Shown: piece by piece, positions 1 to 64,000 of the stretch
How positions within the stretch are numbered: the first letter of the stretch is position 1
Layout of the letters: each line of letters begins with the position of its first letter
Assembly (NCBI GenBank): GCA_030158675.1
Contig: JAOASL010000040.1
Location: 199,249-263,248 of the forward strand
Reading direction: 5' to 3'
Origin: Burkholderiaceae bacterium
GTDB taxonomy: Bacteria > Pseudomonadota > Gammaproteobacteria > Burkholderiales > Burkholderiaceae_D
Length of the DNA stretch: 64,000 nt
The notes under the pieces: model-generated
What the model was told of the DNA's origin: nothing
Seen by the model: only the letters and a program-made list of their open reading frames with translations
The model's database searches: none
Translations under genes and position numbers: made by a program

Positions 1-114
1 AAATTTTGCCAGTGCGGCTTCCAGCGTGTCCTGCACGGTCTGCCGGTGCGGCTGGGTCTGCCAACCCTGCCAGGGAGCGCCTTCGTACTGCAGGCCTAGC
101 GCGATGCGTTTCAA
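1..114 (-). CDS. truA: tRNA pseudouridine synthase A, N-terminal part (cut by window edge)
   Basis: TruA isomerises uridines 38-40 in the tRNA anticodon arm to pseudouridine. Only the first 38 codons are in the window; the rest lies to the left. The visible protein starts [11 protein letters not shown] and continues [21 protein letters not shown], the TruA N-terminal strand followed by the conserved Q-rich turn. The catalytic Asp lies just beyond the visible part. The start is taken as TTG at 114-112, because family members begin at this point; no clear ribosome binding site precedes it. It sits downstream of fimV on the same strand, an arrangement usual in Burkholderiales. Confidence 0.85.
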
Positions 115-297
115 ACGGTGTCTTTGTCGGGTAGAGGGAGAACCGGGCCAGCCCGGACCATGGCGATGGAATCCGGCTGCCTGCGCCGCTACCGAGACGC
201 GATGAACACAGGAATAGCCAGGCCGCTGCCGAATCCGCCAATGATAAGAAAATACAGGTCGTGATATGGCGGTTCGGCTCAGTCGCCGACGCGAATT

Positions 298-2622
298 TTA
301 CGCGAGTTGGCCCAATAACGACCGTGCGCGCCGTGCCAGCTCGGTATGACCGGACCCGGCGACTTCCCCCAGCAGCTCGCGCGCGCCATCGCGGTCACCG
401 ATTTCCTGGCAGGCCAGTGCCAGCTCCAGCTTGGTGCTGAGTGCGGCCTCGTCGGCAGACCCTGCATCGGAAGGTGTGCCGGCGTCGATTCCGGCCAGGC
501 TGAAATCAAGCGTATTCGACGGCGGAACTTCCCGCATTGGCGACGGTAGCACCGACGCTGGCATGGACGCAGTCTCGTCCCTGCCGCGCTCATCGAGCAG
601 GCCCTCAAGCCGCAGGCCAAAATCTTCGACCGGAGAAGACTGCGGAGACGCAGCGGGCGTATCGGCTGGATGCGATGCAGTCGACACATCGAACAGGCGA
701 TTACCCGGATCCAGCTGACGCCCAAGCTGCGCGGCCCGTTCCCAGTCGCCACCTGCCCCGTGCGTAAGCACACGCAATTCGGTGGCCAGTGCACCGAATT
801 TCTGCCTGTCCTTGCGGGCGGCGTAGATCTCGAGCAGCTTGACCCGCAATCCATCGCGCTGTGGATGCGCACGCAGCGCATCGAGCAGGATTTCTTCGGC
901 TTGTTCATCGCGACCGTAGGCGATGTAAACGTCAGCTTCGGCCACCGGATCGACTTCGTTGGCGTCGATCTGGCTGACCGAAGGCACGAAGTTCGAATGA
1001 AATTCACTCTGACGCGTATCGACATGGCGGCCGCCAGCGTCAGCAATCACGGTTGCCCTCACCACCGGCTCAACCGCTTGTGCCTCCAAAGGCTTGCTTC
1101 GACGACGCCAGCGCAGCACGGCCCAGATCAGCGGCAACAGAAGGAACAAAGCCGCTGCCGCACGTGTCAGCGGCCCCTCCGGGATCGCCTGCAGCAGCAT
1201 CGATGTGGCGGCCGGTGTGCTGTTTCGCGGCTCGGCGGGCATGGGCCGTGGCGGCCGCTTGCCTGACAATGGGCCTGCCTGCGGAGCTTCAGTACGCGGC
1301 GCAATCTCAGGCGTCGGATTCGGGGCCGGAGTGGGTGCCACAGTAGGCTCGGCCGCAGATTGCGGCTCGGTCGCTACCGTGGGTGTGCCACTCTTCATCG
1401 TCGGTGCGGCGCGCTGCTGTACGGCGGCCAGTTCACCGTTTCGGATCTCAAGCATCTGTTGTAGCTGTCCGATATTTTTTTCGAGCGCTGCAATGCGAGA
1501 GCTTGTATCGGCTTGTGCTTTATCGCTCGCAATTTTGTCCAAGGCATCGGTCGCCGTCGTCTTGCCATCGGCCCTGTCGTTGCCACCGGGCGCGGACAAT
1601 GTCAGCTTGTCCTTCGGCACCGCCACAGATTGAGGTTCGTCGCCCCGTATGCCCACTTGTCCGCTGCTACTGCGAATGCCCTCAGTCTGCGACTTGCTGT
1701 CGCTCGCCGACGGCGCAAGGTTTGCGGCTGGTTGCGCTATCCGTTGCTGATAACGAAGGAAATCAAGCGTCTGCGCATGCAGCATGCGCAGCGCCTGCGC
1801 GGGTTCGATCGCACGAATGGCGTCCGAGCCGGGCACGCGCAACACGCTTCCGCGCCGGACGCGATTGATATTGTGGTCGATGAATGCCTCAGGATTGGCG
1901 TTCTGCAGTGCGACCATCACTTGTTCGAGCTGCAGGCCCTCCGGCCTTATCTCGGCACCGATCAAGCGCAAGGTGTCGCCGCGGCGAACAACACGGGTGG
2001 CTGACGATTTTTCTTCAAGCGCCTTACCCGCCGGCACGCGACTTACATTCACCGCGCCAGCGCTTGACGAGGTGTCGGCTTTTGCCCGAGCATCGTTCGC
2101 AGGCGCAACATTCAAAGGCGCCTCGTCAGTTGCCGATTCGTTCATCGACAGCTTGCCTGTCGACGCATCCAGCACTGGCGGATCGATCAACAGAGTGTAT
2201 TCACGAATCATCCGCGATCCATTCGCACTCAATTCGACCAATAGCCTGACAAAAGGATCGTTCACCGGCAAGTCCGATGTAATCCGCACGATGTGAGCGT
2301 CAGCGCGCTTTTCGACGAACAGTCGAAGCGATCGCAGCATCGGCGTGTACTCGATGCTCGCATCGGTGAATGCCTCGGGCGAAGCAAGGCGAACCATCAG
2401 CGAATCGGATTCGCTGGCGGACAGCGAGGCGATGATAATGTCGACATCCAGCGATTGCCCCAGCGCCGAACGCAATCGGGCTTCACCCAGTGCTGCTGCA
2501 AAGGCGCTGTGCGGCAGCGACAAAGCTAGCGAGAGCGCGCAACACAATGCGCTGCAACGCGCGATGCGTGACAGACGGAAACGGGATGGGCGGGGAGTCG
2601 GAAAACGCAGAGTCGAAGGCAT
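298..2622 (-). CDS. fimV: FimV/HubP-family polar peptidoglycan-binding protein
   Basis: FimV-type proteins are inner-membrane polar organisers that bind peptidoglycan and, in pseudomonads, support type IV pilus assembly and twitching. The 774-residue protein has a basic N terminus and hydrophobic signal segment, then the conserved FimV N-terminal domain (about residues 45-150: LGEARLRSALGQSLDVDI). A LysM-like segment around VVRRGDTLRLIGAEI is followed by a low-complexity Ala/Pro/Thr linker with a short coiled coil. One membrane helix (LFLLLPLIWAVLRW) leads to a cytoplasmic acidic region with TPR-like helices, ending in the FimV C-terminal motif (LELALACQEIGDRDGARELL). The ATG at 2622 is preferred over an in-frame TTG two codons upstream. 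The neighbours truA and asd are the usual ones. Confidence 0.9.
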   Translation of the reverse strand: MPSTLRFPTPRPSRFRLSRIARCSALCCALSLALSLPHSAFAAALGEARLRSALGQSLDVDIIIASLSASESDSLMVRLASPEAFTDASIEYTPMLRSLRLFVEKRADAHIVRITSDLPVNDPFVRLLVELSANGSRMIREYTLLIDPPVLDASTGKLSMNESATDEAPLNVAPANDARAKADTSSSAGAVNVSRVPAGKALEEKSSATRVVRRGDTLRLIGAEIRPEGLQLEQVMVALQNANPEAFIDHNINRVRRGSVLRVPGSDAIRAIEPAQALRMLHAQTLDFLRYQQRIAQPAANLAPSASDSKSQTEGIRSSSGQVGIRGDEPQSVAVPKDKLTLSAPGGNDRADGKTTATDALDKIASDKAQADTSSRIAALEKNIGQLQQMLEIRNGELAAVQQRAAPTMKSGTPTVATEPQSAAEPTVAPTPAPNPTPEIAPRTEAPQAGPLSGKRPPRPMPAEPRNSTPAATSMLLQAIPEGPLTRAAAALFLLLPLIWAVLRWRRRSKPLEAQAVEPVVRATVIADAGGRHVDTRQSEFHSNFVPSVSQIDANEVDPVAEADVYIAYGRDEQAEEILLDALRAHPQRDGLRVKLLEIYAARKDRQKFGALATELRVLTHGAGGDWERAAQLGRQLDPGNRLFDVSTASHPADTPAASPQSSPVEDFGLRLEGLLDERGRDETASMPASVLPSPMREVPPSNTLDFSLAGIDAGTPSDAGSADEAALSTKLELALACQEIGDRDGARELLGEVAGSGHTELARRARSLLGQLA

Positions 2623-2682
2623 CGGCAAACCTTAACACTGGCGTAAAAAGCACTGCAAGCGAGCGTACGAATTCGCTCCGAT

Positions 2683-2726
2683 AAAAAACCCGTGCGATTT
2701 CCCCTGAGCAGGAGAAGGCACGGGTT
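2683..2726 (-). terminator. Rho-independent terminator after asd
   Basis: Inverted repeat AACCCGTGC (2687-2695) and GCACGGGTT (2718-2726), followed on the minus strand by a T run. It lies between the asd stop and fimV, so it should end the leu/asd transcript before fimV. Confidence 0.75.
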
Positions 2727-2771
2727 CGGTTGCACCCCTACAACAAGAGTGCAAGACCGGCAGCTCGGCGA

Positions 2772-3908
2772 TCAGTTGTCGAGCAGAATCCTCAGCATGC
2801 GGCGCAGTGGCTCCGCAGCGCCCCACAGCAGCTGGTCGCCCACGGTAAACGCGGAAATATATTCGCCGCCCATCTGCATCTTGCGAACGCGGCCGACTGG
2901 GATCGTCAGCTTACCGGTGGTCGCCGCCGGCGTGAGTTCCTGCATCGCCGCTTCGCGCGTATTGGGCACAAACTTCACCCATTGGTTATCGCCGGCGATG
3001 ATGTCGTTGATCTCGTCAAGCGGGACATCCTTCTTGAGCTTGATGGTCAGCGCCTGCGAATGGCAGCGCATTGCGCCGATGCGCACACACAGGCCGTCGA
3101 CCGCGATCGCCGGCTTCGCGCCTGCGCCGAAAGCCTCGCCACGACCAAGGATTTTGTTGGTTTCGGCGCCGCCCTTCCACTCTTCGCGCGACTGACCGTT
3201 GCCAAGGTCCTTGTCGATCCATGGAATCAGGTTGCCACCGAGCGGCACACCAAACTGTTTGGTTTCATCGGCGGTCAGTGCATGCTGCTTCGCCAGCACC
3301 TTGCGGTCGATCTCGAGAATCGCCGATGCCGGATCATCGAGCAGTGCCTTGACCTCGGCATTGATGCTGCCGAATTGCGTCAGCAGTTCGCGCATGTGCT
3401 GCGCGCCGCCGCCGGATGCCGCCTGGTAGGTCATCGAGGTCATCCAGTCGACCAGATCGTGCTTGAACAGGCCGCCCAGACCCATCAGCATGCACGACAC
3501 GGTGCAGTTGCCGCCAACATAGTTTTTCACGCCTTTCAACAATGCGTGCTTGATCACATCGAGGTTGACCGGATCCAGCACAATGATCGCGTCGTCCTTC
3601 ATGCGCAGCGTCGACGCTGCATCGATCCAGTAGCCATCCCAGCCGGCTGCACGCAGCTTCGGGAAAATCTCGGTCGTGTAGTCGCCGCCCTGGCAGGTCA
3701 GAATGATGTCGCATTGCTTCAGCGCGTCGATGTCGTTCGCATCTTTCAGCGCCGTCTCGTTTTTCGCCATCGCCGGCGCCTTGCCGCCAGCATTCGACGT
3801 CGAAAAGAACACCGGTTCGATATGGGCGAAGTCGTTCTCTTCCTGCATGCGCTGCATCAGCACCGAGCCGACCATGCCGCGCCAACCTACCAGACCTACG
3901 AGTTTCAT
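2772..3908 (-). CDS. asd: Aspartate-semialdehyde dehydrogenase
   Basis: Reduces L-4-aspartyl phosphate to L-aspartate 4-semialdehyde with NADPH, the branch point to lysine/diaminopimelate, threonine and methionine. The 378-residue product has the N-terminal nucleotide-binding motif [11 protein letters not shown]. The catalytic Cys is C135 in [10 protein letters not shown], and the long insertion typical of the proteobacterial form is present. The ATG at 3908 has an AAGGA ribosome binding site. It lies 110 bp downstream of leuB on the same strand; asd beside the leu genes is normal in Burkholderiales. Nothing unusual is seen. Confidence 0.97.
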
Positions 3909-4018
3909 TTCTTTTCCTTCAAATCCAATCCCGGAACCCGAAGTTCACGGTCGCGCCTGAGGCTTTTGCGCCAAATTTTCCAGTGAAACGACATCACCGG
4001 CTACCGGCGCCTTGAAAA

Positions 4019-5089
4019 TTACGCCAGCGCCTTTACCACCGCATCGCCCATCTCGGCCGTACCCACCTTGGTGGTACCGGCTTCGAAAATGTCCGGTGTG
4101 CGCAGGCCCTGCGCGAGCACTTTCTTCACCGCGGTCTCGATGCGATCGGCCTCGGCCGGCAGGTTCAGCGAGAAGCGCAGCATCATCGCCGCCGACAGGA
4201 TCGTCGCCAGCGGGTTCGCAATACCCTTGCCGGCGATGTCAGGCGCGGAACCATGCGACGGCTCGTACAGGCCCTTGTTGTTCGCATCGAGCGACGCCGA
4301 CGGCAGCATGCCGATCGAGCCCGTCAGCATCGCTGCGGCGTCCGACAGGATATCGCCGAACATGTTGCCGGTAACGATCACATCGAATTTCTTCGGCGCG
4401 CGCACGAGCTGCATCGCGGCGTTATCGACATACATATGATCAAGCTCAACATCAGGATATTCCTTCGCCACATCGATCACGATGTCCTTCCAGAACTGGA
4501 AGGTCTCGAGCACATTCGCCTTGTCGACCGATGTCAGGCGCCTGCTGCGCTTCTGAGCCGCCTGGAAGGCCACATGTGCAATGCGGCGGATCTCGGGCTC
4601 GGCATAACGCATCGTGTCGAAACCTTCGCGCGCGCCCTTGAACGGACCGTCCGGCGCTTCGCGCACACCGCGCGGCTGACCGAAATAGATGTCGCCATTC
4701 AGCTCGCGCACGATCAGGATATCGAGGCCAGATACGACTTCCGGCTTGAGCGTCGATGCGCCGACCAGCTCGGGATACAGGATCGCCGGGCGGAAATTCG
4801 CAAACAGCGTCAGATGCTTGCGCAGGCCGAGGATAGCCTGCTCGGGACGCAACGAGCGCTCGAGTGAATCGTATTTCCAGTCGCCCACGGCGCCGAACAG
4901 GATCGCATCGGCTTCCTTGGCGAGCTTCAGCGTGCCCTCGGGCAGCGGATGACCGTGCGCCTCGTAGCCGGCGCCGCCAACCGGCGCGGATTCCATTTCA
5001 AATTTCTGGTCGAGCGTATTCAGGACCTTCACGGCCTGTTCGACGATCTCGGTACCGATGCCGTCACCCGGCAGGATTGCGATTTTCAT
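4019..5089 (-). CDS. leuB: 3-isopropylmalate dehydrogenase
   Basis: Catalyses the oxidative decarboxylation of 3-isopropylmalate to 2-ketoisocaproate with NAD in leucine biosynthesis. The 356-residue length is normal. The N terminus [16 protein letters not shown] and the substrate/metal-binding segment [26 protein letters not shown] are characteristic. It is followed by the NAD-binding [16 protein letters not shown] segment. It lies 18 bp downstream of leuD and is presumably co-transcribed as leuC-(lipoprotein)-leuD-leuB. Confidence 0.97.
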
Positions 5090-5107
5090 GGGCTTGAAAA
5101 ATAAGGA

Positions 5108-5758
5108 TTACGAAATCGTGTTGGCCAGCCAGGGAAAGTTCGCAATGTGGCGCTCTTCGAAGCTGCTAATTTTGCCGGCATGCTCCAGCGTCAGGCCGAT
5201 GTCATCAAGACCATGGATCAGGCAGTGCTTGCGAAATGCATCGATTTCGAAGCGATACACCGTGTCGCCGTTGGTCGTCGACACGGTTTGCGTCGGCAGA
5301 TCGACCACCAGCTTGTAACCGGGGAAAGCCTTCACCTCGCTGAACAGGCGATCGACATCCTGCTCGCTCAGCACGATGGGCAGCAGACCATTTTTGAAGC
5401 AGTTGTTATAAAAGATATCGGCAAAGCTCGGCGCAATGACGGCCCTGAAGCCAAACTGCTCAAGCGCCCACGGCGCGTGTTCGCGTGACGATCCGCAGCC
5501 AAAGTTCTTGCGCGCCAGCAGAACCGAAGCGCCCTGGTAGCGCGGCAAGTTCAGCACAAAATCCGGATTCAGCGGGCGCTGACTGTTGTCGATACCGGGC
5601 TGGCCGACATCAAGGTAGCGCCATTCGTCGAACAGGTTCGGGCCGAAGCCGGTGCGCTTGATCGACTTCAGAAATTGCTTCGGAATGATGGCGTCGGTGT
5701 CGACATTGGCACGGTCGAGCGGTGCGACCAATCCATCGAGTACAGTGAATTTGTTCAT
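5108..5758 (-). CDS. leuD: 3-isopropylmalate dehydratase, small subunit
   Basis: Small subunit of isopropylmalate isomerase, which converts 2- to 3-isopropylmalate with LeuC and its iron-sulfur cluster. The 216-residue protein begins [20 protein letters not shown], the usual family start. For that reason the inner ATG at 5758 is chosen over one seven codons upstream (5779). The conserved swivel-domain motifs [15 protein letters not shown] and [17 protein letters not shown] are present. It lies between the entericidin-like gene and leuB. Confidence 0.97.
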
Positions 5759-5800
5759 GACAGAGTAATGTGTTCGCACGCGGCCAGCAGGCCGCGCAAT

Positions 5801-5923
5801 TTACTTCTTGCTGGCGTCCTGGACTTTTTCACCCAGGCGTTCGACATCCTTGCCTATGCCCTGCATCGTGTTGCAGCCTGCAAGGGCGACGAGAGCGACG
5901 ATCATGAGTGCGAGTTTTTTCAT
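5801..5923 (-). CDS. Entericidin-like small lipoprotein
   Basis: This 40-residue gene is easily missed. It starts MKKLALMIVALVALAGC and ends DVERLGEKVQDASKK. The signal peptide ends in a lipobox (LAGC), so Cys17 should be lipidated. The short helical tail with the GKDVERLGEKVQ pattern is typical of the entericidin A/B family of small envelope lipoproteins. The ATG at 5923 has a good GGGAG ribosome binding site 6 bases upstream. It lies between leuC and leuD on the same strand, a placement shared with other Burkholderiales. No link to leucine synthesis is known. Family assignment rests on size, lipobox and the amphipathic tail. Confidence 0.85.
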   Translation of the reverse strand: MKKLALMIVALVALAGCNTMQGIGKDVERLGEKVQDASKK

Positions 5924-5949
5924 TCTGTTCTCCCTGTTGGATCGTTCAC

Positions 5950-7350
5950 TCAAAGCGAACGTACGTCGACGAAATGTCCGGCGATACCGGCAGCAGCTGC
6001 CATCGCCGGGCTGACCAGGTGCGTGCGGCCGCCCGCACCTTGACGACCCTCGAAATTGCGGTTCGACGTTGATGCGCAGCGCTCACCCGGCTCCAGACGG
6101 TCGGCATTCATTGCCAGGCACATCGAGCAGCCCGGCTCGCGCCATTCGAATCCGGCGTCCCTGAAAATCTTGTCGAGACCTTCACGCTCGGCCTGCGCCT
6201 TCACCAGTCCCGAGCCCGGCACCACCATCGCCAGCGTCACGTTCGATGCGCGGAATTTGCCGCGGACGACTGCAGCAGCGGCACGCAAGTCCTCGATGCG
6301 GGAATTGGTGCAAGAGCCGATGAACACCTTGTCGATGCGGATGTCGCAGATTGCCGTATTCGGCGTCAGGTTCATGTAGACCAGCGCCTTTTCCATCGCG
6401 TCGCGCTTGACCGGATCCTTTTCCTTGTCGGGATCAGGCACGCGCGCGTCAACCGCCACTACCATCTCGGGCGACGTACCCCAGGTGACCTGCGGAATGA
6501 TCTCGGCGGCATTGATCATCACGACCGCGTCAAATTTTGCGTCCGGATCGGAGTGCAGTGTGCTCCAGTGCTCAACCGCACGATCCCAATGCGGCCCGAC
6601 CGGCGCAAACGGGCGCCCCTTCACATAATTGATCGTGATGTCGTCGACGGCCACCATGCCGGCGCGCGCGCCGGCCTCGATCGCCATGTTGCAGACCGTC
6701 ATGCGGCCTTCCATCGACAGCGAACGGATCGCCGAACCGGCGAACTCGATTGCATAGCCGGTACCACCTGCGGTGCCGATCTTGCCAATCACGGCCAGCA
6801 CGATGTCCTTGGCAGTTACGCCCTTGCCGAGCTGGCCTTCGATCTGCACCAGCATCGATTTCGACTTTTTCGCCAACAGCGTCTGCGTGGCCAGTACGTG
6901 CTCCACTTCCGAAGTACCGATGCCATGCGCGAGCGCACCGAACGCACCGTGCGTCGAGGTGTGCGAATCGCCGCACACAACGGTCATGCCGGGCAGCGTG
7001 GCACCCTGCTCCGGGCCGATCACGTGCACGATGCCCTGACGCTTGTCGCGCATGCTGAAGTAGGTAAGGCCATATTCGTGTGCGTTCGCGTCCAGCGTTT
7101 CCACCTGCAGGCGGGACACCGGATCGGCGATGCCTTCGGCACGGTTAGTCGTCGGCACATTGTGGTCGGCAACGACCAGATTGGCGGCCACGCGCCAGGG
7201 CTTGCGGCCGGCCAGCTTCAGGCCTTCGAAGGCCTGCGGACTGGTGACCTCATGAAGCAGATGGCGGTCAATGTAAAGAATGGTGGTGCCGTCCTCCGCG
7301 GTGTTGACCACGTGGGACTCCCAGAGCTTGTCGTACAGGGTTTTTGCCAT
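5950..7350 (-). CDS. leuC: 3-isopropylmalate dehydratase, large subunit
   Basis: Aconitase-family subunit carrying the [4Fe-4S] cluster; with LeuD it isomerises 2- to 3-isopropylmalate. The 466-residue protein starts [15 protein letters not shown] and contains the [13 protein letters not shown] motif. Cluster Cys ligands lie in [13 protein letters not shown] and in GCSMCLAMN near the C terminus. It is the first gene of the leu group in this direction, so the operon promoter should lie in 7351-7468. There is a 26-bp gap to the small lipoprotein gene. Confidence 0.97.
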
Positions 7351-7397
7351 GGCTGGATCGCGCGTCTGGCGCGCCGGATCGAGGAAAACAGCCCACG

Positions 7398-7426
7398 ATT
7401 ATGCCATAGGGATAGCAATTAACCTG
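7398..7426 (-). promoter_or_regulatory. Candidate promoter of the leuC operon
   Basis: On the minus strand a CATAAT hexamer (7403-7398) lies about 48 bp upstream of the leuC ATG. The hexamer 17 bp upstream is weak (CAGGTT). No leader peptide with a run of Leu codons was seen. Confidence 0.35.
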
Positions 7427-7468
7427 ATTTCAAAAGGCAGAACGCTCCCCTCACCACCGCCGCCCAAG

Positions 7469-8284
7469 TCATTTCGCCGATTGTTGATAAAGCGGCATGA
7501 CCTTGGCCGAATATACCGTCAGGTCTCTCACCCGGTCGGCGCGCGGCGGATGCGTCGACAGGAACTTCGGCGGCTCGTTGCCGCCAGCCTTGCCCATCTT
7601 CTGCCACAGAGTGATCGCAGCGCGCGGGTCATAGCCGGCTCGCGCGGCCAGCTCGACGCCGATGCGATCCGCCTCAGTCTCGTGCTGACGCGAGTTCGGC
7701 AGGCCGAGCAAGCCCTGATAAGCGTATTCCATCCCTTTCTGTCCCAGCTGGCCAATGCCGGCGACCGCAGCGACGACGGAAATGCCAATGCCGGCCATCG
7801 TCTGCTCTGACGCGCGCTCGCGCGAGTGCTCGCGCAGCGCGTGCGCGATCTCGTGCCCCATCACGGCGGCCAGTTCGTCGTCGGTGATCTTCAGCTTGTC
7901 GATCAGCCCGGTGTACACGGCGATTTTGCCGCCCGGCATACACCATGCATTGACTTCCGGCGAGTCGAGCACATTCACTTCCCATTGCCAGCCGGTGGCG
8001 TCGCGCCGAAATGCCGGTGTCTGGGCGATCAGCTTGTCGGCAATTTTTTTCACCCGCGCAAACTGCGCCGGATCGGGATTCAGCTTGCCCTGCTCTTTGG
8101 CCTTCTGCATCAGTTCGCTGTACTGCAGGTTGGCGCTCTTTTCCAGCGACTCGGATGACACGGCCATGTGCTGAGGCCGGTTCACGCCGACCACACCGGC
8201 CTGTGTCGTCTGGACCGACTGGCAACCACCAAGCGACAGGCTGGCCGCGAGCATTGCCGGTACTGCCTTCACGATGAGTTTCAT
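7469..8284 (-). CDS. M48-family metalloprotease, predicted lipoprotein
   Basis: Predicted envelope zinc protease of the M48 family (related to LoiP/YcaL/BepA), probably in outer-membrane or periplasmic protein quality control. The 271-residue protein has a lipoprotein signal ending LSLGGC (Cys21). The zinc-binding HEIAH is at residues 144-148, and a downstream ETEAD motif supplies the third ligand. The ATG at 8284 is chosen because it begins the signal peptide and has a GGGAG site; longer frames upstream lack such features. The start overlaps the stop of the MFS gene (ATGA), suggesting translational coupling. The substrate is unknown. Confidence 0.88.
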   Translation of the reverse strand: MKLIVKAVPAMLAASLSLGGCQSVQTTQAGVVGVNRPQHMAVSSESLEKSANLQYSELMQKAKEQGKLNPDPAQFARVKKIADKLIAQTPAFRRDATGWQWEVNVLDSPEVNAWCMPGGKIAVYTGLIDKLKITDDELAAVMGHEIAHALREHSRERASEQTMAGIGISVVAAVAGIGQLGQKGMEYAYQGLLGLPNSRQHETEADRIGVELAARAGYDPRAAITLWQKMGKAGGNEPPKFLSTHPPRADRVRDLTVYSAKVMPLYQQSAK

Positions 8285-9477
8285 GCTTTTCTCCCTGTTG
8301 CAGCCGGCACGGCGACATCGGGCGACGCCTGCCAGCGGTAGCTGAGCGAAGCCGCAAGCCATGCGAGAGCGCACAGTGCGGCGGCCAGCAGATAGACGAT
8401 TTTCGCGCCAAATGTATCCCAGCAGGCTGACAGCAGCAAACCGCCGGCCGTGCCACCGAGTCCATAGGACACGCTGATATAGAGAGCCTGTCCGCGTGCC
8501 TGCAGCGGGCCGGAAAACCAGCGCTGCATCGTCGCTACCGAGGCCGAATGATGTACGCCAAAGCTTGCCGCGTGCAGCACCTGTGCCAGCAGCAGCAGCG
8601 CCAGCGATTCAGCGCCCAGGCCAATCATCAGAAAACGTATTACGCCAGCCGCCAGACTGGCCAGCATCAGCGCGCGCACACCCAGGCGGCGGAACAGCGG
8701 CGCCTGCCAATAAAAGAAAACGATCTCGGCGACCACGCCGAGCGACCACATCAGGCCGATTACAGTCTTGCTGTAACCGATCTGCGCGAGATACAGCGAG
8801 TAATACACATACAGCGATGCATGCGCAGCGATCATCAGGAAGGTAGACACAAAGAAGGCCAGCACCTCGCGCCGCTTCATTAATTCACGGACCGACGGCG
8901 TGTCATGCGCCGGAGCGGCACGCCCTTCTTCACGCATTCCAGTGGCGGCGAACACCACCAGCGCCAGTAGCAGCAGCGAAATCCACAACACGAGGTCGAT
9001 GCCATACCAGTCGAGCAGTTGACCGGAAATGGTGACAGCCGCGATGAAGCCGACCGAACCCCACAGGCGCAGCCGCCCATAGTGCGTCAGATCGCCGCGC
9101 ATCGCCGACAACATCAGCGCTTCCGACAGCGGACCCTGAGCACTGGTGAACAGGTTCAGCAGCACCATCGCCACGAAAAAATAGGCAAACGACGTCCCCC
9201 AGAACATCGCGCAGAAGGCGAGCACCGCAGCCATCGAGGTCAGCCGCAGCACCAGCACCCGACGACTGGTATGGTCGGCAACCCAACCCCACAGGTTCGG
9301 ACCGAAGATACGCATTACCTGCATCAGCGACATCAGCACGCCGATCTGCGCGGCGCTGATTCCGCGATCGGCGAAGTACAGACTGGCATACGGCGAAAAG
9401 ACGCCGACATAGCCGTAGTACGCAAAGAAGAACAGCGCGAAGTTCAGCGACTGGGGGGGCTTGGAAACAGGGGTCAT
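8281..9477 (-). CDS. MFS transporter, HcaT/phenylpropionate-permease-like
   Basis: Twelve-helix major facilitator of 398 residues. The N terminus (LNFALFFFAYYGYVGVFSPY) and the RGDLTHYGRLRLWGSVGFI segment resemble the 3-phenylpropionate/nucleoside permease-like branch (HcaT family) often found beside aroC in Burkholderiales. The substrate cannot be told from sequence. It is translationally coupled to the M48 protease by a 4-bp overlap. It lies 111 bp downstream of aroC. Confidence 0.8.
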   Translation of the reverse strand: MTPVSKPPQSLNFALFFFAYYGYVGVFSPYASLYFADRGISAAQIGVLMSLMQVMRIFGPNLWGWVADHTSRRVLVLRLTSMAAVLAFCAMFWGTSFAYFFVAMVLLNLFTSAQGPLSEALMLSAMRGDLTHYGRLRLWGSVGFIAAVTISGQLLDWYGIDLVLWISLLLLALVVFAATGMREEGRAAPAHDTPSVRELMKRREVLAFFVSTFLMIAAHASLYVYYSLYLAQIGYSKTVIGLMWSLGVVAEIVFFYWQAPLFRRLGVRALMLASLAAGVIRFLMIGLGAESLALLLLAQVLHAASFGVHHSASVATMQRWFSGPLQARGQALYISVSYGLGGTAGGLLLSACWDTFGAKIVYLLAAALCALAWLAASLSYRWQASPDVAVPAATGRKA

Positions 9478-9588
9478 TGGCAGGCGGCCATGGAGTCCGG
9501 CCTGCCCCGGGAGGGCGATCTACCGGCAGCCGGAACTGTCGACCTCATCCGGGCGCGGGCCGGGATCGAGTGGCTCTGAAAATAAGGC

Positions 9589-10665
9589 TTAACGGCCGAA
9601 CCGCACATCCCCGCACTGCGCCCTATGCCGCAGCGCGTGATCCATCAACACCAGCGCCAGCATCGCCTCGGCGATCGGGGTCGCACGGATGCCGACGCAG
9701 GGATCGTGGCGACCGAAAGTCTCAACCATCACCGGATTGCCGTCACGGTCGATCGACTGACGCGGTGTGCGTATGCTCGACGTCGGCTTGATCGCGATCG
9801 ACACCGTGATGTCCTGGCCGGACGAAATGCCACCCAGCACACCACCGGCGTTATTAGTCAGGAAGCCCTGCGGCGTGATTTCGTCGCCATGCTCGGTGCC
9901 CTTTTGTGCGACTGCACGAAAGCCGGCACCGATCTCGACGCCCTTGACCGCATTAATGCCCATCATCGCGTAAGCGATGTCGGCATCCAGCTTGTCAAAC
10001 AACGGCTCGCCGAGGCCGACCGGTACCTTCTGCGCAACCACCTCGATGCGTGCGCCGCAAGAATCACCGGCCTTGCGCAGCGCGTCCATGTGGTCTTCCA
10101 GCTGCGGAATGATGTCGGCATTGGCCGCAAAGAACGGGTTGTCAGGCACATGCGTCCAGTCCTGGAACGGGATCGGAATTTCACCCAGCTGGCTCATGCA
10201 GCCCTTGAACTCGGTACCAAACTGCTGCTTCAGCCATTTCTTCGCAATCGCGGCCGCGCCAACCACCGGCGCCGTCAGACGGGCGGACGATCGGCCACCG
10301 CCGCGCGGATCACGAATGCCGTATTTATGCCAGTAAGTGAAGTCCGCATGTCCGGGGCGGAAGCGGTCAACGATATTACCGTAATCATGACTGCGCTGAT
10401 CCTGATTACGGATCAGCAGGGCAATCGGCGTACCCGTTGTCTTGCCTTCGTAAACGCCGGACAGGATCTCGACACTGTCCGGCTCATTGCGCTGCGTGAC
10501 ATGGCGCGACGTGCCGGGACGGCGCCGGTCAAGTTCAGGCTGGATATCCGCCTCTGACAATTCCATACCGGGCGGGCAGCCGTCGACCACGCAGCCGATC
10601 GCGGGACCATGGGATTCGCCGAAAGTGGTGACGGTAAACAGCGTGCCGAAGGTATTGCCGGACAT
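9589..10665 (-). CDS. aroC: Chorismate synthase
   Basis: Converts 5-enolpyruvylshikimate 3-phosphate to chorismate using reduced FMN, the last step of the common aromatic pathway. The protein is about 358 residues, with the three family signatures: [18 protein letters not shown] near the N terminus, [17 protein letters not shown] in the middle and the R-D-x-C region ([13 protein letters not shown]) near the C terminus. The ATG at 10665 is preferred over a TTG two codons earlier. It is followed by the MFS gene and preceded by an LplT-like gene, all minus strand. Confidence 0.97.
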
Positions 10666-10696
10666 GGACAAGTGAGCTCAAGGGTTGCGAAAGCCA

Positions 10697-12034
10697 TCAT
10701 TCTACCAGCCGGCGCCCGCGGATTCGCGCCGTCAGCCAGTCGCGCGCCGCGCGCAAATAGGCCGGCTGCACCCTGCACAACACGGCCAGCAGCAGCAAGT
10801 TAGCCAGCGCAGTGAACAGGAAAATTCCGGGTACCGACACGCCGGCCGACAGCAGCGCCATCGCGATCAGTGCTCCAACCACCATGAACAACGCATTCAG
10901 TATGTTCATACTGCCTATCGTGCGTGATAAATGGCTGCGCTCGGACCGGGTCTGAATCAGAGCAAACAGCGGCACGACATAGATGCCGCCAAACACCCCC
11001 AACAAGAAGCAGTCGGCCAGCACACGAAAATGATTGCCGATCAGGGTTTTCAGAACCATCAGCGCTAGCATCGGCTGACCGGCGGCGACATACAGATCCA
11101 CGCCGAAAATCGTCAGGCCAAGCGCGCCAAGCGGCACCAGACCCAGATGAATGCGACCACCGGAGAGCCGCTCACATGACAGCGAACCGACACCGATGCC
11201 GACTGAGAACGCCGTCAGCAGCGCGGCAAAAATCTCGGGCGAACCATGCAGTATGTCGCGCGCAAACACGGGAAACTGCGCGAGGATCATCGAGCCAAAA
11301 AACCAGAACCAGGAATTCGCCAGCATCGCGACAAATACGTCGCGATTCGATGCCGAAAATTTCAGGCTGCGAACGATTTCGGGAAATGGGTTGCGGCTGA
11401 TAATCAGCTCAGGCACCGCGGGTGACGAGCGCGGCATCAACAGCGTGAGAACGAGTCCAAGCAAGGCCACCGCAAGAGTCGAGCTGACAATCAGCGGGAT
11501 ATTTACGGTGCCGCTGGAAATCACTGCCGCACCAGACAGCTGCCCTGTCAGGATGCCGACGAAGGTCCCCATTTGCACCATGCCATTCCCACCGACGAGT
11601 TCCTGATCGGCGAGATGCTGCGGCAGGTACGAGTGCTTGACCGGCCCGAACAGCGTCGAATGCAACCCCATGCCGACGATTGCCGCAATCAGCAGCCACA
11701 GGTTGTGAGAGAACCAGCCGATCGCCGCCACACCCATGATTGCGATCTCGATCAGCTTCACTGTCCGCATCACACTGGTCTTGTCGTACTTGTCCGCAAT
11801 CTGTCCGGCGGTCGCCGACGCGAGCATGAACGGCAGGATGAACAGACCGGCAATCAGGTTGTTCAGCAAACCGACGGGCATGCTGGTCCAGGACAATGCG
11901 TCATAGGTGATCACAGTCACCAGAGCGGTCTTGAACAGGTTGTCGTTGAAGGCGCCGAGGAATTGCGCGCCAAAAAATGGCGCAAAACGACGCTGTTTCA
12001 GCAGAGAGAATTGAGATGGCGGAGTCGCGGGCAT
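10697..12034 (-). CDS. LplT-like MFS transporter (putative lysophospholipid transporter)
   Basis: A 445-residue major facilitator with the family-specific N terminus FAPFFGAQFLGAFNDNLFKTAL. GPVKHSYLPQHL follows after the fourth helix. These motifs match LplT and the transporter half of Aas-type fusions, which flip lysophospholipids inward for re-acylation. No acyltransferase domain is fused here. The ATG at 12034 is chosen over a TTG three codons earlier. It is directly upstream of aroC with a 31-bp gap. Confidence 0.75.
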   Translation of the reverse strand: MPATPPSQFSLLKQRRFAPFFGAQFLGAFNDNLFKTALVTVITYDALSWTSMPVGLLNNLIAGLFILPFMLASATAGQIADKYDKTSVMRTVKLIEIAIMGVAAIGWFSHNLWLLIAAIVGMGLHSTLFGPVKHSYLPQHLADQELVGGNGMVQMGTFVGILTGQLSGAAVISSGTVNIPLIVSSTLAVALLGLVLTLLMPRSSPAVPELIISRNPFPEIVRSLKFSASNRDVFVAMLANSWFWFFGSMILAQFPVFARDILHGSPEIFAALLTAFSVGIGVGSLSCERLSGGRIHLGLVPLGALGLTIFGVDLYVAAGQPMLALMVLKTLIGNHFRVLADCFLLGVFGGIYVVPLFALIQTRSERSHLSRTIGSMNILNALFMVVGALIAMALLSAGVSVPGIFLFTALANLLLLAVLCRVQPAYLRAARDWLTARIRGRRLVE

Positions 12035-12223
12035 AGTTCTCAATGACCGGGCCAGGCGCCCGTAAACACGAGGGAATACTGGTCTACGCCTGGCATCAGT
12101 CAGTTAAGGGAAAACCGGGGAAATGCCAGCGAGCTGCAATGGCAGCATAGCCCCGACCTGCGCCGGGATCCATGCCCAATAGCTTGAGCGATCGACCAAA
12201 GGCCGGCGTCGAACGTCACAAAC

Positions 12224-12676
12224 TCACTCTTCTTCGGCTTCCGCTGGCCAGTCGCGGATATAAGCCTTCAGCATCTTGTTCTCGAAAGTTTGCGCCTCCA
12301 GCACCGCCTTGGCGATGTCATAGAAGGACATCACTCCCATCAGCGTATCGTCATGGTCCACCACCGGCACATAGCGCGCATGGCGCTCGAGCATCTGGCG
12401 GCGAATCTCGTTGATGTCCGTATCCGGCGCGATCGTCATGATGTCGGTTGCCATGTGCTGGCCAACCGTGCCCTGCACCAGCGAACCGGTGGTCTTGTCG
12501 ATGGCGTTCATCACCTCGCGAAAGCTCAGCACACCTCTGACCTTGCCCCCCTTCATCACCACCAGCGAGCCCACATCGCGCTCCGACATGGTGTTGATCG
12601 CGTCGAGCAGCGGCATATCGGGCGATGCGGTGTACAGGATATTGCCCTTGACTTTCAGTATCTCAGAGACCTTCAT
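12224..12676 (-). CDS. CBS-domain-pair protein
   Basis: A 150-residue cytoplasmic protein made of two CBS motifs: residues 8-60 (DMPLLDAINTMSERDVGSLVV) and 75-130 (DTDINEIRRQMLERHARYVPV). CBS pairs bind adenosyl nucleotides and act as sensors, but no catalytic domain is attached here. The target is unknown. The ATG at 12676 has an unusually complete ribosome binding site, GGAGGTGATC, suggesting strong translation. It diverges from metY across about 125 bp. Confidence 0.88.
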   Translation of the reverse strand: MKVSEILKVKGNILYTASPDMPLLDAINTMSERDVGSLVVMKGGKVRGVLSFREVMNAIDKTTGSLVQGTVGQHMATDIMTIAPDTDINEIRRQMLERHARYVPVVDHDDTLMGVMSFYDIAKAVLEAQTFENKMLKAYIRDWPAEAEEE

Positions 12677-12730
12677 CTGATCACCTCCATTTTATTGTCC
12701 CCCAGCCAACCCAATGTAGCCGAGTCATGT

Positions 12731-12759
12731 CGAAAAAGCCAGAGCCACCCGCCTATAAT
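12731..12759 (+). promoter_or_regulatory. Candidate promoter of metY
   Basis: A perfect -10 hexamer TATAAT (12754-12759) lies 42 bp upstream of the metY ATG. The -35 region 17 bp upstream is weak. Confidence 0.5.
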
Positions 12760-12801
12760 CGTGATTCCTACCAAGACAAGATAACGAGGAGATTCTCCCG
12801 C

Positions 12802-14112
12802 ATGAGCGAGCCAAGATACCCGGGCTTCGACACCCTGTCCCTGCATGCCGGCGGTGCGCCCGACCCGGCCACCGGCGCACGCGCCACACCGATCTACCTG
12901 TCGACATCGTTCGTCTTCCGCGATTCTGACCACGCGGCGTCGCTGTTCAATATGGAGCGTTCGGGCCATGTTTATTCGCGCATCTCGAACCCGACCACGG
13001 CGGTACTGGAAGAGCGTATCGCAGCGCTCGAGGGCGGCGTGGCCGGCCTGGCAGTCGCCAGCGGACAGGCGGCACTGCATCTTGGCCTGGCCACCATTGC
13101 CGGCGCCGGTTCACATGTGCTGGCTTCGCGCGCGCTGTACGGCGGCTCGCAAAACCTGCTCGGCTACACAATGAAGCGGTTCGGTATCGAAACTACCTTT
13201 ATCGACCCGCGTGACCTTGATGCGTGGCGCGCCAATATCCGTCCGAACACGAAGGTGCTGTTCGCCGAAACCCTGGGTAATCCGGGGCTGGATGTGCTCG
13301 ATATCGAGAAAGTTGCGGCGATCGCGCATGAGCATCATCTGCCGCTGATGGTCGACTCGACCTTCACCACGCCGTATCTGCTCAAACCCTTCGACCACGG
13401 TGCCGACCTGGTCTTTCACTCTGCGACCAAGTTCCTGTGCGGGCACGGCACGGCAGTCGGCGGACTGCTGGTCGACGGCGGCAATTTCGACTGGCAGGCA
13501 GCCTATGAAAAGACCGGACATTTCGCCGAACTTTGCGAGCCCTATGACGGCTTTCATGGCATGGTCTTCGCCGAGGAGTCAACCGTCGGCGCCTTCTCGC
13601 TGCGTGCGCGCCGCGAAGGCCTGCGCGATTTCGGCGCGGTGATGAGCCCGTACAATGCCTTCACCATCCTGCAAGGGATGGAGACGCTGTCGCTGCGCAT
13701 GGACAAGCACGTCGCGAATGCGCGCAAGGTGGTCGAGTTTCTGGCGTCGCATCCGGCAATTGAGTCCGTCTCGTATCCGGAACTGCCGGACCATCCGGAT
13801 CATGCGCTCGCCCAACGCCTGCTGCCCAAAGGCTGCGGTGCGGTGTTCTCGTTCACCATCAGGGGCGACCGCGCAGCAGGCCGCCGCTTCGTCGAGTCAC
13901 TGCAGCTGTTCTCGCATCTGGCCAATGTCGGCGATGCCAAATCGCTGGTCATCCACCCGGCGTCGACCACGCACTTCCGCGTACCGACCGAGCAGCTCGA
14001 AGCCTCAGGCATACGCGAAGGCACGATGCGCCTGTCGATCGGCCTGGAGGATGCCGACGACCTGATCGATGACCTGAAGCGCGGCCTGAAAGCCGCACAG
14101 AAAGGGACCTGA
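12802..14112 (+). CDS. metY: O-acetylhomoserine aminocarboxypropyltransferase
   Basis: PLP enzyme that joins O-acetylhomoserine and sulfide to give homocysteine (direct sulfhydrylation) in methionine synthesis. The 436-residue length and the insertion around ELCEPYDGFHGMVFAEE fit MetY better than the shorter MetZ/MetB group. The PLP lysine is K210 in FHSATKFLCG. The phosphate-binding ASGQAALHLG and the C-terminal HPASTTHFRV are present. The ATG at 12802 has an AGGAG site. The next gene starts 3 bp after its stop. O-succinylhomoserine as substrate cannot be fully excluded. Confidence 0.9.
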   Translation: MSEPRYPGFDTLSLHAGGAPDPATGARATPIYLSTSFVFRDSDHAASLFNMERSGHVYSRISNPTTAVLEERIAALEGGVAGLAVASGQAALHLGLATIAGAGSHVLASRALYGGSQNLLGYTMKRFGIETTFIDPRDLDAWRANIRPNTKVLFAETLGNPGLDVLDIEKVAAIAHEHHLPLMVDSTFTTPYLLKPFDHGADLVFHSATKFLCGHGTAVGGLLVDGGNFDWQAAYEKTGHFAELCEPYDGFHGMVFAEESTVGAFSLRARREGLRDFGAVMSPYNAFTILQGMETLSLRMDKHVANARKVVEFLASHPAIESVSYPELPDHPDHALAQRLLPKGCGAVFSFTIRGDRAAGRRFVESLQLFSHLANVGDAKSLVIHPASTTHFRVPTEQLEASGIREGTMRLSIGLEDADDLIDDLKRGLKAAQKGT

Positions 14113-14114
14113 CA

Positions 14115-14930
14115 ATGGAACTGCACATCAACGGACATCGCGCATACGCCTACACGGGCGGCAAGGCTTTCAATCCGGCGCTGCCGGCCGCCGTCTTCCT
14201 CCATGGCGCACAGAATGATCATTCGGTATGGGCGCTGCAGACGCGGTATTTCGCCCACCATGGTTTCTCGGTGCTGGCTGTCGACCTGCCCGGCCATGGC
14301 CGCAGCGGGGGGGTGGCGCTCGCCAGCGTCGAGGCCATGGCCGACTGGCTGAAAGCGCTCTTGGATGCCGCCGGCGCGACGAAGACGATCCTGATCGGCC
14401 ACAGCATGGGCTCGCTGATTGCGCTCGAAGCCGCAGCGCGCACGCCATCGCGCGTGGCCGGCATCGCGCTGGTCGGCACGGCGTATCCGATGAAGGTTTC
14501 GCCGATGCTGCTGGAAACGTCGCGCGACCAGGAGCCGGTCGCCATCGACATGGTGAACCTCTGGTCGCATTCGTCGATCGCGCAAAAGCCGTCAGCGCCC
14601 GGCCCTGGCTTTTACGTGCAGGGCGGCAGCCGCCGGCTGATGCAGCGCATCTCGCAACGCAATCCGAATCAGGTGTTCTTCACTGATTTTTCCGCCTGTA
14701 ACGATTATGCAAACGGAGAACAGGCAGCCGCCGCGCTCAGCTGTCCGGCGCTCTTCCTGCTCGGCCGCAAAGACATGATGACGCCGCCAAAAGCGGCTGC
14801 AAAATTGTCGGCAAAAATGCCAGGGGCGAAGACGATTGTGCTGGACGGCAGCGGCCACGCGCTGATGGCCGAGCAGCCGGATCAGGTGCTCGATGCACTG
14901 TTCGGTTTCGCGACCGGTGCGCTGAAATAA
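14115..14930 (+). CDS. Alpha/beta-fold hydrolase
   Basis: A 271-residue alpha/beta hydrolase. The oxyanion region is FLHGAQNDHSVW. The nucleophile elbow is GHSMGS with Ser97, the acid is probably Asp in LLGRKDMMTP, and the His is in DGSGHALM. The family includes esterases, lipases and C-C hydrolases; the substrate cannot be named. It follows metY by 2 bp and is presumably co-transcribed. A homoserine acetyltransferase role is not supported, as MetX proteins are larger. Its last 49 bp overlap the 3' end of the convergent YihY-family gene. Confidence 0.85.
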   Translation: MELHINGHRAYAYTGGKAFNPALPAAVFLHGAQNDHSVWALQTRYFAHHGFSVLAVDLPGHGRSGGVALASVEAMADWLKALLDAAGATKTILIGHSMGSLIALEAAARTPSRVAGIALVGTAYPMKVSPMLLETSRDQEPVAIDMVNLWSHSSIAQKPSAPGPGFYVQGGSRRLMQRISQRNPNQVFFTDFSACNDYANGEQAAAALSCPALFLLGRKDMMTPPKAAAKLSAKMPGAKTIVLDGSGHALMAEQPDQVLDALFGFATGALK

Positions 14931-16168
14931 TCGGCCAGCGAGATCGACAGGTCACGCTCGACCATCTGCGCGACCTGCTCCGATAGCGGTGAACCTCGTT
15001 CCGGCACGAAGGCAAAACGCTGGTAGACGTCGGCCAGCGTCAACTTGTGCGGATTGGCCAGCAGGGTCCAGCGTTCCTGCCGCGCCTGCGTGCGTCGGCG
15101 CAGTTTCAGGCCCGGCGTGCGCTGAGCGCGAATACGGCCGACCCAGCCGGCCTCGAGCATGCGCTGCAGCAGGCTCTCTGATTCCTCGAAGCCGAGATGA
15201 GTGAGTTCGCGCAGCCGCAGCGCATCGACGGCGGCATTGCCGTCCCGGGCGTCGTACAGCGCCTTCAGCACGGCGACGGCGTCGAGGAACTCGGCACCGG
15301 GCGTGGCACGATGCCACCATCGTTCGTAGCGCATCACCGGCAGTGCGGCCGCAACCACTGCGCCAAGCAGCGTGATCAGCCAGAACAGGTAGATCCAGAT
15401 CAGGAAAATCGGTATCGCCGCCAGCGCGCCGTAAATCGCACGATAACCGCCACCGATCGCGATCGAGAATGAAAACAGGCGGCGGGTGATTTCGAAGCCG
15501 ATCGCTGCCACCAGTCCGCCAATCACGGCCTCGCGCCAGTCAATGAAGCGATTTGGCACCGTCAAGTACAACAACGCAAATGCCAGCGTCGACAGGAAGA
15601 CAGACAACAACAACGAGACGCCATTGCGCAGCCAGGTCAGCTTGCGTGGCGCGTCAGTCAGCCAGGGCAGCCATTCCGACGCGGCCGTCAGCGATGCGCC
15701 GATCAGCAGGGGCCCGAGCGTCATCACGGCCCAGTAGACGATCAGGCTTTGCAGAAAAGGACGCGACTCGCGCACACGCCAGATGCGGTTCAGCGTGCGG
15801 TCCACCGTGCCGAACATCAGGATTGCGGTAACAAACAGAAAGGCCGCACCGACCGCCGAGACACGGCTGGCTTTCGCGGCGAACTGCGTCAGATAATCGC
15901 GGATCGTGTTTGCTATGCCACCCGGCATCACCGATGGCACCAGATACACCTCGAGCGACTCCCGAAACGCATTGAACAACGGGAATGTAGTGAATATCGC
16001 AAACGCCACCGTCAGCACCGGCACCAATGCCAGCACCGTGGTGTAAGTCAGGCTGCCGGCGACTTCAGGCAGCCTGTCCTCGCGCAGCCTCAGCATCACG
16101 AAACTCCACAGATCGCGCATCTGGGCGCGGGTCCAGTTGCCTGAGGGATGAGGCGAGCGTGGCGTCAT
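14882..16168 (-). CDS. YihY/UPF0761-family inner-membrane protein
   Basis: A 428-residue protein with about six membrane helices in its first 290 residues and a soluble C-terminal domain of about 130 residues. The segment AGSLTYTTVLALVPVLTVAFA and the later FGTVDRTLNRIWRV are characteristic of the YihY/BrkB (RNase BN-misnamed) family. The function is unknown; the old RNase BN label is not justified. The ATG at 16168 is chosen, since the frame further upstream runs into the wrbA start. The C-terminal end overlaps the hydrolase gene on the other strand. Neighbours wrbA and DUF2069 are the usual ones in this order. Confidence 0.85.
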   Translation of the reverse strand: MTPRSPHPSGNWTRAQMRDLWSFVMLRLREDRLPEVAGSLTYTTVLALVPVLTVAFAIFTTFPLFNAFRESLEVYLVPSVMPGGIANTIRDYLTQFAAKASRVSAVGAAFLFVTAILMFGTVDRTLNRIWRVRESRPFLQSLIVYWAVMTLGPLLIGASLTAASEWLPWLTDAPRKLTWLRNGVSLLLSVFLSTLAFALLYLTVPNRFIDWREAVIGGLVAAIGFEITRRLFSFSIAIGGGYRAIYGALAAIPIFLIWIYLFWLITLLGAVVAAALPVMRYERWWHRATPGAEFLDAVAVLKALYDARDGNAAVDALRLRELTHLGFEESESLLQRMLEAGWVGRIRAQRTPGLKLRRRTQARQERWTLLANPHKLTLADVYQRFAFVPERGSPLSEQVAQMVERDLSISLADYFSAPVAKPNSASST

Positions 16169-16203
16169 GCGTGTCCGGGGAATTTTGCTGAAACAAAGCG
16201 CCC

Positions 16204-16209
16204 TATAAT
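16204..16209 (+). promoter_or_regulatory. -10 element just upstream of wrbA
   Basis: TATAAT at 16204-16209 ends only 8 bp before the wrbA ATG, and no ribosome binding site fits between, so a leaderless or nearly leaderless message is possible. The same bases read TATTAT on the minus strand toward the YihY-family gene. Confidence 0.45.
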
Positions 16210-16211
16210 AG

Positions 16212-16826
<615 letters not shown>

Positions 16827-16829
16827 ACC

Positions 16830-17237
16830 ATGGAACTGACCCCTGCCCAAGTGCGGCTGCACCGCGCGTCGACCGTCAGCCTGCTGCTGCTGATTCTGCT
16901 GTGCGTCCTGTGGGAGCTGGTGCTGGCGCCGCTGCGACCGGGCGGCTCCTGGATGGTGATCAAGGTACTGCCACTGCTGGCGCCGCTACCTGGCACTTTG
17001 CGCCGTGACATCTACACGATGCAATGGGCATCAATGATGATCCTGCTGTATTTCACCGAGGGGGTAGTGCGCGCCTGGAGCGAGACTGGCTTGTCACAAT
17101 GGCTGGCGGGCGGCGAGATTGTGCTCTCGTCACTGTATTTTTTTGCCGCGATTTTCTTCCTGCGTCCTTACAAGCGACACGCCAAACGGCTCGCGCGCGA
17201 AGCGATCGAGCGCGCTGCCGAACCTCATGAGCACTGA
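16830..17237 (+). CDS. DUF2069 membrane protein
   Basis: A 135-residue protein with four predicted membrane helices (about residues 14-34, 42-58, 62-82 and 92-111) and a basic cytoplasmic tail (RPYKRHAKRLAREA). It matches the DUF2069 family, usually located beside wrbA. The function is unknown. Its last 11 bp overlap the start of the FAD oxidase gene, suggesting coupled translation. Confidence 0.82.
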   Translation: MELTPAQVRLHRASTVSLLLLILLCVLWELVLAPLRPGGSWMVIKVLPLLAPLPGTLRRDIYTMQWASMMILLYFTEGVVRAWSETGLSQWLAGGEIVLSSLYFFAAIFFLRPYKRHAKRLAREAIERAAEPHEH

Positions 17238-18633
17238 CTTCCTGGCGCGGTGCACGCAGCTCGTCGGTCAAGCAAACGTGCTGACTGGCGACGACATGGC
17301 GGCTTACCTGACTGACTGGCGTCGCCGCCATACCGGCCGTGCACGCGCCGTGCTGCGTCCTGCCGACACGAACGAGGTCGCCGCGCTAGTCAAATTGTGC
17401 GTGCAGTATCGTGTACCGATCGTGCCGCAAGGCGGCAATACCGGGCTGGTGCTGGGCAGCGTGCCGGACGGCGGCGGCGATGCCGTAGTGTTGTCGCTGG
17501 GGCGCATGAACCGCATCCGCGCAGTCGACACCGTCAACGACACATTGACCGCCGACGCCGGCTGCCCGCTACAGAACATCCAGGAAGCGGCCGCAGCAGC
17601 AGGAAGGCTGTTCCCGCTGTCGCTCGCGTCCGAAGGTAGCTGTACCATCGGCGGCAACCTGTCGACCAATGCCGGCGGTACTGCGGTACTACGGTACGGG
17701 AATACACGCGACCTGACGCTCGGCCTTGAGGTGGTGACCGCGCAAGGCGAGGTCTGGAATGGATTGCGCGGACTGCGCAAGGACAACACCGGTTACGATT
17801 TGCGCGACCTGTTCATCGGCGCCGAAGGCACGCTCGGCATCATCACCGGCGCGGTACTAAAACTGTTTGTGCAACCGGCGGCACGCGTGACCGCCCTGTT
17901 CGCCCTGGAGTCGCCGTGCGCAGCACTCGATCTGCTGGCGCTGGCGCGGCAGCGCTGCGATGCCTCGCTGACCGGCTTCGAGCTGATCTCGGACTTCTGC
18001 CTGCAACTGGTACAGAAACACTTTCCGTCGTTGCACTCGCCGTTCGCGGTAGATCATCCGCAATACGTGCTGCTTGAGCTGTCCGACTCCGAGTCAGAGC
18101 ACCATGCGACCGCACTGCTCGAAACGGTCGCACACGCCGCGTTCGGGCGCGCGCTGGTCCGCGATGCGGTGGTCGCGCAATCACTGGCGCAGTCAGCTGC
18201 GCTGTGGGCGCTGCGCGAACGCATTTCCGAGGCGCAGGCACGCGAAGGAAAGAACATCAAGCACGATATTGCATTGCCGATTTCGCATATCGCTGACTTC
18301 ATTACGGCAACCGATGCCGCGCTACAGGCACATTTCCCGGGCTGCCGGATGGTGAGCTTCGGCCACCTCGGCGACGGCAATCTGCATTACAACGTATCCG
18401 CGCCGGTCGGCCAGGATGAAGACAGTTTCCTGCGGCACCAGCCGGCCGTGAACCTGATCGTGCACGACAGCGTGCACCGGCACGGCGGCTCGATCTCCGC
18501 CGAACATGGTCTGGGCGTACTCAAGCGCGACGAAATACGACGTTATAAATCCGGGACTGAGATGGACATGATGATGACCATCAAGCGGGCGCTAGACCCG
18601 CTGAATCTGATGAATCCCGGGAAAGTTCTTTAG
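17227..18633 (+). CDS. FAD-linked oxidase, D-2-hydroxyglutarate/D-lactate dehydrogenase type
   Basis: A 468-residue flavoprotein with an N-terminal PCMH-type FAD-binding domain (VPQGGNTGLVLGSVPDGGG, then EGSCTIGGNLSTNAGGT) and a C-terminal FAD-oxidase domain (FGHLGDGNLHYN, HRHGGSISAEHGLGVLKRDE, ending LDPLNLMNPGKVL). This is the GlcD/D2HGDH/Dld-II architecture, oxidising a D-2-hydroxy acid and passing electrons to an acceptor. The substrate (D-lactate, D-2-hydroxyglutarate or another) cannot be decided. The ATG at 17227 is chosen over an upstream frame because MSTDFLARC starts the conserved protein. It overlaps DUF2069. Confidence 0.85.
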   Translation: MSTDFLARCTQLVGQANVLTGDDMAAYLTDWRRRHTGRARAVLRPADTNEVAALVKLCVQYRVPIVPQGGNTGLVLGSVPDGGGDAVVLSLGRMNRIRAVDTVNDTLTADAGCPLQNIQEAAAAAGRLFPLSLASEGSCTIGGNLSTNAGGTAVLRYGNTRDLTLGLEVVTAQGEVWNGLRGLRKDNTGYDLRDLFIGAEGTLGIITGAVLKLFVQPAARVTALFALESPCAALDLLALARQRCDASLTGFELISDFCLQLVQKHFPSLHSPFAVDHPQYVLLELSDSESEHHATALLETVAHAAFGRALVRDAVVAQSLAQSAALWALRERISEAQAREGKNIKHDIALPISHIADFITATDAALQAHFPGCRMVSFGHLGDGNLHYNVSAPVGQDEDSFLRHQPAVNLIVHDSVHRHGGSISAEHGLGVLKRDEIRRYKSGTEMDMMMTIKRALDPLNLMNPGKVL

Positions 18634-18685
18634 GCAACGCTGCCCACAGACGCCGCCCCGGCTTCCAACCGTCCTGGGAGTCTGC

Positions 18686-19138
18686 ATGAAGCAATTATCT
18701 TTCGGCGCGCTGCTGGTCGCGCTGCTCGCATTATCGTCCGATGCCTGCGCCGTCTATCGCTGCGAACGGGAAGGTCGGGTCACCTACTCTGACCTGCGCT
18801 GCGCCCGCGGCAACGAGCGCGAAATCAACGCGGCCGCGCCACCGGTCACCCTCACGCCACCAGGCAGTGCGGATGACGCCGGTCAATCCCGGCAAGCGCG
18901 GGAACATGCCGAAGTCACCCGACTACAGGGACTGCGCGAACAGCGCGAGCGACAGGACCGACAGATCCGCGATCTGGCTGCGCGCGGAGCAGCGGCGCGC
19001 GAGCGCAAATGCCGCTCGCTCAGCCTGCAGCTGAAATGGCGCGAGGAAGACTTGCGCGAGTCGACCCTGGATAAGGCCGACAAGGCGCGTACCCGGCTAA
19101 GGCGCACAGCCGAAAAATACGACACGGAATGCCGTTAG
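18686..19138 (+). CDS. Secreted DUF4124-like coiled-coil protein
   Basis: A 150-residue protein with a signal peptide ending near SSDACA. A short DUF4124-like module follows (VYRCEREGRVTYSDLRCA), and then a long charged, Arg-rich helix (residues 65-140) that probably forms a coiled coil. Three or four Cys residues could form disulfides in the periplasm. The ATG at 18686 has a GGGAG site. The function is unknown. It is convergent with the chemoreceptor gene, 3 bp away. Confidence 0.7.
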   Translation: MKQLSFGALLVALLALSSDACAVYRCEREGRVTYSDLRCARGNEREINAAAPPVTLTPPGSADDAGQSRQAREHAEVTRLQGLREQRERQDRQIRDLAARGAAARERKCRSLSLQLKWREEDLRESTLDKADKARTRLRRTAEKYDTECR

Positions 19139-19141
19139 CGC

Positions 19142-21121
19142 TTAGCGCACCTGGAACGCCTGCACGGCTTGCAATAGCGCTACCGATTGCTGCGCCAGGC
19201 TGTCAGCGGCCGCAGCAGCCTGCTCGACCAGTGCCGCATTCTCCTGCGTGCCCTGGTCGATGTGCGTGATCGCAAGATTGACCTGCTCGATGCCGGCGCT
19301 CTGCTCACGGCTGGCTACGTTGATCTCGGCGATGATGGCTGACACTTTCGACACGCCATCCATTACCTGCTGCATCATCCCGCCGGCGTCGGTCGCCAGC
19401 ATGCTGCCCTCGGCTATCGTGCTGGCCGAATCGCCGATCAGTGTTTTGATCTCTTTCGCCGCGGCCGCACTGCGCTGCGCGAGCGACCTCACTTCCTCTG
19501 CCACCACAGCGAAGCCACGGCCCTGTTCACCAGCGCGCGCGGCCTCGACCGATGCATTCAGCGCCAGGATGTTGGTCTGGAAGGCGATGCCATCAATGAC
19601 GCCGATGATGTCGGCCACATGCCGCGACGACGCGTCGATCTCCTGCATGGTCCGCACCACCCGCTCGACCATCTCACCTCCCTGCGAGGCCACACTGGCA
19701 GCGGCTGTCGCGAGACGATTCGCCTGGCCGGCGCTGTCCGCATTCTGGCGCACCGCCGAGTTCAGCTCCTCCATCGACGAAGCGGTTTCTTCAACGCTTG
19801 CCGCCTGCTGCTCAGTGCGCGCAGACAAGTCGCGATTGCCGGCGGCGATCTCATTCGAGGCGGTCGCGATCAGGTCGCAGCCTTCACGCACTTTCTGCAC
19901 GACCGTCGACAAGCCTTCGCTGACGCCGTTCATTGCCGCGATCAGGTCGCCGATCTCGTCGCTCCGTCCGGACGCCAGCCGTCCGGTCAGATCCCCCGTC
20001 GCCATGCGCTGTGCCAAACGGCGCGTGTCTTCCAGCGGCTGCGCGACCATGCGCCGGATCGCCACGGACAGGATCGCAGCGACCAGCGCCAGCGCAACCA
20101 GCACCGCGATGACATACAGATTGCGCAGCTGCGTAAATTCGCTGTTGATTTCATCGACGTAGGAGCCGCCCGCCACCAGCCAGCCCCAGTCAGGAAATGC
20201 GCGAAACGCGACCAGCTTCTCACGTGCGACAGTCTCGCCTTTTTCGCTATTCACCCACGGATAGCGGATCAGACCTTCACGCTTTTCGAGCATCTCGCGG
20301 ATGAACGGCCGACCGTCATTATCTTTGGCGACGAGAATGTTCTGGCCTTCCTTCGCCGGATGCACGAGCAGGGTACCGTAGGGTTTGCCTGGACGCGCAT
20401 CGATCACATAGAAATAACCGGTCTGGCCGACCTTCAGCGCACGAATCTTGTCCTTCAGCACAGCCATGTCCGCACTGATGTCCACGCCAACGTACAACGC
20501 ACCGATCACGCGGCCGCCCGTGCCATGCAGAGGCTGATACGCGGTGATGACCTGTTTGCCGAATAATTGCGTCAACCCGTAGTACGCCTGCCCTGCCAGC
20601 AGACGCGTATACGCCGGGCTTGCGTGGTCGAGCACGGTGCCGACCGCACGTTCACCGTTTTCCTTGCGCACCGATGTTGCGATGCGAGTGAAATCGTCAC
20701 CACTGCGCACGAAGATCGTGGCCGGAATACCGGTTCTTGCGGTGAAACGGTCCGGCACCGAAAAATCTCCGTTCAACACCATGGATCCGCTTTTGAGCAA
20801 AGGGACAGGGCGACCTGCAAGCTGCATCGTGTGGTCGTTTTCCACCGAGAAGGCGCCACCAAATTCAGCGCCAAACATCGTGGAAAAGCGCTGTACTGAA
20901 CTGACCACCGCCTGGTTGAACATGCCGACCATATCGACCACGGCATGGGCGTCGTCTTCGACATGCCGGGCTGCCCGCTGCTCGAGCAAGGCCGATGTCG
21001 AATAACCAATGCCGGCCACCAGAGCGGCCAGCACCAGGCCGACCAGGCAGAAAGTCAATAAGGTCAGGCGGGCACCTATTCCCCAGCGCCGTCCCCGGCT
21101 TGTCGTATTTATTGCGTTCAT
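19142..21121 (-). CDS. Methyl-accepting chemotaxis protein with periplasmic Cache domain
   Basis: A 659-residue chemoreceptor. Membrane helix 1 is at about residues 19-41. A large periplasmic domain of about 290 residues, with a Cache-type pattern ([35 protein letters not shown]), matches the Cache_3/Cache_2 fusion class. Helix 2 is near 337-358, followed by a HAMP domain. The cytoplasmic signalling tip [20 protein letters not shown] is perfectly conserved. The C terminus ([11 protein letters not shown]) lacks the NWETF-type CheR/CheB tether. The ATG at 21121 has an AGGAG site. No che genes are nearby; the ligand is unknown. Confidence 0.92.
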
Positions 21122-21285
21122 GATTGTCGGCTCCTGCGGAATAAATGAATGGCTATGCAGCTTTACGGCGGTGCTGCGGCCGAATTAAGCGCCGCTCTCA
21201 TCGGATGGCCTGGCACACGCTCCTGCGGCGCCTGCGGCAAACGCTTGCCCAAGTTAAACTCTGCCCCGACCATCGACCTCATCCT

Positions 21286-22161
21286 GTGCACGTGCCTTTT
21301 TTCCCCGACCGTCGACACCCACTAGCGCGTGCCGCGATAGCCTTGCTTGCACTCATCGGCTTGGCGAAAGCGCAAGCCGATGTCGGCTCGTCATCATCCG
21401 ACTGGCTGCTGCCGTCGCAGGTCTATGGCAGTAGTCAGTGGCTCCCGGGCGACAGATGGGAAGGCCGCCTGACAGGAGAGCGCAGCCTGCTGCTGCCTGG
21501 AATGGAATGGCAAACGAGCACCGATCTCAGCCGGACTCGGTTCGAGCAAATGTTTCCGGTCCGGGCTCAAGGCGTCAAACTGTCGACTGGTCCGAAAATC
21601 CGGATCGGCGCAGCAGAATTGTCGCTGCCGTGGATAACAGGGCGCGATACCTACAGCGTCGGCGGCACATCGACCTGGAGCGGCAGCGCACCGCGCATGA
21701 CACTGGCGCTGGGTTCGAACGATCGTGTCCGGCTGGAGGCAAAAGTAAGCAGGCGCAAAGATAGCGCGATGACGCAACGCAGACGATCGGCATCGCTCAG
21801 CTGGCGCCACAGCTTCAGTGACGACTGGTCGCTGACTGCCGGACTGCGCCAGGTCTACGAAAGCGGTGGTACCGATACCCGTCTCACCGCCGAAACCTAT
21901 GCGAGCGTGGATGCGCGCCTGGACAGTGGCTGGCGCTGGTCACTGGCCAGCAGCCTGTCGGACTTGCGCCAGACCGGCACTACCGGTTTGCAGGCGTCAC
22001 AGCGTGACCGCTCGGCATCGTTATCGCTTTCCACGCGCTACCGGCTGGCCGACGGATGGTGGGTCAGCAGCGAATTGAAATCAACACAGACCTATCACGG
22101 CGACGAACAGCGCGCGGCGGCAAATCACTCCGGCGAGATGAAGTTGTATCGGGATTTCTGA
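21286..22161 (+). CDS. Putative outer-membrane beta-barrel protein of unknown function
   Basis: I do not recognise the family. A signal peptide (LARAAIALLALIGLAKAQA) is followed by alternating polar/aromatic segments typical of amphipathic beta strands (RVRLEAKVSRR, ASLSWRHSFSDDWSLTAGL, WRWSLASSLSDL, ASLSLSTRYRLADGWWVSSEL). The C terminus ends in Phe, as in BAM-dependent barrels. Together these suggest a small outer-membrane barrel. The frame is open from an ATG at 21145, but the signal peptide fits a GTG near 21286 better, so the start is uncertain. It diverges from the chemoreceptor and converges with the Crp-family gene. Confidence 0.6.
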   Translation: MHVPFFPDRRHPLARAAIALLALIGLAKAQADVGSSSSDWLLPSQVYGSSQWLPGDRWEGRLTGERSLLLPGMEWQTSTDLSRTRFEQMFPVRAQGVKLSTGPKIRIGAAELSLPWITGRDTYSVGGTSTWSGSAPRMTLALGSNDRVRLEAKVSRRKDSAMTQRRRSASLSWRHSFSDDWSLTAGLRQVYESGGTDTRLTAETYASVDARLDSGWRWSLASSLSDLRQTGTTGLQASQRDRSASLSLSTRYRLADGWWVSSELKSTQTYHGDEQRAAANHSGEMKLYRDF

Positions 22162-22165
22162 GCGT

Positions 22166-22954
22166 CTAGCGTTTCAGCGAAGGCAGGCGACGTAACATTT
22201 TCAAGCCATCGCTGTCGACGATCTCGATGAATTTCTGGTCGACTCTGATCAATCCGCAGCGACTGAACCCGGACAGCGTACGGCTGACCGTTTCGAGGGT
22301 GAGGCCGAGATAGCTACCGATGTCTTCACGGGTCATGCGCAAATGAAAAGACTTGTCCGAAAAACCCATTGCCCGGAATTTCTGTGAGATCGACAATAGA
22401 AACTTCGCGACCCGTGCCTCAGCGGGCAATGTGCCCATCATGTATTCGATCTTTTGACCTGCGACCAGCGCGTTGCTCATCAGTTCCATGATCCTTCGGC
22501 GAAAGCCATAGGCATGGCTACTGTTCGAATGAAAGAAATCAACCGGCACAACGATCAACTCAATGTCGGACAGTGCCACCAGCGTGTTCCTGAACTGCTT
22601 CAGGTCGATCCCGTCGAAACCGACGACATCGCCCTTCATCGGAAATTCAAGGATCTTTTCATTGCCGTATTTATCGACCCATGATGTCTTCAGAAAACCG
22701 GCGTAGACGATGAAGATGGCATCGCAGCGATCCCCTGCCGAGTAAATGCGCGAACCCGTGCGGGACTTGATATGCTGAAATCGATAGGCATCGTTAACGA
22801 TCGTTTCATCCAGCTCAATCTTCAGCAGTTTGTACAACTGTTCAACGGTCGACCAGAGACGAGGGAAATTATCCGGCAATCTTGCAATGCGACCCACATC
22901 GACGATCATTGCGGGATCGACAGGTTCACCACTGATCTGCTGAAGCGTCTGCAT
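22166..22954 (-). CDS. Crp/Fnr-family transcriptional regulator
   Basis: A 262-residue regulator with a cyclic-nucleotide-binding-like beta-roll (residues about 50-160: SAGDRCDAIFIVYAGFLKTS, GDVVGFDGI). A C-terminal helix-turn-helix follows (MTREDIGSYLGLTLETVSRTLSGF), whose recognition helix is FNR-like (E-xx-SR). The N-terminal Cys cluster that holds the FNR iron-sulfur centre is absent, so it is not an oxygen-sensing FNR. Ligand and regulon are unknown. The ATG at 22954 is chosen for its AGGGG site. It lies downstream of the histidine kinase gene on the same strand; the sequence suggests a link but does not prove one. Confidence 0.88.
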   Translation of the reverse strand: MQTLQQISGEPVDPAMIVDVGRIARLPDNFPRLWSTVEQLYKLLKIELDETIVNDAYRFQHIKSRTGSRIYSAGDRCDAIFIVYAGFLKTSWVDKYGNEKILEFPMKGDVVGFDGIDLKQFRNTLVALSDIELIVVPVDFFHSNSSHAYGFRRRIMELMSNALVAGQKIEYMMGTLPAEARVAKFLLSISQKFRAMGFSDKSFHLRMTREDIGSYLGLTLETVSRTLSGFSRCGLIRVDQKFIEIVDSDGLKMLRRLPSLKR

Positions 22955-23037
22955 GAATTTCCCCTTGTATGAGCGCCGCTGAATTGCAGCGGGAAGCTGC
23001 ACGCGATACTAGAGCAAAAATTTATATTTATTCCTGC

Positions 23038-23050
23038 AAACCCTGGGTTT
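23038..23050. promoter_or_regulatory. Palindrome upstream of the Crp/Fnr-family gene
   Basis: AAACCC-T-GGGTTT, a perfect 6+6 palindrome, lies about 85 bp upstream of the regulator's ATG and may be an operator. It is not an FNR or CRP consensus site. Confidence 0.3.
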
Positions 23051-23156
23051 GATGAGTTCGCTCAAGGGACACTCTGTCGATGCGCGCCATCAGTTCAGCG
23101 GCTTTCGTCGCGCTGTGCAGCGAGAAATTTTCAGGTCGGTCATTCGATCTCGCAGA

Positions 23157-24620
23157 TCAGGGTGCGTCGAGCGGCAGCCTGACCTCGAAGCGCGTGGTGT
23201 TCCCCGGCAGGCTGGAGAATGTAATTTCGCCACGATGCGCATTGACGACCGTTTTCGACAGCCAGAGTCCGACGCCCATGCCATCGTCCTTGGTCGATCT
23301 GAACAACTGGAAGATCGAATCCTGCATGTCCGCAGGAATGCCTATCCCATTGTCCTCGACCGTCAGCACCATGTAACGCGTATGCCGGCGCGTATAGACA
23401 CGAACGAATTTTTCAGGCCACGCTGTCAAGAGCACCGCCTGAATGGCGTTGTTCAGCAGATTCAAGACAACTTGTTGAAGCTGGGTCGGATCCCCGACCA
23501 TTTCGCACTGACCGCTGGCGAACAATTGCAGCTCCACACCGCTCGCTGCTGCAGAAGGCGTCACAAGGTCAACACAATCTCGGATCACTTCATGCAGGTC
23601 GAGCTTGCCCGACGCGCCGCTGCGATCTTCGAAGAGCTTGCGCAGTTTGATGATGATGTCAGCAGCGCGCCGGTTCTCGGACTTCAGCGATTCAACCAAC
23701 CTCAGGATCTCGCCTGCTGGCGCACGGCCATCGATGAGCATTTTTTCGACCAGCTGCGCATTCAGGCGAATCGAACACAATGGCTGGTTCAGTTCGTGCG
23801 CAAGGCTGGCCACCAGTGCTCCCATCGCGGCAGTCTTGTTCGACAGCGTGAGCTGCCGGATGATCTCTTCGCGTTCGCGCAGCAGGTGCTGCAATTCCGC
23901 CTGATGCCGGCTCAGCAGGAAACGACGCGCCTCCGTCACCGCCAGTTCACGCTCGGCCAGCAACCGGTTTTTCTCACGAGCCTCGAGGAAGATGCGCAGA
24001 AAGCCGATATTGGTGAGCGGAATAAACACCATTTGCCCGGCCACCATCAGATACTGATCCCAGGTCTGCGCATAAACCCCTTGGGCTTCAGGATTGATCC
24101 CCACCCCGATCGCCCTGATCGCCTGGGTAAAGGACAGCCCGAGGCCAGACACCATCAGCAAGTCGCAACCGAGACTGCGACGGTCGCCCTTCAACCAGTA
24201 ACCGACAAGAAAATAGTCAAGCAGGATTACTGCATAAAAACCAAAGAACAGGACCTCAAGGCGATACTCAATTACGCCGATTTCGTATCCGCCGATCATT
24301 AGCGTCAGGAATACGGTGGAGCTGATCGCATAAAACCAGCGCGCCGCGCGTGACACGCTGTCAAAGAACATGCGCATCGCGAGACAGCGCCCGGCATTCC
24401 CGAACACCATCAACGCCTGGCCTACATGGATGAACATGAATTCGCTGACGTTGCCTCGCATCGACAACAAGACGACAGCAACGCCGCTGATCAATCCCGA
24501 GATGCTCCACAGTCGAACCTGTGAATTACGCTGCTCCGAGAGCGCGAACCAGACCGCCGCATGCATGACCAGATAGATCATGGAGATCATCAGGATGACT
24601 GTCTGCGTATGAACCTGCAA
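23157..24620 (-). CDS. Membrane sensor histidine kinase
   Basis: A 487-residue kinase. The first 210 residues hold about six or seven hydrophobic helices with little between them, so the signal may be in or near the membrane. A short coiled coil (215-260) leads to the H-box SLAHELNQPLCSIRLNAQL with phospho-acceptor His275. It is followed by the N-box QQVVLNLLNNAIQAV and the G-boxes DNGIGIP and GMGVGLWLS. The HELNQPL variant is the FixL/TodS/DctB type. No receiver gene is adjacent, but the FixJ-like regulator at 25322-25996 on the same strand is the likely partner. The stimulus is unknown. Confidence 0.9.
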   Translation of the reverse strand: MQVHTQTVILMISMIYLVMHAAVWFALSEQRNSQVRLWSISGLISGVAVVLLSMRGNVSEFMFIHVGQALMVFGNAGRCLAMRMFFDSVSRAARWFYAISSTVFLTLMIGGYEIGVIEYRLEVLFFGFYAVILLDYFLVGYWLKGDRRSLGCDLLMVSGLGLSFTQAIRAIGVGINPEAQGVYAQTWDQYLMVAGQMVFIPLTNIGFLRIFLEAREKNRLLAERELAVTEARRFLLSRHQAELQHLLREREEIIRQLTLSNKTAAMGALVASLAHELNQPLCSIRLNAQLVEKMLIDGRAPAGEILRLVESLKSENRRAADIIIKLRKLFEDRSGASGKLDLHEVIRDCVDLVTPSAAASGVELQLFASGQCEMVGDPTQLQQVVLNLLNNAIQAVLLTAWPEKFVRVYTRRHTRYMVLTVEDNGIGIPADMQDSIFQLFRSTKDDGMGVGLWLSKTVVNAHRGEITFSSLPGNTTRFEVRLPLDAP

Positions 24621-24857
24621 ATGGACCTCGGATCAGAGTCTTTGATAAAGTGCCGCTGGCGTCATGGAGCACTTGATATGCGACATTTTTCAGAACCATT
24701 CAGGCATCCGGCAGGATAGCCTGAGCGCTGCAAGAAATGCATCCCGCCGGCAGGCACTGACGCAGATCGCTTCGTTGTAGTTGAGCCAGGTGTCGGCCGG
24801 AACGCAAACCGGCTGTTCCGGCTTGCATTGAAATGAAGGCGCGGCAGGGAACGGCTT
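24621..24857. other. Intergenic region with one hairpin, no gene seen
   Basis: No convincing open frame. An inverted repeat GCCGGAAC (24796-24803) / GTTCCGGC (24815-24822) lies just beyond the XRE gene stop on the minus strand. It lacks a T run, so it is at best a weak terminator. Confidence 0.4.
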
Positions 24858-25217
24858 TCAGGTGAAGAATCGTTCGAGCGAACTCACGCTGATGCCGTAC
24901 CCTCGGGCCAGCCTAACCATGGTCCGGAATCCGGGCTCACCATAGGTGCCGCTTTCGATCTTCGAGACCGTAGGCAAGGACACACCAGTCACCGGATCGC
25001 CATTGATCATGCTGGCGCCGACGACATCGGTCTTGGACATATGACGAGCAAGCCGAACTGCGAGCAAATATTCATGGCAGGCATCGAACTGCTTCGGATC
25101 AATACCCTCCAGCCATTTGCGGGACATTTCCGCAATGGCGTCAGGCTTTGCTTGGTGCGAAGCATCCCGTTGATTCAGCACGCCGGTCTCGGCTAGGGTA
25201 GAGGGAAATTGTGCCAT
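24858..25217 (-). CDS. XRE-family helix-turn-helix regulator
   Basis: A 119-residue protein. The C-terminal 60 residues form a Cro/CI-type HTH (MSKTDVVGASMINGDPVTGV, then LPTVSKIESGTYGEPGFRTM). The N-terminal part has no recognised domain and may bind a ligand or partner. The ATG at 25217 has a GGAGAG site and is preferred over an upstream ATG at 25253. It sits between a histidine kinase and a response regulator gene, all on the minus strand, so it may belong to the same pathway. Confidence 0.75.
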   Translation of the reverse strand: MAQFPSTLAETGVLNQRDASHQAKPDAIAEMSRKWLEGIDPKQFDACHEYLLAVRLARHMSKTDVVGASMINGDPVTGVSLPTVSKIESGTYGEPGFRTMVRLARGYGISVSSLERFFT

Positions 25218-25321
25218 CGCGGCTCTCCGTTTTTGTTTTTTGTGTATCCCCACGAGCGACTCATCGCCAGGGGGAATAGTACGGAGAGCGTCATCGGACG
25301 GATATAGCCCGAAGGTGCAAT

Positions 25322-25996
25322 TTACGAAAGCTTGTCGAGTATTCGTATCAATTCAATAACGTTCGTCGCACCGAGTTTACGCATCATGTGCATCCGGTGC
25401 AGTTTGACGGTACGTTCAGCGATACCTAATTCGCCAGCGATCTGAAGATTCTGCAGTCCCTTGGAGACCATGCGCGCTATTTGGGCTTCGCGCGAGGACA
25501 GCCAGGCATAGCGGCGTTTTGCTTCCTGCGTGGAGAGGCTGGCGGCCTCGTCGGCAACGCTCTTGGCCAGCGCTCGTCCGACCACGGACAGCAATTCGTC
25601 ATCGTCGAACGGCTTGATCAGGAAATCAAGCGCTCCCGCCTTCATTGCCTGCACCGCCTCCGTCGCGCTGCTACCGCCACTCATGAAAACGATCGGAAGC
25701 TCCGTTTCGATCGCGGCAAGACGGTGCTGTAACTCCAGTCCGGAGGAGGCGGGCATTTTCACGTCGAGCAGCAGGCATTTCGGCCCCGGAAAAAGTGGCT
25801 CGTTACGCTGCTCGAATTCGAGAAAGGCTTCGGCTGAGGAAAACTCGCTGACTGCATATCCGGCGTGCACGAATATCGCGGTGATCGCGAAGCGGACTGC
25901 GTTGTCGTCGTCAATGACGAATACATGACCATGCGCGTAAAGAGCAGCCTCCCGTTCGTCGTGGACCGTGACTGCCTTACGTACCGGATGTGCCAT
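25322..25996 (-). CDS. FixJ/NarL-type response regulator
   Basis: A 224-residue regulator. The receiver domain (residues about 23-140) has the acidic pair DDD near 29-31, phospho-acceptor Asp78 in LLLDVKMP, Ser/Thr in VFMSGGSS and Lys in FLIKPFDDDE. The C-terminal LuxR HTH (LSSREAQIARMVSKGLQNLQ, then IAERTVKLHRMHMMRKLG) fits FixJ-like proteins. The ATG at 25996 has a strong GGAGG site and is chosen over one 16 codons upstream. It is the probable partner of the histidine kinase about 0.7 kb downstream, with the XRE gene between. Confidence 0.9.
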   Translation of the reverse strand: MAHPVRKAVTVHDEREAALYAHGHVFVIDDDNAVRFAITAIFVHAGYAVSEFSSAEAFLEFEQRNEPLFPGPKCLLLDVKMPASSGLELQHRLAAIETELPIVFMSGGSSATEAVQAMKAGALDFLIKPFDDDELLSVVGRALAKSVADEAASLSTQEAKRRYAWLSSREAQIARMVSKGLQNLQIAGELGIAERTVKLHRMHMMRKLGATNVIELIRILDKLS

Positions 25997-26043
25997 GCAT
26001 CCTCCTTGCAAGAAACGAGCAAGGATCATAATCGAAAATTGCA

Positions 26044-26055
26044 ATGTTGCAACAT
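26044..26055. promoter_or_regulatory. Palindrome ATGTTGCAACAT upstream of the response regulator
   Basis: A perfect 12-bp palindrome 48 bp before the ATG of the FixJ-like gene; a possible operator for auto-regulation or for the XRE protein. No second copy was noticed nearby. Confidence 0.35.
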
Positions 26056-26106
26056 CATCAGTCGATATTGACCGACTGGCAGTCCGGATAGAAGGTATCG
26101 CAAGGC

Positions 26107-26183
26107 TGGCCTGCCCAGCAGGACTCGAACCTGCGGCCTACTGCTTAGAAGGCAGTTGCTCTATCCAGCTGAGCTATGGGCAG
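26107..26183 (-). tRNA. tRNA-Arg (anticodon UCU)
   Basis: A complete cloverleaf on the minus strand: acceptor CTGCCCA/TGGGCAG with 7 Watson-Crick pairs, D arm GCTC/GAGC, anticodon stem ACTGC/GCAGT with loop CTTCTAA (anticodon TCT), T arm GCAGG-TTCGAGT-CCTGC, discriminator G, encoded CCA. It lies 60 bp downstream of tRNA-Pro, but an intrinsic terminator stands between them. Confidence 0.95.
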
Positions 26184-26206
26184 TGAGGGATGCGGCGAAT
26201 GGTCGA

Positions 26207-26239
26207 AAAAAAACGGGTTGTCAGAGACAACCCGTTTTT
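26207..26239 (-). terminator. Strong Rho-independent terminator between two tRNA genes
   Basis: A perfect 9-bp stem CGGGTTGTC/GACAACCCG (26214-26222 and 26226-26234) with a 3-nt loop, extended by A/T pairs and followed on the minus strand by eight T. It is positioned to end the tRNA-Pro transcript. Confidence 0.85.
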
Positions 26240-26243
26240 ATAC

Positions 26244-26320
26244 TGGTCGGAGTACAAGGATTCGAACCTTGGACCCCCTGCTCCCAAAGCAGGTGCGCTA
26301 CCGGGCTGCGCCACACTCCG
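26244..26320 (-). tRNA. tRNA-Pro (anticodon UGG)
   Basis: A complete cloverleaf on the minus strand: acceptor CGGAGTG/TACTCCG (last pair G-T), D arm GCGC/GCGC, anticodon stem CCTGC/GCAGG with loop TTTGGGA (anticodon TGG), T arm CAAGG-TTCGAAT-CCTTG, discriminator A, encoded CCA. Confidence 0.96.
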
Positions 26321-26329
26321 AAGAATTAA

Positions 26330-26358
26330 ATTATACCCGATCCGGGCCGTTACGGGAA
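26330..26358 (-). promoter_or_regulatory. Promoter of tRNA-Pro
   Basis: TATAAT (26335-26330, minus strand) ends 9 bp before the tRNA 5' end, with a weak -35 TTCCCG 17 bp upstream; this is normal spacing for a stable-RNA promoter. Confidence 0.65.
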
Positions 26359-26392
26359 TTCGGCGGTGAACTAATCGTGTCGAGCCGACGGG

Positions 26393-27730
26393 TCAGGCCG
26401 GCACACAGGCGGCAATACGTTCGGCCAGCGATTTTGCCATAGCCGCATCGCGTGCTTCTACCATCACGCGCAACAGCGGCTCGGTACCGGACGGGCGGAT
26501 CAGCACACGGCCCTCGTTGCCAAGCGCGGATTCGGCGCGCTGCTTCTCTGTCATCAGGTCCGCGCTGGACTGCCAGTCAAAGCTAGCGCGAAGACGCACA
26601 TTCAGCAGAGTCTGCGGCCATAAACGCATGCCGGCCAAGCTGTCGGCCAACGTGCAGTTCATGCGCCGCAATGCCGACAGCACCTGCAGCGCGGAAATGA
26701 TGCCGTCGCCGGTTGTGTGCTTGTCGAGAAACAGCATATGCCCGGAGCCCTCGCCACCGAGCTGCCAGCCTCGTTCCTGCAGCATTTCGAGCACGTAGCG
26801 ATCACCAACTTTCGCGCGCGCGAAGCCCACACCCATCTCACGCAAAGCCGACTCGACCGCCATGTTCGTCATCAGCGTGCCGACTACGCCTTCGATGCCA
26901 CCATTGGCCAGCCGGTCCCGAACCATCACGTAAAGCAATTCATCGCCGTTATACACGCGTCCGCTGGCATCGACCATCAGCAGGCGGTCGGCATCGCCAT
27001 CCAGCGCAATTCCCAAATCTGCGCGCTGCTTACGCACGGCCAGCGACAATGCTTCCGGTCGGGTCGCACCGTATCCGTCATTGATATTCAGGCCGTTCGG
27101 CTGGTTACCGATGGCGATCACCTCCGCGCCGAGCTCGTGAAAAACATCCGGTGCAATGTGGTACGCAGCGCCGTGTGCACAGTCGACCACCAGCTTCATC
27201 CCGCGCAGGTCAAGCTCGTTTGGAAACGTGCTCTTGCAGAACTCGATATAGCGACCGCGTGCATCGTCCAACCGCCGAGCCTTACCGAGCTTGTCCGAGC
27301 TCACGCATTCCATAGGCAATTCAAGCGCGGCCTCGATCTCGGCCTCCACCGCATCAGGTAGTTTATTACCGGTCGCGGAAAAGAATTTGATGCCGTTATC
27401 CTGATACGGATTGTGCGAAGCCGAAATGACGACGCCGGCGGACAGTCGCAAAGCACGCGTCAGGTAGGCGATGGCCGGCGTCGGCATCGGGCCGGCCAGC
27501 ATCACATCAACACCGGACGCCGCAAAGCCGGCTTCGAGCGCCGCCTCGAGCATGTAACCCGAGATGCGCGTGTCCTTGCCGATCAATACCGTCGGCCGGT
27601 CGCCGAAAGCAGCGCGGTGCGCCAGCACTTTGCCGGCCGCATATCCGAGCCGCATCACGATATCGGGCGTAATTGGCGGCGTGCCGACCTCGCCGCGAAT
27701 TCCATCGGTGCCGAAATATTTGCGTGCCAT
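26393..27730 (-). CDS. glmM: Phosphoglucosamine mutase
   Basis: Interconverts glucosamine 6- and 1-phosphate for UDP-GlcNAc and hence peptidoglycan and LPS synthesis. The 445-residue protein starts [16 protein letters not shown]. The phosphorylated serine is Ser105 in [13 protein letters not shown], the metal loop is ALDGDADRL, and the sugar/phosphate-binding region is near the C terminus ([15 protein letters not shown]). The ATG at 27730 is chosen because the family starts there. It follows folP by 13 bp, the ftsH-folP-glmM order common to proteobacteria. Confidence 0.97.
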
Positions 27731-27743
27731 AGTGTCCTGTCGT

Positions 27744-28619
27744 TCAGAGCATGTTGATGCTGCGCGCACGGCGCGCTGCATTCCAGACCTTCAGCGCGTC
27801 AACCGTCTCGGCAACATCGTGCACCCGCACGATACGCGCACCATTCGTTGCCGCCACCAGCGCCGCAGCAATGCTGCCGGCCATGCGCTGCTCGACAGAC
27901 TTGCCGGTAAGCTGCCCTATCGTGCTCTTGCGCGACAATCCGGCCAGCACCGGAAAGCCGAGCGCATGCTGCAATTCGTCCTGCCAGGCAAGCAGTTTCA
28001 GATTGTGCTCCGCCGTCTTGCCAAAACCATAGCCCGGGTCAATGCAGATGCGCTCAGAAGCGATGCCGGCGGCGAGCGCACGGGCGATACGCTCGCGCAG
28101 AAAATCGCGCACGTCGGCAAACAAATCGTCATAGTGAGGCGCCTTTTGCATGCTCTGCGGCTCGCCCTGCATGTGCATGATACAGATCGCGCAATCGCTG
28201 TCGCTGACTGCCGCCAAGCTGGCCGGATCACGAAAGCCTTCAATGTCATTGATCATGTCGGCACCGGCCGCCAGCACCTCACGCATCACCTGTGAGCGGC
28301 GCGTATCGACCGACAACGGTTTGCCGCAATCGCGCAGCGCATATACCACGGGCATTACCCGCCGCAGTTCGTCGTCCGGCGACGCCGGCGGTGCGCCCGG
28401 ACGAGTCGACTCGCCGCCAATATCGATGATGTCCACACCGTCGGCAATCATCTGCTCCGCATGGGACAACGCACGATCCAGCGACGCAAACTGGCCGGCA
28501 TCAGAGAATGAGTCGGGCGTGACGTTAAGTATGCCCATTACCAGCGGACGAAAGTCGTCACCGGATACGGTCAGACGAAAACGGCCGCACTGCAGATAGT
28601 CTCGGGAAAATTCAGGCAT
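27744..28619 (-). CDS. folP: Dihydropteroate synthase
   Basis: Condenses 4-aminobenzoate with 6-hydroxymethyl-dihydropterin diphosphate to dihydropteroate in folate synthesis; the sulfonamide target. The 291-residue protein has [17 protein letters not shown] with its conserved Asn/Asp, [14 protein letters not shown] and the pterin-binding MINDIEGF, followed by [13 protein letters not shown]. The ATG at 28619 is chosen because the longer frame crosses a large hairpin. It lies between ftsH and glmM. Confidence 0.96.
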
Positions 28620-28642
28620 GCGAAAAGTGCGTGGCCCGCAAT

Positions 28643-28676
28643 GAAACGGGGTGGGGATCACTCCCCACCCCGTTTC
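28643..28676 (-). terminator. Perfect 15-bp hairpin between ftsH and folP
   Basis: Arms 28643-28657 and 28662-28676 are exact reverse complements around a 4-nt loop; the stem is G/C-rich. No T run follows on either strand. It may attenuate read-through, mark RNA processing or stabilise the ftsH message rather than act as a classical terminator. Confidence 0.5.
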
Positions 28677-28726
28677 AGCATTGGCCCGTCAATCGAAATT
28701 TACGCAAATAGTTTGTTGCACTTGCG

Positions 28727-30607
28727 TCAGGCCGGTGCTGCAGCGGGCTCGACCCCGCCGTCGGTGGACCCTCCGCTCGGACGCGAAGCCGGCGGTACCT
28801 TCGGAGGCCGCGGCTCGCGCCCGGCCATGATGTCGCTGACCTGATCGGCATCGATCGTCTCCCACTCAAGCAGCGCCTTGGTCATTGCCTCGACCTTGTC
28901 GCGATGCTCTTCAAGCAGGCGACGCGAGAGCGCATACTGCTGGTCGAGAATGGTGCGGATCTCGGCATCGACTTTTTGCTGCGTCGCTTCGGAAACGGTC
29001 TTGGCCGACATGCGACCGAAATACGATTCCTGATCCGTATCCTCGTACACCATGGTGCCAAGCGTTTCGGACATGCCGAAGCGCGTCACCATCGCACGTG
29101 CCATCTTGGTAGCACGCTCGAAATCGTTCGATGCACCGGTCGACATCTGATTCATGAACAGCTCTTCAGCGATGCGACCGCCAAACAGGATGGAGATATC
29201 CTCGAGCATCTTGTCCTTGTACATGTTGACACGATCATGCTCTGGCAATTGCCAGGTCAGTCCGAGCGCCATACCGCGCGGCATGATGGTGACCTTATGT
29301 ACAGGGTCGGCCTTTGGCAGCAACTTGGCCACCACGGCATGCCCGGACTCATGGTAAGCCGTATTGCGACGCTCTTCCTCGCGCATCACGGCCGACTTGC
29401 GCTCCGGCCCCATGACGATCTTGTCCTTTGCGTCTTCGAAGTCCTGCATCTCTACCAGGCGCTTGTTGCGGCGCGCAGCAAACAGCGCGGCCTCGTTCAC
29501 CAGATTGGCCAGATCAGCACCGGAGAAACCCGGGGTGCCGCGCGCCAGCAAGTCGGCGCGCACGTCAGGAGCGATCGGCACCTTGCGCATGTGGACGTTC
29601 AGGATCTGCTCGCGGCCGCGGATATCCGGCAGGCCAACAATCACTTGGCGGTCGAAGCGGCCAGGGCGCAGCAGCGCCTTGTCCAGCACGTCAGAGCGGT
29701 TGGTCGCTGCAATCACAATCACACCTGCGTTCGCTTCGAATCCATCCATTTCGACCAACAGCTGGTTCAGCGTCTGTTCACGCTCGTCGTTGCCCCCGCC
29801 CATGCCGGCCCCGCGATGGCGGCCGACCGCGTCGATTTCGTCGATGAAGATGATGCAAGGTGCATGCTTTTTCGCGTTCTCGAACATGTCGCGCACACGC
29901 GAGGCGCCGACACCAACGAACATCTCGACGAAGTCGGAGCCGGAAATCGTGAAGAACGGAACCTTCGCTTCGCCGGCAATTGCGCGGGCAAGCAGGGTCT
30001 TGCCGGTACCAGGTGGGCCGACCATCAGCACACCACGCGGAATGCGGCCGCCCAGCTTCTGGAATTTGGTCGGGTCACGCAGGAAATCGACCAGCTCGCT
30101 GACCTCTTCTTTGGCCTCGTCACAACCAGCGACATCAGCAAAGGTCACGGCGTTCTGTGTCTCGTCAAGCATGCGCGCCTTCGACTTGCCGAATGAGAAC
30201 GCCCCACCCTTGCCGCCGCCCTGCATCTGGCGCATGAAGAAAATCCATACGCCGATCAGCAACAACATCGGGAACCACGAAATGAACACTTGCGACAGGA
30301 AAGATGGCTGCTCGGCCTGACGCACATCGAACTTGACGCCATTATTGACAAGGTCGCCGATCAGGCCGCGATCGAGCTGCGTTACCGTTGCTTTGATTTT
30401 TTTGCCCTCATTCGTGATCGCAACTATCGAGCGATCATCAAGTGTGGCCTCACGGATATGCTGCGCCTTCACTTCCTCAAGAAAATCAGAGTAAGCGATC
30501 GGCGTCGCACCGCTCGACAAGCCGCGCTCGTCGAACTGCTTGAATACCGTGAAAAGCACCAAGGCAATCACGACCCAGATAGCGGCTTTGGAAAACATGT
30601 TGTTCAC
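28727..30607 (-). CDS. ftsH: ATP-dependent zinc metalloprotease FtsH
   Basis: Membrane-anchored AAA+ protease that extracts and degrades membrane proteins and regulators such as LpxC and sigma-32. The 626-residue protein has TM1 at about residues 9-22, a periplasmic domain and TM2 at about 107-125. Walker A is GPPGTGKT (197-204), Walker [16 protein letters not shown], and the second region of homology includes a GRFDRQV arginine finger. The zinc site HESGH is near residue 418. The start is GTG at 30607, supported by AAGGAG eight bases upstream. It is preceded by rlmE, as in most proteobacteria. Confidence 0.97.
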
Positions 30608-30748
30608 TAGGAAAACTCCTTGGATACTGCCATCGGGCAGCTGCTTTGCATTGTGTGAAATTTTACTCCCAATGCCGCGCCCTTGCCATCGACCAAATTG
30701 CGCTAAATCCCTGATTTTTCAAGGTCGCTCGATAATATCGAGCAAAAT

Positions 30749-31393
30749 TCAAGCGGGATTTTTCAATCCTCGTCCCAACAGAAAGATTTCGGATGACTTG
30801 TCACGGCTTGCCTTGGGCTTTTTCTGGCTGACCACCCGGAATTCCTGACGAAATTTTTCTACGATCTGGGTATAACCGCTGGCATTGAAGCATTTGACGA
30901 GCAGACATCCCGATGGTTTCAGATGATGTCGCGCGAAATCCATAGCCAAATCGACAATATCCTCGACACGCGCTGCATCCGTTACCGCAATTCCGGACAA
31001 ATTAGGTGCCATGTCCGACAGCACCAGATCGACCTTCTCGCCGCCGAGAGCCTGCTCAAGCTGACCAAGTACACCTTGTTCGCGAAAATCACCCTGGAGG
31101 AAATGAACATCAGCGATCGGCTCCATCGGCAACATATCCAGGCCGACAATCATTCCGTGGATACTGCCGCCTTCTTTGCCCGCCAGCTTGCGCCTGACAT
31201 ACTGACACCAGCTGCCCGGGGTACAGCCGAGATCGACAATGTTCTGTCCGGGCCGTATTAGTTTTTCGTCCTCATCAATTTCTTTCAGCTTGTAGGCCGC
31301 ACGGGCGCGATAGCCTTCCTTTTGCGCCAACTTCACGTAGGGATCGTTGATGTGATCGTGCAGCCAGTTCTTGTTAACTTTGTTTTTTGCCAT
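30749..31393 (-). CDS. rlmE: 23S rRNA (uridine-2'-O)-methyltransferase
   Basis: RlmE/FtsJ methylates U2552 of 23S rRNA in the A-loop late in 50S assembly. The 214-residue protein has a Rossmann SAM site ([14 protein letters not shown]). The K-D-K-E catalytic tetrad can be seen: K35 in [10 protein letters not shown]127 in SDMAP, K167 in LLVKCFN and a Glu near 203 in [10 protein letters not shown]. It is divergent from yhbY with a 32-bp gap, a conserved pairing of two ribosome-assembly genes. Confidence 0.96.
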
Positions 31394-31425
31394 TCACGTA
31401 GAATACTGTGTTTTAGAAGGTATTT

Positions 31426-31890
31426 ATGCTCAATTTGACCCCCTCCGAGCGTAGCGAGCTCCGCTCCCAAGCTCATGGACTGAGCCCTGTCGTCATGATC
31501 GGCGAGTCCGGCCTCACACCTGCCGTCATCAAGGAAGCCAACGCCGCGCTCGATGCACACGGACTGATCAAGATTCGCGTCTTCGGCGATGATCGCGAAG
31601 CCCGCATCGCTTATTACGAAACCCTGTGCAGCGAGCTGGATGCAGCACCCGTTCAGCACATCGGCAAATTGCTGGTGCTGTACCGACCGAAAAAAGATGT
31701 CGCCAAAGAGCCAAAAGCCACACGCGGCAAGGGTCTGCGCGAGGTAACGATCGTCAAGACGCATCCGACCAAACGGCCGTCCGTGACCAAAGTAGTCGTC
31801 AAAGGCAGCGAACGGATCACGGCCGGCGGCATCGTCAAGCGCGGCAAGGTACGGCAGGTCAGCCAGAAGAAGCGCTCCCTGGGTAAATAA
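31426..31890 (+). CDS. yhbY: YhbY/CRM-domain RNA-binding protein
   Basis: The CRM domain binds pre-50S ribosomal RNA. Residues 1-95 carry the family pattern LTPSERSELRSQAHGLSPVV, then IGESGLTPAVIKEANAAL and the GxxG-like turn. The 154-residue length exceeds E. coli YhbY (about 97) because of a basic, Lys/Arg-rich C-terminal tail, common in Burkholderiales and probably RNA-binding. It is divergent from rlmE and convergent with the ankyrin gene, ending 22 bp from its stop. Confidence 0.92.
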   Translation: MLNLTPSERSELRSQAHGLSPVVMIGESGLTPAVIKEANAALDAHGLIKIRVFGDDREARIAYYETLCSELDAAPVQHIGKLLVLYRPKKDVAKEPKATRGKGLREVTIVKTHPTKRPSVTKVVVKGSERITAGGIVKRGKVRQVSQKKRSLGK

Positions 31891-31911
31891 GGATACGACG
31901 GAAATCGAATG

Positions 31912-34119
31912 TCATTGCAGAAGGGCGCTTGCGCCCGGCGCCATCGCCGAATCGGGCAGATAATGGCGAACATATGCCTCGAGATCGGCATTCCCGCTCA
32001 CCATTGCGTAATCAAGCGCTGATCTGCCTTGCCCGTCACGCTGGGCGAAATCCACCCCCTGAGCGTTCAGCCACTTAACCACATCGAGCGCCCCGGCCTC
32101 GCAAGCCAGCATCAAGGGGCTCGCCGATGCAGCGGACCGTGACGATTTGAATTCGACTCCTCCGGCCGACAGAATAATGAGTTTCTCCGGGTCGTTTTCC
32201 CGGCAGGCTTTCTCAAACGGCGTGAATCCGGACGCATCAGGATTATCACGCTGCCTCAGATCGCGATCGACGCTTTCACTGAACACCAACTTTAGGGCCA
32301 GCGCTGCTTCGAGGAGTTGACATACTGAGGTCGCTCCCAGCTCCCGATAAATTTCAAGCAGCCCCTCAAGATCGGCGGCCAGCCGTTCACTGAAATTTGG
32401 GCATGACAAAACCACTGCCAGATAATCTTTAATGCCGGCGCGGCAAAGTTCATCAATGAAACTCATGAAATAGTCCGGCATATTTACTTCGACATAAAGC
32501 ATCTCCCGAATAAAGACGGCCAGCATCTTTTGATGATGCTCTACCTGGTCGATCGTGTAATACCTTGACTGATAATCACTTTGAATTTGACCGTGCAATT
32601 CAGCGAACAAGAGAGCCAGTAGCGCCGGCTTGTCAGACGACATCCCGAGAATCTGGTGAAGGAGATTGTTCTGATTTGACGAAAGCAGAAACAGCAGAGT
32701 GTCCGTATCGTAATTTTTACTGGTCACGTTGCCCCCGGCTGACTGGCTGTACAACATCTCGCCAGCGAGATCGAAATGGCCAGCCAAAATCGCCATTGAC
32801 AATGGCGTCTTGAAATCGGCGTTCTCTTTGTGCGGGTCGGCGCCTTTCTGAAGCAACCAGTCAATCAGCCTTTTGTCACCTTTTTCACAAGCGAGGTGCA
32901 AAGCAGAAACTCCCTTGTTCGTTGCCATATTTACATCCGCGCCTGCTTCGATTAGCAGCTCAATCAAATCCAGACGTTCCGTGTAAATCGCCATACCCAG
33001 CGCAGACATGCGCCGGTTGTTGACGGCATTGATATTTGCTCCCTGCTGCAACAGAAAAGAGACCATCTCTTTTGACTGATCTACGCAAGCGAGGTGCAAC
33101 GCAGTTTCACCCAAAGCATTCTGCTCGTTGATATCAACACCGGCTTGCAGCAAGATCTTGATCTTCTCTTGCGCATCGGTCGCATGATTGCTGACAGCGA
33201 GGAAAAGTGGCGGACCGTATTTGATGTTCTTCAGTGCCGGGCCCAGCAAATCCACTGCTTTTTGCACATTCACCAGCTTTCCATGCAGGATCTTCGCCTC
33301 CAGTGACCGCTGCAATTTCTCCAGAACCGCCGTTTGAGCCAGCTCCGTCGGATGCGGTAAATAGCCAGACCGGATATAAATGAGATTCCCATGGCCGGCC
33401 ATATGAACCTTCTCTCCACTGATGGTCCCGGCAGCCGCGTAAAAATCTTGAGCCGAAGGAAAATGATTCACTGCAGGATCCTTCCGGTATTCGCCGAGCT
33501 GGCGAATCATTTCGGAAAAAATCGCGCTCGATTCACGGACAAGCTTTACATTTCGTCCGCCGTACAGCAGCGTCACGCCAGAACCATTCTTCAGATTCTG
33601 ATCGGCACGTCCGATACCACAAGCACCAATATGAATCGTGCCTGACCAGCCGTTGCAGTCAGGGGCGTGCGCCGCCGTATTGCCAGACTCCCGAACCAGC
33701 GACACCATTTCGCCGGTAGCCATTAAAAACTCATTTTTATTGTTTGCCAAAGAATGAGGGGCATCATGGACCGAGCCGTGCAAGCTAATAATGACTTGGG
33801 TATGTACGTCAATTTTCCCGGCTTGATGCAATTCCTGAAGCTGCCTCTTCAGTGCTGCATTTTTTTCTTCCTTGCTGCTGCCCGCCAGGTGTTCGACGAA
33901 CAAAGTCTGCATCGGCACCTGCAACACTTGGGCTGAGCATTCCAACCGACTGGCATCATTTTGAAAAAAACTTTCGGTTGATGTAATTAACAGGACATCG
34001 AGCGCATTGGGATTTCTGGGAGGTGTCGGCCGGGCCATGGCCTGGATACCGCTGGTGAGTATCGGCAAGTCAGCGTTACCGATAACACGCGCTGAAGCGG
34101 AGGAAAGCGAGATGGACAT
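31912..34119 (-). CDS. Ankyrin-repeat protein with a caspase-like (clan CD) His/Cys motif pair
   Basis: I do not recognise this 735-residue protein as a known family. Residues 1-260: a hydrophobic strand (ALDVLLITST, 39-48), then IISLHG with His114, then IHIGACG with Cys167. Strand-His-Gly followed about 53 residues later by strand-Cys is the arrangement of clan CD cysteine peptidases (caspase, clostripain, C80), so a protease is predicted but unproven. Residues 302-455: about five ankyrin repeats (GETALHLACVDQSKEMVSFL, GVSALHLACEKGDKRLIDWL). Residues 460-640: helical, unassigned. Residues 650-735: two or three more repeats. No signal peptide or membrane helix is seen. The ATG at 34119 has an AGGGAG site. 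It interrupts the usual yhbY/DUF4149-greA order and looks more A+T-rich than its neighbours, suggesting acquisition. Confidence 0.75.
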   Translation of the reverse strand: MSISLSSASARVIGNADLPILTSGIQAMARPTPPRNPNALDVLLITSTESFFQNDASRLECSAQVLQVPMQTLFVEHLAGSSKEEKNAALKRQLQELHQAGKIDVHTQVIISLHGSVHDAPHSLANNKNEFLMATGEMVSLVRESGNTAAHAPDCNGWSGTIHIGACGIGRADQNLKNGSGVTLLYGGRNVKLVRESSAIFSEMIRQLGEYRKDPAVNHFPSAQDFYAAAGTISGEKVHMAGHGNLIYIRSGYLPHPTELAQTAVLEKLQRSLEAKILHGKLVNVQKAVDLLGPALKNIKYGPPLFLAVSNHATDAQEKIKILLQAGVDINEQNALGETALHLACVDQSKEMVSFLLQQGANINAVNNRRMSALGMAIYTERLDLIELLIEAGADVNMATNKGVSALHLACEKGDKRLIDWLLQKGADPHKENADFKTPLSMAILAGHFDLAGEMLYSQSAGGNVTSKNYDTDTLLFLLSSNQNNLLHQILGMSSDKPALLALLFAELHGQIQSDYQSRYYTIDQVEHHQKMLAVFIREMLYVEVNMPDYFMSFIDELCRAGIKDYLAVVLSCPNFSERLAADLEGLLEIYRELGATSVCQLLEAALALKLVFSESVDRDLRQRDNPDASGFTPFEKACRENDPEKLIILSAGGVEFKSSRSAASASPLMLACEAGALDVVKWLNAQGVDFAQRDGQGRSALDYAMVSGNADLEAYVRHYLPDSAMAPGASALLQ

Positions 34120-34370
34120 GGTGACTCCCTGAACGAATGCACGCCGTCATTCAGTGTAAGAGTCATCGATAGCTAATTTAATAGCGCAAATGGGCTATCA
34201 GCTCGTACAAAATGCCACAAAAAAATGCGTCAACCCGCGACAGGGGCTGCGCATAATTTCCGGGTCGTGTTAAAAACGAAGATGACGACCCGCGAATTAA
34301 GCGGCTCAGCGGGTTTGCCAGCCAATTAAGGCACGGACTGGCAAAAATATCCGTGAGCGAACCAGAGAGA
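34120..34370. other. A+T-rich gap upstream of the ankyrin gene
   Basis: No gene is seen. It holds an inverted repeat CGGGTCGT (34261-34268) / ACGACCCG (34285-34292), possibly a weak terminator for the DUF4149 gene. A TTGACG at 34233-34228 on the minus strand could be a -35 for the ankyrin gene, though no good -10 follows at 17 bp. Confidence 0.4.
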
Positions 34371-34829
34371 TCAGCGATGCTTGAGAACCAGCGCGATTGC
34401 AAGCAGGCTTTGCAATAAATAGATCAGACTCGCAACCCCGTGCAGCAGGCCAAAACGGGAACGGGCAGCATCGTCCATCACGCCGCCGTTCGCCGCAGCG
34501 GTTTCTTTCAGCGCCGCCATGAACGGCTGCAGTCCGAAATAGCCGACCGCAAGACAACAGAGCATCCCCGCAACCAGCAGCATGCAGTCGCGACGCTTCG
34601 CAAATTCCCGGTCCCGATAGAACCCGATCAGCAGCAGCACGCCGCAAGCGACCGACAGCCAGGCTTCGACGCGGAACAGGCTGCCTGCGACACTGCCGGC
34701 CAGCATGCGGTCCGGCAGTGTCGCAAACAGCACCGGTGCCGCCAGATAGCCGATCGTCCACAGGCTACCGGCCCACAGCGTGACCAGCAGCGTGCGTACG
34801 GCTGGCAGGAAGCGACCGCTGAACCTCAT
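34371..34829 (-). CDS. DUF4149 membrane protein
   Basis: A 152-residue protein with four predicted membrane helices: LLVTLWAGSLWTIGYLAAPVLF near the N terminus, then around residues 57-70, 82-102 and 128-150. The first helix with its TLWAGSLW...APVLF pattern is the DUF4149 signature. The function is unknown. Its ATG overlaps the greA stop (ATGA), so it is translationally coupled to greA, an arrangement common in Burkholderiales. Confidence 0.85.
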   Translation of the reverse strand: MRFSGRFLPAVRTLLVTLWAGSLWTIGYLAAPVLFATLPDRMLAGSVAGSLFRVEAWLSVACGVLLLIGFYRDREFAKRRDCMLLVAGMLCCLAVGYFGLQPFMAALKETAAANGGVMDDAARSRFGLLHGVASLIYLLQSLLAIALVLKHR

Positions 34830-35305
34830 CAGAGGTACTGCACCTCAAGGATCTCGTACTCGCGCAGACCGCCTGGCGTCTGCACCCCGACGGCGTCGCC
34901 GGCGTACTTGCCGATCAGGGCGCGAGCAATCGGCGAACTGATCGAGATCTTCTTCACCTTCAGATCGGCTTCGTCGTCGCCGACGATCTTGTAGGTGACC
35001 TTGCTGCCGGACTCGAGATCTTCCAGCGTGACGGTGGAGGCAAACACCACGCGGCCATCACCGTCGATCAGTTTCGGGTCGATGATCTGTGCAACGGACA
35101 GCTTGCCCTCGAGTTCGGCGATGCGGCCTTCGATAAAGCTCTGGCGCTCTTTCGCGGCATCGTACTCGGCGTTCTCGGACAGATCGCCCTGCGCGCGCGC
35201 CTCGGAGATTGCATTGATCACCGCCGGACGCTCCTTGGTTTTCAGGCGCTGCAGCTCTTCCTTCAGCATCTCGGCGCCTTCCACGGTAAGGGGAACAGTA
35301 CTCAT
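34829..35305 (-). CDS. greA: Transcription elongation factor GreA
   Basis: Binds the secondary channel of RNA polymerase and stimulates cleavage of backtracked RNA. The 158-residue protein has the N-terminal coiled coil with the acidic tip [15 protein letters not shown]. The C-terminal FKBP-like domain ends [20 protein letters not shown]. The ATG at 35305 is used. It lies downstream of carB, separated by a terminator, so it probably has its own promoter in 35306-35330. Confidence 0.97.
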
Positions 35306-35322
35306 GAGTTTCGATTCTCAAA

Positions 35323-35360
35323 AATAAAAGAACAGAGGCTGCGGTTCACGCAGCCTCTGT
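35323..35360 (-). terminator. Rho-independent terminator after carB
   Basis: A 12-bp perfect stem ACAGAGGCTGCG (35332-35343) / CGCAGCCTCTGT (35349-35360) with a 5-nt loop, followed on the minus strand by a T-rich tract. It ends carAB transcription before greA. Confidence 0.85.
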
Positions 35361-35382
35361 GGGTAGAACACTAATTATAGGC

Positions 35383-38300
35383 TTAGTGCAGTAATGCGTG
35401 CATCCCCTGCAAGTCGTAAACATGCAACTCGTTCAGGTGCGCCATCCCCTGCACTGCTGCCTCGGCGCCGGCAATCGTCGTATAGGTTGTCACGCGCGCG
35501 CCAAGTGCCGATGTGCGGATCGTGCGCGAGTCGTTGATCGCGTTGCGCTTTTCTTCGACCGTATTGATCACCAGCGCGATCTCGTTGTTCTTGATGATGT
35601 CAACGATATGCGGACGACCCTCGGCGACCTTGTTCACGATATCGACCGGAATGCCGGCGGCAGCAATCGCAGCAGCCGTACCCTTGGTCGCAACGACCGA
35701 GAAGCCGATCTTCACCAGATCACGGGCGATTTCGACCGCGCGCGGCTTGTCGCTGTTCTTCACCGACAGGAACACCTTGCCTGACGTCGGCAGGCGCACG
35801 CCGGCGCCGAGCTGCGACTTGACGAACGCTTCGCCGAAGGTACGGCCGACGCCCATCACTTCGCCAGTCGACTTCATTTCCGGCCCGAGGATGGTGTCGA
35901 CACCCGGGAATTTCACGAACGGGAATACCGCCTCTTTGACGCTGAAGTAAGGTGGCACCACCTCGGCGCCGATGCCCTGGCTATCGAGCGACTGTCCGAC
36001 CATGCAACGCGCGGCGATCTTCGCCAGCTGCAGGCCGGTGGCCTTCGACACATACGGCACCGTGCGCGAGGCACGCGGGTTCACCTCAAGCACAAAGACG
36101 ATGTCCTGCAGCTTGCCGTCGATTTCCTGCTGCTGGATTGCGAACTGCACGTTCATCAGGCCGACCACGTTCAGGCCCTTGGCCATCAGTGAAGTCTGCC
36201 GCTTGAGTTCCTCGATGGTTTCTTTCGCCAGCGAATAGGGTGGCAGCGAGCACGCCGAATCACCCGAGTGCACGCCGGCCTGTTCGATGTGCTCCATCAC
36301 GCCACCAATGAACGTACGCTGACCATCGGACAGACAGTCCACATCCACTTCGATCGCATCGTTCAGGAAACGGTCGAGCAGTACCGGCGAATCGTTCGAC
36401 ACTTTCACCGCCTCGCGCATGTAGCGCTCAAGGTCGCGCTGTTCGTGCACGATTTCCATGGCGCGGCCGCCCAGCACATAAGACGGACGAACCACCAGCG
36501 GATAGCCGATCTCCTGCGCCAGGCGCAGCGCGTCTTCCTCCGTGCGCGCGGTGCGGTTCGGCGGCTGCCGCAGACCGAGGTCCTGCAACAATTTCTGGAA
36601 ACGCTCGCGGTCTTCGGCGGCATCGATCATGTCAGGCGAGGTACCGACGATGGGCACGCCATTCGCTTCGAGGTCAAGCGCAAGCTTCAGCGGCGTCTGG
36701 CCGCCGTACTGCACGATCACGCCGACCGGCTTTTCCTTGTCGACGATCTCAAGCACGTCTTCCAGCGTCAGCGGCTCGAAGTAGAGACGATCCGAGGTGT
36801 CATAGTCAGTCGACACCGTCTCCGGATTGCAGTTGACCATGATGGTCTCGTAGCCGTCTTCTCGCATCGCAAAGGCTGCGTGCACGCAGCAGTAGTCGAA
36901 TTCGATGCCCTGACCGATGCGGTTGGGTCCGCCGCCGAGCACCATGATCTTCTTGTTCGACGTCGGGTTCGACTCGCACTCTTCCTCATAGGTCGAGTAC
37001 ATGTACGCAGTACCGGTTGCAAATTCGCCAGCGCAGGTATCAACGCGCTTGTACACCGGACGGATGTTGTTCTTGCGGCGCAGTTCGCGGATTTCGCGGT
37101 CAGACACTTTCAGCAACTTCGCAAGGCGACGGTCGGAGAAGCCTTTTTTCTTCAATGCCAGCAACGTCGCCTTGTCGAGCACGGCAACGGCCTGTGTTTC
37201 GAGCCAGAGTTCGATATCGATGATCTCTTTGATCTGTGCAAGGAACCATGGGTCGATCTTGGTCAGCTGATGCACTTCCTCCATCGTAAAACCCTGCGCG
37301 AACGCGTCGCCGACGTACCAGATGCGCTCCGGGCCCGGCTCGCCAAGTTCTTCTTCAAGCACTTCGCGATCAGTGGTCTTCTCGTTCATGCCATCGACGC
37401 CGACCTCGAGGCCACGCAGCGCCTTCTGGAACGATTCCTGGAAAGTGCGTCCGATCGCCATCACTTCACCGACCGACTTCATCTGCGTCGTCAGGTGGCT
37501 GTCTGCCTGCGGGAATTTCTCGAACGCGAAGCGCGGGATCTTGGTGACGACATAGTCGATCGACGGCTCGAACGACGCCGGCGTCGCGCCACCAGTGATG
37601 TCGTTGCGCAGCTCGTCGAGCGTGAAGCCGACGGCCAGCTTGGCCGCAACCTTCGCGATCGGGAAACCCGTAGCCTTCGACGCCAGTGCCGAAGAGCGCG
37701 ACACACGCGGGTTCATCTCGATGACGATCATGCGACCATCTTTCGGATTGACCGAGAACTGCACGTTCGAACCGCCCGTGTCGACACCGATCTCGCGCAG
37801 CACCGCAAGCGACGCGTTACGCATGATCTGATATTCCTTGTCCGTCAGCGTCTGCGCCGGTGCCACGGTGATCGAGTCACCGGTATGCACGCCCATCGGA
37901 TCGAGGTTCTCGATCGAGCAGATGATGATGCAGTTGTCGTTCTTGTCACGAACGACTTCCATCTCGTATTCCTTCCAGCCGAGCAGCGATTCTTCGATCA
38001 GCAGCTCGTTGGTCGGTGACGCCTCCAGACCGCGCTTGCAGATGGTCTCGAACTCTTCCGAGTTGTACGCAATGCCGCCGCCGGTGCCGCCCATCGTGAA
38101 CGACGGACGGATGATGGTCGGGAAGCCGACTTCCTTCTGCACCGCCCACGCTGCATCCATCGAGTGCGCGATGCCGGAACGCGCGGATCCCAGACCGATC
38201 TTGGTCATCGCTTCCTTGAACTTCTGGCGGTCCTCGGCCTTGTCGATGGCTTCCGGCGTCGCGCCGATCAGCTCGACCTTGTACTTGTCCAGCACACCGT

Positions 38301-38613
38301 TGCGCCACAGATCGAGCGCGCAATTCAGCGCAGTCTGACCACCCATGGTCGGCAAGATCGCATCCGGGCGCTCCTTGTCGATGATGCGCTCCACTACCTG
38401 CCAGGTAATCGGCTCGATGTAGGTGATGTCAGCCATCTCCGGGTCGGTCATGATGGTCGCCGGATTGCTGTTGACGAGAATGACCTTGTAGCCTTCCTCG
38501 CGCAGCGCCTTGCAGGCCTGTGCACCCGAATAATCGAATTCGCACGCCTGGCCAATGACGATCGGACCGGCGCCGATGATGAGGATGCTCTTGATATCGG
38601 TGCGCTTAGCCAT
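35383..38613 (-). CDS. carB: Carbamoyl-phosphate synthase, large subunit
   Basis: Makes carbamoyl phosphate from bicarbonate, ammonia (channelled from CarA) and two ATP, for pyrimidines and arginine. The 1076-residue length is normal. Two homologous ATP-grasp halves are visible: [20 protein letters not shown] starts the first and [20 protein letters not shown] the second. A C-terminal MGS-like allosteric domain (about 940-1076; [18 protein letters not shown]) should bind UMP/ornithine. Its start overlaps the carA stop by 8 bp. Confidence 0.98.
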
Positions 38614-39760
38614 GCTTGTGTTTCTCCATCATCGCCACAAAGCGATCGAACAGGGGGGCGATGTCATGCGGTCCGGGTGACGCCTCGGGGTGACCCTGGA
38701 AGCAGAATGCGGGTTGGTCGGTACGCTCAAAACCTTGCAGCGAGCCGTCGAACAGTGACACATGGGTCACGCGGCAATTCGCCGGCAGCGTATCCGAATC
38801 GACCGCGAAGCCGTGGTTCTGCGAGGTGATCATCACCTGCTTCGTGTCGAGGTCCTGCACCGGATGGTTCGCGCCATGGTGGCCGAACTTCATCTTGAGG
38901 GTCTTTGCGCCGGAAGCCAGCGCCATGATCTGGTGACCCAGACAGATACCGAAGGTCGGAATGCCCTTCTCGATCAGCTCGCGTGACGCATTGATCGCAT
39001 AATCGCAAGGCTGCGGATCGCCGGGACCGTTCGACAGGAAGATGCCATCCGGGTTCAGTGCAAGCGCGTCCGCTGCGCTCGATTGCGCGGGCAGCACGGT
39101 GACCTTGCAACCACGTTGTGCGAGCATGCGCAGGATGTTGTACTTGACGCCGTAGTCGAACGCGACCACATGGAATCTCGGGTTCGCCTGCGTGCCATAG
39201 CCAATGCCAAGCTCCCACTCGGTCTGGCACCAGTCGTACGCGGCCTTGGTCGACACGACCTTTGCGAGATCCATGCCGGACAGGCCCGGGAAGGCGCGCG
39301 CATGATCAAGCGCCGCCGCGTCAGACGCCTCCGGTCCGGCGACGATGGCGCCGTTCTGCGCACCTTTCTCGCGCAGCAGGCGAGTCAGCTTGCGAGTGTC
39401 GATACCGGCGATCGCGACAATGCCCTCGGCCTTCAGATAATCCGGCAGGCTCTGGGTCGCGCGGAAATTGGAGACCTGCAGCGGCAGGTCACGAATGATC
39501 AGGCCGGCGGCATGTATCTTGGTCGACTCGACATCTTCCGGGTTCACCCCGGTATTGCCAATATGCGGATAGGTCAGCGTGACGATCTGCCGGCTGTAGC
39601 TCGGGTCGGTCAGGATCTCCTGATAACCCGTCATGGCGGTATTGAAAACGACTTCCCCGCTGGTATGGCCTGCGGCACCGATCGAATATCCCCGAAAAAT
39701 CGTGCCATCGGCAAGCGCAAGGATGGCCGGGGTCTGGTTGGCCGTGAAGAATGGCGGCAA
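38606..39760 (-). CDS. carA: Carbamoyl-phosphate synthase, small (glutaminase) subunit
   Basis: Hydrolyses glutamine and delivers ammonia to CarB. The 384-residue protein has an N-terminal CPSase domain ([25 protein letters not shown]) and a C-terminal class I glutamine amidotransferase. The catalytic Cys is in [10 protein letters not shown]; the His/Glu pair is in [13 protein letters not shown]. The start is a TTG at 39760 with a strong AGGAG site six bases upstream; no ATG fits better. A promoter about 140 bp upstream leaves a leader that could carry pyrimidine control. Confidence 0.97.
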
Positions 39761-39902
39761 AGGTAACTCCTGGTTTGTTACCGCCGCGACTGGGCGTCTG
39801 CATCAGGGGACGCCTGCCGGTGCTGGCATGCGAATTCCGGGTGATGCTGGACGAAAGGAAGGTGGTTTGCGCGGGCGGCGAGGTAATTGGCTAAACCTGC
39901 CA

Positions 39903-39932
39903 ATTATAGCGTGAAGGCCCATAGGCGAGCAA
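39903..39932 (-). promoter_or_regulatory. Candidate carAB promoter
   Basis: Minus strand: -10 TATAAT (39908-39903) with TTGCTC (39932-39927) 18 bp upstream. This gives a leader of about 135 nt before the carA TTG. Confidence 0.55.
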
Positions 39933-39976
39933 CCAAGGTCGCCCACCGCACGCGCAAGGAAAGGCTCAGGGTCGGA

Positions 39977-40384
39977 TCAGACGCCGAGCGCCGCGATGCC
40001 GGCCTTGGCAATCTGCGCGTCTTCGTTCGATTTCACGCCCGATACGCCGACCGCGCCGACGCAGTCACCGCCCACCAGAATGGGCACGCCGCCTTCGAGC
40101 AGGCCGTCGATGTTCGGGGCCGACAGGAAAGAATAGCGACCGTTGTTGATCACATCCTCGTAGACCTTGGTTTCGCGCTGGCCGAGTGCCGCAGTACGCG
40201 CCTTCGACGGAGCGATCGACGCTGAAACCGGCGCTGCGCCGTCCAGACGCTGCAGCCACAGCGGATTGCCGCCGTCGTCGACGATTGCGATCGTCACCGC
40301 CCATTTGTTGGCCAAAGCTTCCGCTTCGGCGGCGGCGGCGATTTTCTTCACATCGTCGAGGGTAAGGGCCTGTTTCGAACGCAT
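39977..40384 (-). CDS. GlcG/HbpS-family protein
   Basis: A 135-residue single-domain protein of the GlcG/HbpS (DUF336) family. It starts LTLDDVKKIAAAAEAEALAN and has VTIAIVDDGGNPLWLQRLDG and GGVPILVGGDCVGAVGVSG. Members bind haem or small ligands, or occur in glycolate operons. No signal peptide or glc genes are here, so the role is open. The ATG at 40384 has an AGGAG site. It is divergent from the NlpC/P60 gene. Confidence 0.88.
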   Translation of the reverse strand: MRSKQALTLDDVKKIAAAAEAEALANKWAVTIAIVDDGGNPLWLQRLDGAAPVSASIAPSKARTAALGQRETKVYEDVINNGRYSFLSAPNIDGLLEGGVPILVGGDCVGAVGVSGVKSNEDAQIAKAGIAALGV

Positions 40385-40455
40385 GCTGTGCTCCTGTTAT
40401 CCTGAAAAAGGCTGGATTGTACGATAACTTTTTTACCTCGGTTTGTGCGGCGAAA

Positions 40456-40474
40456 TTGCTCAATTTTTGAGCAA
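40456..40474. promoter_or_regulatory. Inverted repeat in the divergent intergenic region
   Basis: TTGCTCA (40456-40462) and TGAGCAA (40468-40474), a perfect 7+7 palindrome with a 5-bp centre. It ends 7 bp before the -35 box of the NlpC/P60 gene, so it could be an operator. Confidence 0.4.
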
Positions 40475-40480
40475 GCCACT

Positions 40481-40509
40481 TTGACAAGCCTCCCCCGGTC
40501 GCGTAGATT
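40481..40509 (+). promoter_or_regulatory. Sigma-70 promoter of the NlpC/P60 gene
   Basis: A perfect -35 TTGACA (40481-40486), 17-bp spacer and -10 TAGATT (40504-40509), 33 bp before the start codon. Confidence 0.75.
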
Positions 40510-40541
40510 CGCGTCTTTTCGCCAATCCACAAGGGACTCGC

Positions 40542-41105
40542 TTGCCGTTCTGCGCCCGCCTATTCCGCTCTGTCCTGCAACGATGCTGCGTGCCCGCATT
40601 ACTGGTCGTCGCCCTCGTCGCTATGCCGGTCGCCTACGCCTTCGATGGCGAGGCGCCCCAGGAAATCGCGCCGCTGCTGTCGCGCATCAGCAGCTTCACC
40701 GACCGGGCGGCCAGCCTTGCCATAGAAGCCATGTCATTGGTGGGCATTCATTACAAGCTGGGCGGCACCTCACCGGAACACGGTCTGGACTGCAGCGGGC
40801 TGGTGCGTTACGTGTTTCGCGAAGCAAATGGCACCGAACTGCCCCGTACCTCGTCCGAGATCAGCCGGATCGGCGAAAAAATCGACAAAAAAGATCTGCA
40901 GCCGGGCGACCTGGTGTTCTTCAACACGCTCAGGCGCACCTTCTCGCACGTCGGCATCTACCTCGGCGACAACAAGTTCATCCATGCGCCTTCGTCCGGC
41001 GGCGCGGTACGCGTCGACAGTATGGATCTCGCTTACTGGAAAGCGCACTTCAACGGCGCGCGCCGGATCGCCGAGTCCGGGATTTACGAAAAACCGACAC
41101 GCTGA
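40542..41105 (+). CDS. NlpC/P60-family cell-wall endopeptidase
   Basis: A predicted exported peptidoglycan hydrolase that cleaves stem peptides (D-Glu-meso-DAP bonds). The 187-residue protein has a signal peptide ending near VAYA (residue 33), then a single NlpC/P60 domain. Catalytic Cys84 is in LDCSGLVRYVF and His136 in FSHVGIYLG; the third polar residue is His148 in FIHAPS. The start is TTG at 40542 with AAGGGA upstream. It lies downstream of a clear sigma-70 promoter. No cell-wall-binding domain is attached. Confidence 0.9.
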   Translation: MPFCARLFRSVLQRCCVPALLVVALVAMPVAYAFDGEAPQEIAPLLSRISSFTDRAASLAIEAMSLVGIHYKLGGTSPEHGLDCSGLVRYVFREANGTELPRTSSEISRIGEKIDKKDLQPGDLVFFNTLRRTFSHVGIYLGDNKFIHAPSSGGAVRVDSMDLAYWKAHFNGARRIAESGIYEKPTR

Positions 41106-41262
41106 GCTTAGCTTTCAGCGCAATGCCCTCCGGCCATCCCGGTATCTGTTTGAAAACGTAGCGAGCAATCCGACTCAGCTCCGGGAAGCGCAATCGTACA
41201 GGGCCTACGACGAGCCTCACAGAGTCTGAATCCGAGCGCTTGCAACGTTCTCACACAGATAC

Positions 41263-42213
41263 TCAGGGCTGCGTGCCGGCTTTCAGCTGGAGCTTGCGCC
41301 GGATCTCCGGCAATGCCGCCATCGCTGCCTTCTCGCCGGCCAGGATGGCCAGGTTCCTGCCCTGAAAATCTCCGCCTTTCATCGTTGCCAGCTCAGGTCG
41401 GATCACCACATCGGCCTGCTTCAGCTCGTACTGATTCAGGCTCTGCCCCATGATCGCAAAGGTCTGCAGCAGCACCTCGAAAGTGCTCGATGCCGGCTGC
41501 GCGTCAGGCTGCGCCGAAATGTTCACCGCAATCACAAATTCCGCGCCCATCTTGCGCGCGAAACTCACCGGCACCGGCGACACCAGACCGCCGTCGACAT
41601 AATCGACGTTACCGACACGAACCGGATGAAATACCCCCGGCACCGCTGACGAAGCGCGCACGGCGGCGCCGGTATTACCACGCCTGAACAGGATGGCCTG
41701 CCCGCTGTGCAGATCGGTCGCAACCGCGCCGAACGGCAGTTTCAATTTTTCTATCGGCTGACCATTGAGCGCGCGATTCACGTAATTCTGGATCGCCTCG
41801 CCTTTCAGCACGCCGGTCGACTGCGAGAAAAACGGCACCGCCCAATCCGAAATCGCCGCCTCGTCCATCTCGATTGCCATTTTCTGCAATGCATAAGCAT
41901 CGTTACCGGCCGCGTACAGCGCGCCGACCAGACTGCCGGCGCTGGTGCCAGCCACGAAGTCGGGCACGATGCCCTGCGCCTCAAGAACCTTAATCACGCC
42001 AATATGCGCGAAGCCACGCGCAGCGCCGCCGCCAAGCGCCAGCCCTATCCTGATGCGGCGCGGTACGACGGGAGAAGCATCCACCGGCGGTACTGCGCCA
42101 TCAGGCGTCGTGGCGACCGGCTTGCCCGGCGCCGATACAGGGGGCAGCGTCGAAGTTGTCTGGCAGGCGGACAGCAATGCTGACGTGAGCAGCAGGATAA
42201 GGAATTGGCGCAT
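41263..42213 (-). CDS. Patatin-like phospholipase, predicted lipoprotein
   Basis: A 316-residue RssA/patatin-type serine lipase. The signal peptide ends in a lipobox (LLSAC, Cys17). The oxyanion loop is GGGAARGFAHIG. The nucleophile is Ser91 in GTSAGS, and the catalytic Asp is in the DGG motif of VDYVDGGLVS, so the Ser-Asp dyad is intact. It probably acts on phospholipids or lysophospholipids at the envelope. It is convergent with the NlpC/P60 gene and lies 58 bp downstream of the CorA/ZntB-like gene. Confidence 0.9.
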   Translation of the reverse strand: MRQFLILLLTSALLSACQTTSTLPPVSAPGKPVATTPDGAVPPVDASPVVPRRIRIGLALGGGAARGFAHIGVIKVLEAQGIVPDFVAGTSAGSLVGALYAAGNDAYALQKMAIEMDEAAISDWAVPFFSQSTGVLKGEAIQNYVNRALNGQPIEKLKLPFGAVATDLHSGQAILFRRGNTGAAVRASSAVPGVFHPVRVGNVDYVDGGLVSPVPVSFARKMGAEFVIAVNISAQPDAQPASSTFEVLLQTFAIMGQSLNQYELKQADVVIRPELATMKGGDFQGRNLAILAGEKAAMAALPEIRRKLQLKAGTQP

Positions 42214-42271
42214 CAGGAGAATGAGAGCATCAGTGTCATCGGGAAAGCCGGCATTCTATCCGACCGGAATT

Positions 42272-43297
42272 TTATCCCCCACGCCTGCGTGTCAGCGCCC
42301 ACAGCGCCAGCGATGTGAACGCCACTACCAGCCCGACCACGACCCAGAACCCATGCTCGTGCTCGGCCAGCGGTATGCCGGCGACATTCATGCCAAACAG
42401 ACCGGCGATCAGGTTGACTGGCAGCGCGACCACCGTAAACACCGTCAATGTGTAAAGACTTCGGCTGCTGCGCTCGTTGATCATCGCGGCAATCTCTTCC
42501 TGTAGCAGCTTGATGCGCTCCTGCAGCGAGCCCATGTCGTTCAACACCGCGGAGAATTCTTCGCTTGACTCCCGTAGTTCCTGCAAGTCGGTGCCGGCAA
42601 TCCAAGCCGGCGGTCGCTGCAGCAGGCGGAACAGCGCAGCCGGCTCCGGCGCCATCAGCCGCTGCAACCGAACAAGCACGCGACGCAGGCTCCCGAGGTT
42701 GCCACGCTTCGAATCCAGCCGCCCGGCCAGCAGATCATCTTCGATCTTGTCGACCCGCTCGACCGCGTCACGCACGATACCGATGAGCACATCGGCCTGA
42801 TCGCGCAGCAAATGTGTCAGCAGCTCGACCGTCGAGCGGATCGGTGTGCCGTTCTGCACCGCCTGACGCAAGCGGTCGACCGATTTCAATGGCTTCCTGC
42901 GCGCACTAATTACCATGCCGGGCGTGACATAGACCCACAGCGTCGAGATCTCGGATGGCTCAAACGAGAAGCCGTGCAGTACATCGTTCATCACCGTCAG
43001 CAGGCCGTCATCAACCCGGTCGACCCGCGTAGAGCGCGAACCCTGTTGCAGCGACTCGAAAAACTCCGGCGGCAGGAACGCATGCGTGCGCAGCCACCGC
43101 TCGGTCGATGCCTGGCTGAGGTTGAAGTGCATCCAGAGCAGCGAACCATCGCTGCGCAACATCCTCTGGTGGACATCGATCTCGGCAACCAGCGCCTCAG
43201 CCTCCAACGGCACAGGCGCATGCGGCGCGCCGAGCCGGTAGGCCCAGACCAGGCCGGTCGGATCGACGCGGAATTCCTGCCAGGAGCGGTCTTTCAT
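42272..43297 (-). CDS. CorA/ZntB-family divalent metal transporter
   Basis: A 341-residue member of the CorA superfamily. A long, mostly helical cytoplasmic domain (1-280) is followed by two C-terminal membrane helices. The selectivity motif at the end of TM1 is FGMNVAGIP, matching GMN. The N-terminal domain (WMHFNLSQASTERWL) is closer to ZntB (zinc) than to Mg-transporting CorA, but the substrate is not settled. The ATG at 43297 is chosen over one 17 codons upstream because the conserved start is MKDRSWQEF. Confidence 0.85.
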   Translation of the reverse strand: MKDRSWQEFRVDPTGLVWAYRLGAPHAPVPLEAEALVAEIDVHQRMLRSDGSLLWMHFNLSQASTERWLRTHAFLPPEFFESLQQGSRSTRVDRVDDGLLTVMNDVLHGFSFEPSEISTLWVYVTPGMVISARRKPLKSVDRLRQAVQNGTPIRSTVELLTHLLRDQADVLIGIVRDAVERVDKIEDDLLAGRLDSKRGNLGSLRRVLVRLQRLMAPEPAALFRLLQRPPAWIAGTDLQELRESSEEFSAVLNDMGSLQERIKLLQEEIAAMINERSSRSLYTLTVFTVVALPVNLIAGLFGMNVAGIPLAEHEHGFWVVVGLVVAFTSLALWALTRRRGG

Positions 43298-43350
43298 AAA
43301 AAATTTTTGGGAAAATTGGGACAAATACCGCGCGGCCGGGCCGCGCAAAA

Positions 43351-43380
43351 GAAAAAAGCGCCCCGGACCGGGGCGCTTTT
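43351..43380 (-). terminator. Rho-independent terminator after the porin gene
   Basis: Arms AAAAGCGCCCC (43354-43364) and GGGGCGCTTTT (43370-43380) with a 5-nt loop; on the minus strand it is followed by a T run. It lies 22 bp after the porin stop. Confidence 0.9.
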
Positions 43381-43402
43381 AGGGACGAACTTGGGTAAAC
43401 GA

Positions 43403-44854
43403 TCAGAACGACAGCTGAGCGCGCAGCATGAGTGCGCGATCTTTGGTGATCTGAGCGCCCGCTGCACCGACGGCCTTGCCGTCGAAGTCGGTGGCCGTAT
43501 AGTTCAGCATGAAACGGGCGTAGTCGTTCACGAACCAGGTCAGGCCGGCGGTTGCCGCAGTGGCCTTGTTGGTCGTGCCGCTTGCCGCTTCGACATCCGA
43601 AGCATCGAAGGCGCTAAAACGCAGGCCGACCTGCCATGCACCCAGACCGCCTTTGGACAGCGAGAACGGCTGGTTCGGCTTGATCCAGCCGAAGGTGCCC
43701 GACGAATTGCTGTAGTTATGCTTTTCGCCGGTCAGGTTGTACACCACTTGCGCGTAGTAGCCATTGAACTTGTCAGTCTGGTTGGCGCCTTCGTACTTGT
43801 AGTTAAAGTATTCAGCCTGGACCTTCAGCGCTTCATATGCGATGGCCGCTTCGAGGCCCATGCGCTGGCGCGTCACCGGACCCGTCAATGCAGTCTTCGC
43901 CTTGAAGAAGCCCGGCATCGCGCGCGTTTCGTCTCGCTCGCTGCCGGGCGTCATGCCCTTCAGTTCGCCGTTGCTGTAAGCCAGACCGAGGTGGGTGACC
44001 AGCGCATCATTGCCGGCGAAAATCTTGGCCGCGTTGATCGTGCCGCGTGCGAGGAAATCAGGTTTGTCATAAGTCGCGTCGTTGTTGCCGCGGCCGGTCG
44101 ACATTGCCACCGCATAGCTTGCGCCAGCCACCGGGCTGCCAAACAACATCAGGCCGGTCTCTTTGCCCGGCACCAGTTCCTTGTCCGACTGACCGACCAG
44201 GCTGCGCTCCATGAAGTCGATGTTGTTCGAGCTGGTGAGCTGCTCGAGGCTGAACGGCATCTTGAATTTACCAAAGCGCACCGATGCGGCCGGATTCGCC
44301 GCATAGTCGACGTAAGCTACGTCGATCTCGGTCGCACCGGAGCTCATGCCGTTGCTCGACATGCCGTAGTTGCCGACGATCTCGTACTTCCAGTCTTTCA
44401 TGAACTGGCCCTTTACACCGAGGCGCGCACGGCGCACTTCGAGCGCGTTCTGCAACGGATCGACGCTGCTGCCACTGGCCGAGGTATGACCGTAGTTACG
44501 ATAATCCATGTGGATGCGACCGGTCAGCTGGATCGAGCTTTCGCCGTCAGCCGACTGGATGCCGATACCGTTCTTCATCACCTGGCCGGCTTCGGCGTTC
44601 TTCTGGATGAAAGAATTTGCCTTCGCCAGATCCTGGTCGACGCGCTTTTCCTTGAAGGCCTTGTTTTCTTCGGCATCGCGCGTCGTGTCGACGAATTCGT
44701 CGTAATCCTTCTGTGTAATCACGCCCTTCTTCAGCATCAGATCCAGCAGGGCCTTGTTATCGACTGCGAATGCCGGCGCCGACAACGATGCGCACACCGT
44801 TGCCACCGCGATGGCAACCCGCTTGGCTGCGATGATGTTCTTCGAGTTGTTCAT
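43403..44854 (-). CDS. Phosphate-selective porin O/P family (OprP/OprO-like)
   Basis: A 483-residue outer-membrane trimeric porin of the Porin_O_P type, in which OprP/OprO conduct phosphate or polyphosphate. The signal peptide ends SLSAPAFA. A short helical segment follows (LMLKKGVITQKDYDEF), then 16 amphipathic strands beginning SSIQLTGRIHMDYR, with EVRRARLGVKGQFMKDWKYE as family marker. The C terminus LRAQLSF ends in Phe. A weak PhoB-box-like site lies about 100 bp upstream. The neighbours ppx, phoX and pst fit a phosphate role, but selectivity is not proven by sequence. Confidence 0.9.
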   Translation of the reverse strand: MNNSKNIIAAKRVAIAVATVCASLSAPAFAVDNKALLDLMLKKGVITQKDYDEFVDTTRDAEENKAFKEKRVDQDLAKANSFIQKNAEAGQVMKNGIGIQSADGESSIQLTGRIHMDYRNYGHTSASGSSVDPLQNALEVRRARLGVKGQFMKDWKYEIVGNYGMSSNGMSSGATEIDVAYVDYAANPAASVRFGKFKMPFSLEQLTSSNNIDFMERSLVGQSDKELVPGKETGLMLFGSPVAGASYAVAMSTGRGNNDATYDKPDFLARGTINAAKIFAGNDALVTHLGLAYSNGELKGMTPGSERDETRAMPGFFKAKTALTGPVTRQRMGLEAAIAYEALKVQAEYFNYKYEGANQTDKFNGYYAQVVYNLTGEKHNYSNSSGTFGWIKPNQPFSLSKGGLGAWQVGLRFSAFDASDVEAASGTTNKATAATAGLTWFVNDYARFMLNYTATDFDGKAVGAAGAQITKDRALMLRAQLSF

Positions 44855-44937
44855 TTAATCTCTCCGGTTGTAGTTTCGGTCGCGATCAGGAAAATCTTTC
44901 CCATTCGTCGTGGTGCATTTTTCAATTACCGGAGCGG

Positions 44938-44971
44938 AGTATGTGATCGAAATTTTTCAACTTTGTGACAA
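44938..44971 (-). promoter_or_regulatory. Weak Pho-box-like site before the porin
   Basis: Minus strand: TTGTCAC (44971-44965), 4 bp, TTGAAAA (44960-44954), then exactly 10 bp and CATACT (44943-44938) as -10. The first half fits CTGTCAT at 5 of 7, the second at only 3 of 7. The geometry equals that of the stronger sites at pstS, pstC and phoX. Confidence 0.4.
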
Positions 44972-45102
44972 GACATAAACCGGTCGCCGATAATGCGGGT
45001 GCGCGTCAGAAAACAACAACTGATCGCATCGTCATTACCCGGTCACATTGGGGCAGGACGATAAAAGGTTTTTCACGCCCGGATACAGGAGAAATCACCC
45101 CC

Positions 45103-46560
45103 ATGTTCGCCGCCGTCGACCTCGGGTCAAACAGCTTTCGCCTGCACATCGGCACCTTCGATGGCGAGCGCATCCGCATCGTCAACAGCGCGCGCGAGCC
45201 GGTCATGCTAGGCGCCGGCCTAGACCGCCGCGGCAACCTGACGCCGCAGGCGATCGACACTGCACTGGCCTGCCTGACCCGCTTCGCCCGCATACTGAAA
45301 GCCACGCAACTGGCCGGCGTGCGGGTGGTCGCGACCAATACCGTCCGCATCGCCCGTAATGCGGCGAGCTTCCTGCCGCTGGCGGAAAAGGCCATCGGCC
45401 ATCCGATCGATGTCATCTCAGGTGAAGAAGAAGGCCGCCTGATTTATATGGGTGTGGCCTGCGCGCTCGACCAGCCCGGCGAGCGCCGACTGGTGATCGA
45501 CATCGGCGGAGGCTCGACCGAGCTGGTCCTCGGACACGGCAACGAGATCGAGGAAGTCGAGTCCTTCGGTATCGGCACCGCGACCATTGCGGCGAATTTT
45601 TTCAGTGGCGAACGCATCACCGCAGCGGCGTTCGATGCCGCGACGCTCGAAGCGCGCAGCCGCTTCGAGGACGGCATCGGCCCCTTCCATCCCAAACTAT
45701 GGGATGTCGTGTATGGTTCATCGGGCACAATGCGCACGCTGGCTGAGGTCATAGAAAAAAACGCGCTCGGCGACGGACAGCTGTCCGTCAAGGGATTGAA
45801 CGCGCTGAAAGACAGGCTGGTAGACATCGGCCGCAAGAGCCGCATTGATCTCGTCGGCGCGCGCGCCGAGCGCCTCAGCGTGATTCTCGGCGGCCTGCCG
45901 GTGCTACTCGGGCTGGCGCAGGAAGCCGGGCTGAAGTCACTGCAGCCCATCGATGCCGGGCTGCGGATGGGTGTGCTGTGGGACCTGCACATGCGCGAGC
46001 GCAAACGCGACCGCAGGCAGGCATCCGTGCGGCACTTCATGCAGCGTTTCGACGTGGATGCCACGCGCGCGACGCAGGCGGCAACGAACGCGATCGCGCT
46101 CTACCGGCAACTGGCCGGCGACAACGGCCCGCAGGAACGCATGCTCGGCTGGGCCGGGCAGCTGCACGAGGTCGGCATGATGGTGTCGCACACCGGCTTT
46201 CACAAGCATGGCGCCTACCTCGCATTGAACGCCGACCTGCCCGGCTTCACCACACACGAACAGCACCTGCTGTCGGTGCTGCTGCTCGCGCAGAAAGGCA
46301 ACCTGCGCAAGGTCGGCGATGCACTCGCCGACCCGGAAGTGGCCCGGGCCATCCTGGCGCTGCGGCTTGGCATACTTTTCATGCACGCGCGCGTCGATCC
46401 GGAAGTCGAGTCCGTGCGACTGCAGATGCGCTCGCGCATCGATCTGGCCGTCGGCACGCAGACGCTGTCCACCCACCCCACGCTGGCCTACTGGATCGCA
46501 AAGGAAAGCGCTGCCTGGGAGGAGGCCGGCCGCCAGTTCATGGTGCGCGGCGCCGGCTGA
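45103..46560 (+). CDS. ppx: Exopolyphosphatase / Ppx-GppA phosphatase
   Basis: Removes terminal phosphate from polyphosphate, or hydrolyses pppGpp. The 485-residue protein has an actin-like ATPase-fold N-terminal domain with AAVDLGSNSFRLHIG and VIDIGGGSTELVLG. The catalytic Glu lies in ISGEEEGRLIYMGV. The C-terminal HD-like helical region follows (HEVGMMVSHTGFHKHGAYL). The ATG at 45103 with AGGAG is used because the family starts MFAAVDLGSNSF. It is divergent from the porin. Its last codons and 7 following bases form one copy of a 20-bp direct repeat. Confidence 0.93.
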   Translation: MFAAVDLGSNSFRLHIGTFDGERIRIVNSAREPVMLGAGLDRRGNLTPQAIDTALACLTRFARILKATQLAGVRVVATNTVRIARNAASFLPLAEKAIGHPIDVISGEEEGRLIYMGVACALDQPGERRLVIDIGGGSTELVLGHGNEIEEVESFGIGTATIAANFFSGERITAAAFDAATLEARSRFEDGIGPFHPKLWDVVYGSSGTMRTLAEVIEKNALGDGQLSVKGLNALKDRLVDIGRKSRIDLVGARAERLSVILGGLPVLLGLAQEAGLKSLQPIDAGLRMGVLWDLHMRERKRDRRQASVRHFMQRFDVDATRATQAATNAIALYRQLAGDNGPQERMLGWAGQLHEVGMMVSHTGFHKHGAYLALNADLPGFTTHEQHLLSVLLLAQKGNLRKVGDALADPEVARAILALRLGILFMHARVDPEVESVRLQMRSRIDLAVGTQTLSTHPTLAYWIAKESAAWEEAGRQFMVRGAG

Positions 46561-46567
46561 TCGCTAC
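46548..46567 (+). repeat. 20-bp direct repeat, left copy
   Basis: The 20 bases covering the last codons and stop of ppx are identical to 49290-49309, which cover the last codons and stop of phoX. Flanking bases differ on both sides. Confidence 0.9.
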
Positions 46568-46593
46568 GTTCGCGCCGTTACGGGCATCCCGGC

Positions 46594-46622
46594 TTGAATG
46601 TGACATAAAAACGATTTATATT
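46594..46622 (+). promoter_or_regulatory. Sigma-70 promoter of the H1-like gene
   Basis: TTGAAT (46594-46599), 17 bp, TATATT (46617-46622) in an A+T-rich stretch, 31 bp before the ATG. Confidence 0.65.
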
Positions 46623-46653
46623 ATTTATACATTTAATTTCAACGGAGCCCGTC

Positions 46654-47037
46654 ATGACGAAACAAGCAAACGCCGCAAAGAAAACATCCACTGCCCGACC
46701 CACCGAACCGGTCGCAGCGAAGAAAACTGTCAGGAAGTCGGCCGGCACGCCGGCGACCAAGGCCGTGAAATCCGCCAATCCCGCTCCGGCACCGAAGGCC
46801 ACCGCCGAAAAGCAGAAGAAACCGAAACTCGTTCGCGACAGTTTCACGATGCCCGAGAACGAGTACGCATTGATTACCCAGGTGAAAAAAGCCTGCGTCA
46901 GCGCCGGCTTCGAGATCAAGAAGAGCGAACTGCTACGCATCGGCATCACGCTGCTGGCAGCGATGGATCCGAAGAAGCTGCAGACCGCGCAGCAGGCGCT
47001 GACGCCGCTGAAGACGGGTCGTCCGAAAAAGAAGTAA
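46654..47037 (+). CDS. H1-like Lys/Ala-rich protein with a ribbon-helix-helix-like C terminus
   Basis: A 127-residue very basic protein of unknown function. Residues 1-58 are Lys/Ala/Pro/Thr-rich with AAKK-type repeats, like bacterial histone H1-like tails. Residues 59-105 (KLVRDSFTMPENEYALITQV, then ELLRIGITLLAAM) look like a small ribbon-helix-helix fold, with a strand, helix and helix pattern. The end is basic again (GRPKKK). It is probably DNA-binding. It has its own sigma-70 promoter. It lies between ppx and phoX inside the segment bounded by the 20-bp repeats. Family name unknown. Confidence 0.7.
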   Translation: MTKQANAAKKTSTARPTEPVAAKKTVRKSAGTPATKAVKSANPAPAPKATAEKQKKPKLVRDSFTMPENEYALITQVKKACVSAGFEIKKSELLRIGITLLAAMDPKKLQTAQQALTPLKTGRPKKK

Positions 47038-47077
47038 GCGCCCGTTCCGTCGGGCCGTCGGGTGCCGGCCCGGCCTT

Positions 47078-47111
47078 GGGTCATCAAGCTTTCATCGAAA
47101 CCTGCTCTGAT
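47078..47111 (+). promoter_or_regulatory. Pho box and -10 of phoX
   Basis: GGGTCAT (47078-47084), CAAG, CTTTCAT (47089-47095): 11 of 14 positions match two CTGTCAT units. After 10 bp comes TCTGAT (47106-47111, 4 of 6 to TATAAT). The leader to the phoX ATG is about 37 nt. Confidence 0.6.
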
Positions 47112-47154
47112 GGGGGTCTGTCCCTGATCACCCACTGTCCCGGAGAGCCGATTC

Positions 47155-49302
47155 ATGAAAGACACCGACAAGCCGTCCGGCAATCCCGATTTCTCTGCAA
47201 TCCTCGACGCACGTCTGTCGCGGCGCAGCCTGCTCAAAGGCTCGCTGGCCGCAGCGGCCGCCGGCTATTTCGGTAGCGGCAGCCTGTGGCTGTCGCCGGC
47301 TGGCGATGCGCAGGCGGCGACACGCGCACTGACGCTGAACTTCAGCGCGATTCCGAAACACACCGACGATACGCTGCGCATCGCCACCGGCTATTCATGG
47401 TCGGTGCTACTGGCCACCGGCGATCCGCTCGATCCCGCCTTGCCTGCCTATGCGAACGACGGCAGCGATGAGGCAACCAGCTTCGCGCGCCGCGCCGGCG
47501 ACCACAACGACGGTATGCATTTTTTCGGTATCGGCCGCAATGGGCATTGGAACCGCCGCGCCTCCGATCGCGCGCTGCTGTGCATCAACCATGAAGCGGT
47601 CACCGGTGCCTTCCTGCATCCCAAGGGCCAGACCATCATCGACGGCTGCCGCGTCTCCGATGACGAAGTGCTGAAGGAGATGCTGGCGCACGGCGTCAGC
47701 GTGATCGAGGTACGGCGCCAAGACCAGCACTGGCAACGCGTACCCGATTCACGTTTTACGCGCCGCATCACGACCTTCACTGACATGGCCATCAGCGGAC
47801 CGGCGGCGCGCAGCACGCTGCTGGTGACGCCGTACTCGCAGACCGGCACGCGCACGCGCGGCACCGTCGCCAACTGCGCGAGCGGACATACGCCGTGGGG
47901 CACCTACCTGACCTGCGAAGAAAACTGGGCCGGCTATTTCCGGCGGCTGCCAACGGACGACGCCCACCGCAGCCAGAAGGAAATCGCCGCGCTGAAGCGT
48001 TACGGCATCGCCGGCGCCGGACGCGAATTGTGGGCCAGCGTGCAGCCGGACACAGCCGACCGTCGCTATGGCCGCTGGGACGCGTCCGTGCGCGGCTCAT
48101 CCGCCGACGGCAGCGATGACTATCGCCATGCGCCGAATACCTTCGGCTGGGTGGTCGAGATCGATCCGTTCGACCCGCTCTCGACACCGACGAAGCGCAC
48201 CGCGCTCGGCCGCTTCGCGCACGAGGGCGCGTGGCCGGGACCGGTGATACCCGGCCAGCCGCTGGTCTGGTACATGGGCTGCGACGGGCGCGGCGAATAT
48301 ATCTACAAATACGTATCAAAAGCCAGCTGGGATCCGGCCGATGCCGACCGCGGCATTGACGCAGGCAACAAGTATCTTGATGAAGGCCGTCTGTATGTCG
48401 CCCGCTTCAACGCGGACGGCAGTGGCGACTGGCTGGAACTTAAGCACGGTATGAATGGCATCACGGTGACGAATCCGGCCTACCCGTTCGCTGACTACGC
48501 CGACGTACTGGTGCATGCGCGGCTGGCCGCCGACGCCGCCGGTGCAACCAAAATGGACCGTCCGGAATGGGGCGCGGTCAATCCGCACAATGGCGAGGTC
48601 TATATGACCCTGACCTACAACCCGTCACGCGAACTGGCGCAGCTTGATGCGGCTAATCCGCGCTTCTATACCGACCCCAAGGCCGGCAAGCAGGGCCGCG
48701 GCAATGTGAACGGCCACATCATCCGCTGGGCCGAGCAAGACAGTCGCGCCGACGCGACCCGCTTCAGCTGGGACATATTCCTGTTCGCCGCGCGCGAAAC
48801 GGCCGACCGCGAACACGTCAATTTATCCGGGCTGGCCGACAGCAATGACTTCTCGTCGCCGGACGGCCTGTGGTTCTCGCACAGCGGCCTGCTGTGGATC
48901 GAGACCGATGACAGCGCCTACACCGACAAGAGCAACTGCATGCTGCTGGCCGCCCTCCCCGGCAAGGTCGGCGACGGCGGCAGCCGCACGGTGAGCAGCC
49001 GCGACGGCGACGCAGAAAAACATATCGTCACCCAGATCGGCAAACCGGCCACCGAGTCCAGCCTGCGGCGTTTCCTGGTCGGCCCGGTCGATTGCGAAAT
49101 CACCGGACTGGCCGAGTCGCCCGACGGTTGCGCGCTGTTCGTCAACATCCAGCATCCGGGGGAGACCACCAGCGGCAAGGGCTTCGCCATTGGCACACCC
49201 GCCAGCTACTTCAGCCACTGGCCCGGCGGCGGCGATACGCGACCGCGCTCGGCCACCATCGTCATCACCCGCGACGACGGCGGCCCGGTCGGCGCCGGCT
49301 GA
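47155..49302 (+). CDS. phoX: PhoX-family alkaline phosphatase, Tat-exported
   Basis: A calcium/iron-dependent monomeric alkaline phosphatase releasing phosphate from phosphoesters in the periplasm. The 715-residue protein has a twin-arginine signal SRRSLLKGSLAAAAAGYFG (residues about 22-40). The mature part carries PhoX (DUF839) landmarks: CINHEAVTGAF, TPWGTYLTCEENWAGYF, a GRFAHEGAW segment, and SPDGLWFSHSGLLWIETDDS. The ATG at 47155 has a GGAG site. A Pho-box-like promoter precedes it. Its 3' end carries the second copy of the 20-bp direct repeat. No terminator is seen before the following lipid operon. Confidence 0.92.
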   Translation: MKDTDKPSGNPDFSAILDARLSRRSLLKGSLAAAAAGYFGSGSLWLSPAGDAQAATRALTLNFSAIPKHTDDTLRIATGYSWSVLLATGDPLDPALPAYANDGSDEATSFARRAGDHNDGMHFFGIGRNGHWNRRASDRALLCINHEAVTGAFLHPKGQTIIDGCRVSDDEVLKEMLAHGVSVIEVRRQDQHWQRVPDSRFTRRITTFTDMAISGPAARSTLLVTPYSQTGTRTRGTVANCASGHTPWGTYLTCEENWAGYFRRLPTDDAHRSQKEIAALKRYGIAGAGRELWASVQPDTADRRYGRWDASVRGSSADGSDDYRHAPNTFGWVVEIDPFDPLSTPTKRTALGRFAHEGAWPGPVIPGQPLVWYMGCDGRGEYIYKYVSKASWDPADADRGIDAGNKYLDEGRLYVARFNADGSGDWLELKHGMNGITVTNPAYPFADYADVLVHARLAADAAGATKMDRPEWGAVNPHNGEVYMTLTYNPSRELAQLDAANPRFYTDPKAGKQGRGNVNGHIIRWAEQDSRADATRFSWDIFLFAARETADREHVNLSGLADSNDFSSPDGLWFSHSGLLWIETDDSAYTDKSNCMLLAALPGKVGDGGSRTVSSRDGDAEKHIVTQIGKPATESSLRRFLVGPVDCEITGLAESPDGCALFVNIQHPGETTSGKGFAIGTPASYFSHWPGGGDTRPRSATIVITRDDGGPVGAG

Positions 49303-49309
49303 TCGCTAC
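49290..49309 (+). repeat. 20-bp direct repeat, right copy
   Basis: Identical to 46548-46567, in the same orientation; it spans the phoX stop codon. The two copies bracket the H1-like gene and phoX. Confidence 0.9.
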
Positions 49310-49341
49310 CGGGGTGGTGGCGGCGGTAGAAGATACTAATT

Positions 49342-49359
49342 CTGTAACCAAACCGACAT
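49342..49359 (+). promoter_or_regulatory. Possible Pho box before the lipid operon
   Basis: CTGTAAC (49342-49348), CAAA, CCGACAT (49353-49359): 10 of 14 matches to a CTGTCAT direct repeat, 68 bp before the ATG. No good -10 hexamer stands 10 bp downstream, so it is weaker than the pstS, pstC and phoX sites. Confidence 0.35.
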
Positions 49360-49426
49360 ACCGCCGTCACGCTGCTGCAGCATTCGCTCGCTACTCTCAG
49401 GTGCAAGACCAACATGAGGAGTAATC

Positions 49427-50194
49427 ATGCGCCTGACGACCGTACGATCCGATGCCACCCCGAGCTTTCCGAAACTGTCGCTGAGCCTGGCGACTACGTC
49501 CGAAGAAGTGCGCGAAGTACAGCGCCTGCGCTACCAGGTATTCGTCGAGGCGATGGACCTCGGTTCGCTGCGCAACAGCGAAGGCCTTGAAAAGGATGAC
49601 TTCGACGATTACTGCGATCACCTGCTGGTGCGCGACACGCGCACGCTGAAGGTGGTCGGCACCTACCGCGTGCTTGGCGGACGCGGTCTCGTGCGCACCG
49701 GCGGCTTCTACGCGGAAAATGAATTTGACCTGTCGCGCCTGCATCACCTGCGACCGCGCCTGCTCGAGGCCGGCCGTGCCTGTATTCATCCCGACTATCG
49801 CGGCGGCGGCGTCCTGATGATGCTGTGGGCCGGACTGGCTGCATGCATGAAGCGCGAGAACGCCGAGTACCTGATCGGCTGCGCCAGCGTCAGCCTGGCC
49901 GACGGCGGCAATACCATCAATGGTCTGTATCACCAGCTTGCGACTGCGCACATGGCGCCGCCCGAGTATCACGTCGAGCCGAAGCTGGTTTTCCCGCTGC
50001 ATGACGAGCCGCCGTCTACCATGGTGACGGTGCCGGCCCTGATCAAGGGCTACCTGCGCAGCGGCGCATGGATTTGCGGCCTGCCTGCCTGGGACCCCGA
50101 TTTTCACTGCGCCGACCTGTTCATGATGCTGCCGCTGGCGCGCCTGGAAAGCCGCTATGCGCGGCACTATCTGAAAGACGAGGCCGCCGCATGA
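49427..50194 (+). CDS. OlsB-like N-acyltransferase (GNAT fold)
   Basis: A 255-residue GNAT-type acyltransferase related to OlsB, which transfers a 3-hydroxy fatty acid from ACP to the alpha-amino group of ornithine, the first step of ornithine-lipid synthesis. The early segment EVREVQRLRYQVFVEAM, the VVGTYRVLGG strand and the acceptor/cofactor region ARACIHPDYRGGGVLMMLW fit this group (COG3176-like). The ATG at 49427 has a GAGGAG site. Its stop overlaps the next start (ATGA). No OlsA O-acyltransferase is in the operon, so the end product could be a lyso-lipid completed by an enzyme elsewhere. The acceptor amine is inferred. Confidence 0.8.
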   Translation: MRLTTVRSDATPSFPKLSLSLATTSEEVREVQRLRYQVFVEAMDLGSLRNSEGLEKDDFDDYCDHLLVRDTRTLKVVGTYRVLGGRGLVRTGGFYAENEFDLSRLHHLRPRLLEAGRACIHPDYRGGGVLMMLWAGLAACMKRENAEYLIGCASVSLADGGNTINGLYHQLATAHMAPPEYHVEPKLVFPLHDEPPSTMVTVPALIKGYLRSGAWICGLPAWDPDFHCADLFMMLPLARLESRYARHYLKDEAAA

Positions 50195-51060
50195 ACGCGC
50201 GCGACGTCTTCGCCGACGGCAAGACGAAGAGCCGGCTGATCGACCACCCGCGCCACAAGGCGGTGCCACTGCGCTTTCGTACCATCTTCATCTCCGACCT
50301 GCACCTCGGCACCAGCGGCTGCCAGGCCAAGCGCCTGCTGGAATTCCTGAAGGCCACCGAGTCGGACAAGCTGTATCTGGTCGGCGACATCATCGACGGC
50401 TGGCAACTGAAGCGGCGCTGGTACTGGCATCAGACACACAATGATGTCGTCCAGCTGGTGCTGAAGAAGGCGAAGAAAGGTACCCGCGTCATCTTCGTGC
50501 CGGGCAATCATGACGAATCCGTGCGCCAGTTCATCGGCCAGGATTTCGGCGGCATCAAGGTACGCGACGAACACATTCACACGACCGCCGACGGCAAGCG
50601 CATGCTGGTGCTGCACGGCGACCGCTTCGACGGCGTGATCGCCTGTGCGAAGTGGCTCGCCTATGTCGGTGATTCGCTATACACGATGATCCTGAAGTTC
50701 AACCAGGTCTACAACGCCTGGCGCGCACGCGCCGGCCTGCCCTACTGGTCGCTGTCGCAATACCTGAAGCTGAAGGTAAAAAACGCTGTCAGCTACATCA
50801 GCTCGTTCGAACAGGCGCTGGCTGCCGAGGCGCGCAAGCAGGGTGTGGACGGCGTGGTCTGCGGCCACATCCACAAGCCGGAAATCCGCGATATCGACGG
50901 CATCCTGTACTGCAACGACGGCGACTGGGTAGAAAGCCTGTCGGCGCTGGTCGAGGAAGCCGACGGCACGCTGCGGCTGGTCGACTGGCATGAAGTCATG
51001 CTGCGCTGGGAACAGGGTCAATACATCGCGAAAGCCACGCCATGCGCAGTGCCGGCCTGA
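50191..51060 (+). CDS. PlcP-like metallophosphoesterase (phospholipase C of lipid remodelling)
   Basis: A 289-residue calcineurin-like phosphoesterase. All metal-binding motifs are intact: SDLHLG (D36, H38), GDIIDG (D66), GNHDE (N106, H107, D108), LHGDRFD (H142) and CGHIHK near residue 237. It resembles the PlcP enzymes of rhizobia, which are often mislabelled UDP-2,3-diacylglucosamine hydrolases (LpxH). PlcP removes phosphorylated head groups from phospholipids during phosphate starvation, giving diacylglycerol. The WYWHQTHNDVVQ segment and the operon with a glycosyltransferase support PlcP over LpxH. It overlaps olsB-like by 4 bp and the glycosyltransferase by 19 bp. Confidence 0.8.
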   Translation: MNARDVFADGKTKSRLIDHPRHKAVPLRFRTIFISDLHLGTSGCQAKRLLEFLKATESDKLYLVGDIIDGWQLKRRWYWHQTHNDVVQLVLKKAKKGTRVIFVPGNHDESVRQFIGQDFGGIKVRDEHIHTTADGKRMLVLHGDRFDGVIACAKWLAYVGDSLYTMILKFNQVYNAWRARAGLPYWSLSQYLKLKVKNAVSYISSFEQALAAEARKQGVDGVVCGHIHKPEIRDIDGILYCNDGDWVESLSALVEEADGTLRLVDWHEVMLRWEQGQYIAKATPCAVPA

Positions 51061-52259
51061 ACCGTCTGCAAAGGCTGTGCGATGCCGGCTTGTTCGACGG
51101 CTTCGAACTGAGCGCGGCAGGCCAGCTATTCCCTTCTGTCCGCAAGACTTCGCGCGTGCTTGTGCTGTCGGTATCGGCCGGCGCCGGCCACACGCGCGCC
51201 GCGGAAGCGCTGGTCGCTCATGCGCAGTCTGAATTCCCGCGCCTGTCGGTGCAGCATACCGACATGATGTCGGTGGTGCCGCGCTGGTTTCGCGCGATTT
51301 ATCGCGACCTCTACCTGAGCCTGTCGGCCGGCCTGCCGGAAGTCTGGGGCTGGTTGTATCGCAAGACGGGCGAATCCGCCTCCGCCAGTCTCAGCGAGCG
51401 CCTGCGCCAGCGACTGCAGCAGCTGGGCGCGCGGCAGCTGTTTTCCGAAATCGAAAATTACCGGCCGGATGCCATCATCTGCACGCATTTCCTGCCAGCC
51501 GAACTGCTTGCAGCCGAACGCCGGGCCGGACGACTCGACTGTCCCGTCTGGGTACAGGTCACCGACTTCGACCTGCATCGGATGTGGGTGCATGAAGGCA
51601 TCAGCGGGTATTTTGTCGGCAGCGAGGAGCTGGCTTTCCGGCTGCGCATGCAGGGCGTGCCGGACGCGCAGATCGAGATCAGCGGCATACCGGTGATGCC
51701 GGGCTTCGCCGCCACCCATGCGCGAACGCAGGCGGCGGCCGCGCTCGGGCTTGATCCGGGCCTGGCGACCGTGCTGATGATGAGCGGCGGCGCCGGTGCG
51801 GGCCTGCAAAAGGAAACCATACGCATGCTGCTGGCGCAGCACCGGCAATTGCAGCTGATCGTGCTGGCCGGCCGCAACGATGCGTTGCGCCAGTCATTGC
51901 AGGAGCTCGTCAGCCTGCAGCCAGCGCGCCTGCGCGTGTTCGGCTTCACCGACGACGTGCACCGGATGATGGCCTGCGCCGATCTGGCGATCACCAAGCC
52001 TGGCGGGCTATCGACATCCGAATGCCTGGCGATGGGCTTGCCGATGCTGCTGGTGAATCCGATTCCGGGACAGGAAGAACGCAACGCCGCCTACCTGATG
52101 CAGGAAGGCGCAGCAGTGCGCGCCGACGATCCGCTGACGCTGCAATTCCGGCTACAGCGACTGCTCGGCGATCCGACCCAGCTGGCGCGCATGCGCGAGC
52201 GTGCGCTGGCGCTGGCAAAGCCGCTGGCAGCAAAGAAGGTTCTGCAAAAGATCGCATGA
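51042..52259 (+). CDS. GT28-type diacylglycerol glycosyltransferase (MGDG-synthase-like)
   Basis: A 405-residue GT-B glycosyltransferase of the MGDG synthase/MurG/UgtP group. The N-terminal lipid-binding domain starts LVLSVSAGAGHTRAAEALV and includes CTHFLPAELLAAE and VQVTDFDLHRMWVHEG. The C-terminal donor domain has MMSGGAGAGLQKE, FGFTDDVHRMMACADL and TKPGGLSTSECLAMGLPML. It likely transfers a sugar from a nucleotide sugar to diacylglycerol made by the upstream phospholipase, giving a phosphorus-free glycolipid. The sugar is not determinable. Its start overlaps the phospholipase gene and its stop overlaps the next start (ATGA). Confidence 0.82.
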   Translation: MRSAGLNRLQRLCDAGLFDGFELSAAGQLFPSVRKTSRVLVLSVSAGAGHTRAAEALVAHAQSEFPRLSVQHTDMMSVVPRWFRAIYRDLYLSLSAGLPEVWGWLYRKTGESASASLSERLRQRLQQLGARQLFSEIENYRPDAIICTHFLPAELLAAERRAGRLDCPVWVQVTDFDLHRMWVHEGISGYFVGSEELAFRLRMQGVPDAQIEISGIPVMPGFAATHARTQAAAALGLDPGLATVLMMSGGAGAGLQKETIRMLLAQHRQLQLIVLAGRNDALRQSLQELVSLQPARLRVFGFTDDVHRMMACADLAITKPGGLSTSECLAMGLPMLLVNPIPGQEERNAAYLMQEGAAVRADDPLTLQFRLQRLLGDPTQLARMRERALALAKPLAAKKVLQKIA

Positions 52260-52726
52260 CCATGACCATCACGTGCTTGTCGTTCGCCGCCACCCTCGCC
52301 TTCGTGATGCTGCTGGGTACGTTCTTCGCCAAGCTGGAGATCGCGATCGAGGGCGACGCCGGCTGGGCCGCCAATCTGCCAACCTGGCGCATCGAACATC
52401 ACTGGCTACTCGACTTGCTCTGGGGCGGCCGCGCGATGACGGGCTATCACGCGTGGGCGTTTTCGCTGGTCGCACTATTCTTTCATTTCCCGCTGGTGTT
52501 CAGCGGCGACTACCGCATGGGGACCGAATTGCGCGCGCTGGGCAGCATCATGCTGTTCTGGGTCTGCGAGGATTTTCTGTGGTTTGTCTTCAACCCGGCG
52601 TTCGGGCTGCGAAAATTCCATCCCACACATGCCGGGTGGCATAAGCACTGGGTGTGTGGCGCGCCGGTGGAATACTGGATCTTCGGACCGGTCGGGCTGT
52701 GGGTTCTGTGGCGCTCGTATGCGTGA
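52256..52726 (+). CDS. Unknown four-helix membrane protein in the lipid operon
   Basis: A 156-residue protein of no family I recognise. Hydrophobic helices lie at about residues 6-24, 62-82, 90-110 and 138-153. Between them are conserved-looking aromatic/His clusters (WRIEHHWLLDLLWGG, FHPTHAGWHKHW), which could bind metal or face the membrane surface. The ATG at 52256 overlaps the glycosyltransferase stop by 4 bp, so it is very probably translated with it. Context suggests a role in glycolipid or ornithine-lipid metabolism (modification, flipping or enzyme anchoring), but nothing in the sequence proves it. Confidence 0.75.
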   Translation: MTMTITCLSFAATLAFVMLLGTFFAKLEIAIEGDAGWAANLPTWRIEHHWLLDLLWGGRAMTGYHAWAFSLVALFFHFPLVFSGDYRMGTELRALGSIMLFWVCEDFLWFVFNPAFGLRKFHPTHAGWHKHWVCGAPVEYWIFGPVGLWVLWRSYA

Positions 52727-52761
52727 CGAGGTGTATGACGAGATGCCTGGCGGCAGCGGTT

Positions 52762-53220
52762 CTATTCAGTGAAAAATTCAGGCGCCAACACTGCCTTCAG
52801 ATAAATCGCATTGCCATCTTCGCGGTCACGCTGCGCGAACCACCATGCGTTGGCTTTCTTCACGCTCCAATCGTGCTGCTGCCCGGTCAACAACAGTGCC
52901 GCGACCTGACCCAGCCAGGGCTGGTGGCCAACCAGCAGCACCTGACCGCGTCCATCCGGCCAGCCGGCTACCTCAAGCACCTGCTGCGGCGTTGCACTCG
53001 GACCGATCTCCTGCACAAGCTTGTATTTTCGCCCGAGCGCATCGGCGGTCTGCCGAGTGCGCACCGCCGGGCTGCACAGGATGCGGCAACCACTCGGCAG
53101 GCTGCGGTCCAGCCAGGCGGCCATGCGTGCGGCCTGCTTGCGGCCCAGTGGCGTCAGCGGTCGCTCGATATCGGGCAGGCCGTCCTCGGCCTGCGCGTGT
53201 CGCCACAGAATGATGTCCAT
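52762..53220 (-). CDS. sixA: Phosphohistidine phosphatase SixA-like
   Basis: A 152-residue histidine-phosphatase-superfamily protein: ILWRHAQAE carries the phospho-accepting His (RH motif), and the second His is in LLVGHQPWLG. SixA removes phosphate from HPt domains or the nitrogen PTS; here it is coupled to ppk, as in many proteobacteria. The ATG at 53220 overlaps the ppk stop (ATGA); a TTG one codon upstream is less likely. It is convergent with the lipid operon, 35 bp from its end. Confidence 0.88.
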   Translation of the reverse strand: MDIILWRHAQAEDGLPDIERPLTPLGRKQAARMAAWLDRSLPSGCRILCSPAVRTRQTADALGRKYKLVQEIGPSATPQQVLEVAGWPDGRGQVLLVGHQPWLGQVAALLLTGQQHDWSVKKANAWWFAQRDREDGNAIYLKAVLAPEFFTE

Positions 53221-55316
53221 CAACTGCCCAGCTCCTTCATCAGATGGTGCTGCGCACTGAAAGGCTGCTGGCGCGCGCTTGGCTTCTTGCGCTGGTAATC
53301 GCCGTCGGCGCCCAGCTCCCAGGCATTCTGGTTGTCCTTCAGGTAGGGCTTGAGTCCCTCGTCGATCACGCGCTTTTTCAGCTGCCGGTCCAGCACCGGG
53401 AATGCGACTTCGACGCGCCGGAACAGATTCCGGTTCATCCAGTCGGCGCTGGCCAGATGCACATCGTTCGCGCCGTCATTGCGGAACAGGAAGATGCGGC
53501 TGTGCTCAAGGAAACGACCGACGATGGAGCGCACACGAATATTGGCCGACAGGCCGGGCACGCCGGGCCGCAGCACGCAGGCGCCGCGCACGATCAGGTC
53601 GATCTTCACGCCCGCCTTGGACGCCTCGTATAGCGCCGCGACGATGGATTCGTCCTGCAAGGTATTCATCTTCGCAATGATCTGCGCCGGCCGGCCCTCG
53701 GCCGCGATGCGGGTCTCGTTGCGGATCGCCTTCACCAGCTCTTTCTGCAACTCGAACGGCGCGACCCACAGATGATTGAGTTTCTTCGGGCGGGTCAGGC
53801 TGGTGAGATTGATGAAGACTTCATTGACGTCACGCGCCAGTGCCTGGTTCGCGGTCATCAGGCCGAAGTCGGTATAGAAACGGGTAGTGGTCGGATGATA
53901 GTTGCCCGTGCCGAGGTGCGCATACAGGGTCAGCCGGCCCGACTCACGACGGATCACCAGCGCCATCTTCGCGTGTGTCTTCATGCCGACCACGCCATAC
54001 ACCACCTGCGCACCGACGCGCTCGAGCTTGTCAGCCCAGTTGATATTCGCTTCTTCGTCAAAGCGCGCCATCAGCTCGACCACCACCGTCACTTCCTTGC
54101 CGTTCTGCGCGGCGACGATCAGCGCTTCCATCAGCTCGGAATTCATGCCGGTACGGTAGATCGTCTGCTTGATCGCCACCACCGACGGATCGCGCGACGC
54201 GGCACGAATGAAATCGATGACGGGCTGGAACGACTGGAAAGGATGATGCAGCAGGATGTCGTTGCGCGCGATCAGCGCGAACAGCTCGCTGCCGCTCGCC
54301 GGCACCGACAGCTGGGGCACGAATGGCGGGAAACGAAATTCCGGCTTCGATGCGTAGTCAATCAGTTCATTGAGCCGAACCATGTTGACTGGGCCATCGA
54401 CCGCATACAGGAACTCGGGCGCGATATTGAACTGGTCGAGCAGGAACTGCGCAAGCTGGGACGGACAATTCTGCGCGACCTCAAGTCGCACCGCAAAACC
54501 GAATTGCCGGGTCTGCAGTTCGCCCTTCAGCGCTTGCCGCAGGTTTTTCACTTCTTCTTCATCGACCCACAGGTCGCTGTCACGCGTGACGCGGAACTGC
54601 GAATAGCCGAGCACCTCGCGGCCCGGGAACAGGTCGGCAATGTGCGCATGGATCACCGATGACAACAGGCACCAGGCGGCACCGTCGCCATTCAGCCCGT
54701 CCGGCAGCCGGATAATGCGTGGCAGCACGCGCGGCGCCTTCATCACCGCGATCGATGTGCCGCGACCGAATGCATCCTTGCCGTCCAGCTCGACGATGAA
54801 GTTCAGGCTTTTGTTGACAACTTGCGGGAAAGGATGGGCAGGATCGAGCATGATCGGCGTCAAGAGCGGTCGCACCTCGCGCTCAAAGTACTCTTTCACC
54901 CAAGTGCGTTGAGCGTCATTCCGGTCTGCATGGCGCAGCAGGTGAATGCCTGACTCCGCCAGCGCCGGAAGGATCTGCTCGTTCAGCGTTGCATACTGTT
55001 GCCGAACCAGCTCATGGGCGACCGTATGAACCGCGCCGAAATTGCTCAGCGATACCCGCTGCTGTGCTCCGCCGTCTGCGCGGTCGCGGGCCAGCAAGCT
55101 GGCCACGCGCACCTCGAAGAATTCGTCGAGATTGCTGCTGACAATGCACAGGAATTTCAGGCGCTCCAGCAGCGGCATCGAGGCATCCAGCGCCTGCGCC
55201 AGCACACGCCGGTTGAACGCCAGCAGCGACAGTTCGCGATTAAGCCGTACCGGCACGGCGGACACGGCATCGGAGGAGAGCGCCGGGCGCGCGGCGGATT
55301 TTCTCGGGGCAGTCAT
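53220..55316 (-). CDS. ppk1: Polyphosphate kinase 1
   Basis: Makes inorganic polyphosphate from ATP reversibly. The 698-residue protein has the N domain (LNRELSLLAFNRRVLAQA), head domain and two phospholipase-D-like catalytic domains. The autophosphorylated His is in VGMKTHAKMALV, and the second conserved His is in the HSRIFLF region. ATGs at 55340 and 55316 are possible. The Pho-box-like site covers 55339-55356, so 55316 is chosen. It forms an operon with sixA and diverges from pstS. Confidence 0.95.
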   Translation of the reverse strand: MTAPRKSAARPALSSDAVSAVPVRLNRELSLLAFNRRVLAQALDASMPLLERLKFLCIVSSNLDEFFEVRVASLLARDRADGGAQQRVSLSNFGAVHTVAHELVRQQYATLNEQILPALAESGIHLLRHADRNDAQRTWVKEYFEREVRPLLTPIMLDPAHPFPQVVNKSLNFIVELDGKDAFGRGTSIAVMKAPRVLPRIIRLPDGLNGDGAAWCLLSSVIHAHIADLFPGREVLGYSQFRVTRDSDLWVDEEEVKNLRQALKGELQTRQFGFAVRLEVAQNCPSQLAQFLLDQFNIAPEFLYAVDGPVNMVRLNELIDYASKPEFRFPPFVPQLSVPASGSELFALIARNDILLHHPFQSFQPVIDFIRAASRDPSVVAIKQTIYRTGMNSELMEALIVAAQNGKEVTVVVELMARFDEEANINWADKLERVGAQVVYGVVGMKTHAKMALVIRRESGRLTLYAHLGTGNYHPTTTRFYTDFGLMTANQALARDVNEVFINLTSLTRPKKLNHLWVAPFELQKELVKAIRNETRIAAEGRPAQIIAKMNTLQDESIVAALYEASKAGVKIDLIVRGACVLRPGVPGLSANIRVRSIVGRFLEHSRIFLFRNDGANDVHLASADWMNRNLFRRVEVAFPVLDRQLKKRVIDEGLKPYLKDNQNAWELGADGDYQRKKPSARQQPFSAQHHLMKELGS

Positions 55317-55322
55317 TAATCC

Positions 55323-55356
55323 AGAGTAAACCTTGTGCATGACAGGATTGTTACAT
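55323..55356 (-). promoter_or_regulatory. Pho box and -10 of ppk1
   Basis: Minus strand: ATGTAAC (55356-55350), AATC, CTGTCAT (55345-55339), then 10 bp and TACTCT (55328-55323). The second half is a perfect PhoB unit; 11 of 14 match overall. The -10 ends 6 bp before the ATG at 55316, implying a leaderless or very short leader. Confidence 0.6.
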
Positions 55357-55422
55357 TCACACCGCCCCTGCGCCACCCAATCCAGCCTGCCAGCCGAGGG
55401 TTACAGGCATCATTGCAAGTTG

Positions 55423-55456
55423 CTGTCATAAACATGACATAAATATTTCGTACAGT
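55423..55456 (+). promoter_or_regulatory. Pho box and -10 of pstS
   Basis: CTGTCAT (55423-55429), AAAC, ATGACAT (55434-55440): 12 of 14 matches. After exactly 10 bp comes TACAGT (55451-55456), within the 10-mer TACAGTCCGA that is also found at pstC. The leader is about 36 nt. Confidence 0.8.
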
Positions 55457-55498
55457 CCGACCTGTCCCTGAACGTAAGACAAACTCCAAGGAGCATCC

Positions 55499-56545
55499 AT
55501 GCGTAGCAATCAACTCATTAAAAGCTTCGTCGCAGCCACCGCCGGCGTCCTGCTGAGCCTGTCGGCCCAGGCGGCCGACCTGACCGGTGCCGGCGCTACC
55601 TTCCCATTTCCGATTTATTCGAAATGGGCCGAGGCCTACAAGGCACAGACTGGCATCGGCCTGAACTATCAGTCCATCGGTTCCGGTGGCGGCATCCGCC
55701 AGATCAAGGCCAAGACCGTGGACTTCGGCGCATCGGACATGCCGCTGAAGGCAGACGAGCTGGACAAGGAAGGCCTGATGCAATTTCCGGCCATCATTGG
55801 TGGCGTGGTGCCGGTGTTTAACATCGACGGCATCGCAGCCGGCCAGCTGAAGCTGACACCGGAAGTCGTTGCCGCCATCCACCTTGGCAAGATCACCAAA
55901 TGGAACGACGCAGCCATTGCCAGCCTGAACCCGGAGCTGAAGCTGCCGGCGCTGGCAATCACCGTCGTCCATCGCGCCGACGGCTCGGGCACGACCTTCC
56001 TGTGGACCGACTATCTGTCGAAGGCAAACGCCGATTTCAAGGCGACGATTGGCTCGGGCACGGCAGTCAAGTGGCCGACCGGCGTCGGCGGCAAGGGCAA
56101 TGAAGGCGTGGCCGCCAACGTGCAACGCGTGAAAGGTGCGTTCGGCTATGTCGAGTATGCGTATGCGAAGAAAAACAAGATCGCCTTTGCCCAGCTGAAA
56201 AACCGTGATGGCGCATTCGTATCGCCGGACGACGAAACCTTCAAGGCGGCTGCCGCCAACGGCGACTGGGTCGGCACGCCGGGCATGGCCGTGGTGCTGA
56301 CGAACCAGCCGGGCAAGAACAGCTGGCCGGCAACGGGCGCGTCCTTCATCCTGATGCACAAGACCCAGCCCGAAGCGCTCACTGGCCGCGCTGTGCTGAA
56401 ATTCTTCGACTGGGCCTACAAGAGCGGCGGCGCAATGGCGACCGATCTGGACTACGTGCCGATGCCTGCCAACGTCGTCAAGCAGATCAATGAGCTGTGG
56501 AAGTCGTCGCTGAAAGATGGTGGCGGCGCGGCGATCTGGAAGTAA
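55499..56545 (+). CDS. pstS: Phosphate ABC transporter, periplasmic binding protein
   Basis: A high-affinity phosphate-binding protein delivering phosphate to PstCA. The 348-residue protein has a signal peptide ending LSLSAQAA, then the family start DLTGAGATFPFPIYSKW. Phosphate-binding residues lie in the GSGGGIRQI turn, DFGASDMPL and HRADGSGTTF. The ATG at 55499 has an AAGGAG site. Unlike the common pstSCAB operon, it stands alone on the plus strand, with its own Pho box and a strong terminator, while pstCAB run convergently 6-7 kb away. Confidence 0.97.
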   Translation: MRSNQLIKSFVAATAGVLLSLSAQAADLTGAGATFPFPIYSKWAEAYKAQTGIGLNYQSIGSGGGIRQIKAKTVDFGASDMPLKADELDKEGLMQFPAIIGGVVPVFNIDGIAAGQLKLTPEVVAAIHLGKITKWNDAAIASLNPELKLPALAITVVHRADGSGTTFLWTDYLSKANADFKATIGSGTAVKWPTGVGGKGNEGVAANVQRVKGAFGYVEYAYAKKNKIAFAQLKNRDGAFVSPDDETFKAAAANGDWVGTPGMAVVLTNQPGKNSWPATGASFILMHKTQPEALTGRAVLKFFDWAYKSGGAMATDLDYVPMPANVVKQINELWKSSLKDGGGAAIWK

Positions 56546-56587
56546 AACGCAGCCCTGAATCTCCCCTGATCTTCAAAATGTGTTTCG

Positions 56588-56615
56588 CGGCTCGCTTCGG
56601 CGGGCCGTTTTTTTT
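56588..56615 (+). terminator. Rho-independent terminator after pstS
   Basis: Stem CGGCTCGC/GCGGGCCG (56588-56595, 56600-56607; one G-T pair) closed by a TTCG tetraloop and followed by eight T, 43 bp after the pstS stop. Confidence 0.92.
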
Positions 56616-56662
56616 GCTGATGCGCTTTATCCGGCTCTTATCATCCGCCGCACTTCATATTG

Positions 56663-57403
56663 ATGAAACACGTACTTGCTACACTTCCGTGCATGCGTAT
56701 GTCTTCCATACTGGCCATGGCCTTGCTGACCCCCTCCCTGCTGGCCATCGCACCCGCCCGGGCCGCTCGCCCCTTCGTCACGGATGATGCGCGCCTGACC
56801 ACTGCCGGCAGCTGTCAGCTGGAAAGCTGGGTGCGCGCATACCGGCAGAGCAACGAACTATGGGCGCTGCCGGCCTGCAATCCGTGGGGAAATCTCGAAC
56901 TGACCTTCGGCGGTGGCCTGGCGCACGCCGGTCATGCGGACTCAACGAATGACTATGTGCTGCAGCTAAAGACGCTCGCGCGACCGCTGCGAACAAATGA
57001 CTGGGGCATCGGCTTTGCGATCGGCACGATACGCCATCCGCAGGTCAATCCCGGCCCCAACCTGCTGGGTAATACGTATGCGTACATTCCTTTTTCCGCG
57101 TCATTTGCCGACGATCTGCTGGTCGTGCATGCCAACGTCGGCTGGCTGCGCGACAAGGCAACGAACAGCCAGCAGATGACCTGGGGACTGGGATCGGAAA
57201 TCAACCTGAATCCACGCTGGACGCTGGTGGCGGAAAGTTTTGGCAGCGATAATGGCAACGCCTGGTGGCAGACGGGCGCGCGCTACCACCTCAAGCCCGG
57301 TCTGTGGCAACTCGACTCGACCGTCGGCCGTCAGTACGGCGGCACATCTGACACGCAATGGCTGTCGTTCGGCCTGCGCTTCACGCCCGACTCGCTGTTC
57401 TGA
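56663..57403 (+). CDS. Putative outer-membrane beta-barrel protein
   Basis: A 246-residue protein of uncertain family. A signal peptide with ATGs available at several points ends near ARAARPF. The mature part has alternating beta-strand-like segments (NLELTFGGGLAHAG, DWGIGFAIGTIRHP, MTWGLGSEINLNPRWTLVAE, TQWLSFGLRFTPDSLF) and Phe at the C terminus, pointing to an outer-membrane barrel of roughly 10-12 strands. No ribosome binding site clearly picks the start; 56663 is used. It lies after the pstS terminator and converges with phoR. No Pho box was found, so its phosphate link is only positional. Confidence 0.65.
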   Translation: MKHVLATLPCMRMSSILAMALLTPSLLAIAPARAARPFVTDDARLTTAGSCQLESWVRAYRQSNELWALPACNPWGNLELTFGGGLAHAGHADSTNDYVLQLKTLARPLRTNDWGIGFAIGTIRHPQVNPGPNLLGNTYAYIPFSASFADDLLVVHANVGWLRDKATNSQQMTWGLGSEINLNPRWTLVAESFGSDNGNAWWQTGARYHLKPGLWQLDSTVGRQYGGTSDTQWLSFGLRFTPDSLF

Positions 57404-57532
57404 TCCTGAGACTCTTTGTCAAAATGCCGCTGGCGGCGTTGGGGGCGCCTTGCCGGCAATCGCGCCGCGCCACGGTGCCCATCTTCAAAGTGAGTCCAGG
57501 TATCTTTTGGGTGTGCTTCCAGCGGCCACGAT

Positions 57533-58834
57533 TCAGGCCGACTGCAGCGCCACGGCGCTGCGCGGAAAGCGAATCGTGAAGCGGCTGCCTTTGCCGACTT
57601 CGGACTCGATCTGCAGCTGCGCCTCATGCCGCAGCAGGACATGCCGGACGATCGCCAGCCCGAGGCCGGTGCCGCGGGTCTCGCGCGAGCGGCTCTTGTC
57701 GACACGGTAAAAGCGCTCGGTCAGTCGCGCGATATTCTCAGGCTGGATGCCGATGCCGGTATCGGACACCGTGCAGCACGGACCGTCCGCGGCGTCGGTC
57801 CAGTCGATCGCAATGGTTCCCCCTTCGGGCGTGTAGCGGACGGCATTCGACACCAGATTGGCGATGGCACTGCGCAATTCGTCGACGCTGCCGCGCAGGT
57901 CCGGACCGTCGCAGCGCAGGGTTATCTGATGCCGCCCACCGGACAACGCCTGCCCTTCGGCCTGCACCTGTTCCAGCAGCGACGGCATGTCGACCGCCTC
58001 TTCACGCAATGGATATTCGATCGATTCGAGCCGGCTCAAGTGCAGCATGTCCTCGACCAGGCTTTCCATTCGCTTGCCCTGCTCGGCCATCAGCTTCAGG
58101 TGCTGTACGCGGGTCGCCGGCTCAAGATCGGGTTCGGACAGCGCGATCTCGAGGAAGCCATTGATCACGGTCAGCGGCGTGCGCAGCTCATGCGACGCGT
58201 TCGCGATGAAGTCGCGCCGCATCTGGTCAAGTTGCTCGAACCGGGTGACGTCATGCGACACCAGGATCTGGCGCCGGTTCTCGAAGGGAATCACGTGCAC
58301 GATCAGCTTGCGGTCAACGGTCGACAGCGTCAGTGGCTCGTCGTATTTGCCGAGGATGATGTAATCGATGAATTCCGGGCTGCGGATCAGGTTGGTCACG
58401 CGCATGCCCTTGTCCTTGTCGAGCGACAGGCCAAAATGCTGCTCGGCGACCGGATTGCACCATTCGAGGAAGAGCACGTCATCCATGATGACCACGCCGT
58501 CCGGCAGCTGGCTCATCGCCTGCCGAAAACGCGACAGCCATTCGGCCAGCTCGATGCGGGTGCGTTGCTCGTCACGGCGCAGTTTGTACAATTTGGCGAA
58601 AATCTCAGTCCAGGAGCCCCAGCCATCGCTGAGACGGACTTCGTCCGGATCATCCAGCCATTGCGACAGCTGGAACATGTAACCCAGCTGCACCAGCACC
58701 ATCACGGTCAGCGCCAACAGCGCCAGCGCCAGGCCGGCGCTGAGGTTCCATACATACCAGCCAGCCAGTCCGGCGGCGGCCACCAGGGACAACCGGACAG
58801 CCACGGGGACCCAGAAAAGCGCGGTCGGGCTCAT
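57533..58834 (-). CDS. phoR: Phosphate regulon sensor histidine kinase
   Basis: Phosphorylates PhoB when phosphate is low and is held inactive by PstSCAB-PhoU otherwise. The 433-residue protein has two N-terminal membrane helices (about 8-28, 33-52) with almost no periplasmic loop, a charged linker and a PAS domain (LPDGVVIMDDVLFLEWCNPV). The H-box has His215 in NASHELRTPL, followed by N-box NLVSNAVRYTPEGG and G-boxes DTGIGI and GTGLGLAIV. This is the canonical PhoR layout. It is last of the pst-pho operon, 73 bp after phoB. Confidence 0.95.
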   Translation of the reverse strand: MSPTALFWVPVAVRLSLVAAAGLAGWYVWNLSAGLALALLALTVMVLVQLGYMFQLSQWLDDPDEVRLSDGWGSWTEIFAKLYKLRRDEQRTRIELAEWLSRFRQAMSQLPDGVVIMDDVLFLEWCNPVAEQHFGLSLDKDKGMRVTNLIRSPEFIDYIILGKYDEPLTLSTVDRKLIVHVIPFENRRQILVSHDVTRFEQLDQMRRDFIANASHELRTPLTVINGFLEIALSEPDLEPATRVQHLKLMAEQGKRMESLVEDMLHLSRLESIEYPLREEAVDMPSLLEQVQAEGQALSGGRHQITLRCDGPDLRGSVDELRSAIANLVSNAVRYTPEGGTIAIDWTDAADGPCCTVSDTGIGIQPENIARLTERFYRVDKSRSRETRGTGLGLAIVRHVLLRHEAQLQIESEVGKGSRFTIRFPRSAVALQSA

Positions 58835-58907
58835 CGAGACGATAGGAAGTGGACAGAAAAATGCGGGCGCCGGAGGATCGCCGGCCTCCGCATTGTAAGC
58901 GAGGCGC

Positions 58908-59597
58908 CTATTTTGCGGACAGCATATAACCGACGCCGCGTACGGTCTGCACCAGACTGTCGGCCTGGCCGAGCGCCTTGCGCAGTCTCAGCACATGCAC
59001 GTCGACCGTGCGCTCTTCCAGCACCGCATGGTCGCCCCACACCTTGTCGAGCAGCTGACCGCGGGTGAATACCCGGTCCGGGTGGGCGGTCAGGAAACGC
59101 AGCAGCTTGAATTCGGCGTGGCCGATCTCGATCTGCCGGTCATTCACGCTGACGCGGCAGCTGACCGGGTCAACTGTCAGCGGACCGATCGACATCAGCA
59201 GCTCCGAGTGTTCGGGCGTCTTGCGCCGGATCAGCGCCTTGATGCGCGCATTCAGTTCGCGCGGCGAGAACGGCTTGGTCATGTAGTCATCGGCGCCCTG
59301 CTCAAGGCCAGTCACCTTGTCCTCTTCCATGCCTTTCGCGGTCAGCATGATGATCGGCAGCGTGCTGAAATTGCGATCGCCGCGGATGCGCGACAGCAGC
59401 CGGATGCCCGACTGGTCCGGCAGCATCCAGTCCAGCAGCACCAGCTGCGGGCGCTTCTGCTGCAGGTAGCCCCAGGCGCTGGCAGTGTCATGCACCGCGT
59501 CGACCGCCCAGCCGGCGCCCTTCAACGCGAACGTCACCAGCTCGACGATCGCCGGCTCATCCTCGACCATCAGTATCGTCGGCTGCTCGATTGCCAT
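58908..59597 (-). CDS. phoB: Phosphate regulon response regulator
   Basis: An OmpR-family regulator of 229 residues that binds Pho boxes. The receiver has the acidic pair at E12-D13, Asp56 in LLDWMLPDQSG, Thr in IIMLTAKGME and Lys in DYMTKPFSPREL. The C-terminal winged helix includes LLRFLTAHPDRVFTRGQLLD and RTVDVHVLRLRKAL. It lies 18 bp downstream of phoU. It should act on the Pho-box-like sites listed in this window. Confidence 0.97.
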   Translation of the reverse strand: MAIEQPTILMVEDEPAIVELVTFALKGAGWAVDAVHDTASAWGYLQQKRPQLVLLDWMLPDQSGIRLLSRIRGDRNFSTLPIIMLTAKGMEEDKVTGLEQGADDYMTKPFSPRELNARIKALIRRKTPEHSELLMSIGPLTVDPVSCRVSVNDRQIEIGHAEFKLLRFLTAHPDRVFTRGQLLDKVWGDHAVLEERTVDVHVLRLRKALGQADSLVQTVRGVGYMLSAK

Positions 59598-59615
59598 GCC
59601 CGATTCCTTTCCGGA

Positions 59616-60314
59616 TCAGGCCGCGCCGTGCTGGGCGGCGTAGTTGGTGTGACGAATGTCCTTGCCCTCGACGATGTACACGACATACTCGGCAATATTC
59701 TTTGCATGGTCGCCGACGCGCTCGATCGCCTTCGCGACCCACAGCGTGTCGAGCGACATCGAGATCGTGCGCGGGTCTTCCATCATGAAGGTGATCAGAT
59801 TGCGCATCACGATGCGGAATTCATTGTCGACTTTCTCGTCCTCGATGATCAGGCGGGTCGCCTGCTTCTCGTCGAGACGCGCGAATGCGTCGAGCGCGCC
59901 GTGCAGCAGCCGACCGGCGGTATCGCCCATGACCCGCACCAGGTCTTCGTAGGCAATCAGCGCAACGCCGCGCTGCTGGATCGTACTGGCAGCCCGCGCG
60001 ATCTTGGTCGCCTCGTCGCCGATGCGTTCGAGATCGGTGATTACCTTGATGGTCGCCATCACGGTACGCAGGTCGTTTGCCGCCGGCTGCCGCTTGACGA
60101 TCAGGTGGCTGCAGACATCGTCCAGCGCGACTTCCATCTGGTTGACTTCAACGTCAGCGGCGATGATGCGCGCCGCTTCCTTCGCGTCGAGGGTGCGAAA
60201 GCAGGTCATCGCATCATAAAACTGCTTCTCGACCAGTCCGCCCATCTGCAACACGCGTGAGCGTATCGCCTCAAGGTCTTGCTCGTACTGGCGCGATGAA
60301 TGTTCGTTCGACAT
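59616..60314 (-). CDS. phoU: Phosphate signalling protein PhoU
   Basis: A 232-residue all-helical protein of two three-helix bundles. The repeated metal-binding signatures are visible: ITDLERIGDEATKIAR in the first and AIERVGDHAKNIAEYVVYI in the second. It links PstB to PhoR and represses the Pho response when phosphate is plentiful. It lies between pstB (16 bp) and phoB (18 bp). Confidence 0.97.
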   Translation of the reverse strand: MSNEHSSRQYEQDLEAIRSRVLQMGGLVEKQFYDAMTCFRTLDAKEAARIIAADVEVNQMEVALDDVCSHLIVKRQPAANDLRTVMATIKVITDLERIGDEATKIARAASTIQQRGVALIAYEDLVRVMGDTAGRLLHGALDAFARLDEKQATRLIIEDEKVDNEFRIVMRNLITFMMEDPRTISMSLDTLWVAKAIERVGDHAKNIAEYVVYIVEGKDIRHTNYAAQHGAA

Positions 60315-60330
60315 GGCTTTCTCCTTCGCT

Positions 60331-61131
60331 TCAGCCGAAACGGCCGGTGATGTAATCCTGCGTTTCTTTCTTCACAGGGTTCAGGAAAATCTTGTCGGTC
60401 TCGCCGAACTCGACCAGCTCGCCCAGGTACATGTAGGCGGTGTAGTCGGAGCAGCGTGCCGCCTGCTGCATGTTGTGCGTGACGATCGCAATGGTGTAAT
60501 CGTCCTTCAGCTCGCTGATCAGTTCTTCGATTTTCACCGTTGAAATCGGATCCAGTGCCGAGGTCGGTTCATCGAGCAGCAGCACATCCGGCTTGACCGC
60601 CACGCCGCGCGCGATGCAAAGCCGCTGCTGCTGGCCGCCGGACAGCGACAGCCCACTCTTGTGCAGCTTGTCCTTCACCTCGGTCCACAGCGCCGCCTTG
60701 TTCAGCGCCCATTCGATGCGCTCGTCCATCTCGCCCTTCGACAGGTTTTCGTACAGACGCACGCCGAACGCGATGTTCTCGTAGATCGACATCGGAAACG
60801 GCGTCGGCTTCTGGAACACCATACCGACCTTGGCGCGCAGCACGTTGACGTCAACCTGCTTGTCGAGGATGTTGCGGCCGTTGTAGATGATCTGGCCTTC
60901 GGCGCGCTGCCCCGGATACAGGTCGTACATGCGGTTGAAGGTACGCAGCAACGTCGATTTGCCGCAACCCGACGGGCCGATAAAGGCGGTGACCTTCTTG
61001 TCGGCGATATCGAGGTTGATGTTCTTCAGTCCCTGGAAGACGCCGTAGTAAAAATTCAGCTGCCGGACCTGCATCACGGCCGCCATTGCGGCGTCCGTCT
61101 TCGCTGCTTCCATCAAGCTTGCAGTGCTCAT
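60331..61131 (-). CDS. pstB: Phosphate ABC transporter, ATP-binding protein
   Basis: A 266-residue ATPase that drives phosphate import. Walker A is [17 protein letters not shown], the Q-loop [12 protein letters not shown], the ABC signature LSGGQQQRL, Walker [14 protein letters not shown] and the switch His in [12 protein letters not shown]. It has about 16 residues before the conserved start, normal variation. It is 10 bp downstream of pstA. Confidence 0.97.
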
Positions 61132-61141
61132 GTTCTTCCTA

Positions 61142-62026
61142 TCAGTGAGTCTTGCCGGAACGCACCAGCGTGCGCGACAGAATGTTCAGTCCAAGGACGC
61201 TGAGGGTGATCAGCAGCGCGCCGCCCCAGGCGAGCTCCTTCCAGTTTTCATACGGGCTCATCGCGAACTGGAAGATCACCACCGGCAAATTGGCCAGCGG
61301 CGCGTTCATGTCGGCGCTGAAGAATTGGTTCGACAGCGCAGTAAACAGCAGCGGCGCCGTCTCGCCGGATATCCGCGCAACCGCCAGCAGCACGCCAGTC
61401 ACCACACCAGCCTTGACCGCGCGCAGACGCACCGATGTCGCTACTTTCCAGCGCGGCGCACCGAGTGCGAATGCGGCCTCGCGCAGGCTGTTCGGTACCA
61501 GCTGCAGCATATTGTCAGTCGTGCGCACCACCACCGGCACGGCGATCAGCGAAATCGCAATACTGCCGGCCCAGCCGGAGAAGTGCTTTGCGTTCGCGAC
61601 CACCAGCGCATACACAAACAGGCCGATCACGATCGACGGCGCCGACAGCATGATGTCGGTGACGAAGCGCGTAAACTGCGCGAACTTGCTTTCCTGGCCG
61701 TACTCGGCCAGATAGATACCGGCGAAGATGCCGACCGGCGTGCTGATCAGCGTGGCAGTGCCGACCATCAACAGGCTGCCGACGATCGCGTTCATCAGGC
61801 CGCCGCCTTCGCTGCCAGGTGCCGGCGTGGTTTGCGTGAACATCGCGATATCGATCGCGCCCAGCCCGTTGATCAGCAGCACTGCCAGGATCCACAGCAG
61901 GACGCTGATACCGAAAGCCATCGCCAGCACCGACAGCGTGATGCCGATCCGATGCCTGACCAGACGGGCGCGGTAGATCGGATTATCGGACTTGAACGGA
62001 TTGGGTTGCATAGGTTTGGCTTGCAT
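61142..62026 (-). CDS. pstA: Phosphate ABC transporter, permease PstA
   Basis: A 294-residue membrane permease with six helices; the first is [20 protein letters not shown]. The EAA loop that contacts PstB includes [20 protein letters not shown]. It pairs with PstC. Its ATG overlaps the pstC stop (TAATG), so the two are translated together. Confidence 0.96.
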
Positions 62027-63024
62027 TATTTGGCCCCTTCATTCTTTGCCATGCGGACCAGCATCAGCTTGGCCATCGCCAGCACGATCAAGGTGATCAC
62101 GAACAGGATCAGACCGAGCGCATACAGCGACGACATGTGCAGACCGGCCTCGGCCTCGGCGAATTCATTGGCCAGCGTGGACGCGATACTGTTACCGGGC
62201 GCGAACAGTGACCAGGACAAGGCATGCGCATTGCCGATCACGAAGGTGACCGCCATCGTTTCGCCCAGCGCGCGGCCCAGGCCGAGCATGACGCCGCCGA
62301 CCACGCCGATCCGGGTGTAAGGCAGTACAACGCGGCGCACGACTTCCCAGCGCGTGCAGCCGAGCGCGTAAGCGGATTCTTTCAGCACGCTCGGGCAGGT
62401 CTCAAACACGTCGCGCATCACCGACGCGATGAACGGGATGATCATCACCGACAGGATCAGACCCGCGGTCAGGATGCCGATGCCCATCATCGGGCCCTCG
62501 AACAGCGCGCCGATGACGGGGACTTGTCCGAGCGTCGACGCGAGCAGCGGCTGCACATGGTCGGCGAACAGCGGCGCGAAGACGAACATGCCCCACATGC
62601 CGTAAATGATGCTGGGCACGCCGGCCAGCAGCTCGACGGCCGTGCCGAGCGAACGCTTCAGCCAGGGCGGGCAGATCTCGGTCAGAAACAATGCAATGCC
62701 GAAGCTGACCGGGAAGGCGATCAGCAAGGCAATCAGCGACGAAATCACCGTGCCGGCGATCGCAATCAGGGCGCCGTACTCTTCATTGACCGGATCCCAT
62801 TCGATCCGCGTGATGAAGCCGGGCCCGAAATGTGACAGCGCCGGCCACGCACCCACGACCAGCGAGCCGATGATGCCGACCAGGATCAGCAGCACCAGCG
62901 CCGCGAAGGCCAGTGTCAGTTTATGGAACAGGAAATCCTGCCATTTGGCTGCGCCTGCGTTGGGGGCGGGCGCAGGGGGCCGCGCAACGGCGACCCCCGC
63001 TGTATCCGCGATCGGTGCACTCAT
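62026..63024 (-). CDS. pstC: Phosphate ABC transporter, permease PstC
   Basis: The membrane permease partner of PstA, about 332 residues with six helices. The first is [21 protein letters not shown], and the EAA loop is [18 protein letters not shown]. The frame is open from an ATG at 63075, but the Pho box and its -10 end only about 9 bp before that codon. The ATG at 63024 ([10 protein letters not shown]), with GAGG upstream, is therefore preferred; the longer form would need a nearly leaderless message. It is the first gene of pstC-pstA-pstB-phoU-phoB-phoR. Confidence 0.93.
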
Positions 63025-63083
63025 GGTGGTCAGGGCCTCGGTGTGCGTTGGCTGCGTTGAATAAACGGGCTTCATGGTATCGG

Positions 63084-63117
63084 ACTGTATCGCCGCCGTG
63101 TGACAGCATTGTTACAG
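63084..63117 (-). promoter_or_regulatory. Pho box and -10 of the pstCAB-phoUBR operon
   Basis: Minus strand: CTGTAAC (63117-63111), AATG, CTGTCAC (63106-63100), 11 of 14 matches. After 10 bp comes TACAGT (63089-63084), part of the 10-mer TACAGTCCGA identical to that at pstS. Confidence 0.8.
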
Positions 63118-63143
63118 ACGCATCTGCACGACGGGGCGTGCGG

Positions 63144-64000
63144 TCAGAATGTTATTGAAATAATATGCAACAACAGGCCTACGGCGCCACCGACCAGCGT
63201 GCCGCTGATGCGGACGAACTGCAGATCGGTGCCGACGCGCGACTCGACGCGCGCGGCGACGGTCGGCGCGTCCCAGGCGTCGATGACGCGCCGCACCAGC
63301 CCGGCGAAGGCGGCGCGGCGGCGCACCAGCAGCACCACCGCCTGCCGCCGCAGCCAGCGGTTGAGTGCCGCCTGCTGCGCCGGGTCGGCAATGAGCCGGT
63401 CTGCCAGCGCAGCCAGCGTCGCATCGACATGCACCGTCAGTAAGTTGCTCCCGTTGTCGTCGGTCGATGCCAGCGCTCCGGCGAGCGCGTTGTCATAGCT
63501 GCCATCCGCCAGCCGTGCCGCCTGTTCACGCAGCGACTGGCCAAACTGCAGGCGCGCCGCGCTGTCCGGCAACAGCATCGCGTCGAGCAACTCGTCCAGC
63601 CCTTCCATCAGCCGCAGATACAGCGCGTCGTTCACCTGGCGCGGCATCCAGCGCGGACTCTTCTCGCTGACCTTCCGATACATGTCCGCATGGTGCAGCG
63701 CAAGCGCCTGCCGCGCCAGGCCGATGAGGTGCTCAAACCAGGTCTGGTGCCGCTGCATGGCCAGCTGGCTTTGCAGAGCGTCGGCCAGCAGCGCCCCCAG
63801 ACGCCGCTGCGACAGCTGCCGGCCGGCGATACCGGCGACCCGCTGCGCCAGCCAGCCGCGGCGAGCGTCATCATGCAGCGCCGCCGATATCAATGCAGCG
63901 AAGTCGATACGCCCGAGCTCGTCGGCCAGCACGTGCCGGTTGAGGAAATTCTGCAGCAGGAATTCAGCAACACCCTCGCCCAGCCGGCGCTGATTGGCCG
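63144..64000 (-). CDS. DUF445-family membrane protein, C-terminal part (cut by window edge)
   Basis: The frame is open to the right edge, so the N terminus is missing; 285 codons are visible. The protein has long helical segments (FEHLIGLARQALALHHADMY, YLRLMEGLDELLDAML) and ends with the DUF445 signature: ESRVGTDLQFVRISGTLVGG followed by a single C-terminal membrane helix. The function is unknown; the family includes YjiN-like proteins. It lies upstream of pstC, with the Pho box in the 120-bp gap between. Its visible part begins ANQRRLGEGVAEFLLQNFL. Confidence 0.85.
   Translation of the reverse strand, partial: ANQRRLGEGVAEFLLQNFLNRHVLADELGRIDFAALISAALHDDARRGWLAQRVAGIAGRQLSQRRLGALLADALQSQLAMQRHQTWFEHLIGLARQALALHHADMYRKVSEKSPRWMPRQVNDALYLRLMEGLDELLDAMLLPDSAARLQFGQSLREQAARLADGSYDNALAGALASTDDNGSNLLTVHVDATLAALADRLIADPAQQAALNRWLRRQAVVLLVRRRAAFAGLVRRVIDAWDAPTVAARVESRVGTDLQFVRISGTLVGGAVGLLLHIISITF

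What the first reader, a model, noticed from the sequence alone, without database searches (positions are those of the whole stretch)
49427..52726. Candidate Pho-regulated membrane-lipid remodelling operon: OlsB-like, PlcP-like, GT28 and an unknown membrane protein
Four plus-strand genes overlap one another (4, 19 and 4 bp). Family knowledge: PlcP strips head groups from phospholipids under phosphate limitation, glycosyltransferases in rhizobia and marine bacteria use the resulting diacylglycerol for glycolipids, and OlsB starts ornithine-lipid synthesis. Here all three activities appear fused into one operon inside a phosphate island. The glycosyltransferase is a GT28/MGDG-synthase type, OlsA is absent and a fourth gene is uncharacterised. 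Inference: the operon swaps phospholipids for phosphorus-free lipids. I am not aware of this exact gene set being described.
Basis: partly seen in the sequence, partly recalled or inferred. Interest (0 to 1): 0.85.

Follow-up and report, generated by a model that had tools for sequence, protein, structure and literature searches.

The report
Low-phosphate membrane lipid swap operon
A bacterium akin to Oxalobacteraceae carries, in one operon with a predicted phosphate switch, genes that look able to strip phosphate from membrane lipids and build sugar- and ornithine-headed replacements, plus a conserved small membrane protein of no known family that nearly always sits beside the sugar-adding enzyme.

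Summary
In detail: four plus-strand genes overlap by 4, 19 and 4 bp (49427-52726) inside a phosphate island. Gene 2 groups with PlcP-type proteins and apart from LpxH (100/100); the genome has a separate LpxH. Gene 1 is OlsB-like; a candidate OlsA lies elsewhere. Gene 3 is nearest to UgtP/YpfP processive diacylglycerol glucosyltransferases. A triple Pho half-site is predicted at 49342-49370, and 20 of 22 olsB upstream regions score as Pho boxes. Gene order suggests how the operon was assembled: olsB-plcP is a pair in five family relatives that lack GT28 there, and GT28 plus gene 4 is a separate pair; the two are joined in the window's clade and a few other lineages. Some stand-alone pairs have their own Pho box. 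Gene 4 has no Pfam or NCBIfam family and no PDB sequence match, a confident model with four long helices, and conserved polar residues mostly assigned to one face. PlcP-glycosyltransferase operons and Pho-boxed olsB are already published, so this is a new variant of a known kind; the new part is gene 4, which I infer acts on the GT28 glycolipid. No lipid, expression or activity was measured.

The parts
49342..49370 (+). Predicted Pho box: three half-sites at 11-base steps, CTGTAAC-caaa-CCGACAT-accg-CCGTCAC, 85 to 57 bases before olsB
   Evidence: letters. The matrix picks 49353-49370, score 11.2 against a 95% shuffle level of 9.0; the first half-site was added by eye. The consensus search with up to 3 mismatches did not list this site
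49427..50194 (+). OlsB-like N-acyltransferase (first step of ornithine lipid synthesis, inferred)
   Evidence: PF13444 116.9 bits; NCBIfam OlsB models 162.8 and 144.6 bits, under their cut-offs of 350 and 320
50191..51060 (+). PlcP-type phospholipase C (phospholipid to diacylglycerol, inferred)
   Evidence: groups with PlcP-type proteins, LpxH apart at 100/100; own LpxH elsewhere; start supported by a match from residue 1 to L214
51042..52259 (+). GT28 diacylglycerol glycosyltransferase of UgtP/YpfP type (inferred)
   Evidence: MGDG_synth and Glyco_tran_28_C; PRK13609 226.7 bits, cut-off 500; PDB 9wde E 2.4e-40, 4wyi E 1.1e-31
52256..52726 (+). Unknown 156-aa membrane protein, GT28 partner (acts on the glycolipid, inferred)
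   Evidence: no family over cut-off; no PDB sequence match; model pLDDT 91.8 with four long helices; GT28 directly upstream in 77 of 80 loci
47155..49302 (+). phoX alkaline phosphatase, directly upstream; Pho-box-like site (3 mismatches) at 47078-47095
   Evidence: PF05787 446.5 bits
52762..53223 (-). sixA-like phosphohistidine phosphatase, convergent flank
   Evidence: TIGR00249 66.2 bits, cut-off 74.5
53220..55376 (-). ppk1 polyphosphate kinase, flank; Pho-box-like site (3 mismatches) at 55339-55356, inside the first codons of this longest frame and before an inner ATG
55499..56545 (+). pstS, flank; Pho box (2 mismatches) at 55423-55440

Best explanation
This is a PhoB-switched membrane-lipid remodelling operon. 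When phosphate is low, PlcP removes phosphorylated head groups from phospholipids and leaves diacylglycerol (inferred from family). The UgtP/YpfP-type GT28 puts one or more hexoses on that diacylglycerol, most likely glucose (inferred). OlsB, with an OlsA encoded elsewhere, makes ornithine lipid in parallel (inferred). Gene 4 is a dedicated partner of the GT28: a membrane protein with four long helices whose conserved acidic, His and Arg residues lie mostly towards one membrane face; I think it modifies the finished glycolipid there, or moves it across the membrane (inferred). The operon arose by joining an olsB-plcP pair of the phosphate island to a GT28-gene 4 pair (both separate pairs are shown in relatives; the direction of change is inferred).
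For: Overlapping genes in a phosphate island. PlcP/LpxH split 100/100, 13 rows each, including a P. aeruginosa protein whose gene is followed by a glycosyltransferase and an adenylate cyclase gene. GT28 nearest to a processive DAG glucosyltransferase. olsB upstream regions exceed the shuffle 95% level in 20 of 22. Stand-alone GT28-gene 4 pairs: 10 of 49 exceed the 95% and 6 of 49 the 99% level, against 2 and 0 of 49 inside the gene; the six lie at -68 or -69. GT28 directly before gene 4 in 77 of 80 loci and in 10 of 10 other genomes of an order sample with a strong gene 4 match. The plcP-linked state needs at least 3 changes on the GT28 plus gene 4 tree; starred branches force 2. Candidate OlsA.
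Against: No lipid, enzyme or expression data. OlsB, OlsA and GT28 all score under NCBIfam equivalog cut-offs. GT28 plus gene 4 occurs in genomes with no PlcP-grade match (G239 4.2e-12, G327 1.6e-6, and G173 not among the matches), so PlcP is not needed for its work everywhere. 39 of 49 stand-alone pairs show no Pho box over the 95% level, and the six best are Massilia or near kin, so not independent. 46 of 80 loci have the pair with no plcP directly upstream; two, L127 and L167, have gene 4 with no GT28 upstream. The consensus search missed the olsB site. Gene 4's role rests on linkage and conservation alone.
Confidence: 0.68

Rival explanations
1. Gene 4 is a small flippase for the glycolipid, working like LtaA beside YpfP in Staphylococcus (GT28 plus membrane partner), though not of that family.
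For: GT28 and gene 4 nearly always adjacent; a GT28 product made on the inner face must cross the membrane (general knowledge); four long helices.
Against: 14 charged, His or amide positions are kept in at least 95% of 57 sequences, 12 of 14 on the face I defined, where 90 of 156 residues lie; this looks more like an active site. LtaA is a far larger transporter (recalled).
Confidence: 0.25
2. Gene 4 is only a membrane anchor or activator of the peripheral GT28.
For: Tight pairing; three genomes with a GT28 of at least 47% identity show no gene 4 match (G158, G083, G113), so it is an accessory.
Against: Invariant polar residues towards one face, which K+R density weakly places outside, are not expected of an anchor for a cytosolic enzyme.
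Confidence: 0.15
3. The GT28-gene 4 pair serves another envelope glycolipid and sits next to plcP by chance or for co-regulation only.
For: The pair usually has no plcP directly upstream (46 of 80 loci) and exists without PlcP-grade matches (G239, G327); it is followed by a dual-specificity phosphatase and a YdcF gene in three Caballeronia records.
Against: Linkage to plcP changed at least 3 times on the tree; own Pho boxes in part of the stand-alone pairs; ppk-GT28-gene 4-ppx order in two Luteibacter loci.
Confidence: 0.15
4. Gene 2 is a second LpxH-type lipid A enzyme rather than PlcP.
For: Database records name many of its relatives UDP-2,3-diacylglucosamine diphosphatase; LpxH model 52.4 bits.
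Against: Below the LpxH cut-off of 190.35; separate over-cut-off LpxH in the same genome; tree split 100/100.
Confidence: 0.03

Closest known systems
PlcP-Agt lipid remodelling (P. aeruginosa PA3219-PA3218, Phaeobacter, SAR11, Methylosinus)
   Same: plcP with a diacylglycerol glycosyltransferase, often in an operon and with a Pho box (PMC8528852, PMC4796936, PMC9239053; passages read)
   Different: Here the glycosyltransferase is GT28, not GT4 Agt; no Agt ortholog found in the genome; olsB leads the operon; gene 4 is added
plcP beside a Bacillus-type DAG glycosyltransferase in type Ia methanotrophs (PMC9239053)
   Same: plcP neighbouring a DAG glycosyltransferase of the Bacillus kind
   Different: olsB beside plcP and gene 4 are not mentioned in the passages and sections read (figures not held); the paper says its products await validation
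UgtP/YpfP with LtaA (Staphylococcus)
   Same: GT28 processive glucosyltransferase paired with a membrane protein (recalled)
   Different: Gene 4 is 156 aa with four long helices, not a large transporter; setting is phosphate starvation, not lipoteichoic acid
Pho-boxed olsB in Burkholderia sensu lato (PMC7814305)
   Same: OlsB homolog with predicted Pho box (21 of 43 genomes in that paper)
   Different: The passages seen do not mention plcP beside it

Membership tests
PlcP | Groups with known PlcP and apart from LpxH in a tree | tested here: met
   100/100 split, 13 PlcP-type and 13 LpxH-type rows, 100% of 200 bootstrap trees; the tool warned of long branches. That the P. aeruginosa row is PA3219 and the S. 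meliloti row SMc00171 is taken from gene context and recall
PlcP | Metallophosphoesterase metal-site motifs | tested here: met
   D36, H38, D66, N106, H142, H226, H228 kept in both groups, all or all but one row; H107 where LpxH has R. That these are metal ligands is recalled
PlcP | Phospholipase C activity under low phosphate | not testable with these tools
   needs enzyme assay
LpxH | TIGR01854 score over cut-off 190.35 | tested here: not met
   51.7 bits; the genome's own LpxH has 252.9
OlsB | PF13444 acyltransferase domain over cut-off | tested here: met
   116.9 bits, cut-off 22.4
OlsB | NCBIfam OlsB equivalog cut-off | tested here: not met
   162.8 against 350 and 144.6 against 320; still the best families. 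Hence 'OlsB-like'
UgtP/YpfP processive DAG glucosyltransferase | MGDG_synth and Glyco_tran_28_C domains over cut-off | tested here: met
   87.4 and 38.9 bits
UgtP/YpfP processive DAG glucosyltransferase | NCBIfam PRK13609 equivalog cut-off | tested here: not met
   226.7 against 500. Hence 'UgtP-type'
PlcP-Agt pathway | GT4 Agt glycosyltransferase in the genome | tested here: not met
   best match to the GT4 of L126 in the own genome 41.9 bits, 38% over 109 residues
Pho regulon | Pho box upstream | tested here: met
   matrix score over the 95% shuffle level; missed by the consensus search at up to 3 mismatches; prediction only
Pho regulon | PhoB-dependent induction by low phosphate | not testable with these tools
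   needs expression data
LtaA-type flippase | Large multi-helix transporter of the MFS kind (recalled) | tested here: not met
   156 aa, four long helices; no Pfam match over cut-off in 57 members
Any solved fold for gene 4 | Structural match | tested here: inconclusive
   second look at 56 chains; figures under Tried and rejected

The most novel reading that the evidence does not exclude
Gene 4 founds a new family of membrane proteins, mostly in Burkholderiales, that chemically modify or flip a phosphate-starvation glucolipid made by a UgtP-type GT28 in Gram-negative cells, giving a new surrogate lipid or the missing transport step of glycolipid remodelling.
Probability: 0.35. Interest if true: 0.72.

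Novelty: new variant of a known kind. Interest (0 to 1): 0.52.

Why it matters
It puts two known escapes from phosphorus in membranes, glycolipid and ornithine lipid, behind one predicted switch. It uses a GT28 where the operons in the papers seen mostly use GT4 Agt, and exposes a conserved uncharacterised partner protein whose function can be tested directly. How surrogate glycolipids leave the inner leaflet of Gram-negative cells is, to my knowledge (recalled), an open question that gene 4 might let one test.

Tried and rejected
Rejected: gene 2 as LpxH. Rejected: GT28 as MurG (TIGR01133 57.4 bits against PRK13609 226.7). Rejected: 'OlsA missing from the genome'. Weakened: a strict need for PlcP (G239, G327, G173).
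Full report
OBSERVATION. The longer frame of gene 2 from 50068 is not needed: a same-genus protein aligns from residue 1 of the 50191 start (L214). The window lies in G000, 3.0 Mb, 49 contigs. Its nearest named relatives of gene 4 are MAG contigs, many labelled Oxalobacteraceae. Flanks: an OprP-type porin (43403-44854, minus), ppx, phoX, sixA-like, ppk1, pstS, phoR, a PhoB-type response regulator, phoU, and ABC parts of the Pst kind.

GENE 1. PF13444 at 116.9 bits; OlsB models are the best NCBIfam families but below cut-off. It is the only PF13444 match in the genome. OlsA is not in the operon. Of two PF01553 acyltransferases in the genome, the one on C7 (beside a gene that I read as dihydroorotase, no family search) scores best with OlsA models (116.6 and 112.2 bits, cut-off 300), the other with the 1-acylglycerol-3-phosphate acyltransferase model. 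So an OlsA candidate exists.

GENE 2. It matches a P. aeruginosa protein at 53.8% and an S. meliloti protein at 50.0%. In the P. aeruginosa record it is followed by a glycosyltransferase and an adenylate cyclase gene, which I take for the PA3219-PA3218-PA3217 region. The S. meliloti gene lies beside autoinducer genes, which fits SMc00171 (recalled). In a 26-row tree the PlcP-type and LpxH-type sets split at 100/100; the tool warned of long branches within both. The genome's own LpxH is on C27. Many records call these PlcP-type proteins UDP-2,3-diacylglucosamine diphosphatase, a likely misannotation.

GENE 3. MGDG_synth plus Glyco_tran_28_C; best NCBIfam match diglucosyl diacylglycerol synthase PRK13609, 226.7 bits under a cut-off of 500; best PDB sequence matches a processive DAG beta-glucosyltransferase (9wde) and then plant MGD1 (4wyi). 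The sugar donor is not shown.

GENE 4. No match over cut-off in Pfam or NCBIfam, none in PHROGs. 359 stretches of named genomes encode a relative, best 80 kept. In 57 aligned sequences 34 columns are invariant. AlphaFold2 gives pLDDT 91.8 and long helices at 2-32, 63-83, 88-112 and 138-155; that they cross the membrane is inferred, no predictor was run. Fourteen charged, His or amide positions are kept in at least 95% of sequences; 12 lie in the helix ends and loops that I assigned to one membrane face (90 of 156 residues), 2 (H77, R93) outside it. K+R density per segment is higher on the other face, which weakly suggests that the conserved face is periplasmic. No coordinates were available to test whether these residues meet in space.

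GENE ORDER. In five family relatives (G178, G209, G298, G007, G141) olsB and plcP are adjacent, with sixA, ppk and pstS in the fetched stretch in three of the five, and no GT28 or gene 4 in any of the five stretches. Four of these genomes carry GT28 plus gene 4 elsewhere. In an order sample of 349 genomes gene 4 matched 12 (11 strong including the own genome, one weak with a stop); all 11 strong ones also have the GT28 at 47% identity or more, adjacent in the 10 other genomes inspected. Three genomes have such a GT28 with no gene 4 match (G158, G083, G113), and three more a GT28 at 37-39% (G016, G032, G139). This asymmetry suggests that gene 4 depends on GT28. Among the 80 named loci: olsB-plcP-GT28-gene 4 in 14; plcP-GT28-gene 4 in 10, plus 2 where the contig begins; pair with no plcP directly upstream in 46; pair with contig start too near in 5; gene 4 without GT28 upstream in 3 (L135 at a contig edge, L127, L167). 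The 80 are the nearest to the query, hence biased to its clade, and three (L128, L129, L131) share one stretch. In L126 and in those three a GT4 gene stands between plcP and GT28. In seven same-genus genomes the four-gene order stands in 5 of 7, plcP-GT28-gene 4 with olsB apart in L225, and L229 is cut; contig lengths show that 5 of the 7 stretches are contigs already, so the two sets are not independent. On a tree of GT28 plus gene 4 (81 rows, quick method; 10 loci left out beforehand as duplicate, truncated or without GT28, and short rows dropped) the plcP-linked state needs at least 3 changes, 2 forced by starred branches.

PHO BOXES. The consensus of PMC8528852 with up to 3 mismatches gives 8 hits in the window, 4.0 expected; 6 of 100 shuffles had as many, so the count alone is weak. 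Four of the 8 lie at phoX, ppk, pstS and the first pst permease gene; the other four were not followed; the olsB site is not among the 8. A matrix trained on 17 pstS upstream regions puts 20 of 22 olsB upstream regions above the 95% shuffle level; phoX 6 of 11, ppk 12 of 23, plcP 11 of 32, pstS itself (training) 16 of 17; controls sixA 0 of 28, ppx 0 of 8, the 46654 gene 1 of 13. Shuffles kept single-base composition only, and many loci are close kin. In the window the matrix picks 49353-49370, and with a third half-site seen by eye the set runs 49342-49370. Stand-alone GT28 genes: 10 of 49 over the 95% and 6 of 49 over the 99% level, control inside the gene 2 and 0 of 49; the six lie at -68 or -69, five in Massilia loci and one in a Janthinobacterium MAG, one part of the tree.

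MECHANISM. Shown by sequence: gene set, order, homology, conserved linkage, predicted Pho boxes. Inferred: PlcP makes diacylglycerol, GT28 glycosylates it, OlsB/OlsA make ornithine lipid, and gene 4 acts on the GT28 product.

PRIOR WORK (passages read unless stated). PMC8528852: plcP-agt1 operon with Pho box, glycolipids shown by mutants. PMC4796936: plcP often in an operon with a glycosyltransferase, six neighbourhood types, one with a glycosyltransferase confirmed to make di- and tri-glycosyl lipids. PMC9239053 (passages, and sections 8 and 9 in full): plcP near a Bacillus-type DAG glycosyltransferase in Methylobacter. PMC5082522: PhoBR-dependent PlcP and OlsAB in a soil Pseudomonas. PMC7814305: predicted Pho boxes before olsB in 21 of 43 genomes. 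Not seen in the title and abstract listings: this gene set or gene 4. LtaA/YpfP is recalled; one search gave listings only.

VERDICT. Real, well conserved and functionally coherent; a new variant of known PlcP-based remodelling. The open part is gene 4.

Noticed in passing
window 46654-47037: A 127-aa Lys/Ala-rich protein with no Pfam match stands between ppx and phoX; homologs sit near olsB or phoX in a number of relatives. It may be a DNA-binding protein of the phosphate island.
   Followed up: partly
window 41263-44854: A patatin-like phospholipase, a CorA transporter and an OprP-type phosphate porin extend the island upstream.
   Followed up: partly
L155 and L166 (Luteibacter): GT28 plus gene 4 lies between ppk and a ppx-like gene in Rhodanobacteraceae, which hints at transfer with phosphate genes.
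   Followed up: partly
L002, L027, L028 (Caballeronia plasmid records): The GT28-gene 4 pair is followed by a dual-specificity phosphatase gene and a YdcF gene; a possible other source of diacylglycerol.
   Followed up: no
L128, L129, L131 (Noviherbaspirillum autotrophicum): What looks like the same 16-kb stretch appears at two places of one contig and on another contig (same gene positions, identical GT28 upstream regions): a true triplication or an assembly fault.
   Followed up: no
L167 (MAG labelled Muiribacteriota): A gene 4 homolog at 58% identity without GT28 in a contig binned to a distant phylum; transfer or contamination.
   Followed up: partly
records: PlcP-type proteins are widely annotated as UDP-2,3-diacylglucosamine diphosphatase (LpxH), including in P. 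aeruginosa and S. meliloti records.
   Followed up: yes
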